The notes below the pieces were generated by a model that saw only the letters and a program-made list of their open reading frames with translations, had not been told where the DNA came from and ran no database searches. Positions 1 through 34,934 of a stretch of 34,934 nucleotides of DNA are shown one piece after another. The number at the start of each line of letters is the position of its first letter. Position 1 is the first letter of the stretch. The stretch is from an uncultured Bacteroidales bacterium (GTDB taxonomy: Bacteria; Bacteroidota; Bacteroidia; Bacteroidales; Paludibacteraceae). Position numbers and translations under genes: made by a program. The DNA lies in NCBI GenBank assembly GCA_900319035.1, contig ONMU01000025.1:1-34934 (forward strand), given 5' to 3'.

Positions 1-38
1 ACCTTGTTGGCGGAACGAACTAATTTCTTTTTTGCCAT
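1..38 (-). CDS. 5' end of a gene cut by the window edge, possibly PspC-domain protein
   Basis: An ATG on the minus strand at 38, one base past the tamB stop codon, opens a frame reading MAKKKLVRSANKV to the window edge with no stop. A lysine-rich start followed by LxRSxxxV resembles the beginning of PspC-domain proteins, which usually continue with a glycine-rich first membrane segment. Only 12 full codons are visible, so the family is a guess. The one-base gap shows that it is translated in the same operon as tamB. Confidence 0.4.
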   Translation of the reverse strand, partial: MAKKKLVRSANK

Positions 39-39
39 A

Positions 40-3000
40 TTATTTTTGTTTTTGTTTGTCTTTCAGTTCTTTTTTATCTTTGCGTTTGGTGGAAGGCCAG
101 TTAAAATCTTTCTTCCACATGAAACCGACGCCTTGTATCGTGGTCGCCTGACGGAGAGAATACTTGTCCACGGTGTGCGTGTATCCTTTCAGTCGCCACT
201 GTCCGTCTTCGGTCAGCAGCACCTCCACATCCAAGTCTCCGAAGAACGGCTGGTTCGATACGTCGTTGTACCGGTAGCCGAAGTTACCGTTGATGATCAG
301 TCGGTCCACAGGCTGCAACTGGAACTGCGCCTCGTATTCCTGACTCGCGTTCGCACCTTCACCGTCCGAACGTATAGCCACACCGAGGGTCAGAATATTG
401 GTCAGCTTGGACAACCATGCATTGATCTGGCTCGTCACGGTGGACGAGAGCAGCGAATAGGTCGAGTTGAGGGTCGCGTACTGCGAGTTAGCCATGTAAT
501 CGGGCGTGAAGAACCGTCCGAAGACAAGCAGGTAGATCACCTGCCTCATCAGCATCTCATCCGTGTTGATCACCTGACGCACCTGTTGCTGGATCGACTG
601 ATCGCTCATCGGGAACTCCAACGAGAAATTGAGGGTCGGGTTATTGAGCAAGCCGCTCAGGTGCATACAAGTCAGCACGGGGACGTTCGTTCGTGTCGTT
701 GCCAACTGATCCACTTCTTCGCCGAACAGGTCTTTGAGGTTCGCCGTCACGCGGTATTTGGCGGTCACGTTCAGCTGCGGGTTAGTGGGGTCGCCGGAGA
801 AGACGATCGTCGAACCGTCACCTATGGTGAACTCCTTACGGATCACGTTCGCTACGGTGTACGAGAGTGTTCCGCGGGCGATGTCATAGGTGCCTAAGAG
901 CCGCACGTCACCCGTGTTCGTGTCATACGTCAGACGCAGACCTCCGCTGCCTCGGGCTTGGATGATGTCGCCGTTACGCTCACCTAAAACCAGCTGGAAC
1001 TGCAACAACGGATTGATGTCGAGCCCTAACTGCAGCAGACATCGGCCTAAAGGCTTCGCCGCTTTCTGCAGCAGCTCTTTGGCAGGGGTGTCGATGTTAT
1101 CCAAGTCATGCTCCTCTATCGAGTCGGTCTGTTCCTCGGGGTGCTCCACGAAGTGGATGAAGTTCGTCTCGTACGCCGTGGACACATTATCGATACTCAG
1201 TCGGAACGTCGAGTTACGGGCAGTCTCTGCATTCGCTTCCACACGTATATCCTCCTCACTGCCGGTGACATCCACTTTGCCGTTCGCATAGACCTTACCG
1301 CGCAACATCTGCCCTTGACGGTCATCGTCAAAGACGATCGCTTCATGCGCCTCTACATGCAGATCCAAGTTAAAATTGCGGAACTGGTTGTGGGTGATCT
1401 TGCCGTGCAGATCTAATGGGTTGCCCTCTTTGTCGGTCAGACGAATATTCGGAAAATTGATCGACGTGGAGTCCATGACGATGGTGTCTTCGTGGATCGT
1501 ATATCGTGCGCCTGTCCACGGCAGCGTGAGCGAAGCCTCTTTCGCAGCAGCACGAACGAGCACATACGTGTTGCCTTTATTGCCGCCAACAACCACTTTT
1601 CCGGTTGCTGTTCCCGTCAGGTCGGTCAGCACGGTGGACGTCCAGTGGTTCACAAAATCAAGCGGCACACCATTGGCTTGCATATCTAAGTTCCAAGTGC
1701 CTGTTCCGTCAAACAATGCCTTACCGTCCAAGTCCACTAATTTCTTCTCATTCCGCGCCACATCCGCATGGAAATGCAACGAATCGTCTATATGCAGATC
1801 CACTTCCGCATCGCCGAACCAACAGCCGTTCAGACCCATGGAATCCACATGAATCGTCGTCTCTATATTTGGCTTTTTCAAGGTGTTGGTCACTTGCGCT
1901 TTACCCGTCAGCAGACCTTGGAACATGATCGTCTGAACCGGCAGCAGGAACGGTACGACGTACCCGGCATTGATCTTCTGCAAATCCACTTCGAGGGTGT
2001 CTTTGGCATGACGGGACGCAATACCATGCGCTCTGAGATGCTGTCCGCCTCCCTCAAAAGCAAAATGCTCCACTTGTATCGTTGTGTCCGCCGCACACCA
2101 CGTCAGACGGCTGTCCGACAGGCTATACACCGAGTCGCGCAGCAACAACGTGCTCGGCATAAAATGTACATCTATCAGCGGCTGATCCGCGTACCGCGCA
2201 AAATGCGTCACGCACCGCAGATCACCGCCGTAGTTACCGGCTCGCTGTGCTGCCACCAGCACTTTGTTACGCTCTCTGTTACTCAGTCCGTCGCTCAACG
2301 CACGCTGTAACTGACGAGGCGTCAACTCTCTCCATCCTTCCGGCAACATCTCATCCACGTCGGACTGCTGTCTAAGTGTCAGATGCGTCAGCAGCGTGTC
2401 GTGGTACGCCAAGCACGAGAGCACGGTCTGCATCTGCATCGCTTCGGCAGAAACAGAGAAAGCCAGACCCGAACCCTGTCCGCCCTTATGACGGAGGGTG
2501 TCTATCGTGTTGAGTGTCAGCGTGATATCGTGTACCGGCGTACTGCCTGCTCGCACACCGGGTGCAAAGAACCGCATCTCCAACGACGGCTCTTCGCCTT
2601 CCTCGATCCGAGCATCCAAGGTCAGCGTCGGATGATCGCTCAGCGTGATAGGAGCCGTGTACAGACGTTGGATGTCACGCAGACGCTGACCGTCCGCACG
2701 CATCGAAAGCGACACCGGCAACCACTCTTCCTTCGGAGCCGCTACGGCGGAAGGCAAGTAATGATGCATCATCGCCTGAACAGCCGCTGTGATGTCTTTG
2801 TATCGGAAAATACCATCCGCTTGCGCCATCAGATAATCCGACCGAAGCGTGAACGACTTATAGTGTCCCGTCTCGCCGGAAGCCATCAGCGTCAGCTGTT
2901 TCATCAGGATCGAGTCTTTGTCGGTTGCCACAAAAAGCGAATCAAGTACCATGTATCCGCTGATCCGGTCGGTCTCGGAACCGTTCATATCAACCGCAAG

Positions 3001-4602
3001 GTTAAACCGCGTCTTCAGACCACCATTAAGCGCAGCGATACCCAAGGGCTTCGCATCAAAATGATCGCACCGCAGGTTGAAATTGACCTCGGGGTTGATC
3101 TCATGCAGATCCACCACACCGTCAAAAGCCAACATCAACATCGTGTCGTTGATATGAAACTCACCTTCATAGCGCTTAGGCTCGTATTTGCCGTTGATCC
3201 GCAGGTCGTTATACGTGTAGCCGTTGTACGTCAACTCACGCACTTTGGCGTTGATCTCGCCGCGCACTTCGCCCTTCTTGATTGTTCCGCCCGAACGGAA
3301 ATCAAGCGTCACGGAACTCAGTTTCTCTTGACCGATCATACGTCCCAAACGGAACCGGCGACCCACCACACGGGCTTGATATTGCATCTTTTCAAACACA
3401 GAATCGGCTTGAAAAGTACCGTCCGTAGTGATCGTTCCCAAAGCCGTACGGAAAGCCCCGTGCAGCGTCAGATCCTGCAGATGACCTTCCGCCAAACCGC
3501 GATACCGGATTGTGCCAAGACGGTGTAACTCTTTCGGCAGACGGATCGGCTGACCCCTCAGCTGCGACAGGAAATCCTGCATCTGAGGCGCACTCGTCTG
3601 GAAGTTCTGCAAGTCTGCCCGCAGATACGGGTTATTCAGATCCGGCAAACCGACCGCACTCACGTTTCCTTCGAGCACCGTCTTGCCGTTATACCGAACC
3701 GCTATGTCTTGCAGATAGAGCGAATCCAGCGTACCGCCAAACGTACCGTTCAGCGTCACAGCACGGTTCACCCTCCTCAGACCCGGCACCAACAGCGCTA
3801 CGTCCGCAGGCACCAACTCTGCCTCGTGAAAAATCAAACCGAAATGAATATCCTGAGCTGACTTCGAAAGATAGAGCGTGTCCCCTGCCGGAAAACGAAC
3901 TTCCATACCGCTGATGTCTAATTTCGACCTCGGCAAACGGGCGGAAAGAGTAGGGAACGCCAACATCGTGTCGTTGAGAATGACGTGCGCTTTCATCGAC
4001 TCCACGCTCAGCGTCTCGCCGTTCGTCACGTCCATCGCAAGATCCGTGATCTGGGCGTCCAACTCTTCGCTCGTCAGACGGTTCAGATCCATCGAAGCAT
4101 GTGTCAACTGCGCGCGGTAGTCCTCGTACCGCAAACGGATGTTCTCTAACCGCACATCCCGTACGCTCAGCAAACCCGACATCTCCTTGTCCTCTTTCTT
4201 TGACTCGCTCTTGAAAAGCGGCAAGAGGAAGCTGTAGTTCCATGTGCTGTCCGGCAAGCTGTATATATTCGCATACACGTCACGCACGCGCACATGACGA
4301 AAACTAATCTCGTTTCGTACTAACCGTATCGGGCTGAAATGGACATATAACTCTCCGGCGTAAAGCAGCGTGTCGCCTTGCAGATCCTCTATATAGACGT
4401 CTCGCACGGCTACGCGCGCAGGAAAACGGTATTCCACCGCTCCCACGGACGCGTTGGTGCCCATGGCTCGCGAGATCTCGCTTGTCACGAGGTTCACTGC
4501 AGCCGTCTCTACCTCATCGCTCGCCAATGCCGCTAACAGCATACTGCCCACTAACAGTATACCGACCACCAACACCGTTAATATGTATAATATCCGTTTC
4601 AA
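40..4602 (-). CDS. tamB: TamB/DUF490 translocation and assembly module protein
   Basis: A 1520-residue protein with one N-terminal membrane anchor (about residues 4-28), then a very long run of alternating beta strands typical of AsmA/TamB proteins. The C-terminal DUF490/TamB region (about 1130-1500) contains the GTYDIARGTLSY, FTIGDGSTIVFSGDP and LGVAIRSDGEG type segments of the family. Such proteins form a hydrophobic groove across the periplasm and help move lipid or outer-membrane proteins to the outer membrane. The start is a TTG with AGGAAA just upstream; an in-frame stop lies a little further upstream and no ATG precedes the membrane segment. A good promoter lies at 4619-4650. The gene has its own transcription start and runs into the next minus-strand gene with a one-base gap. 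Family assignment is secure; the exact cargo is unknown. Confidence 0.9.
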   Translation of the reverse strand: MKRILYILTVLVVGILLVGSMLLAALASDEVETAAVNLVTSEISRAMGTNASVGAVEYRFPARVAVRDVYIEDLQGDTLLYAGELYVHFSPIRLVRNEISFRHVRVRDVYANIYSLPDSTWNYSFLLPLFKSESKKEDKEMSGLLSVRDVRLENIRLRYEDYRAQLTHASMDLNRLTSEELDAQITDLAMDVTNGETLSVESMKAHVILNDTMLAFPTLSARLPRSKLDISGMEVRFPAGDTLYLSKSAQDIHFGLIFHEAELVPADVALLVPGLRRVNRAVTLNGTFGGTLDSLYLQDIAVRYNGKTVLEGNVSAVGLPDLNNPYLRADLQNFQTSAPQMQDFLSQLRGQPIRLPKELHRLGTIRYRGLAEGHLQDLTLHGAFRTALGTITTDGTFQADSVFEKMQYQARVVGRRFRLGRMIGQEKLSSVTLDFRSGGTIKKGEVRGEINAKVRELTYNGYTYNDLRINGKYEPKRYEGEFHINDTMLMLAFDGVVDLHEINPEVNFNLRCDHFDAKPLGIAALNGGLKTRFNLAVDMNGSETDRISGYMVLDSLFVATDKDSILMKQLTLMASGETGHYKSFTLRSDYLMAQADGIFRYKDITAAVQAMMHHYLPSAVAAPKEEWLPVSLSMRADGQRLRDIQRLYTAPITLSDHPTLTLDARIEEGEEPSLEMRFFAPGVRAGSTPVHDITLTLNTIDTLRHKGGQGSGLAFSVSAEAMQMQTVLSCLAYHDTLLTHLTLRQQSDVDEMLPEGWRELTPRQLQRALSDGLSNRERNKVLVAAQRAGNYGGDLRCVTHFARYADQPLIDVHFMPSTLLLRDSVYSLSDSRLTWCAADTTIQVEHFAFEGGGQHLRAHGIASRHAKDTLEVDLQKINAGYVVPFLLPVQTIMFQGLLTGKAQVTNTLKKPNIETTIHVDSMGLNGCWFGDAEVDLHIDDSLHFHADVARNEKKLVDLDGKALFDGTGTWNLDMQANGVPLDFVNHWTSTVLTDLTGTATGKVVVGGNKGNTYVLVRAAAKEASLTLPWTGARYTIHEDTIVMDSTSINFPNIRLTDKEGNPLDLHGKITHNQFRNFNLDLHVEAHEAIVFDDDRQGQMLRGKVYANGKVDVTGSEEDIRVEANAETARNSTFRLSIDNVSTAYETNFIHFVEHPEEQTDSIEEHDLDNIDTPAKELLQKAAKPLGRCLLQLGLDINPLLQFQLVLGERNGDIIQARGSGGLRLTYDTNTGDVRLLGTYDIARGTLSYTVANVIRKEFTIGDGSTIVFSGDPTNPQLNVTAKYRVTANLKDLFGEEVDQLATTRTNVPVLTCMHLSGLLNNPTLNFSLEFPMSDQSIQQQVRQVINTDEMLMRQVIYLLVFGRFFTPDYMANSQYATLNSTYSLLSSTVTSQINAWLSKLTNILTLGVAIRSDGEGANASQEYEAQFQLQPVDRLIINGNFGYRYNDVSNQPFFGDLDVEVLLTEDGQWRLKGYTHTVDKYSLRQATTIQGVGFMWKKDFNWPSTKRKDKKELKDKQKQK

Positions 4603-4618
4603 TTTCCTAAAAAGTCTG

Positions 4619-4650
4619 CAAAATTACTACAAAAATTGCATATATGCAAA
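4619..4650 (-). promoter_or_regulatory. Bacteroidetes primary-sigma promoter for tamB
   Basis: On the minus strand the -33 TTTG and the -7 box TAATTTTG are separated by exactly 20 bases; the -33 is extended as TTTGCATATATGCAA. The expected start lies about 12 bases upstream of the TTG start codon. Confidence 0.75.
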
Positions 4651-4795
4651 TTTTCGGGTATTTTTCGTCCAATAAAATATTATTTTATAGATTAAATGGG
4701 CATATGGGTCTTTATGCTTGCATAAAATGACCTATAGGCACATTTAATCCAAAAAGCCGTTAGGCAGGACGAAAAATACCCGCTTTTGCATATGC
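4638..4795. repeat. Nested inverted repeat, 158 bases
   Basis: Outer arms 4638-4670 and 4767-4795 are inverted copies; both contain GGGTATTTTTCGTCC on opposite strands next to a GCATAT(AT)GC palindrome. Inside, 4690-4717 pairs with 4720-4749 over more than 20 positions around a 2-base loop, with one two-base bulge and two mismatches. The left outer arm overlaps the -33 part of the tamB promoter, so the right arm is a mirrored partial copy of that promoter region. No reading frame fits. It may be a relic of a small palindromic element or a promoter duplication. Confidence 0.7.
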
Positions 4796-4894
4796 ACCGC
4801 AGGACGCGAACGTACATTCGGAGGGAACCCACTTGCGGGGCGTGCCGAAATTACTACAAAATTAAAAGTTTTTTGATAAAAAAGTGCAAAAATA

Positions 4895-4926
4895 TTTGGT
4901 AATATCAAAAAAATGTAGTAATTTTG
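4895..4926 (+). promoter_or_regulatory. Primary-sigma promoter for the 5007 gene
   Basis: TTTG at 4895-4898, a 20-base spacer and TAATTTTG at 4919-4926. It is followed by CAGCCGCAAA, mirroring the -7 box. The leader is about 75 bases and holds a GCGGC/GCCGC hairpin before the start codon. Confidence 0.75.
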
Positions 4927-5006
4927 CAGCCGCAAATGTAAAACAATCTCTTTTTATTCATTTTGACCCGAGGCGGCGACGGGATATAACAGCCGCAAAA
5001 TAAAGC

Positions 5007-5798
5007 ATGAAAAAAATATTCTTGTTGGCTGTAGCTACTGTTGCTGCGTTTAGCGCTTATGCACAGGATGTCATCATTACCCGTGACGCAAAGCGTGTTG
5101 AAGCTAAGATTCTGGAGGTCTCCTCTTCCGAAATCAAGTACAAAGAGTTTAACAATCAGGAAGGTCCTACTTTCGTTCTCACTACCGGTGAGATCAACAC
5201 CATCATCTATCAGAATGGTACGGTAAAGGTCTTTGACCAACAACCTCGTCAGGCTGCTCCGGCGTATGGCGCTGCTCCTGCTTATGCTCCCGCTTATGGT
5301 ACTCCGCAAGCTACCGGCCTGCCTATCGTGCGTAATGATGATGATTATATCATGGGCGATGTGCGTATGACTGAAGATCAGTATGTCGCTTTCGTTCAGC
5401 AGAACTGCACACAGGCTTACGAGCAGTATATGAAAGGTCAAAAACTCAGAAAGTCAGGCTGGGGCCTCTTCGCCAGCGGTCTTACCTTCATGGGCGTAGG
5501 TAGTTTGTTCGTTGGTCTGGCTTACGGATTGGCAGGACCTAAGACTACCTATTCAAAATATGGTAGCTCTTCCAGTTATGAGGATGAGTCTTTGTTCTTG
5601 GGTATGTGTGTCCCGGGTGCTATGTTGCTCGGTGCTGGTTCGGGTCTCTTCGTGGCTTCTATTCCGTGTATCGTAGTTGGTACCGTTAAGCGCAACAACT
5701 CCTACGAGCTTTACAATCAGACTTGTGCGCGTCAGACCGCACTGGAGTTTGGTATCCAAACTTCCCAGAATGGTGTCGGTTTAGCGATGAAGTTCTAA
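5007..5798 (+). CDS. Secreted or envelope protein of unknown function
   Basis: A 263-residue protein with a clear signal peptide (MKKIFLLAV..., cleavage likely after AYA at about residue 19). Residues 20-80 form a small all-beta module reading ITRDAKRVEAKILEVSSSEI and ending in IIYQNGTVKVF, a pattern often seen at the N-terminus of Bacteroidales envelope proteins. An Ala/Pro/Tyr-rich linker with AYGAAPAYAPAYG follows (about 84-100). Two glycine-rich hydrophobic stretches (about 150-178 and 197-226) could be membrane segments. The gene is monocistronic: its own promoter lies at 4895-4926 and a strong terminator at 5823. I do not recognise a function; a role in the envelope is inferred only from the signal peptide and hydrophobic stretches. 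Confidence 0.8.
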   Translation: MKKIFLLAVATVAAFSAYAQDVIITRDAKRVEAKILEVSSSEIKYKEFNNQEGPTFVLTTGEINTIIYQNGTVKVFDQQPRQAAPAYGAAPAYAPAYGTPQATGLPIVRNDDDYIMGDVRMTEDQYVAFVQQNCTQAYEQYMKGQKLRKSGWGLFASGLTFMGVGSLFVGLAYGLAGPKTTYSKYGSSSSYEDESLFLGMCVPGAMLLGAGSGLFVASIPCIVVGTVKRNNSYELYNQTCARQTALEFGIQTSQNGVGLAMKF

Positions 5799-5822
5799 TT
5801 ATTTAGAAAATCAAATGGCTTG

Positions 5823-5859
5823 AGGGTGTGTCAAATCTATTGGCACACCCTTTTTTTTT
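5823..5859 (+). terminator. Intrinsic terminator after the 5007 gene
   Basis: AGGGTGTGTCAA pairs with TTGGCACACCCT (12 positions, one G-U) around a 5-base loop and is followed by nine T. Confidence 0.9.
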
Positions 5860-5862
5860 GCT

Positions 5863-5914
5863 CCTTCCTCCTTTCCCTTTTCACCTTTCACCTTTCGCCT
5901 TTCGTCTTTTCTCA
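5863..5914. repeat. Low-complexity homopyrimidine tract
   Basis: Almost only C and T, with CCTTTC-type heptads repeated in tandem (CACCTTTCACCTTTCGCC). It lies between the terminator and the next promoter. No gene fits it. Confidence 0.6.
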
Positions 5915-5961
5915 TATTAAATGTTCCATAGTTCTGAAAAATAAATAATTTCGTGTTCAAA

Positions 5962-5993
5962 TTTGCGTATGTCGATAAAAATGCGTACCTTTG
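5962..5993 (+). promoter_or_regulatory. Primary-sigma promoter of the 6341 leader
   Basis: TTTG at 5962-5965, a 20-base spacer, and TACCTTTG at 5986-5993 followed by CACCGCAAAG, an inverted copy of the -7 region. Start expected near 6000, giving a leader of about 340 bases before the 6341 gene. Confidence 0.75.
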
Positions 5994-6016
5994 CACCGCA
6001 AAGTGCGCATTGGGGT

Positions 6017-6144
6017 CCCCGAAAATTTTAATTTTTGCGGGTGAAGAAGTGCCTCGGATGGCACTTCGAGTGTTGCAAGCAACACATAGAACCTCGGAGG
6101 CATCGGTTTTACCTCTAAGGCTCCCGCAAATTTTAATTTGTGGG
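6017..6144 (+). ncRNA. Structured leader RNA or small RNA (unnamed)
   Basis: Starting just after the promoter at 5962-5993, 6017-6041 pairs with 6123-6144 in a long closing stem with G-U pairs and two internal loops. It encloses two perfect hairpins: GAAGTGCC/GGCACTTC (6046-6067, 6-base loop) and GTGTTG/CAACAC (6070-6085, CAAG loop), then a GAGG/CCTC helix. No convincing protein frame uses this stretch. The known large families I considered (SRP RNA, RNase P, tmRNA) do not match. It could be a cis-acting leader of the 6341 gene or a free small RNA. 6145-6259 holds two further small hairpins (GTTAC/GTAAC and CGTCG/CGACG). Confidence 0.55.
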
Positions 6145-6259
6145 AAGAGGAGGAAGCACGACAACTATATTTGTTACCTAGTAACTTAATCGTTGATCGT
6201 CGCTTCCGACGAAGCGGAGCGGTATAAACCCTTGCAAACCGATTGTCGAACGCGACGAG

Positions 6260-6267
6260 TACCTTTG
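6260..6267 (+). promoter_or_regulatory. Possible second -7 box close to the 6341 gene
   Basis: TACCTTTG followed by CAGCCCCAAA, as at the other start sites here. The -33 is poor: TTG motifs lie 25 and 14 bases upstream, not 20. If active it would give a short message without the structured leader. Confidence 0.4.
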
Positions 6268-6340
6268 CAGCCCCAAATTGTTTTTAGAAAGAAAAAAATC
6301 AAAAACAATATTATATTGAATTAATTTAACAAAATATATT

Positions 6341-9313
6341 ATGAAAAAGATCTTTTCTTACCTCGTAGCAGCCTTGTTCTGCACGAGTCTCAGCGCACAG
6401 ACGCTGAATGAAGGTTTTGAGGGCGAGACTTTCCCGCCCGAAGGATGGACGACCATTGACGGCTATGCCGGATATGGATGGAAGAAAGCTGCTAAGTTCC
6501 AACAGACTTGCGCTAAGATTCAGGAAGTAACGGGCACAGAGAGTTGGCTCATCACCCCGCAACTCAAACCCGCTGCCGGGGAGAGTCTGACCTTTCAGGC
6601 TTGTATCGGCGATTATGCTTCGTCCGGTCAACTGCGTATCGAGATCTCGCTCGGCGGTACCGATGCCAGCTCGTTTGAGGTGCTGGACACCTATTACACC
6701 TCTCAGTCGATGGGCGATGCAGCGCATCAGCTCTGGAAATCGGAGTGGAGAACCTATACCGTCGATCTGTCCCGGTATGTAGGCAGCTCGATCTATATCG
6801 GTTTCCACCAAGCAGGCTCTACCGATGGTATCTTCCTCGATAATGTCGGCGGTGTGTCGCTCCGCGGCAGCTCGGCTTGCGAGAACCCCTCTTCTATCGT
6901 TCTCTCTAACCTCGATGCCCATCAGGTCACTTTCTCTTGGCAAGGCGACGCTACCCAATACCAGTACCTCTTGGTCGAGAAAGGCGAAGAACTCGATTGG
7001 ACAGCCTCTACGCTCATCTCGGCAAAGACCGTCACTCTGACCGGACTCTACGAGGAGACCGACTATGAGTTCTATGTTCGTTCCTACTGTTCCGAGGATG
7101 CTCAGAGCTTGGCTCCCAAAACGGCTTTCAAGACCCCTTGCGAGGCGTTTGCTATCCCTTGGCTGGAGACCTTTACCCGTGACCAGACCGGTTCCGGTTT
7201 CGATGTATCGGCTCCCGACTGCTGGACAGTAACCTCCGGTACGATCAGCGTTGTCAAAGACAAGACCTACGATGACGAAGGCAACGCTTCTACCGTCAAC
7301 GGACAGGCACATCTGCAGGCTATCGGCGGTGGACCGAGCAGCGCACAGGTATTCGCTATGCCGACCTTCACAGAGGCACTCAACACCCTTGAGGTCGCTT
7401 TTGACTACAAGACCAGCCTCACCACCGAGATGTGCGGTATGCTCGAAGTAGGTTATATGACGAACCCGGGCAAGGCTTCGACCTTCGTGTCCTTGCAGAC
7501 CCTCGACCGTTCGCTCACCTACACACACGCAGTCGTTTCTTTGGCTGACCTGCCTTCGACCGCTAAGTACGTAGCCTTCCGTTTTGCAGGCGGTACCAGC
7601 GACTACTGCTCCCTCTCGATGGATAACTTCGTTGTGGCTCAGATTGGTCACTCCGGCGAGGTCGATCCCACTGAGGAAGACATCCCCGATGCAGGTATCT
7701 ATGCGCTCTCGTATTGTGAGGCTTCGTTCACATGGTACTCCTATAACACCTCTGCGTTCGCTATCGGTTTGGCAGACGCTAACGGTACCCTCATCGCAGG
7801 TATCGCTTGTACCACCGAGGAGTGCGACCGTTTCGCTTATCAGGACGGCGTAGGCTTCTCCGATGATGACGATTATGGGAACCATTACTACTGCTCCACC
7901 AAGTGGATCCTCAATGTGGACGAGTCCGGACAGCAGCGCGGTGACGCATGGAACAGCAGCGTCATCAACCTCGGTACGGCTACCACCTCGCTCTTGGCGC
8001 TCAAACCCGGTACCTACCAAGTACAAGTGCTCGAACTCAACCAGACCGATTCCGCTTACTCCAAAGGCGCTGTCTTGGCGACTATCCCCTTCACCCTCGT
8101 GGAGAAGAGAGTAGAGAACCTGCAAGCTGTTGTTGCTGACGACCATACTACCGCTACCCTCACATGGGATGCACCTGAGTTCGGTCAAGGCGAACGACTC
8201 TATGTACGCGTTTGGAGCGGTGAGACCGTAGCTTATGATAACTTCTCTACCAAAGACCGTCCGGCAAGCCCGCTGACCGTTAATGTCATCGAGGGCAAGT
8301 CCTATACCGCTATCGTGCAGGTTGTTGATAAGAATATGAACCCCATGGGCGCTGAGGTGACTACGAACTTTACCGTAGGTGTCAATACCTTCGAGCCGAC
8401 CAACGTACATGCCGAGGTTTCCGGAGGCGATAACGTGACCTTCTCGTGGGAAGTAACGAGCGTAGCCGACGCTTATCAGATCGTCCTCTTCTGTGACGGC
8501 GAGTACTATACCACCCTCACCGTTCATGGCACCACCAAGATGACCACCATGCCGAAAGACGGTACGTGGACGTGGACTGTACAAGCTTTCAACATCGGCG
8601 AGAACGATAACTATTTCGAGGCTTCCAATGCGATCGAAGGAAATGCGTTTACCACCAAAGCTGCGGACATCCCCGAGGACGCTGTGGTCATGAACGTATG
8701 GGGTATGGAGGCCGGTTATCTCGATCAATACACCGATCAGTTCCCCGAGGGTAAGTTCGGCTGGATGGTGATGTTCGCTACCGGCGAAGAAGGCGGAATA
8801 GGTATGCCGATGCCGACCTTCCTCATCTATACGAACCAAGAGAACGCTATCTCCGGTGTCTATAACGTCACCCGTGGCAACATCGACTTGGAGAGCTGCT
8901 ATATCAATACCAACGGCACGCAGGCCGGTTGTATCATGGCTACCGACGCTGAGGTGCGCCTCCAGTTCGTGGCTTACGACGACGATATGGCTGCACAAGG
9001 CGGTTACCGCTACGGTTACTACACCGGTCAGTTCCGTCTCGTAGGAGAGGACGGTAATACCTATGTCGGTAAGTTCATGGAGACTTTCTGTAACTCCTAT
9101 AACTACTCCACAGCCGGTTCGTCCGTTCGTGACCATAAGGGTATGTGGGACGAAGATCCGGACTACATCGCTCCGGAGCTCCAAGGCATCGATCAAACTC
9201 CCTTCCCTTCAGGGGAGGGCAGGGGTGAGGCTGTCAAACTCCTCATCGACGGTCAACTCTACATCCTCCACAACGGTAAAATGTACAACGTACAAGGCAC
9301 CCTCGTGAAGTGA
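6341..9313 (+). CDS. Secreted multidomain protein: choice-of-anchor J and fibronectin III domains, probable type IX secretion tail
   Basis: A 990-residue protein. A signal peptide (about 1-19, ending SLSA-Q) is followed by a choice-of-anchor J/cleaved-adhesin jelly roll (about 24-168: EGFEGETFPPEGW, TGTESWLITPQL, IFLDNVGG), a fibronectin III domain (about 180-262), and a second jelly roll (about 268-435, ending SLSMDNFVVAQIG). After it come a beta-rich stretch of unknown fold, two more Fn3-like domains (about 590-770), and an unassigned domain (about 780-940). The end, KLLIDGQLYILHNGKMYNVQG, resembles the short beta-sandwich sorting signal of type IX secretion cargo. A palindromic repeat at 9198-9230 supplies the linker in front of this tail. 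Such proteins are exported and often attached to the cell surface, where they bind proteins or glycans. No protease or glycosidase signature is visible. Confidence 0.8.
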   Translation: MKKIFSYLVAALFCTSLSAQTLNEGFEGETFPPEGWTTIDGYAGYGWKKAAKFQQTCAKIQEVTGTESWLITPQLKPAAGESLTFQACIGDYASSGQLRIEISLGGTDASSFEVLDTYYTSQSMGDAAHQLWKSEWRTYTVDLSRYVGSSIYIGFHQAGSTDGIFLDNVGGVSLRGSSACENPSSIVLSNLDAHQVTFSWQGDATQYQYLLVEKGEELDWTASTLISAKTVTLTGLYEETDYEFYVRSYCSEDAQSLAPKTAFKTPCEAFAIPWLETFTRDQTGSGFDVSAPDCWTVTSGTISVVKDKTYDDEGNASTVNGQAHLQAIGGGPSSAQVFAMPTFTEALNTLEVAFDYKTSLTTEMCGMLEVGYMTNPGKASTFVSLQTLDRSLTYTHAVVSLADLPSTAKYVAFRFAGGTSDYCSLSMDNFVVAQIGHSGEVDPTEEDIPDAGIYALSYCEASFTWYSYNTSAFAIGLADANGTLIAGIACTTEECDRFAYQDGVGFSDDDDYGNHYYCSTKWILNVDESGQQRGDAWNSSVINLGTATTSLLALKPGTYQVQVLELNQTDSAYSKGAVLATIPFTLVEKRVENLQAVVADDHTTATLTWDAPEFGQGERLYVRVWSGETVAYDNFSTKDRPASPLTVNVIEGKSYTAIVQVVDKNMNPMGAEVTTNFTVGVNTFEPTNVHAEVSGGDNVTFSWEVTSVADAYQIVLFCDGEYYTTLTVHGTTKMTTMPKDGTWTWTVQAFNIGENDNYFEASNAIEGNAFTTKAADIPEDAVVMNVWGMEAGYLDQYTDQFPEGKFGWMVMFATGEEGGIGMPMPTFLIYTNQENAISGVYNVTRGNIDLESCYINTNGTQAGCIMATDAEVRLQFVAYDDDMAAQGGYRYGYYTGQFRLVGEDGNTYVGKFMETFCNSYNYSTAGSSVRDHKGMWDEDPDYIAPELQGIDQTPFPSGEGRGEAVKLLIDGQLYILHNGKMYNVQGTLVK
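9198..9230 (+). repeat. In-frame palindromic repeat, copy 1
   Basis: CCCTTCCC pairs with GGGGAGGG around a TTCA loop, followed by a GGGGTGAGG tail. It is inserted without breaking the reading frame just before the sorting tail of the 6341 gene (residues PFPSGEGRGE). About 28 of 33 bases match the copy at 21777-21809. Confidence 0.75.
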
Positions 9314-9339
9314 TGTACGAAGGAACAATGTACGAAGGA

Positions 9340-9377
9340 AGAAAAATCGCTCAAATTGGGCGATTTTTCTGTTTTTT
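9340..9377 (+). terminator. Intrinsic terminator after the 6341 gene
   Basis: AGAAAAATCGCTCAA pairs with TTGGGCGATTTTTCT (15 positions, one G-U) and is followed by GTTTTTTC. It is preceded by a tandem repeat of ATGTACGAAGGAA. A near-identical copy serves the minus strand at 27302-27332. Confidence 0.88.
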
Positions 9378-9409
9378 CTTGCATATATCAAAAATTATTA
9401 CTATCTTTG
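9378..9409 (+). promoter_or_regulatory. Primary-sigma promoter of the ssb operon
   Basis: CTTG, then CATATAT at the start of a 20-base spacer, then TATCTTTG at 9402-9409 followed by CAGCCGCAAA. About 90 bases of AT-rich leader precede ssb. Confidence 0.7.
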
Positions 9410-9506
9410 CAGCCGCAAATAAAAAATGAACTAACTACTAACGACTATCGACTCAAAGATATTCATTATTAATTATTCACTATTAATTATTTAAACAAAT
9501 CTAATT

Positions 9507-9968
9507 ATGTCAAGCGTAAACAAAGTTATTCTTATTGGCAACGTCGGCAATGATCCCGAAGTTCGTTATTTAGACCGCGGCGTTGCGATCGCTAATTTTA
9601 ATCTTGCTACCACTGAACGTGGCTACGTGATGCAGAACGGTACTCAGGTGCCGGACGTGACCGAGTGGCACTCCATCGTTCTTTGGCGCAACCTCGCGGA
9701 ATGGGCGCAGCAGAACATCCGCAAGAGTATGAAAGTGTATGTGGAGGGTAAACTCAAAACACGTTCGTGGGAGAAAGACGGTCAGATCCGCCGCAAGACG
9801 GAGGTGATTGCCGAGAATATACAGATCCTTCATCGTCCTGAGCAGTACCGCCGCAATGATGGTCTCCAGACTCCGACGAATGATTCAGCGGAAGAGGCTC
9901 GTGACGAGGCTCCTCAAGTTCAAGAGCCACAACAGACCCAAGGCGGATTCTTCAATAATCTCTTCTAA
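9507..9968 (+). CDS. ssb: Single-stranded DNA-binding protein
   Basis: A 153-residue OB-fold protein beginning MSSVNKVILIGNVGNDPEVR, with the family segments TEWHSIVLWRNLAEWAQQNI, KVYVEGKLKTRSW and the AENIQIL strand (to about residue 112). It binds single-stranded DNA as a tetramer in replication, recombination and repair. The variable tail ends QTQGGFFNNLF and lacks the acidic DDxxPF tip that recruits partner proteins, so it may be a specialised paralogue. The TAA stop overlaps the ATG of the next gene (TAATG), so ssb leads a coupled operon with envelope genes, an unusual setting. Confidence 0.93.
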   Translation: MSSVNKVILIGNVGNDPEVRYLDRGVAIANFNLATTERGYVMQNGTQVPDVTEWHSIVLWRNLAEWAQQNIRKSMKVYVEGKLKTRSWEKDGQIRRKTEVIAENIQILHRPEQYRRNDGLQTPTNDSAEEARDEAPQVQEPQQTQGGFFNNLF

Positions 9969-10927
9969 TGACGAACAAAGAGCGCTATAGTAAGTGGGTG
10001 GAGCAGCAAGAGTATGTGCCCATTATGATGACCCCATGGTGGTTAGATGCTGTCTGTGCCGGTAAGGAGTGGAATGTGCTCTTTGCCGAGGACGAGCAGG
10101 GCGAGATCTTAGGTGCTATGCCTTACTTATTGCGCAAATGTCTCTGGCAGAAGTTCATCGTCATGCCGCAACAGACCCAGACCGGTGGTATATGGGTTAC
10201 GGCGGAGGTTACTGCCGATAAATGGAAAACGGCGGAGGTATGCCGTCAGATCAAAGAGCAGTTGGATCAGATGGGCTTGGCGTATTACTATCAGCAGTAC
10301 CTGCCCGGCAGCCTGTGCGTGGATGCGATGCGTGCCTTGGGGTTCAAGACCCACGAAAGGGTCACCTATCGCGTGGATGACCTGAGCGACCTCGATGCGG
10401 TGATCAATGCTTTTAGCAAGAACAAACGCCGTCAGCTCCAGAAAGCCCTCAGCCTTCATGCCGAGCGGACATTGGATGTGGAGGATTTCTATCGTTTCCA
10501 CAGCCGTTGGATGCAGGCTCGCAAGCGTGAGTTGAGCTATTCGAGGGAGTTCCTCTTGGTCTTGGAGCGCAAGGCAAGGCGTCTGGGGCAATGCGAGATA
10601 CTGAGTATCTGCAATGCGGACGGCAAACCCTATGCGGCGGCTTTCCTCGTCTGGGATCAACATTATATGTACTATCTCATCCCTGCTTTCGATCCTGCTT
10701 TCAAGGAGTCCGGTGCCGGTGCGCTGCTCGTCTTGGAGGCGATGAAACTGGCTCGGGAGAAACATGTGCAGTTTGATTTCGAGGGCTCCATGGATCGCGG
10801 TACGGCTAAGCACTACAAGCAGTTCGGTTCTACCGCGACCAAGTATTACTCCGTGGAGAAGTACTACAAGCCTTGGTTCCGCCTCGCTATCTGGTTCCAG
10901 AAACTACGCGAGTGGAGGTATAGATAA
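9968..10927 (+). CDS. FemAB/GNAT-fold acyl- or aminoacyltransferase-like protein
   Basis: A 319-residue protein. The N-terminal third has TPWWLDAVCAGKEWNVLFAE and AMPYLLRK, followed by SKNKRRQLQKAL and RWMQARKRELSYS. The C-terminal half carries GNAT-like strands AAAFLVWDQHYMYYLIPAFD and SGAGALLVLEAMKLA, then FDFEGSMDRGTAKHYKQFG. This order is typical of the FemAB/GNAT superfamily, including members that modify cell-wall precursors or exopolysaccharide. The substrate is not evident. Start and stop both overlap neighbours by TAATG, so it is translated together with ssb and the GT4 gene; the neighbours suggest work on a surface glycan. Confidence 0.78.
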   Translation: MTNKERYSKWVEQQEYVPIMMTPWWLDAVCAGKEWNVLFAEDEQGEILGAMPYLLRKCLWQKFIVMPQQTQTGGIWVTAEVTADKWKTAEVCRQIKEQLDQMGLAYYYQQYLPGSLCVDAMRALGFKTHERVTYRVDDLSDLDAVINAFSKNKRRQLQKALSLHAERTLDVEDFYRFHSRWMQARKRELSYSREFLLVLERKARRLGQCEILSICNADGKPYAAAFLVWDQHYMYYLIPAFDPAFKESGAGALLVLEAMKLAREKHVQFDFEGSMDRGTAKHYKQFGSTATKYYSVEKYYKPWFRLAIWFQKLREWRYR

Positions 10928-11967
10928 TGAGAGTTCTCTTTCTGACACCTTGGTATCCATCGGATACGGATGCAATGAGCGGTCTCTTCGTGCAAAAGCA
11001 CGTAGAGGCCGTTCGTGCGCAAGGGGCAGAGGTGCGCGTGATCTTTTCGCAAGGATGGCGCGACACATGGAACCAATGGAGAGCCATAGAGAGAGAAGGG
11101 TGGTTGCCCGATGTCGTGCAGCTGAACGTCATACAGAAACAAGGACTGTTGGCGCTTTGGCTCAAACGACGGTTCGCTATTCCTTATATTATTATAGAGC
11201 ATTGGAGCGGTTATCTGCCTCAGAACGGACAGTTCAGACAGATGTCCTCCCTCCAAAAACGCTTCTATCAGCGTATCGCCTCGCAGGCGGAGATGATCCT
11301 GACGGTCAGCCCTGCTCTCCAACGCGCGATGCAGTCCAACGGCATCGAAGCCAAAGCGTGGGGCACGATCGATAATGTGGTGGATGAGTTCTTTAAGTTT
11401 TCAGAATTCAGATCTAAGCATTCAGAAAAGAAGACCTTGCTCCACGTGAGCTGTTTTGACGAGAAAGCCAAGAATGTCAAAGGCCTCTTGCGGGCAGCGA
11501 AGATGCTGTCGGAGAGGCGGCAGGACTGGTCACTGGTGTTGGTCGGAACAGGTGTAGATTATAGGGACGTGCGCGCGTATGCGGACGCGTTGGAGATCCC
11601 CGAGGGCTTGTTGCGCTGGACAGGCGAACTGACACCGCAAGAAGTAGCAAACGAGATGCACCGCGCTGACGCACTGATACTAAGTAGCCGCTATGAGACA
11701 TACGGAGTAGTCCTTGCCGAAGCGGTTACGGCTCGTCTGCCGATCCTCTCCACGCCCGTGGGCATTGCCGAAGAGGTGGCGGATCTGATCGTGCCGCAGG
11801 AGGTAGCGGTGTCCAAACCCGGGCGTTTTGCGGAGTTCATAGAGACGATCCTCTTCCACCAAGAGCGTCTGGACAAGAAGCCCGATTGCAGCGAACGGTT
11901 CACGGCAGAGCGTATCGGACAACATCTGATGGATATTTATGATAGCTGTTTGCATCGCGACATATAA
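10927..11967 (+). CDS. Glycosyltransferase family 4 (GT-B fold)
   Basis: A 346-residue protein starting MRVLFLTPWYPSDTDAMSG, with the N-terminal Rossmann domain pattern of family 4 and an acceptor-side EHWSGYLPQNG segment. The C-terminal nucleotide-sugar domain has LLHVSCFDEKAKNVKGLLRA, LVLVGTG, and the family signature SSRYETYGVVLAEAVTARLP (E-x7-E), with the following TPVGIAEEV. It transfers a sugar from a nucleotide donor to an unknown acceptor at the cytoplasmic face. It overlaps the next gene by 29 bases. The stretch FSEFRSKHSEK (about 157-167) comes from a short AT-rich direct repeat and looks like a tolerated insertion. Confidence 0.88.
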   Translation: MRVLFLTPWYPSDTDAMSGLFVQKHVEAVRAQGAEVRVIFSQGWRDTWNQWRAIEREGWLPDVVQLNVIQKQGLLALWLKRRFAIPYIIIEHWSGYLPQNGQFRQMSSLQKRFYQRIASQAEMILTVSPALQRAMQSNGIEAKAWGTIDNVVDEFFKFSEFRSKHSEKKTLLHVSCFDEKAKNVKGLLRAAKMLSERRQDWSLVLVGTGVDYRDVRAYADALEIPEGLLRWTGELTPQEVANEMHRADALILSSRYETYGVVLAEAVTARLPILSTPVGIAEEVADLIVPQEVAVSKPGRFAEFIETILFHQERLDKKPDCSERFTAERIGQHLMDIYDSCLHRDI

Positions 11968-12727
11968 TCACGAGCTTTTCATCGCCGAGGCGATCGAGAG
12001 TGTCTTATCGCAGGTCTGCGATGAGCCGATGCGCGTCTATATAGGCGATGATGCCTCGACGGATGCCACCGAGACGGTCTGCGAGCAATACGCCCGGCAG
12101 GACGAGCGTATCGTCTATATCCGCCGCCGGCAGAACCAAGGGCTGACGAGCAACACGATTGACCTCTACCGGCGTATCATGGCGGACGGAGCGGACTACA
12201 TAGCGATGTTGGACGGCGATGATTATTGGTCAGACCCCCATAAGCTGCAGCTCCAGATCGAGTATTTGCGAAAACACGCAGAGGTGGGTTTGGTACATAC
12301 GGCAGAGCAAACGCAAGGAGACGAGGCAATCCCTGAGGGGGATCTGAGCGAGACGTATGGGCTGAGAGGCGCTAAGCAGACTAATTGCACCGTTCTTTTT
12401 CGGGCAGAACTATTGCAGAAAGCGGATTTGGACGAATTGGAACAGCAGGATTTTCCGGTATTGGACTACCCGTTATATGGTATTTTTTCGCAGTACACTA
12501 AGTTCGGATATTTAGGTGTTCGAACGGCAGTATGGCGTGTTCATTCGTCGGTGTCCAATCCGCAGAGCTTGAAGGGGCAGTTACATTATAAGCGGGAACG
12601 CCTCCGAATGTGGTATTGGTTGGATAAAAAGTACTCAGGACGGTTCCATTTTCGGTGGTTTAAGGCAATTTTATGGTATATAAGGCAAATTTTTTACATT
12701 TTATTTGCATATATAAAAAAAAAGTAG
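11939..12727 (+). CDS. Glycosyltransferase family 2 (GT-A fold)
   Basis: A 262-residue protein: IAVCIATYNHELFIAEAIES at the start, IGDDASTD (nucleotide binding), NQGLTSN, and the DxD-type metal site AMLDGDDYW near residue 95. This is a standard inverting GT2 enzyme making a glycosidic bond from a nucleotide sugar. The last 30 residues (WFKAILWYIRQIFYILFAYIKKK region) are hydrophobic then basic and may touch the membrane; they are encoded by the same bases that form the tonB promoter. It probably acts with the preceding GT4 on one glycan. Confidence 0.88.
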   Translation: MIAVCIATYNHELFIAEAIESVLSQVCDEPMRVYIGDDASTDATETVCEQYARQDERIVYIRRRQNQGLTSNTIDLYRRIMADGADYIAMLDGDDYWSDPHKLQLQIEYLRKHAEVGLVHTAEQTQGDEAIPEGDLSETYGLRGAKQTNCTVLFRAELLQKADLDELEQQDFPVLDYPLYGIFSQYTKFGYLGVRTAVWRVHSSVSNPQSLKGQLHYKRERLRMWYWLDKKYSGRFHFRWFKAILWYIRQIFYILFAYIKKK

Positions 12728-12735
12728 TACCTTTG
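12704..12735 (+). promoter_or_regulatory. Primary-sigma promoter of tonB, inside the GT2 gene
   Basis: TTTG at 12704-12707, a 20-base spacer beginning CATATAT, and TACCTTTG at 12728-12735. The -33 and most of the spacer encode the last eight residues of the GT2 protein. Confidence 0.75.
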
Positions 12736-12773
12736 TAGCCGATTTTGAAAAAACGACCTAAAAAACACAAGAT

Positions 12774-13451
12774 ATGCAAGTCAAAAAATCAGAAAATGCA
12801 AGCTTGGAGAAAGACAAACTCGTTTATGTTTTAATGGGTTTGGTCTTCGTACTCAGCCTCGTTTACGTAGCGCTGGAGTGGACTGAGCGTGAGGTTACCA
12901 AGTATGAGGTGACCGACACGGAGTTCCTCTTTGAGGAAGAAGTAGAGATTCAGCAAACCAGTCAGGAGACTCCTCCTCCCCCTCCACCCCCTGCTGTTCA
13001 GGAGGTTGAAGTGCTGAACGTCGTAGAGGATAACGTAGAGACCGAGTCTATCGAGGTGAATACCGAGGATGACAAGGAGGTTGAGGTCGTTATCGCTGCG
13101 CCGGTTGAGGCTCCCGTTGAGGAAGAGGAAGAAGAGGTGATCTTCAAGGTCGTTGAGCAGAACGCCGAGTTCCCCGGTGGTGAGAAAGAACTGCGTAAGT
13201 ACCTGAGCGAACATATCAAGTACCCTGTTATCGCACAGGAGAACGGTATCCAAGGTCGTGTTATCTGCCAGTTTGTGGTTAACAAAGACGGTTCGTTGGA
13301 GGATATTCAGGTCGTTCGTGGTGTGGATAAAGCTCTCGATAACGAGGCTATTCGCGTCATCAAGACCATGCCGAAGTGGAACCCGGGTAAGCAACGTGGT
13401 AAACCCGTTCGTGTACGCTTCACCCTGCCGGTTAACTTCAAACTGCAATAA
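12774..13451 (+). CDS. tonB: Energy transducer TonB
   Basis: A 225-residue inner-membrane protein: short cytoplasmic N-terminus, one membrane helix (about 17-36), a proline stretch TPPPPPPPAV near residue 68, and a Val/Glu-rich periplasmic spacer with EEEEEE near residue 120. The C-terminal TonB domain (about 140-225) shows AEFPGGEKELRKYLSEHIKY, GRVICQFVVNKDGSL and MPKWNPGKQRGKPVRVRFTL. It passes proton-motive energy from ExbB/ExbD to outer-membrane receptors; the exbBD genes are not in the window. The acidic rather than Pro-Lys spacer is common in this phylum. recG follows after 12 bases. Confidence 0.93.
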   Translation: MQVKKSENASLEKDKLVYVLMGLVFVLSLVYVALEWTEREVTKYEVTDTEFLFEEEVEIQQTSQETPPPPPPPAVQEVEVLNVVEDNVETESIEVNTEDDKEVEVVIAAPVEAPVEEEEEEVIFKVVEQNAEFPGGEKELRKYLSEHIKYPVIAQENGIQGRVICQFVVNKDGSLEDIQVVRGVDKALDNEAIRVIKTMPKWNPGKQRGKPVRVRFTLPVNFKLQ

Positions 13452-13463
13452 GGGCGATCTAAC

Positions 13464-15557
13464 GTGGAACTATCTCATAGAGATATAACGTATTGTAAGA
13501 ATGTCGGTGCTAAGCGTGCCGACATTCTTCGTAAAGAGCTCGGGGTCAATACCGCCCTCGATCTCATTCGGCAGTATCCCTATAAGTATATCGACCGGAG
13601 TCGTTTCTATCGCATTGCCGAACTTGACGACGAAGATACCTATGTGCAGATCATCGGCGAAGTGACCGAATGGCACACTATCGGTATCGGTAAGGCGCAG
13701 CGGCTCAGTGCTACTTTCTTTGACGGTACCCATCAGTGTGAGTTAGTGTGGTTCCGAGGCGTGCAGTACGTCAAGCTGCAGCGAGGTGTGAAATATCTCC
13801 TTTTCGGCAAACCAAGCCGTTTTCAGCACGTCTATAACTTCGTGCATCCCGAACTGACACCGATGTCTAAAGTGACGCCGGAGATGACGCAGGGTCTCGA
13901 ACCCTATTACAACACCACCGAGACCATGAAGAAGCATGGCATCAACTCCAAAGCCATGCGAACGATGATAGCCGGTCTCCTTCCCGAACTCAAAGCCGGT
14001 GTGCCCGACACCATCGGTGCCGATATCTTGCAGCGTTACCGCTTGATGAGCCTCACGGAGGCATTGGTCAACGTCCATTTCCCCAAAGACACACCTTCGA
14101 TGCAGAACGCTCGTGCGAGGTTGAAGTTCGAGGAGCTGTTCTATATCCAGCTGCAGATACTTCGGCAGATGAAGCGTCGGGAGCAGAACCCGGGTTTCGC
14201 TATGCCGATGGTCGGTAGCCGTTTTCATGGCTTGTACAAGAGCCTGCCCTTTGATCTGACCGGTGCGCAGAAAAGGGTCATTCATGAGATCCACGATGAC
14301 CTCAAGTCCGGTCGTCAGATGAACCGTCTGCTGCAAGGCGATGTGGGTTCCGGTAAGACCCTCGTGGCGCTGATGTGCTGTCTCTTGGCGGTCGATAACG
14401 GCTATCAGGCTTGTATCATGGCACCGACCGAGATCCTTGCTAACCAACATTACGAGACCCTAAAGGCTTTTCTTGCTCCCCTCGGCGATGCTGTCCATAT
14501 AGCCCTTCTGACGGGCTCTACCACGCCTAAGAACCGCGTGCCGATACATAACGGACTGATGAACGGTACTATCCATATTCTCATCGGTACACACGCACTC
14601 TTGGAGGATAATGTCCAGTGGCAGAACCTCGGGTTTGTGGTCATCGATGAGCAGCACCGTTTCGGCGTTGCGCAGCGTGCCAAACTATGGACCAAGAACC
14701 AACTGCCGCCGCATATTCTCGTCATGACCGCGACCCCTATACCCCGTACCTTGGCAATGACCGTCTATGGGGATCTGCAGGTCTCCATCATCGATGAGTT
14801 ACCGCCCGGACGTAAACCCGTCCAGACGATCCATTATTCGATCCAACGCCGCGCACAGGTCTATGCTTTCCTCCGCAAACAGATACAGGAAGGACGGCAG
14901 GTCTATGTCGTCTATCCGCTTATCAAGGAGAACGAGAAACTCGATCTGCAGGACTTGCAGAACGGTTTTAATGAACTGTGCGAAGCGTTTCCTGAATATA
15001 AGATCTCCATGGTACACGGTCAGATGAAAGCCGCGGACAAAGATCTGCAGATGCAGCGTTTTGCGTCCGGCGAGACCCAGATCCTTGTGGCAACGACCGT
15101 CATCGAGGTCGGCGTCAATGTGCCCAATGCTACGGTGATGATGATTCAGAATGCCGAACGTTTTGGGCTCAGTCAGCTCCATCAACTGCGAGGTCGAGTT
15201 GGACGAGGCGGCGATCAGAGTTACTGTCTGCTCTTGACCGATCTCGAGCTAAGCAAGGACACCCGCAAACGCATGGATATCATGGTCGCTACCAACGACG
15301 GCTTCCGTATCGCCGAAGCCGACCTGCAGCTCCGTGGAGCCGGTGACCTCGAAGGAACGCAGCAGTCCGGTATTCCCTTCGATCTGAAGATAGCCAACCT
15401 CTCTACCGATGGACAACTGCTCAACCTCGCCCGTCAGGCTGCGATGGAGATCTTGGACAAAGATCCGCTCTTGGAGGACGAGATGAACCGCATGTACAAA
15501 CGTCAGTTAGACTTCCGCCGCGTCGAGCAGTCCTATAACTGGGGAGAAATCAGTTGA
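13464..15557 (+). CDS. recG: ATP-dependent DNA helicase RecG
   Basis: A 697-residue helicase with a GTG start. The N-terminal wedge/OB domain contains NVGAKRADILRKELG, YPYKYIDRSRFYRI and YVQIIGEV. Helicase motifs follow in order: QKRVIHEI, Walker A GDVGSGKT near residue 292, APTEILANQH, DEQHRFGV near 394 (RecG-type motif II), TATPIPRT, and in the second half VYPLI, TTVIEVGVNVPNA and the QLRGRVGRG motif VI. RecG remodels stalled replication forks and branched recombination intermediates. Length is normal. It lies 12 bases after tonB, so it is probably co-transcribed, and a terminator follows directly. Confidence 0.96.
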   Translation: MELSHRDITYCKNVGAKRADILRKELGVNTALDLIRQYPYKYIDRSRFYRIAELDDEDTYVQIIGEVTEWHTIGIGKAQRLSATFFDGTHQCELVWFRGVQYVKLQRGVKYLLFGKPSRFQHVYNFVHPELTPMSKVTPEMTQGLEPYYNTTETMKKHGINSKAMRTMIAGLLPELKAGVPDTIGADILQRYRLMSLTEALVNVHFPKDTPSMQNARARLKFEELFYIQLQILRQMKRREQNPGFAMPMVGSRFHGLYKSLPFDLTGAQKRVIHEIHDDLKSGRQMNRLLQGDVGSGKTLVALMCCLLAVDNGYQACIMAPTEILANQHYETLKAFLAPLGDAVHIALLTGSTTPKNRVPIHNGLMNGTIHILIGTHALLEDNVQWQNLGFVVIDEQHRFGVAQRAKLWTKNQLPPHILVMTATPIPRTLAMTVYGDLQVSIIDELPPGRKPVQTIHYSIQRRAQVYAFLRKQIQEGRQVYVVYPLIKENEKLDLQDLQNGFNELCEAFPEYKISMVHGQMKAADKDLQMQRFASGETQILVATTVIEVGVNVPNATVMMIQNAERFGLSQLHQLRGRVGRGGDQSYCLLLTDLELSKDTRKRMDIMVATNDGFRIAEADLQLRGAGDLEGTQQSGIPFDLKIANLSTDGQLLNLARQAAMEILDKDPLLEDEMNRMYKRQLDFRRVEQSYNWGEIS

Positions 15558-15563
15558 GATAAA

Positions 15564-15590
15564 AAAAAGAGTCCCTTTTGGACTCTTTTT
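15564..15590. terminator. Bidirectional intrinsic terminator between recG and rpsU
   Basis: AAAAAGAGTCC pairs perfectly with GGACTCTTTTT around a 5-base loop. A and T runs on the two sides let it serve both convergent genes. Confidence 0.9.
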
Positions 15591-15591
15591 A

Positions 15592-15786
15592 TTACATATC
15601 GTCGTGAGCGTGCAACGACTGTACATACTTCGCATGTGCCATCTTAATTCGCTTCAGCTCGCTCGGTTTGTCGAATTGCTGACGACGACGGAGCTCTTTT
15701 ACGACACCCGTCTTATCGAATTTGCGTTTGAATTTCTTAATCGCGCGCTCGATGTTCTCACCTTCTTTTACAGGAACGATAATCAT
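15592..15786 (-). CDS. rpsU: Small ribosomal subunit protein bS21
   Basis: A 64-residue basic protein, MIIVPVKEGENIERAIKKF with the conserved KFDKTGVVKELRRRQQFDKP. A longer reading from an in-frame GTG adds three residues, but that GTG lies inside the Shine-Dalgarno; the ATG at 15786 is 8 bases from the GGAGG and is the better start. In this phylum bS21 (with bS6 and bS18) holds the 3' end of 16S rRNA so that the anti-Shine-Dalgarno is hidden. The gene lies downstream of tRNA-Leu with no recognisable promoter between, so the two are probably made as one transcript. Confidence 0.96.
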   Translation of the reverse strand: MIIVPVKEGENIERAIKKFKRKFDKTGVVKELRRRQQFDKPSELKRIKMAHAKYVQSLHAHDDM

Positions 15787-15793
15787 TGCATAC

Positions 15794-15801
15794 ACCTCCT
15801 T
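15794..15801 (-). promoter_or_regulatory. Strong Shine-Dalgarno of rpsU
   Basis: AAGGAGGT on the minus strand, 8 bases before the ATG when counted from GGAGG. It is the only full-length Shine-Dalgarno I see in the window. This fits translational feedback by bS21, which controls anti-Shine-Dalgarno access in this phylum. Confidence 0.85.
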
Positions 15802-15883
15802 TTAGTTACTCTCCGGGCAATTAGCCTGTTCTGAGTGGATAGCGGCTGTTTAAGTCTCCCGCCTGACCTTTTGTTAAACATTT

Positions 15884-15906
15884 GCGCGAGCATTTATAGC
15901 TCGCGC
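15884..15906 (-). other. Hairpin directly after tRNA-Leu
   Basis: GCGCGAGC and GCTCGCGC form a perfect 8-base-pair stem with a 7-base loop, starting 4 bases past the tRNA 3' end. No T run follows. It may be a processing signal between tRNA and rpsU message or a partial attenuator. Confidence 0.55.
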
Positions 15907-15909
15907 GAG

Positions 15910-15989
15910 TACCCAGGGCCGGGATCGAACCGGCACGGTTTCCCATTGGTGTTTGAGACCAACGCGTCTACCAATTCCGCCACCTGGGC
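15910..15989 (-). tRNA. tRNA-Leu (anticodon CAA)
   Basis: The minus strand folds as a class II tRNA: acceptor GCCCAGG/CCTGGGT (first pair G-U), D-loop AATTGGTAGAC, anticodon stem TTGGT/ACCAA with loop CTCAAAC (anticodon CAA, reads UUG), a short variable arm TGGGAAACCGT, and T arm GCCGG/CCGGC with loop TTCGATC. The CCA end is not encoded. A promoter with perfect spacing lies at 16025-16056. Confidence 0.95.
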
Positions 15990-16024
15990 GATTGTTTTTT
16001 AGCTCTTGCGAGCGAAAAAGCGTG

Positions 16025-16056
16025 CAAAAGTACTGCTTTTTTTTGAATTGACCAAA
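16025..16056 (-). promoter_or_regulatory. Primary-sigma promoter of tRNA-Leu and rpsU
   Basis: Minus-strand TTTG, a 20-base spacer and TACTTTTG. The spacer is nearly the same as in the rpsO promoter (25069-25100). It stands back to back with the tcdA promoter. Confidence 0.8.
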
Positions 16057-16071
16057 TTTTTTGGCATTTTT

Positions 16072-16103
16072 TTTGCATAAATACGTATTTTTTTGTAATT
16101 TTG
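16072..16103 (+). promoter_or_regulatory. Primary-sigma promoter of tcdA
   Basis: TTTG at 16072-16075 extended by CATA, a 20-base spacer, TAATTTTG at 16096-16103. The expected start is only about 10-15 bases before the ATG at 16122. Confidence 0.78.
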
Positions 16104-16121
16104 CACCCAAATTGGTCAAAT

Positions 16122-16814
16122 ATGAGTGAATTTTTTAGTAGAAGTGAGGTTTTGTTGGGCGAAAAGGCGATGCACGAGTTACAGAACAAACGTGTCATTC
16201 TTTTCGGAGTTGGAGGTGTCGGTTCGTGGTGTGCCGAAGCCTTAGTGCGAACCGGTCTGAAGCATCTGACGATCGTGGACGGCGATGTGGTTCAGGAGTC
16301 GAATGTGAACCGCCAGTTGCCGGCTACGCGTGAGACGATCGGTCAACCGAAAGTGGAGGCGCTGAAGGCTCGCTTGTTGACGATTAACCCCGAAGCAGAG
16401 ATCACGGCTATTCATGACTTCTATCACGCGGAGAATGAAAATCTCAAATCTCAAATCTCCAATTTCCAATTTGTCATTGATGCCATCGATAGCGTCAATG
16501 ACAAGACAGACCTTATATTATGCGCGACGCGGGCACGCGTGAAGATCTTCTCTTCTATGGGCGCAGCGCTTCGTTTTGACCCGACGCAGGTGACGACAGG
16601 CGAGTTGATGTCCATCAAGGGCGATGCCTTAGCGAAAGCCGTGCGAGCAAGGATGAAGAAATTGGATCTTCATCCCTATAAAAAAGTACGTTGCGTCTAT
16701 TCGACAGAACAGGCGCAACGATGTGAAGCTCGCGGTTCACTCATGCAAGTGACGGCAGTCTTTGGCTGCACGCTTGCAAGCATGGTGATCGAGGATATCC
16801 GGAAAAACGGATGA
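16122..16814 (+). CDS. tcdA: tRNA threonylcarbamoyladenosine dehydratase (TcdA/CsdL)
   Basis: A 230-residue E1-like/ThiF-family protein. It has the nucleotide loop GVGGVGSW near residue 29, the adenylation site IVDGDVVQESNVNRQLPAT, the QPKVEA helix, VIDAIDSV, and C-terminal PYKKVRCVYSTE and GSLMQVTAVFGC. It activates threonylcarbamoyl-A37 of tRNA with ATP and cyclises it to ct6A. A longer reading from an upstream TTG would start inside the promoter, so the ATG at 16122 is preferred. Residues NENLKSQISNFQF (about 106-118) come from a direct repeat of AATCTCAA units, a tolerated low-complexity insertion. The stop codon abuts the stop of the opposing gene. Confidence 0.92.
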   Translation: MSEFFSRSEVLLGEKAMHELQNKRVILFGVGGVGSWCAEALVRTGLKHLTIVDGDVVQESNVNRQLPATRETIGQPKVEALKARLLTINPEAEITAIHDFYHAENENLKSQISNFQFVIDAIDSVNDKTDLILCATRARVKIFSSMGAALRFDPTQVTTGELMSIKGDALAKAVRARMKKLDLHPYKKVRCVYSTEQAQRCEARGSLMQVTAVFGCTLASMVIEDIRKNG

Positions 16815-17294
16815 TTACTTGGCTAACGAGAATCCCTCATCAATATACGTATAGGTACCCTCTGAATAATCCTTGGCAGGGTCGTATTCGGGTGTGTTCC
16901 ACTTCGATATGTGGACATACTTATCGTTTCCATAAGCACCTCCCATGGTCTTCGATACAAACACCAGTCTCAGGTCTAACTTATCTTTCTGGTAATAATG
17001 TGTAGCGGCGTTACCGATTTCAAAACTGAGTTTAAAAGAAGCCTCTGTGCTTGAATTCCAAGTGAAGGTAGCCGAAGGGTCACTTACCTTGTTTTTGTCG
17101 GTAGAGCCGTATAGCGTGCTGACGGTTACGTTGTAATCGTTATTGGAGATCTTCGAATCGAACTTCACCGTCAGATCACTCATGGTGAAGGTATAACCGG
17201 TCATGTCTTTTGAGGCAAGGTCATCTTTTTTCTTGCATCCCACCAGCGCTATGCAGCAAACAAGGCAGGTGATGATAAATAGACGTTTGTTCAT
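16815..17294 (-). CDS. Small lipoprotein of unknown function
   Basis: A 159-residue protein with a lipoprotein signal: MNKRLFIITCLVCCIALVGC, lipid attachment at Cys20, then KKKDD. The mature part is beta-rich (FTMSDLTVKFDSK, ATFTWNSSTEASFKLSF, DLRLVFVSKTMGG) and looks like a single sandwich domain; no family is recognised. It begins 11 bases after the sulfatase stop, so it is probably the last gene of that operon. Its own stop touches the tcdA stop with no base between and no terminator hairpin is visible. Confidence 0.82.
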   Translation of the reverse strand: MNKRLFIITCLVCCIALVGCKKKDDLASKDMTGYTFTMSDLTVKFDSKISNNDYNVTVSTLYGSTDKNKVSDPSATFTWNSSTEASFKLSFEIGNAATHYYQKDKLDLRLVFVSKTMGGAYGNDKYVHISKWNTPEYDPAKDYSEGTYTYIDEGFSLAK

Positions 17295-17305
17295 AAGATA
17301 GTGTT

Positions 17306-19132
17306 TTATTGATTTTCGGGTTCTGCAAAGTAGTTACGACGGATGATTTTGTCGCACAGGATATATGCCTCTTGCTCCTCCATGAGACGTTGAGGCGGTT
17401 GTGCATTGCCTTTCTTACGGGTCTCCACCAAGTTGACGCCAACTCCTTTCCAAGGATATTTGTCGCAGCCGATGAGGTGCATGATGGTGGGGAAGATATC
17501 CGCCTGTTGGCACTCTTCATTGAACTCCTGTCGGTTGATATGCGGTGCCAGAACGATGAAAGGCACGTAGTTGCGATCCGGCATCTGGGGCATGTCGTGA
17601 CGAATCATGTACTGCTGAAACTCCCACCAGAGCATGGATTTGAAGACCGTGTGGTCTCCGGTGATAGCGACTACGGTGTTCTCCAATTCGCCTGCTTGCT
17701 CTAAGTCCGCAAGGAATGCGCCGATACACGAGTCGGTATAATGGAGACAACTGAAATACGCCTTCATCGCTTTAGGCAGCGAGGAAGGGAAGAGCAGGTT
17801 CTTGTTCTCGGGCACGAGCGTAAAAGGTGAGTGCGTAGAGAGGGTCAATGCCATGAGGCAACGGGGTTTGTCCATCGCTTTCCATTCCTCTGCGGCATGA
17901 GTGAGCATCTCTCCGTCTGTCCATGACAGCTCCATCACTTTCTCGAAGACTTCCACGCTCTCTTGGTCGAAATCAGTCTTCACCATCCGTTGGTATCCGT
18001 AGTTGCGATAGGCAGCGGCATTGTTCCAGAAATCCGGAGCAGCAGCATCCACTAATACGGCATCCTTGAAGAAATGCGCGTAGTTCGGATATGTGTTCTC
18101 GGGATAGAGCCGACAAGCAGCTCCGTGTTGCAAGGGTAGTAATCCGGTGTTGATGATCATCACTCCATCGCCGGAGACACCATGTTTGACTTGGCTCTTC
18201 ATGCACGGCGCAAAGAAACCCGACGAACTACGCGAGAGGGCATAGAGGTTCGGTGTGACGAATGCGCCGGACTGATCCGTGACCTCTATAGGCCAACTCT
18301 CCAGACTCTCTACGACGATGACAAGCAGGTTACGTTTCGGTGTCAGTTTGGCGTCCGAAGGCGTGTAGATCTCTTCCATCCATTGCTCCTCCTGCTCGGT
18401 CAGCGTAGTGGGCAGTTCGACAGGAGCACCGGTGTCGGTCATAGCGCCTTGCAGAAAAGCGATCGGCAAGTACGTGAAGACCGAGTGCTGCCGGACGTAC
18501 TGGTAAGGGTCAGACAACGACAACTCGAAGGCATCGAAGAACGGATTGACCGTCAGAGCTTTGCTCAACTCGGCATCGGCTTTCATGCGCAAGAAATAGT
18601 TGGCATAATTACCGATGGAAGAGCATAAAAACGCAGTAAGCAGCACGCATATATTCGTCAGGTACGAGCGCTTACCCGGGTTGGATTTGTTAACGGGAGC
18701 AAGCCACATTGCCACCACGGCATATACCACCGTGAGAATAAGGAAAATAGCAGATTTCCAGTTAACGAACATCAGCACACTTCCTCCAACTCCGCCCACG
18801 TTTCCTGCCATCATAATGGCATTGTACGTAAGCAGAATATTATTGGCGCGGAAATAAAGGATGTTGGCAATAAGCCACACATCGAGTATAAACAGCGCCA
18901 AGATCGTCCACCAGTTGCGCCGGACTATCCAGACCGGCGCAGCGATGAACAGCGAAATAGCTATCTGGGGTAACCAAGTAGCGATGAACTCTAAAGGCTC
19001 TGTCAGGTGTAGATCATGATAGATGAACACATGAAACAGCAGCGAGAAGAGAAAAAGGAAAAAGGAGAACCAGCAGAATATAAATATTCTGGACCGGTTC
19101 CCTTTCTCCATATAGGCACGCCAATTGTTCAT
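17306..19132 (-). CDS. LtaS-like membrane sulfatase/phosphoglycerol transferase family protein
   Basis: A 608-residue protein with about five N-terminal membrane helices (roughly 18-38, 52-70, 75-95, 125-145, 158-178), then a periplasmic alkaline-phosphatase-fold domain (about 265-560). Visible site residues are Glu275 in VIVVESLESWP, Ser320 in HGVSGDG as candidate nucleophile (Thr is usual in LtaS), His434 in STHSPF, and Asp493-His494 in GDHTVFKS. Family members move phosphoglycerol or phosphoethanolamine onto glycolipids, lipid A or glycans at the outer face of the inner membrane; the substrate here is open. The ATG overlaps the stop of the phosphomutase gene (TAATG), so the two are translationally coupled. 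Confidence 0.85.
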   Translation of the reverse strand: MNNWRAYMEKGNRSRIFIFCWFSFFLFLFSLLFHVFIYHDLHLTEPLEFIATWLPQIAISLFIAAPVWIVRRNWWTILALFILDVWLIANILYFRANNILLTYNAIMMAGNVGGVGGSVLMFVNWKSAIFLILTVVYAVVAMWLAPVNKSNPGKRSYLTNICVLLTAFLCSSIGNYANYFLRMKADAELSKALTVNPFFDAFELSLSDPYQYVRQHSVFTYLPIAFLQGAMTDTGAPVELPTTLTEQEEQWMEEIYTPSDAKLTPKRNLLVIVVESLESWPIEVTDQSGAFVTPNLYALSRSSSGFFAPCMKSQVKHGVSGDGVMIINTGLLPLQHGAACRLYPENTYPNYAHFFKDAVLVDAAAPDFWNNAAAYRNYGYQRMVKTDFDQESVEVFEKVMELSWTDGEMLTHAAEEWKAMDKPRCLMALTLSTHSPFTLVPENKNLLFPSSLPKAMKAYFSCLHYTDSCIGAFLADLEQAGELENTVVAITGDHTVFKSMLWWEFQQYMIRHDMPQMPDRNYVPFIVLAPHINRQEFNEECQQADIFPTIMHLIGCDKYPWKGVGVNLVETRKKGNAQPPQRLMEEQEAYILCDKIIRRNYFAEPENQ

Positions 19133-20913
19133 TACAATCCGAGACTTGCTTTGATAGCCGGAACACGTGCTTCTGCTTCAGCGGTGCAACGCTCATAGTC
19201 TGCGCCGGTGAACGGTTTGCCGGATTTAACCGGAATCTCGAAGTAGAACTTGATCTTCGGCTCGGTACCGGACGGACGAACGGACACTTTCAGACCACCT
19301 TCGGTGAAGTACTGCAGTACGTTTGAAGTAGCGTTCAGCGGCATCTCAAACTTCTCGCTCTCCCATTTGCCGTTGACCAGTTTCTTCTGCTCGAGGATCT
19401 TGTAGTCCTTGATGAGGCATACTTTCTCGCCTGCAATCTCCAACGGCGGGTTCTCGCGGTAGTTCTTCATCATCGCTTGGATCTCCTCGGCGCCCGTCTT
19501 ACCCGGACGAACGACGTTGATCGTGGTCTCTCTCTGGAAACCATAGTCCTCGTAGATCTTGAGCAGGTAGTCATAGAGGGTCATGCCGTTGTCCTTAGCG
19601 TACGCAGCGATCTCGCAGATGAGGCAGATAGCCGAAGGCGAACATTTATCGCGTACAGCGTCGTACGGCAGGAAGCCGAAGGACTCCTCACCACCACCGA
19701 TGTATTTGCGTTTGCCTTCCCACATGCGGATACGGTTAGCAATCCACTTAAAGCCCGTGTACTCGTCGGTCAGCGTCACACCCTGTGCATCAGCAATCTT
19801 ACGGATGAGCTCGGAGGTCACGATGGTCTTAACGATATACATGTCATCGCGGAACTTGCCCAGACGCTTCATGTTGTTGATGATGTAGTAGTGGTACATG
19901 ATATTGGTCTGGTTACCATTGATGATCACCCATTCTCCCTTGTCGTTGCGGCAAACGATAGCGATACGATCCGCATCGGGGTCAGAAGCGATAACCAAGT
20001 CGGCGCCAAGCTTGGTACCGAGTTTCATACCAAGGGTCATAGCCTCTGCGTTCTCGGGGTTCGGGGAAACGACCGTCGGGAAGTTACCGTCGATCACCAT
20101 CTGCTCGGGTACTACGTGGATGTTCTGGAATCCCCAGCTACGCAGACAGAGCGGTACGATCTGACGACCTGCTCCGTGCATCGGGGTATAAACGATGTTG
20201 AGGTCTTTCTGACGAAGGATAGTGTCTTGGTCGATCATAACGTCCTTAACAGCCATCATGTAGTCGTAGTCCATCTCGCCGCCGATGATCTCGATGAGGT
20301 CTTTGTTTGCCTCCCATTTCACATCTGCGAGGGTCACTTTGTTCACCTCGTCGATGATACCTTGGTCATGCGGCTGGAGAACCTGCGAACCATCCTCCCA
20401 GTAAGCCTTGTAACCGTTGTACTCTTTGGGGTTGTGCGAAGCTGTTACGTTCACACCGCCCTGACATTTGAGATGACGGATAGCAAAGGACACCTCCGGT
20501 GTCGGACGGAGCGACTCAAACAGATACACTTTGATGCCGTTAGCCGAGAAGATGTTCGCTACTGTCTCAGCGAAGAGACGACCGTTGTTACGGCAGTCAT
20601 GACCCACTACTACAGCTACGCGACCGTCCTGAACATGGTCAAAACCGCCTTCTTTCTGCACTTTGAGCATGTAGTTGGCATAACCTTGGGTAGCCATAGC
20701 TACGATGTACTTGTTCATACGGTTGGTACCCGGACCCATAATACCGCGCAGACCGCCGGTACCAAACTCGAGGGTGCGATAGAAAGCATCGATGAGGTCA
20801 GTCTTGTCCTCTGCTTCCATCATGGCTTTCACTTGTGCGCGGGTCTCCGCGTCAAACGGTTCCTTGGTCCAAACCTCGGCAACCTCCATTACTTTTTTCA
20901 ATTCTTCGTTCAT
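19132..20913 (-). CDS. Phospho-sugar mutase (phosphoglucomutase/phosphomannomutase family)
   Basis: A 593-residue alpha-D-phosphohexomutase. All four domain signatures are present: the phosphoserine loop VTASHNPKEYNGYK (Ser159), the metal loop SDPDADR near residue 317, the sugar-binding GGEESFGF near 413, and the phosphate-binding VRPSGTEPKIKFYF near 548. The long form (about 580-590 residues) is typical of Bacteroidota and Firmicutes phosphoglucomutases. It interconverts sugar-1- and sugar-6-phosphates, feeding nucleotide-sugar and glycan synthesis. The sequence cannot decide glucose, mannose or both. It overlaps the sulfatase gene by one base and lies 44 AT-rich bases after hpt, where I see no promoter. 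Confidence 0.92.
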   Translation of the reverse strand: MNEELKKVMEVAEVWTKEPFDAETRAQVKAMMEAEDKTDLIDAFYRTLEFGTGGLRGIMGPGTNRMNKYIVAMATQGYANYMLKVQKEGGFDHVQDGRVAVVVGHDCRNNGRLFAETVANIFSANGIKVYLFESLRPTPEVSFAIRHLKCQGGVNVTASHNPKEYNGYKAYWEDGSQVLQPHDQGIIDEVNKVTLADVKWEANKDLIEIIGGEMDYDYMMAVKDVMIDQDTILRQKDLNIVYTPMHGAGRQIVPLCLRSWGFQNIHVVPEQMVIDGNFPTVVSPNPENAEAMTLGMKLGTKLGADLVIASDPDADRIAIVCRNDKGEWVIINGNQTNIMYHYYIINNMKRLGKFRDDMYIVKTIVTSELIRKIADAQGVTLTDEYTGFKWIANRIRMWEGKRKYIGGGEESFGFLPYDAVRDKCSPSAICLICEIAAYAKDNGMTLYDYLLKIYEDYGFQRETTINVVRPGKTGAEEIQAMMKNYRENPPLEIAGEKVCLIKDYKILEQKKLVNGKWESEKFEMPLNATSNVLQYFTEGGLKVSVRPSGTEPKIKFYFEIPVKSGKPFTGADYERCTAEAEARVPAIKASLGL

Positions 20914-20957
20914 GGTAGAATTAATGATTAATTAATAATTAATAATGAATATTTATT

Positions 20958-21500
20958 TTATTCTTTGACTTTATAGATGGCATCCAGATTGCGCTCGAAG
21001 CCGTCGAAATCGAGTCCATAGCCGATGACAAATTCATCGGTTATCTCGCGACCGATATAGTCCGGTTTGGCATCGTCGTACTCTAATTTGCGGGGTTTGA
21101 AGAGCATGGTAGCCACACGGATAGAAGCGGCTCCTAAACCTCTGAGATGCGCTTTGAGTTGATGGATCGTCAGACCGGTGTCCACGATATCTTCGACGAT
21201 GACCACATCGCGGTTGTCCACCACTTGCTGCAAGGGTACGATGAACTCCAATTTGCCGGTGGAGGACATGCCCCAATACGAGCTCACACGGATGAACGTC
21301 ACCTCGCAACGGATGTCCTTGAGGGCTCGGATGAGGTCTGCGGCAAAGACAAAAGCGCCGTTGAGAACGACTACAAAGAGCGGTTCTTTCTCCTGATAGT
21401 CCTTACTGATACGATCAGCCACTTGCGCTACATCCTGCGCTATTTCCTGAGGGGTTAACCACTCTTCGAAATGATAACCCTGTTCGTCAATCGTTTTCAT
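20958..21500 (-). CDS. hpt: Hypoxanthine phosphoribosyltransferase
   Basis: A 180-residue type I phosphoribosyltransferase: the PRPP-binding motif VVIVEDIVDTGLT (about 99-111), LFVVVLNGAFVFAADL near 41-56, flexible-loop RVSSYWGMSSTG, and PDYIGREITDEFVIGYGLDF for the base. It salvages hypoxanthine (and often guanine) to nucleotides. Its start overlaps the end of hflX by 14 bases. Confidence 0.93.
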   Translation of the reverse strand: MKTIDEQGYHFEEWLTPQEIAQDVAQVADRISKDYQEKEPLFVVVLNGAFVFAADLIRALKDIRCEVTFIRVSSYWGMSSTGKLEFIVPLQQVVDNRDVVIVEDIVDTGLTIHQLKAHLRGLGAASIRVATMLFKPRKLEYDDAKPDYIGREITDEFVIGYGLDFDGFERNLDAIYKVKE

Positions 21501-22749
21501 AATGTTGGAATAAAAAATCGTTATACGGGTAACGCTTCACGTGAATAGCTTTTATACGATCGTACATGAGCGCGCGCAAAGCGTCAATGTTTTCTTTGTT
21601 TCTCGCGGAAATGAAGATGCAGTCCTCGCCAAGTCTTGCCATCCACGTCTTTTGCAGATCTTCCAAGGAGTAGTTCTCCCGCTGCATCGGCGTGAGGTCA
21701 TCTTCTTCTTTCGGTGTATAAGTGAAGTTATCAATCTTGTTAAAGACAACGATTTGAGGAATCTCCCGTTGACTCTCTCCCTTCCCTTTAGGAGAGGGTT
21801 GAGGTGAGGTGATCTCCCTGATTGTCTGTTCGACTACTTCGTACTGCTCTTCGAAATTAGGATGCGAGATGTCCACTACATGGATCAGCAGATCCGCCTC
21901 GCGCACCTCGTCAAGCGTCGATTTGAAGGACTCGACCAAGTGGTGAGGCAGTTTGCGGATGAAGCCGACAGTGTCGGAGAGCAGGAACGGCAGGTTCTCG
22001 ATTGTCACTTTGCGTACCGTGGTGTCAAGGGTAGCAAAGAGTTTGTTCTCCGCGAAGACATCGGATTTGGAGAGCAGGTTCATGAGTGTCGATTTGCCGA
22101 CGTTCGTATATCCGACGAGTGCCACACGAACCATCTTTCCGCGATGCTGGCGTTGGGTAGCCATCTGTTTGTCAATGGTCTTGAGTTGCTCGCGCAGCAA
22201 GGCGATACGCTGACCGATGACCCGTTTATCCGCCTCTATCTGGGTTTCACCCATACCGCGGTTCGTTCCTCCACCACCGCGCTGACGATCCAAGTGCGAC
22301 CACATCCTCGTCAGACGAGGAAGCATGTATTGCAGATGTGCCATCTCGACTTGCGTCTTCGCATAGGAAGTCTGCGCACGTTGGAGGAAAATCTCCAAAA
22401 TCAATATCGTTCGGTCAATCACACGCACGTCCGGCTTGCCCTTGTGGTTCAGCGCTTTCTCTATGTTTCGAATCTGTCTCGGACTCAACTCATCGTCAAA
22501 GATCACCACGTCTATGGGATGATGCTCCAAAATAAATTGGTCAATCTCACTCAGCTTTCCTTCTCCCACATATGTAGCCGTATTAGGCAGATCAAGACGT
22601 TGGGTAAAGCGTTTGACGGGTACGATACCATGCGTGTCGGCAAGGAATGCCAACTCGTCGAGGTATTCTTTCGTGCGGTCTTCCGGCTGGTTCGGAGTGA
22701 TCAGTCCGACCAACACCGCGTGTTCAATATAGGGCTTGATTTCAATCAT
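21487..22749 (-). CDS. hflX: Ribosome-associated GTPase HflX
   Basis: A 420-residue GTPase. The N-terminal HflX domain (about 1-200) includes RLDLPNTATYVGEGKLSEI, FDDELSPRQIRNIEKAL and VIDRTILILEIFLQRAQT, then the glycine-rich QRGGGGTNRGMGETQIEADKR. G-motifs follow: G1 GYTNVGKST near 213, G2 LDTTVRK, G3 DTVGFI near 259, G4 NKID near 337, and the G5-like ISARN. HflX rescues stalled or heat-damaged ribosomes by splitting them. Residues 313-327 (TSPQPSPKGKGES) come from the palindromic repeat at 21777-21809, placed between G3 and G4. Its ATG overlaps the lemA stop (ATGA). Confidence 0.95.
   Translation of the reverse strand: MIEIKPYIEHAVLVGLITPNQPEDRTKEYLDELAFLADTHGIVPVKRFTQRLDLPNTATYVGEGKLSEIDQFILEHHPIDVVIFDDELSPRQIRNIEKALNHKGKPDVRVIDRTILILEIFLQRAQTSYAKTQVEMAHLQYMLPRLTRMWSHLDRQRGGGGTNRGMGETQIEADKRVIGQRIALLREQLKTIDKQMATQRQHRGKMVRVALVGYTNVGKSTLMNLLSKSDVFAENKLFATLDTTVRKVTIENLPFLLSDTVGFIRKLPHHLVESFKSTLDEVREADLLIHVVDISHPNFEEQYEVVEQTIREITSPQPSPKGKGESQREIPQIVVFNKIDNFTYTPKEEDDLTPMQRENYSLEDLQKTWMARLGEDCIFISARNKENIDALRALMYDRIKAIHVKRYPYNDFLFQHYEND
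21777..21809. repeat. In-frame palindromic repeat, copy 2
   Basis: Same element as 9198-9230: CTCCCTTCCCTT, AGG.GAGGG and a closing TGAGG are shared, about 28 of 33 bases. Here it is read on the opposite strand relative to the gene, and still keeps the hflX frame open. Confidence 0.75.
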
Positions 22750-23336
22750 CAGAACTCTACTTTCGGGGCTTTGGAAGCGCCCTCTTCTGCTTCGAAATAC
22801 GGTTTTTTATCAAATCCGAAGATACCTGCAAGGATGTTGTTCGGGAAACGGCGGATGGTCTTGTTGTATGCCTTAGCCGTCTCGTTGAACATCTGACGTG
22901 CGATAGTGATCCGGTTCTCGGTACCTTCGAGTTGTGCTTGCAGGTCGCGGAAGTTCTGGTTCGCTTTGAGATCCGGATAGTTCTCTGCTACAGCGAGCAG
23001 TCGTCCGAGAGCCTGACTCAGTTCACCTTGTGCAGCTTGGTATGCAGCCAGTTGCTCAGGCGTAGCGGTAGCCGGATCAATAGTGATCTGCGTTGCTTTA
23101 GCACGTGCTTCTACCACGCCCTCCAAGGTCTGTTGCTCATGCGCAGCATAACCTTTGACCGTTGCAACGAGGTTCGGTACAAGGTCAGCACGACGCTGGT
23201 ATTGGTTTTCAACCTGCGCCCAAGAGGACTCCACTTCTTCTTCTGATGCAATGAATGCGTTGTACACATTGGCTACCCAAAGGGCAATAATGGCGAGGAT
23301 TCCTAATCCTACAATCCATGGAAGTAATTTTTTCAT
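22749..23336 (-). CDS. lemA: LemA family protein
   Basis: A 195-residue protein with one N-terminal membrane helix (about 7-28) and the LemA helical bundle: VYNAFIASEEEVESSWAQVE, NQYQRRADLVPNLVATVKGY, EARAKATQ, LLAVAENYPDLKANQNF, ENRITIARQMFNETAKAYN and RRFPNNILAG. LemA proteins sit in the inner membrane with a long periplasmic helical part; their biochemical role is not settled. The pairing with a TPM-domain protein is a recurrent one in bacteria. A hairpin array fills the region upstream, and hflX follows by a 4-base overlap. Confidence 0.93.
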   Translation of the reverse strand: MKKLLPWIVGLGILAIIALWVANVYNAFIASEEEVESSWAQVENQYQRRADLVPNLVATVKGYAAHEQQTLEGVVEARAKATQITIDPATATPEQLAAYQAAQGELSQALGRLLAVAENYPDLKANQNFRDLQAQLEGTENRITIARQMFNETAKAYNKTIRRFPNNILAGIFGFDKKPYFEAEEGASKAPKVEF

Positions 23337-23358
23337 TATTGTGTTGTTTATTATTTGC

Positions 23359-23566
23359 TGCGTTTGTTTGGGGCAAAGCCCTTGTTTGACTTTGTTTGTT
23401 TGGGACTACGTCCTTGTTTGACTTTGTTTGTTTGGGGCAAAGCCCTTGTTTGACTTCGTTTGTTTGGAACTACGTCCTTGTTTGACTGCGTGTTCGAACT
23501 CTCAAACAAAGCCCGCAGGGCTCAAACCAACGGACATTGTCCGTCAAACCAAGCCCCAAGGCTTGC
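23359..23566 (-). repeat. Tandem array of short hairpins with constant linkers
   Basis: Four contiguous 32-base units (23359-23390, 23391-23422, 23423-23454, 23455-23486) share the frame TTTGTTTG-hairpin-CTTGTTTGAC. Their stems change in a paired way: GGGC-AAA-GCCC in units 1 and 3, GGAC-TAC-GTCC in unit 2, and the same with one mismatch in unit 4. After a GTTCGAAC palindrome, three units run in the opposite sense with CAAAC linkers: AGCCC/GGGCT, ACGGAC/GTCCGT, AAGCC/GGCTT. The array ends at the TPM gene's stop codon and 22 bases before the lemA start, so it lies inside their shared message. Confidence 0.85.
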
Positions 23567-24493
23567 TTACCATCTTCCTCCGGCACCTCCGCCGAAGGTG
23601 GAACCGCCGCCCCAAGAGCCGCCTCCGCTGAAACTGTTGCCGCCTCCTCCGCCACCTCCGGAGATATAGACCGTGTGGGAGCGTTTGGGGATGATGAACG
23701 GCAGGACGAACACGTTTCCGCAATGGAGACACCGATAGGTTCGTTCGCCTTGTCCTTCGCGGGAGTACGTAGCGGTTGTGAGGATACGCTCGTGTACGGC
23801 GTGCGCGTTACGTTTGCCGCATTTGGGGCAACGCTTGACGGACGACCACCAGCCCATGAAGAAGATGAGCAGGATCACCGCTAACAGGACAACGAGGATG
23901 GTGATGATCTCACCGGTCGTCATCTCTTCCTCATCTGCGTACTGACCGCGGTTGGTGACCGAACGGATGGAGAGCAGCTCTTCCGGCACGTCTCCGTCTG
24001 TGCATATCTCGTATATACGCAGGGCGCCCAGACACAGACCTCCGCCGTAGTCTCCTGCCTGAAAAGCAGGGATCATATCGTCATGGATGATCTGCGAACA
24101 ACGGGCATCGGGCAGCACGCCTTCTATACCAACGCCGGTCATGATACGGATGTCATGGCTCTCCTCCACGAAGAGAATGAGCACGCCGGTGTTCTGACCT
24201 TTCCTGCCTATGCCCCAACGCTGGAAGAGCTCGTACGCAAAATCGAACGCATCGCTTGTGCCGATGGACTCGATAGCTACGACGCACATCTCCACATGCG
24301 TAGCGGCATCGAGCTTCTCAGCGCAGCTGTTGAGCCACACGACATCCGAATCCGCAATCAGCGCATCGGGGTTAGCGACATAGAAATCCTGACCCTCTGT
24401 CTTGGGATCGGGAACCGTAGAGGGCGTATAAACAGCCGCCTGAACGACCGTTACTATCCACAATGCGATATATATTCCTATTCGTCGAAGCAT
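23567..24493 (-). CDS. TPM-domain membrane protein with zinc ribbon and Gly-rich tail
   Basis: A 308-residue protein. Signal peptide or anchor (MLRRIGIYIALWIVTVVQA), then a TPM/Psb32-type domain (about 28-185: DALIADSDVVWLNSCAEKLD, VEMCVVAIESIG, GVLILFVEESHDIRIMTGVGIEG, LPDARCSQIIHDDMIPAFQAG). A membrane helix follows near 213-235, then a zinc ribbon with CPKCG and CLHCG, and a glycine/serine tail ending GGGAGGRW. These proteins often sit next to lemA; a role in envelope or membrane-protein quality control is suggested for relatives but not settled. A longer frame from 24544 would begin inside the promoter, so I chose the ATG at 24493, about 15 bases after the expected start site. Confidence 0.88.
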   Translation of the reverse strand: MLRRIGIYIALWIVTVVQAAVYTPSTVPDPKTEGQDFYVANPDALIADSDVVWLNSCAEKLDAATHVEMCVVAIESIGTSDAFDFAYELFQRWGIGRKGQNTGVLILFVEESHDIRIMTGVGIEGVLPDARCSQIIHDDMIPAFQAGDYGGGLCLGALRIYEICTDGDVPEELLSIRSVTNRGQYADEEEMTTGEIITILVVLLAVILLIFFMGWWSSVKRCPKCGKRNAHAVHERILTTATYSREGQGERTYRCLHCGNVFVLPFIIPKRSHTVYISGGGGGGGNSFSGGGSWGGGSTFGGGAGGRW

Positions 24494-24513
24494 GTGTTCC
24501 AACTTTTGCGGTG

Positions 24514-24545
24514 CAAAAGTACAAAAAAAAATTGACATATGCAAA
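24514..24545 (-). promoter_or_regulatory. Primary-sigma promoter of the TPM-lemA-hflX operon
   Basis: Minus-strand TTTG, a 20-base spacer, TACTTTTG, then CACCGCAAAAG: the -7 region is mirrored as a near-perfect palindrome. The -33 box overlaps the rpsO terminator. Confidence 0.78.
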
Positions 24546-24576
24546 AAAAAAACGCCCTAATGGACGTTTTTTTGTT
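24543..24576 (-). terminator. Intrinsic terminator of rpsO
   Basis: Minus-strand AAAAAACGTCC and GGGCGTTTTTT pair around a 4-base loop with one mismatch and end in a run of T. It lies about 70 bases after the rpsO stop. Confidence 0.72.
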
Positions 24577-24642
24577 TTTTTCGTACTTTTCAGTGTTTTC
24601 GCCCTTACGCAAACTGCGCAAATGACGAAATCGACGAGAAAA

Positions 24643-24912
24643 TTACTTACGGATGCTGAGCTCTTTGATGAGGGCACGATAACGCTCGATGTCTTTTGCC
24701 TTCAGGTAGTCCAACATACGACGACGCTTACCAACGAGGGTGGTCAATGCGCGCTCGGTACCGAAGTCCTTGCGATTCTCCTTGAGGTGCTCGGTCAGGT
24801 GGTTGATACGGAAGGTGAAGAGGGCGATTTGGCTCTCTGCAGAACCGGTGTTCTTAGCGTCTTTGCCATACTTAGCAAAAAGCTCTGCTTTTTTCTCAGA
24901 TGTTAAATACAT
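24643..24912 (-). CDS. rpsO: Small ribosomal subunit protein uS15
   Basis: An 89-residue protein with the full uS15 pattern: GSAESQIALFTFRINHLTEHL, KDFGTERALTTLVGKRRRML and DYLKAKDIERYRALIKEL. It binds the central domain of 16S rRNA early in subunit assembly. It stands alone, with its own promoter and terminator, and has a leader of about 150 bases. In other bacteria uS15 represses its own translation through such leaders. Confidence 0.97.
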   Translation of the reverse strand: MYLTSEKKAELFAKYGKDAKNTGSAESQIALFTFRINHLTEHLKENRKDFGTERALTTLVGKRRRMLDYLKAKDIERYRALIKELSIRK

Positions 24913-25068
24913 ACTATTTTTTCATTTGTTCATTTACCATTTGGTCATTTATTGAGTCATTTATTAGTCATTGGACCATTGGCAAATGGAGTTAAACAAT
25001 GGTGGCAAAGCATCATACGTGTATCAAAACTTCGCCACATTTAGTGCGCTTTTTCACGAAAAAGCCTG
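24913..25068 (-). promoter_or_regulatory. Leader of rpsO
   Basis: Transcribed from the 25069-25100 promoter. It contains several AAATGA/TAAATGAC repeats (24920-24975) and a CCATTTG/CAAATGG pairing close to the start codon. No canonical Shine-Dalgarno precedes the ATG. Control by uS15 binding is possible, by analogy only. Confidence 0.4.
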
Positions 25069-25100
25069 CAAAATTACTGCTTTTTTTTGAATTGACCAAA
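25069..25100 (-). promoter_or_regulatory. Primary-sigma promoter of rpsO
   Basis: Minus-strand TTTG, a 20-base spacer, TAATTTTG. The spacer and flanks match the tRNA-Leu/rpsU promoter at 16025-16056 almost base for base. Confidence 0.8.
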
Positions 25101-25127
25101 TATTTTGGCAAAAATCTTCTATTTTAT

Positions 25128-26012
25128 TTACTTTTTTACCTGAAATGGGAACGAACCGATGAGATTTCCGTCGCAGAAGAAGTCAATCGTATAAAATCCT
25201 GCTACGATATTCTCCATAGGCCAGTAGCAAGTACCGTTGTACTCGTCTCCCGTGTATTCAATCTGGCTGGAGAGGGTATAAGGCACCTCGCCGCTCTCAA
25301 AAGGAAAAACATGTTCTTCACTCTCGCCCAGCAGGTTGCCGTTCGGGTCGATGATACGGATGTACAGGTCTTTGAGACCGGGTGTACAGGTGATGTTTTT
25401 CGCAATGGTGTAGTCAAACTGCAGCTTGCGGATGTGACTCGTCATGCGTGTCTTCTTGTCGTTCTTGTTGAGAGGTGTGTGTACGCAAGAGGTGACTTCC
25501 AGCATGGAAGCACGTGAGACGGTCTCGCTCAGTTGCGAGTTTAGAGTGGAGAGTTGAGAGTTCTGCTCCTTGAACTGCCTGTTCTCCCGACGGACTTGTA
25601 TGTTCTCTTCCGTCAGACGTGCGTTGGTAGCATTGAGGCTGTCTATCTGACGCACATAATCTTTCATGACCGCACGAACGGTAGCGAGCTCTTTCTTGAG
25701 TTCGGCTATACGGCGCGCGTTGGAAGCTTTGGTGTGACGCAGCTCTTCGAGCAAGTCCTGCACACGTTGTTGCTCACGGCTCAGCAGGTCTTGCAGACTG
25801 TCGTTACGGATATCCATCTGCTGATAGCCGTCAAACTGGATAGCCAAGTCTTCGTATTCTTCTTGCAGCTCCTCTTTCTCGATGGTCATCTGCTCCACTA
25901 TCTCGTTCAGGTCTTGACGCTGGCTGATGTTCCACCACACTAATCCGGCGATGATAACCAGCAGAACGATGATCCAAATGAGTTGGTTTTTGTTGTTCTG
26001 TATATTGCTCAT
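25128..26012 (-). CDS. Membrane-anchored coiled-coil protein of unknown function
   Basis: A 294-residue protein: one membrane helix (about 10-28, LIWIIVLLVIIAGLVWW), a long coiled coil (about 32-165) with regular heptads, then a beta-rich periplasmic C-terminal domain (about 190-290: KLQFDYTIAKNITCTPGLKD, YIRIIDPNGNLLGESEEHVF, GFYTIDFFCDGNLIGSFPFQ). I recall similar proteins only as unnamed Bacteroidales families. Residues NSQLSTLNSQLSE are encoded by ACTCTCAACTCTAAACTC-type direct repeats that happen to fit the coiled coil. Its ATG overlaps the murF stop (ATGA), so it is coupled to a peptidoglycan gene. Confidence 0.82.
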   Translation of the reverse strand: MSNIQNNKNQLIWIIVLLVIIAGLVWWNISQRQDLNEIVEQMTIEKEELQEEYEDLAIQFDGYQQMDIRNDSLQDLLSREQQRVQDLLEELRHTKASNARRIAELKKELATVRAVMKDYVRQIDSLNATNARLTEENIQVRRENRQFKEQNSQLSTLNSQLSETVSRASMLEVTSCVHTPLNKNDKKTRMTSHIRKLQFDYTIAKNITCTPGLKDLYIRIIDPNGNLLGESEEHVFPFESGEVPYTLSSQIEYTGDEYNGTCYWPMENIVAGFYTIDFFCDGNLIGSFPFQVKK

Positions 26013-27241
26013 AATAAAGGAATTACTTTTTCTAATTGGTTACTACGACTGCCTTTGAGCAGGATGCGGTAGCCTTGGAGAGGCTCCTGACGCAGGTGTT
26101 CGCAAAGGGCTTCTACGTTCTCAAAAACAGGGTAAGGAGCGGTCGTCTCTTGGTACTCATTGCCAACGAGAAGCACCTTGTCGGCTTTGCGTTCCAAGAG
26201 CATGTTGACGATGTTCTGATGCTCCAAATGGGAGTATTCGCCCAGTTCGCGCATGGCGCCTAAGATATACGCCTTCGGCATTTGAGGTTGTACTTTGTCC
26301 CTTTGTCCTTTGTCAAACGCTTCTATCGCTGCCTGCATGGAGGTCGGGTTGGCGTTATAGGCATCTACCACCACCGTGTTGTGCTCACTCTGCATCAGTT
26401 GCGAGCGGTTGTTAGAGGGCACATAAGCGCGGATAGCAGCCAATGCCGCCTCTTCGCTCACTCCGAAATAGCGTCCCACACAGATAGCCGCAGAGACGTT
26501 CTCGGCATTGTAACCACCCACCAGATGAGTGTCGGAAGGCATCGTGCCCGTGTGGTACAAGACCGCTTTGCTGACAGAAGACAGACCGGCTACGCCTGAC
26601 AGACCGCTTGCTTCGCAAGCTGACAGATACATTTTCTCCAGATACGGGTTATCGGCATTGCGGAAGATAGTGCCGTTATGGGCAACGAGGAAATCGTACA
26701 ACTCCCGTTTGGTGGCTTGTACGCCTTCGAACGAACCGAAACCCTGCAGATGAGCACGACCGACGTTGGTGATCAGACCGCAGGTCGGTTCCGCTATCTC
26801 CACCAACTCTTGGATGTCCCCCGGGTGCGAGGCGCCCATCTCCACAATCGCCAACTCGTGCGCGCGCGTCATACTTAATAAGGTGAGTGGCACTCCGAGT
26901 TGGTTATTGAGGTTGCCTTGGGTATAGTAGATCTTATACTTGGTACTCAGTACCGCAGCCGTCAGCTCCTTGGTGGTCGTCTTGCCGTTTGTACCGGTGA
27001 TACCTATAATAGGTATCCCTAATTGACGCCGCCATGCGCGAGCCAAGTCTTGCAATTCCGCCAAGGCGTTCTCGCCCGAGATGATGTACGCGGCTCCTTG
27101 TGCTTTCGCTTGCTCCACGAAGTCGTTGCCGTCAAAATGCTCTCCTTTGAGTGCAACAAAGATGCAGCCGGGGCTTACTTTCCGGCTGTCCGTGGTGACG
27201 TTCAGGGCGTCTTTATTGTCTATCAAAAAACTCCAATTCAT
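26009..27241 (-). CDS. murF: UDP-N-acetylmuramoyl-tripeptide--D-alanyl-D-alanine ligase
   Basis: A 410-residue Mur ligase. N-terminal VTTDSRKVSPGCIFVALKGEHFDGNDF binds the UDP substrate; the ATP loop ITGTNGKTTTKE lies near residues 81-92. EMGASHPGDI, TNVGRAHLQGFGSFEGV, and in the C-terminal domain VVVDAYNANPTSM, ILGAMRELGE and LLKGSRSNQLE complete the family pattern. It adds D-Ala-D-Ala to the muramyl tripeptide. A longer frame from 27316 would cover the promoter, so the ATG at 27241 is the likely start. Residues about 204-222 (ACEASGLSGVAGLSS) come from a hairpin repeat (26576-26626) placed in frame within the central domain. Confidence 0.94.
   Translation of the reverse strand: MNWSFLIDNKDALNVTTDSRKVSPGCIFVALKGEHFDGNDFVEQAKAQGAAYIISGENALAELQDLARAWRRQLGIPIIGITGTNGKTTTKELTAAVLSTKYKIYYTQGNLNNQLGVPLTLLSMTRAHELAIVEMGASHPGDIQELVEIAEPTCGLITNVGRAHLQGFGSFEGVQATKRELYDFLVAHNGTIFRNADNPYLEKMYLSACEASGLSGVAGLSSVSKAVLYHTGTMPSDTHLVGGYNAENVSAAICVGRYFGVSEEAALAAIRAYVPSNNRSQLMQSEHNTVVVDAYNANPTSMQAAIEAFDKGQRDKVQPQMPKAYILGAMRELGEYSHLEHQNIVNMLLERKADKVLLVGNEYQETTAPYPVFENVEALCEHLRQEPLQGYRILLKGSRSNQLEKVIPLL
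26576..26626. repeat. Hairpin repeat inside murF
   Basis: Two units of the AGACCG-linked hairpin family: AGACCG-GGC-TAC-GCC-style and AGACCG with GCTTGC-TTC-GCAAGC, joined by TGACAG. The linker AGACCG is the one used in the array at 28091-28206. The frame of murF stays open. Confidence 0.65.
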
Positions 27242-27262
27242 CTGTTCAAACCTTTGCGGGTG

Positions 27263-27294
27263 CAAAGGTACTGCTTTTTTTGCATATATGCAAA
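27263..27294 (-). promoter_or_regulatory. Primary-sigma promoter of murF
   Basis: Minus-strand TTTGCATATATGCAA carries the -33; the 20-base spacer is followed by TACCTTTG and then CACCCGCAAAGG, a mirrored -7. The start lies about 15 bases before the ATG. Confidence 0.8.
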
Positions 27295-27301
27295 TAAAAA
27301 G

Positions 27302-27332
27302 CGAAAAATCGCCCAAATTGAGCGATTTTTCT
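27302..27332 (-). terminator. Intrinsic terminator at the end of the accessory island
   Basis: Minus-strand GAAAAATCGCTCAA and TTGGGCGATTTTTC pair and are followed by GCTTTTTA. It repeats the terminator at 9340-9370 with few changes, including the flanking ATGTAC.AAGGAA. Confidence 0.82.
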
Positions 27333-27361
27333 TCCTTAGTACATCGTACATCTGTCCTTCT

Positions 27362-27571
27362 TTACTTCTTTTTGACGCCGGTATATTCCTCGACGGTCTT
27401 CGTGGTGATGGTCGTTGCGTTCTTGGTGCTATCCGCGACCTGCGTATAGGTCGCCGTGGTAGAGATCGTGCGCCAAGCTTTGCAGCTCGTCATTCCCAGC
27501 GCTACTGCGCAACATGTCAGCAACGCTAACACGATCGTCTCGATGATTTTGTAGATCTGTTGATTAGTCAT
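27362..27571 (-). CDS. Small lipoprotein-like protein
   Basis: A 69-residue protein: a hydrophobic helix (about 10-26) ending in a lipobox-like ALGMTSC with Cys30, then a Thr/Ser-rich tail (TISTTATYTQVADSTKNATT) ending in lysines. Size and layout resemble small membrane peptides found in Bacteroidales mobile or prophage-like modules, but I cannot place it in a named family. It lies between the 27694 gene and the island-end terminator, behind a run of TTTAAC direct repeats (27576-27604). Confidence 0.6.
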   Translation of the reverse strand: MTNQQIYKIIETIVLALLTCCAVALGMTSCKAWRTISTTATYTQVADSTKNATTITTKTVEEYTGVKKK

Positions 27572-27604
27572 AAATTTAACAATTTAACGGTTTAACAGTT
27601 TAAC

Positions 27605-27637
27605 GTAAAAGAAGTGCCCGAAGGCACTTTCTTTTAC
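27605..27637 (-). other. Stable hairpin between two island genes
   Basis: Minus-strand GTAAAAGAAAGTGCC and GGCACTTCTTTTAC pair around a TTCG tetraloop with one bulged base. No T run follows, so it may act in message stability or as a weak terminator for the 27694 gene. Confidence 0.6.
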
Positions 27638-27669
27638 CCGTTATGCTCTGCATCGTAAGCCTCTTTCTC
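27634..27669 (-). pseudogene. Duplicated 3' end of the 27694 gene
   Basis: Past the true stop, the minus strand encodes EKEAYDAEHNG and a stop, nearly the last residues of the intact gene (EKAAYDAEHQG). The copies are separated by two small hairpins, CCGTC/GACGG and GCCTT/AAGGC (27669-27693). It looks like a tandem duplication of the gene's tail with hairpin sequence between. Confidence 0.7.
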
Positions 27670-27693
27670 CGTCCTTGACGGCCTTGAAAAGGC

Positions 27694-28086
27694 TTACCCT
27701 TGATGCTCCGCATCATAGGCTGCCTTTTCGAGACTCCAGAGATAAGCCTTCATGGTTTTTACACCGCCCGGCTGATCCTTCTGCGCTGCGAAAGCGGCTT
27801 GGTCAGCGGAGATCTTCATGAGGTCTTTCGCACGAGCGGCTACTGCTGCTGCCACCGCCGAGAAGCGGTTACGAATACGCGTCTCGTCGGTACTTAACGG
27901 AGTGTTGCGTTTGTAACGCTCGGCGCCAAACGCATAAACGCGCTGACAATTGGGGTTCGTGGTTGCCGCCTTGCGGTGGGTTGCCACCAGATAATTACCG
28001 TGGTTGTGACCGTCCTGTTTCTTCGGTCGTTTCAATGCGCCCGAGATCGTCTCGATTCCCGCAACGCCTACTGTCATTACTGCCAT
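27694..28086 (-). CDS. Conserved-looking island protein of unknown function
   Basis: A 130-residue basic protein. The N-terminal third has GALKRPKKQDGHNHGNYLVATHRK and VYAFGAERYKRNTPLSTDE; the C-terminal half is helical with an alanine-rich run SAVAAAVAARAKDL and ends in KAYLWSLEKAAYDAEHQG. I do not recognise the family. The ATG is only 4 bases past the last hairpin of the array at 28091-28206, so the ribosome must reach a start site flanked by tight stems. The 3' end has been duplicated at 27634-27669. Confidence 0.65.
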   Translation of the reverse strand: MAVMTVGVAGIETISGALKRPKKQDGHNHGNYLVATHRKAATTNPNCQRVYAFGAERYKRNTPLSTDETRIRNRFSAVAAAVAARAKDLMKISADQAAFAAQKDQPGGVKTMKAYLWSLEKAAYDAEHQG

Positions 28087-28090
28087 AGAT

Positions 28091-28206
28091 TGTTCGGCGT
28101 TTGCCGAACAGACCGCCCTTTGGGCTGAAAGACCGCTTACCAGGTCCGACCTAGGACCGCTACGCTGTAAGACCGGCTTCGCCTGTAAGACTGATTTTGT
28201 CTGTTC
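28091..28206 (-). repeat. AGACCG-linked hairpin array
   Basis: Successive hairpins TGTTCGGC/GCCGAACA, GCCC-TTT-GGGC, GGTCC/GGACC, GC-TAC-GC and GGC-TTC-GCC are joined by the linker AGACCG (or GGACCG, AGACTG) at 28110, 28130, 28154, 28170 and 28188. The stems differ but each is self-complementary. It lies in the likely 5' leader of the 27694 gene. Confidence 0.8.
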
Positions 28207-28255
28207 GGATTCCTACGCCGTGAGGGGGTTAAGGGTTAGTAGATTGTTGATGATT

Positions 28256-28330
28256 GTTCCACGTCGGATTAGTCCGTGTTGCGTCCGTGTTGAGTCCGTT
28301 TTTAGTCCGTGATTAGTCCGACGTGGAACA
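28256..28330. repeat. Inverted repeat enclosing five 11-base-spaced GTCCG repeats
   Basis: A perfect 14-base inverted repeat, TGTTCCACGTCGGA and TCCGACGTGGAACA, bounds the region. Inside, GTCCG begins at 28272, 28283, 28294, 28305 and 28316: five copies at exactly 11 bases, with AGTCCGTG as the fuller unit. The rest of the 28087-28428 gap holds the hairpin array, a TGTTTTT/AAAAACA stem (28331-28360), and a weak -7 box (TATCTTTG, minus strand, 28364-28371) without a good -33. Confidence 0.85.
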
Positions 28331-28428
28331 GTGTTTTTGTCAAGGCCTTATCGAAAAACAGTGCAAAGATACGTCAAAAGTGAACAATGTGTTCCTTGGC
28401 AGGTGGAAATTTTATCAAAAAATCGTAT

Positions 28429-28626
28429 CTATTTCGTCGGTTTAATACCGTGCTTGGTGGCGGTTACTTTTCGGGCTTTGCGAGCGGAAGCGCCGTTTGC
28501 ACGAGAGAGGAAATAATCATCCACTACGGCTTGGTTCTTCAGTTCGATCTGATGCCGTTTGGCGGACATATAGGTATTGTTGGGTTCACGTACCAACCAT
28601 GGTACGTCGTATAAAGGATAATCCAT
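28429..28626 (-). CDS. Small basic island protein of unknown function
   Basis: A 65-residue protein: an aromatic start (MDYPLYDVPWLVREPNNTYM), a central helix (KRHQIELKNQAVVDDYF), and a strongly basic end (ARKARKVTATKHGIKPTK) that could touch nucleic acid. No family recognised. The ATG overlaps the stop of the upstream gene (TAATG), which argues that both are real and translated together. Confidence 0.6.
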   Translation of the reverse strand: MDYPLYDVPWLVREPNNTYMSAKRHQIELKNQAVVDDYFLSRANGASARKARKVTATKHGIKPTK

Positions 28627-29018
28627 TACTGCTTGAAATTTAAAGGTTTCACATCTTCTAACTGGAAAGCTTCAGCGGCTTGGGCGGTGTAGATGCCGTA
28701 GCGGTTAAAGTACTTTGCGCTGACCATCTTGAAGTTCTCCATCATACTCTTTATGTGGTCGGTTCCGTTCCAGTTAAACGGCATCGGCACGCAGTCTTTG
28801 ATAGCGTAGTACGGATGGTTTTTGATGGCTACTCCGCGCAGTTTCTGCTCCCACAGCGTGACCCAAATCTGCCGTTGCCGTTGGAGTGGGATTGCGTTCC
28901 ATTGCTCCTCGGCAGGTCGGATCATCCGTTCGTTTTGCGGTGCGATGTATGGTCTCAGCAAGTCGAGCATCACCGTCCAGCTGCTGCGCTTCTTCAATAT
29001 GTCGTCTAAGGCTTCCAT
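28626..29018 (-). CDS. Island protein of unknown function, Trp/Arg-rich
   Basis: A 130-residue protein, likely soluble, with EALDDILKKRSSWTVMLDLL, a helical middle (AEEQWNAIPLQRQRQIWVTL), a basic segment ending KNHPYYAIKDCVP, and GIYTAQAAEAFQLEDVKPLN near the end. The pattern (small, basic, aromatic-rich) resembles proteins carried by phage-like modules, but I see no named domain. It overlaps the next gene by one base and is preceded by a hairpin (29038-29093) and a short AT-rich leader. Confidence 0.62.
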   Translation of the reverse strand: MEALDDILKKRSSWTVMLDLLRPYIAPQNERMIRPAEEQWNAIPLQRQRQIWVTLWEQKLRGVAIKNHPYYAIKDCVPMPFNWNGTDHIKSMMENFKMVSAKYFNRYGIYTAQAAEAFQLEDVKPLNFKQ

Positions 29019-29037
29019 AAAAATAATTTTTCAAAAA

Positions 29038-29093
29038 GTAGTAGAGGGAGACTACAGAGGGAGTATATACTATGCAGATAGTCTCCCTACTAC
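29038..29093 (-). terminator. Long hairpin followed by T run
   Basis: Minus-strand GTAGTAGGGAGACT pairs with AGTCTCCCTCTACTAC (two extra bases in one arm) around a loop holding AGTATATACT, then TTTTT. It can terminate transcription from the 29133 gene or attenuate the 28626 gene. Confidence 0.65.
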
Positions 29094-29132
29094 GAATTTT
29101 CTTTTATTCTTTTGCTTCTTTTCTTTTTCTTT

Positions 29133-29519
29133 TTACTCGATGACTTTCACAGTCAACTTGATTTCGTCCGGCTCTTTGTCAGGGTACAGCTCCACGAAGG
29201 TCTTGACATAGCCGTTCATGACAGCGGTGCGTGCTTTGACGAGGTTCTGTTCTTTGGTCTTTTCTTTCGCGTTCTCTCGCCATTTGACCGCTTGCTCCTG
29301 CGGGTAACGGCGGTAGTCGCTGAAATCAAAACTCTCTGTCCGTTGAAGCTGGAACTTACCAACACCTTCCACCTCAAACTCGCCTTTTTCCAAGCCCTTT
29401 GCTGCAAGGATCGCTACCGCCTCATTGGTTGCCTCGGTTGAGATCTCGTCAATACGTGCTTTAATGGCTTTTTCTTGGTTGCGCAACTCGCGCAGTTCTT
29501 TCAAATTATTTGTTGTCAT
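29133..29519 (-). CDS. Helical island protein of unknown function
   Basis: A 128-residue charged protein. Residues 1-45 form a probable coiled coil (ELRELRNQEKAIKARIDEIS), the middle has a short beta part (GEFEVEGVGKFQLQRTESFD), then a basic helix (WRENAKEKTKEQNLVKAR) and an end VELYPDKEPDEIKLTVKVIE. The layout recalls small phage accessory proteins that bind nucleases or DNA; this is only an impression. It is followed by a terminator-like hairpin. Confidence 0.65.
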   Translation of the reverse strand: MTTNNLKELRELRNQEKAIKARIDEISTEATNEAVAILAAKGLEKGEFEVEGVGKFQLQRTESFDFSDYRRYPQEQAVKWRENAKEKTKEQNLVKARTAVMNGYVKTFVELYPDKEPDEIKLTVKVIE

Positions 29520-29654
29520 GTCGTGCGAGCTATCCTCGTAAGCGCCTCAAAACTCCATTTTGAGGGTAGTTACTCGGATGTTCTCACTCTTCGGTCCGCA
29601 AAAACAAGTTTTTACGTCCCGAGGGGGAGAGCCCTCTAAGCTCGATGAGAGGGT

Positions 29655-30191
29655 TTAGTCAATGTTTTTAGGGTTAGTAAATGTGTATTTGCTGAAGATT
29701 TGGAGGAGTTCCTCCTTGGAGCGATTTTCGGGGAGTAGATCTGGTCGCTTGTCCATGATTGCGCACTTGCGTATAATTCGCAATAACTTTGCGCATCGGT
29801 AGTTCTCCGCCACGGTTACGATACGGATGTTGTCACGTGTCCAGTTGTTGATGTCGCCGTTCAGATGATCCACTTCCCAACCTGCGGGAATGGAGCCGAT
29901 CCACGCCAGTGCCATAAGGATATGCACGCGGTAGTGTACGCCTTTGTACGTCACACCCGGATACGTCTTGCCTCGTATAACACCGTTAAGAGTGCGTGTG
30001 TTGTAACTTTTTCGGGCACATGTATCTACGATACGCCTGTGCCAACGCCTGTTGGCGTAACGGATGAATACATCGCCCTTTTCGGACAGCCAGAACGGAG
30101 TGCCTTGTGCATGTGCGAGACTCAGCCCTTCATGCGTGCAAACCTCCGGCACAAACCCCTCACGGGGGTAGCAATAATACTCTGTTGCCAT
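29655..30191 (-). CDS. HNH endonuclease (homing-type)
   Basis: A 178-residue protein. The N-terminal half is a DNA-binding-like part with RRWHRRIVDTCARKSYNTRT, GKTYPGVTYKGVHYRVHILM (AP2/NUMOD-like lead-in). The HNH core is GWEVDHLNGDINNWTRDNIR and IVTVAENYRCA, with His109, Asn111 and Asn130 as candidate metal and catalytic residues; His90 in YRVH is also typical of this subfamily. Such enzymes nick or cut DNA and are common in phages and mobile elements. It has its own promoter (30257-30288) and a GC-rich palindrome at the very start of its message. No recombinase or host-gene interruption is visible beside it. Confidence 0.88.
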   Translation of the reverse strand: MATEYYCYPREGFVPEVCTHEGLSLAHAQGTPFWLSEKGDVFIRYANRRWHRRIVDTCARKSYNTRTLNGVIRGKTYPGVTYKGVHYRVHILMALAWIGSIPAGWEVDHLNGDINNWTRDNIRIVTVAENYRCAKLLRIIRKCAIMDKRPDLLPENRSKEELLQIFSKYTFTNPKNID

Positions 30192-30221
30192 AATAATTAC
30201 TTGTTTAAAAGTTAAAATTAT

Positions 30222-30235
30222 GGCTGGCGCCAGCC
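30222..30235. promoter_or_regulatory. 14-base GC palindrome at the start of the HNH message
   Basis: GGCTGGCGCCAGCC is a perfect palindrome about 12 bases past the expected start site of the 30257-30288 promoter. It may be an operator or a 5' stabilising hairpin. Confidence 0.6.
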
Positions 30236-30256
30236 GTTAGCTGTGAAATTTCACTG

Positions 30257-30288
30257 CAAAGGTATATACGAAAAATGAGACCCGCAAA
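30257..30288 (-). promoter_or_regulatory. Primary-sigma promoter of the HNH gene
   Basis: Minus-strand TTTG, a 20-base spacer, TACCTTTG. The -33 lies in the loop of the preceding terminator. Confidence 0.75.
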
Positions 30289-30299
30289 ATTGGGTCTCA
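30272..30299 (-). terminator. Intrinsic terminator of the 30376 gene
   Basis: Minus-strand TGAGACCC and GGGTCTCA pair perfectly around an 8-base loop, then TTTTTCG. It overlaps the promoter of the next gene. Confidence 0.82.
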
Positions 30300-30304
30300 T
30301 ATTC

Positions 30305-30374
30305 GGACAGATTAGGACAAACTTTCGGACAAACTGCCGCAAATCGGTTATTTGTCCTCGGACACTTTCGGACA
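30305..30374. repeat. Second cluster of phased GGACA/CGGAC repeats
   Basis: GGACA begins at 30305, 30315, 30327, 30360 and 30370, with an inverted TGTCC at 30353. Spacings of 10, 12, 33 and 10 are close to whole helical turns. The core CGGAC is the reverse complement of the GTCCG repeats at 28272-28320. Confidence 0.65.
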
Positions 30375-30375
30375 A

Positions 30376-30789
30376 TTATTGTTTCGTGCGTCGGTTGCGT
30401 GCTTTTGTGAAATCGTCACCGCATAAAATGAATTTGGGAGAGGCAAACGGATTGATGAGTTCGGCTTTTCGCTCATCGGTCACGTTACTTAATACTACAT
30501 AGCCCAACGGCTCCAAATCCATGACGCGCCTACACGCATCGGCTTTGCTTGAAGCGGATTCGATGGCTTGCCGCAAATTCTTCTCAATGATGTCAGATGT
30601 GAAACGAGTGGTACAGAAGAACGAGGTGTTAACCGGAGTGATGTCCTCCGCATCTCTTGTCGTGTTTTCGTTGGTAGCATTAGATCTTACAGAACGTACC
30701 AATTCCGCGAGACTGGCTGCCGACATGTTAATGTTACTATGACGAATATCAAGGTGCACCGCTCCGGGTGCATAATTATAAGTGCTCAT
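30376..30789 (-). CDS. Island protein of unknown function
   Basis: A 137-residue protein from the ATG at 30789 (an ATG at 30819 and a TTG at 30834 are in frame upstream). The start MSTYNYAPGAVHLDIRHSNI contains GAVHLDIRHS, echoed by GSIHMDIRDS at the end of the sigma-like protein next door. The rest is predicted alpha/beta: ELVRSVRSNATNENTTRDAE, TSFFCTTRFTSDIIEKNLRQ, IESASSKADACRRVMDLEPLG, ending KFILCGDDFTKARNRRTKQ. No family recognised. Its start codon is held in a CATGCTTTT/AAAAGCATG hairpin downstream of a large structured leader, so translation is probably controlled. Confidence 0.68.
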   Translation of the reverse strand: MSTYNYAPGAVHLDIRHSNINMSAASLAELVRSVRSNATNENTTRDAEDITPVNTSFFCTTRFTSDIIEKNLRQAIESASSKADACRRVMDLEPLGYVVLSNVTDERKAELINPFASPKFILCGDDFTKARNRRTKQ

Positions 30790-30822
30790 GCTTTTATGTT
30801 TTTGGGGGGTAAAAAGCATGGA

Positions 30823-30938
30823 CACGTGGGGCAAACGAACGGAGTCGGCAAACTCTTGATAAAATGCCCCACGCGCCCATACAAGGGTAGTGGGACATAT
30901 TTCTTCTTTATCAATTTAAGTTTTGCCGACTCGTTCGT
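30823..30938 (-). promoter_or_regulatory. Structured leader with two competing helices
   Basis: On the minus strand 30938-30920 pairs with 30853-30835 (ACGAACGAGTCGGCAAA with one bulge). The enclosed stem has TTGATAAA/TTTATCAA, ATGTCCCAC/GTGGGGCAT and CCC/GGG. The same GTGGGGCA strand can instead pair perfectly with TGCCCCACG at 30832-30824, past the main stem and close to the upstream start codons. Transcription comes from 31023-31054. It has the look of a two-state RNA switch; no ligand class is recognised. Confidence 0.55.
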
Positions 30939-31022
30939 AAAGGAATATGCCTGCCTGCGCAAACGCGCAATCTCAATATGTTCTTCTATTTAACGTCGAG
31001 AAGTCCGCGACGATTTCGGGTG

Positions 31023-31054
31023 CAAAATTACTAAATTTTTCTCATATATGCAAA
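31023..31054 (-). promoter_or_regulatory. Primary-sigma promoter of the 30376 gene
   Basis: Minus-strand TTTGCATATATG carries the -33; the spacer is 20 bases; -7 is TAATTTTG followed by CACCCGAAA. It lies about 20 bases past the stop of the sigma-like gene. Confidence 0.78.
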
Positions 31055-31073
31055 TAAAATTTGATTTTTGATG

Positions 31074-31427
31074 TTATTCCGTTATAAAACTATCACGAAT
31101 ATCCATATGAATTGAGCCTTCGTGATAATGATGCTCCTCATTTACGATTACATTCACAATGACGATGGGCGCGTCCGTGGTAGTACTATCACAAACATGC
31201 TCACCACCAGCACATAATCGGTCGCGACAATTACTGCGAACCATATTCAACACGCGCGGAAGTAGCGCATTACTGGTTTCCATAGTATCACGATTCTCCC
31301 ATAGTTCCGCATACACATCTTGCACGCAGTCACGCGCCGCATTACGGTTACGGAGAAGAGTGTACGCAAGCGCGTACATCTTCCCACATAACGGTAAATA
31401 TATTTGCGTAAACTGCTCGTGCGTCAT
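31074..31427 (-). CDS. ECF sigma-like protein with region 2 only
   Basis: A 117-residue protein. Residues 1-70 match sigma-70 region 2 of ECF factors: FTQIYLPLCGKMYALAYTLL, AARDCVQDVYAELWENRD and LLPRVLNMVRSNCRDRL. Region 4, which reads the -35 element, is absent. In its place is a short tail with APIVIVNVIVNEEHHYHEGS and IHMDIRDSFITE. It may be a decayed sigma factor, or a working core-RNAP-binding protein whose DNA contact comes from a partner; the shared GSIHMDIRDS/GAVHLDIRHS motif points to the neighbouring 30376 protein. It starts 9 bases after the receptor gene. Confidence 0.72.
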   Translation of the reverse strand: MTHEQFTQIYLPLCGKMYALAYTLLRNRNAARDCVQDVYAELWENRDTMETSNALLPRVLNMVRSNCRDRLCAGGEHVCDSTTTDAPIVIVNVIVNEEHHYHEGSIHMDIRDSFITE

Positions 31428-31436
31428 GTCAAATAC

Positions 31437-33764
31437 TTACTTTGAGCCACTCAAAATACCACTTTCGGTATCTTCATTGTTGAGACGTTGCCAACCTTCG
31501 CGGTGCTTGGTACCGAAGTCCAGATTGACGTTGAAATTGAGCATCAGCACTTGACGATAGTTCTGCATAACGGCGGTATTGGAAGTCGGGGCAAGGGCAG
31601 ACAAGTCCTTTGTGACGGTTCTGGAACCATGCGGCGAGAACGGATTGACCATCATAATACCAAAGCCAAAATGCTCCGAGTTATAATTGATACCTATATC
31701 GTGCGTCAATTCGCCGAGGGTCAGCGTTTCGCCCCATAAGTTATGCTGCGCCGTGACTACATCGGCATAGAACCGCCAACCTTTCAGCAGATAGAAAATG
31801 CCGCCACGCACACCGTAATTGACATGCTCATGGTGGTAGTTGTTGCCCTGACTGACCATGTATTTGACAAATGGTGTGACATTGAACATCAGTTTGTTAT
31901 CAAGCAGTTTAACTTGCACACTCGGTGAGACATTCAATTTATGATAGCCGCGCTGATTGTCATACATGCGGATGGCATAAGGCGACACATCTATGATTTC
32001 CTCAAAGGTCTCTTCCATAATAGGCTTGTGGTCGTAACTGTAATTCGCCCAGATATTGATATTGACATGTTTGGACTGCCATGATAATTCCATTTCGTTC
32101 GATACGTACATGACTGATTTTAGGTTGGGGTTGCCTCGCCGCATTTGGTACTTGTCTATCTGTTGCGTAATATCGGACAACTGCGATAGAGACGGTTGAT
32201 AGCCGGACACATAGCCTTTGTATTTCCAGAACCAACCTTTGCCGAAATCGTAACTCATGGTCAGTTGCGGTCGGGCTATCCATGTGCTTTGCTTTTGCCC
32301 GCCTTGCTCAATAAGGGTGTGCATAACTCCGATACCTACCACATACGAAAACTTATCTACTCTGTGCCTCATTTCTGCAAACGCGTAGGTCTCGGCAGTT
32401 GTCATGTTAACGGTCGCTTCGGTACTGCCTAAGTACGTGTTCTTCACCCATTGTTGGTTATGCCGTGCACCTACGGTCAGCATGATATTTTCCCATTCCT
32501 TTTCATAGATAGCTTCGCCGATAAGTGACCACTTGTCTCCTCTCACACGCGATATTACATCGGTCGTATCTGTCGAAGATGAGCCCCGAAGCGGTGTTTG
32601 TAGGAATCGGCGGTCGCTGTGGGTGTTAATATACGTGCCTACCACGTCAAAATACAAGTGTTGCTTGTGCGGCAGGTTATGCTGATAGTAAATGTCTAAT
32701 GAGGGCGACTGACTGCTGCTTTTGTCGTGATCGTGTATCTCAAATGAATCCGTCGGCTGAAACAAACGGCTGTCGCGGTCAGATGGTCCGTATGGCGTAT
32801 ATGCCATATTGTCTCGCAAACGGATGTTCAGCATATTCTTATCCCCGTTCGTCCAGTTGTAATTCAGTGACACATTAACCGGATAAGTCTTGTAACGCGT
32901 CGGTTCGCCTACTTCGTTGTTCTCTACCTTGCCCGTACTGAAATTGTAGGTCTCATTATTGGTACGCGTCCAATAAATATCGTACGGCGCATAAGTGGCG
33001 ACTGCTTGTAAAGACGATTTGCCAAAATGCACCTTACCTGCCAGATAGTAATTACCTATTCCGGGCAGGGTCAGACCGTTTGTACCTGCAAGCATAAGAC
33101 TGCCTCCGGTGTCGCGGTGCTTGACAATATAATCCACCACAGCCGCCGCACCGTTGTATCGCACGCCAGGTTGGTCGTGATACTCCACGCGGATAATATC
33201 TTTCGGGTTGATGGCTTTCACATCCGATGTGCTTGCCTCTACACCGTTGATGCGTAACTGTACACTCTCGTCAGAAAGTGTTTTGACGGAATTGTCAATA
33301 GGACTGATTACGATACGCGGAATTTGCAAGTTCTGTAACAGAGAAACGCCATCTGAGGAAGCCTGCATCTGCTCTTTTGATGGCAGAAGGATTTGCCGAT
33401 CTACTTTCTGAATAATGGCTTGACTTTCTACCACCACTTCGCCTAATTCCGTTGCGCCTTCTTGCATTTGTATCGTGCCTATATGCGTATTGCCGTTCAC
33501 AGTAAGAGCCATGCGGATTGTTTCATAACCGATATAAGAAAGTTCTAAGATATAATCACCATTTCCGGCATCAATGGTGAATTTGCCGCTGTTGTCTGTC
33601 GTGGTTCCGGCTATCTGCATAGTGTCCTGTATTAGCAAGACGGTTGCACCGATGATAGCAGATTTGTCGTTAGCGTCCTTGATACAACCGGATATTCTGG
33701 CATTGTTCGCCGTTGCGGTCATTGCTACACAGAGCATCGCCGCGAAAAGTATAGTGTGTTTCAT
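31437..33764 (-). CDS. Outer-membrane beta-barrel receptor with carboxypeptidase-like domain
   Basis: A 775-residue outer-membrane protein. Signal peptide MKHTILFAAMLCVAMTATA; a carboxypeptidase-regulatory-like domain (about 22-105: ARISGCIKDANDKSAIIGAT, LSYIGYETIRMALTVNG); a plug-like part (about 110-225: LGEVVVESQAIIQKVDRQIL, GVSLLQNLQIPRIVIS, IIRVEYHDQPGVRY); then a long barrel of alternating strands (about 230-765). It matches the OMP_b-brl_3 type of receptor rather than SusC. The substrate is unknown. An in-frame start 13 codons upstream would precede the signal peptide, so the ATG at 33764 is preferred. It is followed by the sigma-like gene in one operon. Confidence 0.87.
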   Translation of the reverse strand: MKHTILFAAMLCVAMTATANNARISGCIKDANDKSAIIGATVLLIQDTMQIAGTTTDNSGKFTIDAGNGDYILELSYIGYETIRMALTVNGNTHIGTIQMQEGATELGEVVVESQAIIQKVDRQILLPSKEQMQASSDGVSLLQNLQIPRIVISPIDNSVKTLSDESVQLRINGVEASTSDVKAINPKDIIRVEYHDQPGVRYNGAAAVVDYIVKHRDTGGSLMLAGTNGLTLPGIGNYYLAGKVHFGKSSLQAVATYAPYDIYWTRTNNETYNFSTGKVENNEVGEPTRYKTYPVNVSLNYNWTNGDKNMLNIRLRDNMAYTPYGPSDRDSRLFQPTDSFEIHDHDKSSSQSPSLDIYYQHNLPHKQHLYFDVVGTYINTHSDRRFLQTPLRGSSSTDTTDVISRVRGDKWSLIGEAIYEKEWENIMLTVGARHNQQWVKNTYLGSTEATVNMTTAETYAFAEMRHRVDKFSYVVGIGVMHTLIEQGGQKQSTWIARPQLTMSYDFGKGWFWKYKGYVSGYQPSLSQLSDITQQIDKYQMRRGNPNLKSVMYVSNEMELSWQSKHVNINIWANYSYDHKPIMEETFEEIIDVSPYAIRMYDNQRGYHKLNVSPSVQVKLLDNKLMFNVTPFVKYMVSQGNNYHHEHVNYGVRGGIFYLLKGWRFYADVVTAQHNLWGETLTLGELTHDIGINYNSEHFGFGIMMVNPFSPHGSRTVTKDLSALAPTSNTAVMQNYRQVLMLNFNVNLDFGTKHREGWQRLNNEDTESGILSGSK

Positions 33765-33798
33765 TGTTTGTCTGGGTTTTGTTGGGTAAAGGGCATAG

Positions 33799-33868
33799 AG
33801 CAACCGTTCTACATACTATGGTATGAAGAAATTTGGTAAAAAACTTTGATAGCCGCAGAACGGTCGCT
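33799..33868. repeat. Inverted repeat upstream of the receptor gene
   Basis: GCAACCGTTCT pairs with AGAACGGTCGC (one G-U/mismatch) around about 47 bases that include CATAC/GTATG. It sits in the expected leader or operator region of the receptor gene. Confidence 0.6.
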
Positions 33869-33920
33869 ACAAAGCCTTCTTTATGAAAAAGAACGGATTA
33901 TTTGTCTTTGAGCAAATATT

Positions 33921-34005
33921 CAGCAACCGCTTGGCAGGTATAGCGGGGTATTAACAAACAGGTAAAGTATTCAGAAATTGCTTACAAACTGCCAAGCGGT
34001 TGCTG
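33921..34005. repeat. Perfect 17-base inverted repeat
   Basis: CAGCAACCGCTTGGCAG at 33921-33937 and CTGCCAAGCGGTTGCTG at 33989-34005 are exact reverse complements with a 51-base loop. It lies just past the DUF4252 pseudogene; no T run follows on either strand. Confidence 0.8.
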
Positions 34006-34020
34006 TATATCTAAGATTAC

Positions 34021-34378
34021 TTACTGGTTAAGGAAATTGCTGATGTCCTCTTTGGAGAAGTCGCCAACAACGACTACCATCGAACTATCATCTTTTCCAA
34101 TAGTGCCGATGATGAGTTCGTGCGGTTTTATCAATCTGCTTTTTACCTCCGTCACTGTCAGAACTGATGATGAGCATTTTGTCCAGAGAACCTAACTTGC
34201 TCAAATCCTCACCACCTCCTGCGACACTGATCATTTTTGTGCCGAGGCCGAACATGGCTTTGTTGATGCATACAAAGTCAACTCCGTCTATGGTCGCATA
34301 CTTGCTGAAGATTTGATTTTGCGCCTGCGTGGAAAGGGAGCAGGCAATGATGCATATCGCTATAATAATACGTTTCAT
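34021..34378 (-). pseudogene. Broken DUF4252 gene
   Basis: The N-terminal half is intact: signal peptide MKRIIIAICIIACSLSTQA, then NQIFSKYATIDGVDFVCINK and SLDKMLIISSDSDGG, as in DUF4252 proteins. After about residue 80 the frame runs into an out-of-frame stop (34088). The family's C-terminus continues in the +1 frame, LIKPHELIIGTIGKDDSSMV, then VVVGDFSKEDISNFLNQ and a stop at 34021. Counting both parts gives about 118 residues instead of the usual 145-165, so a middle segment is probably also lost. The switch lies at about 34120-34155. In Bacteroidota such genes often follow an ECF sigma/anti-sigma pair, which fits the upstream gene. Confidence 0.75.
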
Positions 34379-34390
34379 TGTATTTGAGTT

Positions 34391-34934
34391 TTAGAAGTTA
34401 ATGTATTGGTTGATTACTTGTTTTGTGGCGTCCGCTTTTTGCAAGGCTTTGCTCGTCGGAACCATACATTGTTCGGTGGCTTTGGCAATCATACTATTTG
34501 CCCTTTGAATCTGTGCAGCAGCTTCTTCCGGCGTGGCGCATGTATCGCGGAACGGGTCAGTTTCATAGGTTCGCTGATGATGCAACACACCGCCACCTAT
34601 TGCGAGAAGAATAGCCACCGTAGCCGCTGCACGGTACCACATCTTCGGAGGTGTTTTCAAACGGAAGATCACACCTTTGCGCTGTTTGTCTTCCGGGATA
34701 AGTGGTTGTATCTTCGTTTGCCCGAGGTTGTTCACAAAAGCGGTGATTTCCTCGGCTATGTCTTGCGGCATCTCTTGGTCGGATGTCTGTGCAAGCAATA
34801 GGAAGAGTTGCTTGTCTTCCTGCAAATCTTCCGGCACATCCTCACGACGGAAGAAATCAGCCAGCAGCCTTTCTTCTTCCGGTGTCGTTTGCCCCTCGTA
34901 GAAACGAGCGAGTAACGATTTGATTTGTTCTATG
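34391..34934 (-). CDS. Membrane protein, anti-sigma-like, cut by the window end
   Basis: The frame is open from the window edge: IEQIKSLLARFYEGQTTPEE, then RLLADFFRREDVPEDLQEDK. This opening (a helical domain with FYEGQTTPEEERLL) is common in small Bacteroidota anti-sigma-like proteins next to ECF sigma genes. A single membrane helix (RAAATVAILLAIGGGVLHH) follows a basic stretch, and the periplasmic tail is short (QIQRANSMIAKATEQCMVPT). An internal GTG at 34837 could be mistaken for the start, but the upstream residues fit the protein and no stop intervenes. The ECF sigma gene would be expected just outside the window. Confidence 0.78.
   Translation of the reverse strand, partial: IEQIKSLLARFYEGQTTPEEERLLADFFRREDVPEDLQEDKQLFLLLAQTSDQEMPQDIAEEITAFVNNLGQTKIQPLIPEDKQRKGVIFRLKTPPKMWYRAAATVAILLAIGGGVLHHQRTYETDPFRDTCATPEEAAAQIQRANSMIAKATEQCMVPTSKALQKADATKQVINQYINF

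Follow-up and report, generated by a model that had tools for sequence, protein, structure and literature searches.

A modular array of variable-stem hairpins between a TPM-domain gene and lemA, an apparently new type of dispersed palindromic repeat in an uncultured Bacteroidales bacterium

Results

Layout of the array

The window, i.e. the whole stretch of 34,934 nucleotides that was analysed, carries a hairpin array with a period of 32 between the stop codon of a TPM-domain gene and lemA, 22 bases before the lemA start, as the initial annotation had described. Its parts are as follows.

23359..23566, no strand assigned: whole hairpin array in the spacer between the TPM gene and lemA, period 32
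23371..23381, minus strand: hairpin GGGC-TTT-GCCC, with CAAACAA on both sides (23364–23370 and 23382–23388)
23389..23395, minus strand: mini-hairpin ACAAAGT, 7 nt, 2-bp stem and triloop
23403..23413, minus strand: hairpin GGAC-GTA-GTCC
23421..23427, minus strand: mini-hairpin ACAAAGT
23435..23445, minus strand: hairpin GGGC-TTT-GCCC
23453..23459, minus strand: mini-hairpin ACGAAGT
23467..23477, minus strand: hairpin GGAC-GTA-GTTC, with a single G·T wobble
23492..23499, no strand assigned: central palindrome GTTCGAAC, junction of the GTTTG half and the CAAAC half
23510..23522, plus strand: hairpin AGCCC-GCA-GGGCT, preceded by linker CAAACAA at 23503–23509
23530..23544, plus strand: hairpin ACGGAC-ATT-GTCCGT
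23550..23565, plus strand: hairpin CAAGCC-CCAA-GGCTTG, 4-nt loop
23567..24544, minus strand: TPM-domain protein gene (PF04536); its stop codon adjoins the array and its start codon is uncertain
22749..23336, minus strand: lemA (PF04011), start 22 bases from the array

Read in the sense of TPM and lemA, GTTTG-type linkers and three hairpins (stems of 6, 6 and 5 bp) come first, followed by GTTCGAAC and by the CAAACAA half, in which the linker alternates on this strand with 11-nt (4-bp stem) and 7-nt (2-bp stem) triloop hairpins. The 32-base repeat is CAAACAA, an 11-nt hairpin, CAAACAA and a 7-nt mini-hairpin, i.e. two units. The constant linkers TTTGTTTG / CAAAC and the stems GGGC/GCCC, GGAC/GTCC, AGCCC/GGGCT, ACGGAC/GTCCGT and AAGCC/GGCTT are all present as first reported; the fourth stem as read on the minus strand (GGAC..GTTC) has a G·T wobble. 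Three inverted units are found as claimed, the last with a 4-base loop in place of a triloop. The four 32-base units had been called exact, which they are not: 62-nt windows in register are 87% and 97% identical to the reference, and a window starting in the flank is 61% identical. The 7-nt units, ACGAAGT and ACAAAGT here and GCGAAGC and GCGCAGC in other arrays, all have 2-bp stems, and GCGAAGC is known as a DNA mini-hairpin of exceptional stability. In other arrays GTTAAC, GTTTAAAC or GTTCAAAC takes the place of the central palindrome.

The window array contains five non-overlapping triloop hairpins of at least 4 bp against a shuffle mean of 1.29, and 19 of 5000 shuffles reach five. Fold z-scores against shuffles are –3.15 (DNA) and –3.0 (RNA) for the minus strand and –2.66 (DNA) for the plus strand. 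Taken alone, the hairpin density of this array is unusual rather than overwhelming, and the strong evidence is the genome-wide pairing described below. The many-branched RNA star proposed initially, within one message, is not supported by folding: the minimum-energy structure mixes long-range pairing with some of the hairpins. Rfam 15 covariance models gave no match at E up to 1 over positions 23250–23650.

A shared grammar across the genome

In the window's own assembly (2.48 Mb in 97 contigs, labelled G000), BLAST with the array returned 22 matches, the window array counted in, and the linker-pair pattern CAAACAAN{5,17}CAAACAA returned 42, including overlapping and hairpin-less ones; the reversed control returned 3. 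We read 22 further arrays beside that of the window. Their common grammar is the linker CAAAC with two further bases (usually AA or CA), a palindrome around a central triplet, and CAAAC again. Between neighbouring CAAAC words in four genomes lie 217 segments (140 in the own genome, 55 in RUG715, 17 in G059 and 5 in RUG12502), and 184 have a length of 3, 5, 9, 13, 15 or 17; segment lengths are mostly 2+(2k+3) or 3.

Among own-genome spacer segments of 9, 11, 13, 15, 17 or 19 nt, 64/73 form perfect stems, 21 of them distinct, around a triloop, in loci fetched from part of the BLAST and pattern matches and chosen for their linkers, although the BLAST query itself held hairpins. The other nine include G·T wobbles, other mismatches and segments that are not arrays. 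A C–G pair closes the loop in 62 of the 64, and the loops are of 14 kinds, with GNA in 41. Stems that vary with pairing between constant linkers, as claimed for one array, are also seen in the other arrays read. Two-half arrays usually carry a GTTTG half and then a CAAAC half around a palindrome (exceptions L057 and L061), the L005 array has a single orientation, and several arrays adjoin hairpins that look terminator-like by eye.

The longest exact stretch that the window array shares with the 22 others is 27 nt, one unit. Other pairs share at most 46 nt (three hairpins), apart from L002 and L006, which have 64 nt in common and each follow a copy of the same gene. No master copy is visible among the own arrays read.

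As a side observation, a 130-aa protein with no Pfam match (window 27694–28086) is multi-copy, and a hairpin array stands directly after the stop of two other own copies and of two RUG715 copies (L002, L006, L154, L155).

Arrays inside genes

Because the automatic inside/intergenic call is noisy, owing to opposite-strand frames, we claim a coding location in this genome only for genes confirmed by Pfam. In the own genome, in-frame arrays occur in PrmC, in Mrp (between its two domains), in a DUF4861 protein, in the AroA part of a frame and at the very end of FolP, and DprA carries the hairpin-less type in frame between its two domains. The PrmC site (FYRRIAEL/FFEINE) was readable in 25/30 loci and is bare or nearly so in 18, occupied by an array of the present kind in the window's genome and filled, in six loci of the genus, by other in-frame inserts that are unrelated in kind (L253, L254, L256, L258, L272 and L273; compare L252); the check for linker clusters covered L252–L254, L256 and L258. 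In other genomes of the genus, 50 linker clusters were compared with reading frames, and 22 fall within frames of at least 300 codons free of stops, all 22 with most CAAAC on the frame strand, a count made by open frame rather than gene identity in which several clusters are orthologous to each other and some are hairpin-less. The location of arrays in frame inside genes makes a role in RNA alone unlikely and favours a DNA-level element that selection has sifted over an mRNA device.

Two other features of genes were seen. The HflX-like gene has a low-complexity in-frame stretch, SPQPSPKGKGESQ (window 21690–21830, minus strand), apparently derived from another imperfect palindromic repeat (CCCTCTCCTAAAGGGAAGGGAGAG). 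At L049 (1–1299) the AroA frame continues into a glycosyltransferase-like stretch, which is either a gene fusion or an assembly chimera.

Gain, loss and stem change between relatives

In the sister genome RUG715, TPM and lemA are 98% identical to those of the window, and 25 other bases stand where the window carries the array; since these contain GCAAAGC, they may be a remnant left by deletion of the array. The L059 array is likewise absent in RUG715, where about 20–30 other bases stand at that place. Both empty sites are replacements of about 20–30 bases rather than clean insertions, and no target-site duplication was seen. Among 60 other genomes of the genus and our own, 30 TPM loci were fetched and 27 of them examined, the own locus included; lemA was not found in two, and no such array lies upstream of lemA at the 24 other loci that have it. 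The TPM–lemA spacers of L071, L076, L080, L082 and L083 hold other tandem repeats of 7–10 bp, and L080 has them in inverted orientation as well (TTGGTCG ... CGACAAA).

Eight arrays occupy matching positions in the own genome and RUG715. Some pairs are almost unchanged, and the differences in the rest involve whole units, loop bases, a few bases in linkers and a single stem base. Unit number, which had been proposed for comparison between strains, does change by whole hairpins between the arrays of close relatives: units are missing at L004/L153 and gained at L005/L153, and the L213 array has one extra 18-bp hairpin relative to L228 and L250 (94–95% identical). The extra L213 stem, AGGC/GCCT, is unlike both of its neighbours, AGCC/GGCT and AGAC/GTCT. 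Stems themselves also change, with AGCC..GTCT versus AGAC..GTCT between orthologous arrays of the own genome and RUG715, and with a G·T intermediate, GGAC..GTTC, standing between GGAC/GTCC and GAAC/GTTC; orthologues show too few such changes for the rates of stems and loops to be compared. The pairings L049/L215 and L052/L247 were dropped, the alignment not lying over the array, and the hairpin of the L226 group is not shared by L066.

The own genome (L008, 1400–1640) and RUG12502 (L164) carry a near-identical array with adjoining DNA before a gamma-carbonic-anhydrase-like gene, named by reading the protein, in flanks that are 85% identical overall. This disparity suggests transfer or constraint, and recent recombination is possible. 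At this site G523 has a hairpin-less unit where the own genome has a 7-nt hairpin. Beside a hairpin array shared by the own genome and RUG715 (L058, L162), the copy number of the AT-rich short repeat ATATTCCTTAT also seems to differ between the two.

Distribution within and beyond the genus

The initial annotation had made its case depend on such units occurring at other loci or in other strains, and they are found at both. With a slightly looser pattern than that of the order-wide scan below, 42 of 178 genomes of the genus had matches; outside G000 and G526 (taken as RUG715 from identical coordinates), all three free pairs were matched in 45/66 rows from 23 genomes, several of these rows being orthologues of one another, and paired units occur in about 25 of the 178. 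We scanned 393 genomes of 206 genera, assigned to Bacteroidales by the titles of related records, with linkers and closing pair fixed and three pairs free. The own genome gave 30 matches, and 23 of the 392 others gave one or two each, 25 in total, with the reversed control at a like level in these other genomes. With a slightly stricter pattern, 1/25 rows from other genomes of the order had all three free pairs matched. For this linker, the 392 other genomes of the order thus hold only chance-level matches; the absence outside the genus applies to this linker, the one word that the search covered.

Among named records, true arrays are found in the uncultured Bacteroidales RUG715 and RUG12502 and in the Paludibacteraceae MAG RGIG4295. 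A contig scan with CAAACAAGGNNNNNNNCCCAAACAA gave 22 stretches, five of them real arrays (L104, L105, L111, L113 and L117, from RGIG4295, RUG12502 and RUG715). Of the other 17, L101, L114 and L118 are paired as a stem where the pattern matched (L118 is an 18-bp unit repeated in a MAG of Acidobacteriaceae); linkers with varied stems are seen in none of the 17. A scan of viral contigs gave one stretch, not an array. Other species of the genus have a hairpin-less version made of 10-bp units, GTTTGANNTT and TCAAACNNNT, arranged around GTTAAC in several arrays, which fits the same grammar with a stem length of zero.

Candidate enzymes

A co-occurring transposase or reverse transcriptase had been suggested as a check. 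The Y1 transposase domain PF01797 has one weak match in G000 (22.6 bits, or 23.9 with neighbours, against a cut-off of 23) and matches in 8/23 genomes tested, drafts that may miss genes; it was not found in the draft genomes RUG715, which is array-rich, or RUG12502. PF01797 does not track array richness across the 23 genomes, and no clear RAYT/IS200 link was found in these drafts. A link to reverse transcriptase was rejected, with RVT_1 in 4/24 genomes tested (three above the cut-off; G568 and G469, both hairpin-bearing, are among the four) and none in G000 or RUG715.

Discussion

Our data show many arrays per genome, in spacers and in frame in genes, which gain and lose whole units, are present or absent as whole arrays at 98% identical loci, and, as far as they were read, do not have a long copy in common. 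The choice posed at the outset, between selection and a copying mechanism by which hairpins are preserved, still names the right options. The reading we favour, with somewhat less than even confidence, is a genus-specific dispersed palindromic repeat built of modules, each a fixed linker and a perfect triloop hairpin with a free stem, that is reshuffled hairpin by hairpin and whose stems are kept by template switching. The arrays would then be a DNA-level element. Replication slippage and recombination between the identical linkers could add, drop and exchange whole hairpins, so that paired stems would travel as ready-made units. A stalled polymerase that switches template onto its own nascent strand (quasipalindrome correction) could make and repair the stems, in which case both sides of a stem would change and the linkers would not. 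Template switching is a known mutation process that can alter both sides of a stem in a single step. It is reported to generate perfect hairpins and to preserve them (PMC8794818), and in E. coli to bring imperfect inverted repeats closer to perfect pairing (PMC7202029); we infer that it acts in these arrays. If gap repair switched onto another array, the outcome would be a replacement and not a clean insertion. Paired stem differences arise here by two routes. One is the exchange of ready-made hairpins through identical linkers, visible as whole units won or lost, and the other is alteration of the stems themselves, as in the series GGAC/GTCC, GGAC..GTTC, GAAC/GTTC and in AGCC..GTCT versus AGAC..GTCT. 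C–G closing pairs and mostly GNA loops fit compact hairpins of single-strand DNA. The TPM–lemA transcript probably covers the array, which probably has no specific function for either gene and is tolerated in the spacer.

Several observations weigh against this modular reading. The stems could equally be held by selection, which the stepwise G·T intermediates fit as well, and slippage alone leaves the arrival of an array at a new site such as TPM–lemA unexplained. Deletion in RUG715 is a possible account of the empty sites. The near-invariant linkers and C–G closing pair hint at something that recognises them, and the window's genome has its weak Y1 transposase match. That match, the dispersal between and in frame within genes, the site-specific presence and absence, the invariant linker and the single unit as the largest exact sequence in common with the window array would all suit a selfish mobile palindromic element like the Rickettsia palindromic elements or REPs, with an enzyme recognising the hairpin or the CAAAC linker and arrays growing by repeated insertion of adjacent units. 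We consider such an element unlikely, while giving it real weight: no master copy or target-site duplication was seen, the two empty sites differ by replacement, neither of the two enzyme families searched in these drafts shows a clear link to the arrays, and whole-element transposition is weakened because the arrays share no long copy. It is also conceivable, at a rather low probability, that the 7-base linker and a folding rule (perfect stem, 3-base loop, C–G closing pair) are all that is conserved, so that the form of the hairpin would be copied and not its sequence, with new stems made in place by habitual template switching at the linkers or by a hairpin-recognising enzyme.

Readings that give the arrays a role draw on the same features. 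A protein could bind the CAAAC linkers or the triloop hairpins, e.g. as extruded cruciforms, and mark or organise the DNA, with stems selected for shape only; the constant linker, the C–G closing pair in 62 of 64 and the GNA loop in 41 of 64, the usual order of the two halves around a palindrome and the 10-bp period, one helical turn, retained by hairpin-less versions in other species would agree with this. The place of the arrays is not conserved, however, the TPM–lemA array being absent in RUG715 and at the 24 other lemA loci, and we regard a DNA site array as improbable. An RNA element that stabilises transcript ends or tunes lemA translation seems more doubtful still: the probable transcript, folding better than shuffles and neighbouring terminator-like hairpins favour it, but the same arrays lie inside coding sequences, one has a single orientation, relatives lack the array at this junction and Rfam is silent. 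Arrays of single orientation and arrays inside genes led us to reject the one-message star as a general design.

Covarying stems are usually taken as proof of a selected RNA, and here they stand in the spacers and protein genes of one genus. The arrays are therefore a caution for covariation-based RNA discovery, and they also supply core genes with peptide insertions in frame. With dozens of modular copies and close relatives for comparison, they offer a natural system in which to ask whether errors of DNA copying are enough by themselves to produce perfect hairpins and preserve them.

A literature search, which left subscription papers largely outside reach, found no description of a constant-linker, variable-stem design, and the array appears to be a dispersed palindromic repeat of a new type in an uncultured gut bacterium. 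The criterion for a MITE is similar full-length copies with target-site duplication; here at most 27 nt are shared with the 22 other arrays and the two empty sites are replacements. The TAACTGA heptamer direct repeats of Beggiatoaceae, Cyanobacteria and Bacteroidetes, many of them just upstream of start codons, are similar in their short period and in that their means of spread is unknown, but they have a different word (PMC4679880) and no hairpin array, and resemble only the hairpin-less 10-bp version in relatives. The mitochondrial double-hairpin or repetitive hairpin elements of fungi and sponges are likewise tandem hairpins with a few complementary substitutions, in genes and spacers; they are organellar, their stems are largely conserved in sponges while loops vary, and the portion of their description at hand (PMC2800124) gives them no such constant linker. 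REP/BIME sequences, the GTAG-/CGTC-tagged palindromes, are defined by a terminal tetranucleotide and sorted by stem, with stems of 5–13 bp (PMC3733652). Like our arrays, they are dispersed hairpins, often with short loops, whose stems change in a complementary way and which form clusters and dimers. The stems here stand between CAAAC plus two bases and CAAAC, with tags arising only by stem or loop coincidence; there is no fixed tag, the same linker lies on both sides, one genome has 2–7 bp stems of 21 kinds and a clear Y1 transposase link is lacking. Rickettsia palindromic elements, about 150 bp long and in ten families, are short palindromic DNA inserted in frame in unrelated genes (PMC10969869). 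Their hosts belong to a different phylum; the present arrays conserve only the linker, have free stems in tandem modules of 14–24 nt and share no full-length copy, and like those elements they stand in frame in unrelated conserved genes (PrmC, Mrp, DUF4861, the AroA part, the FolP end and, hairpin-less, DprA).
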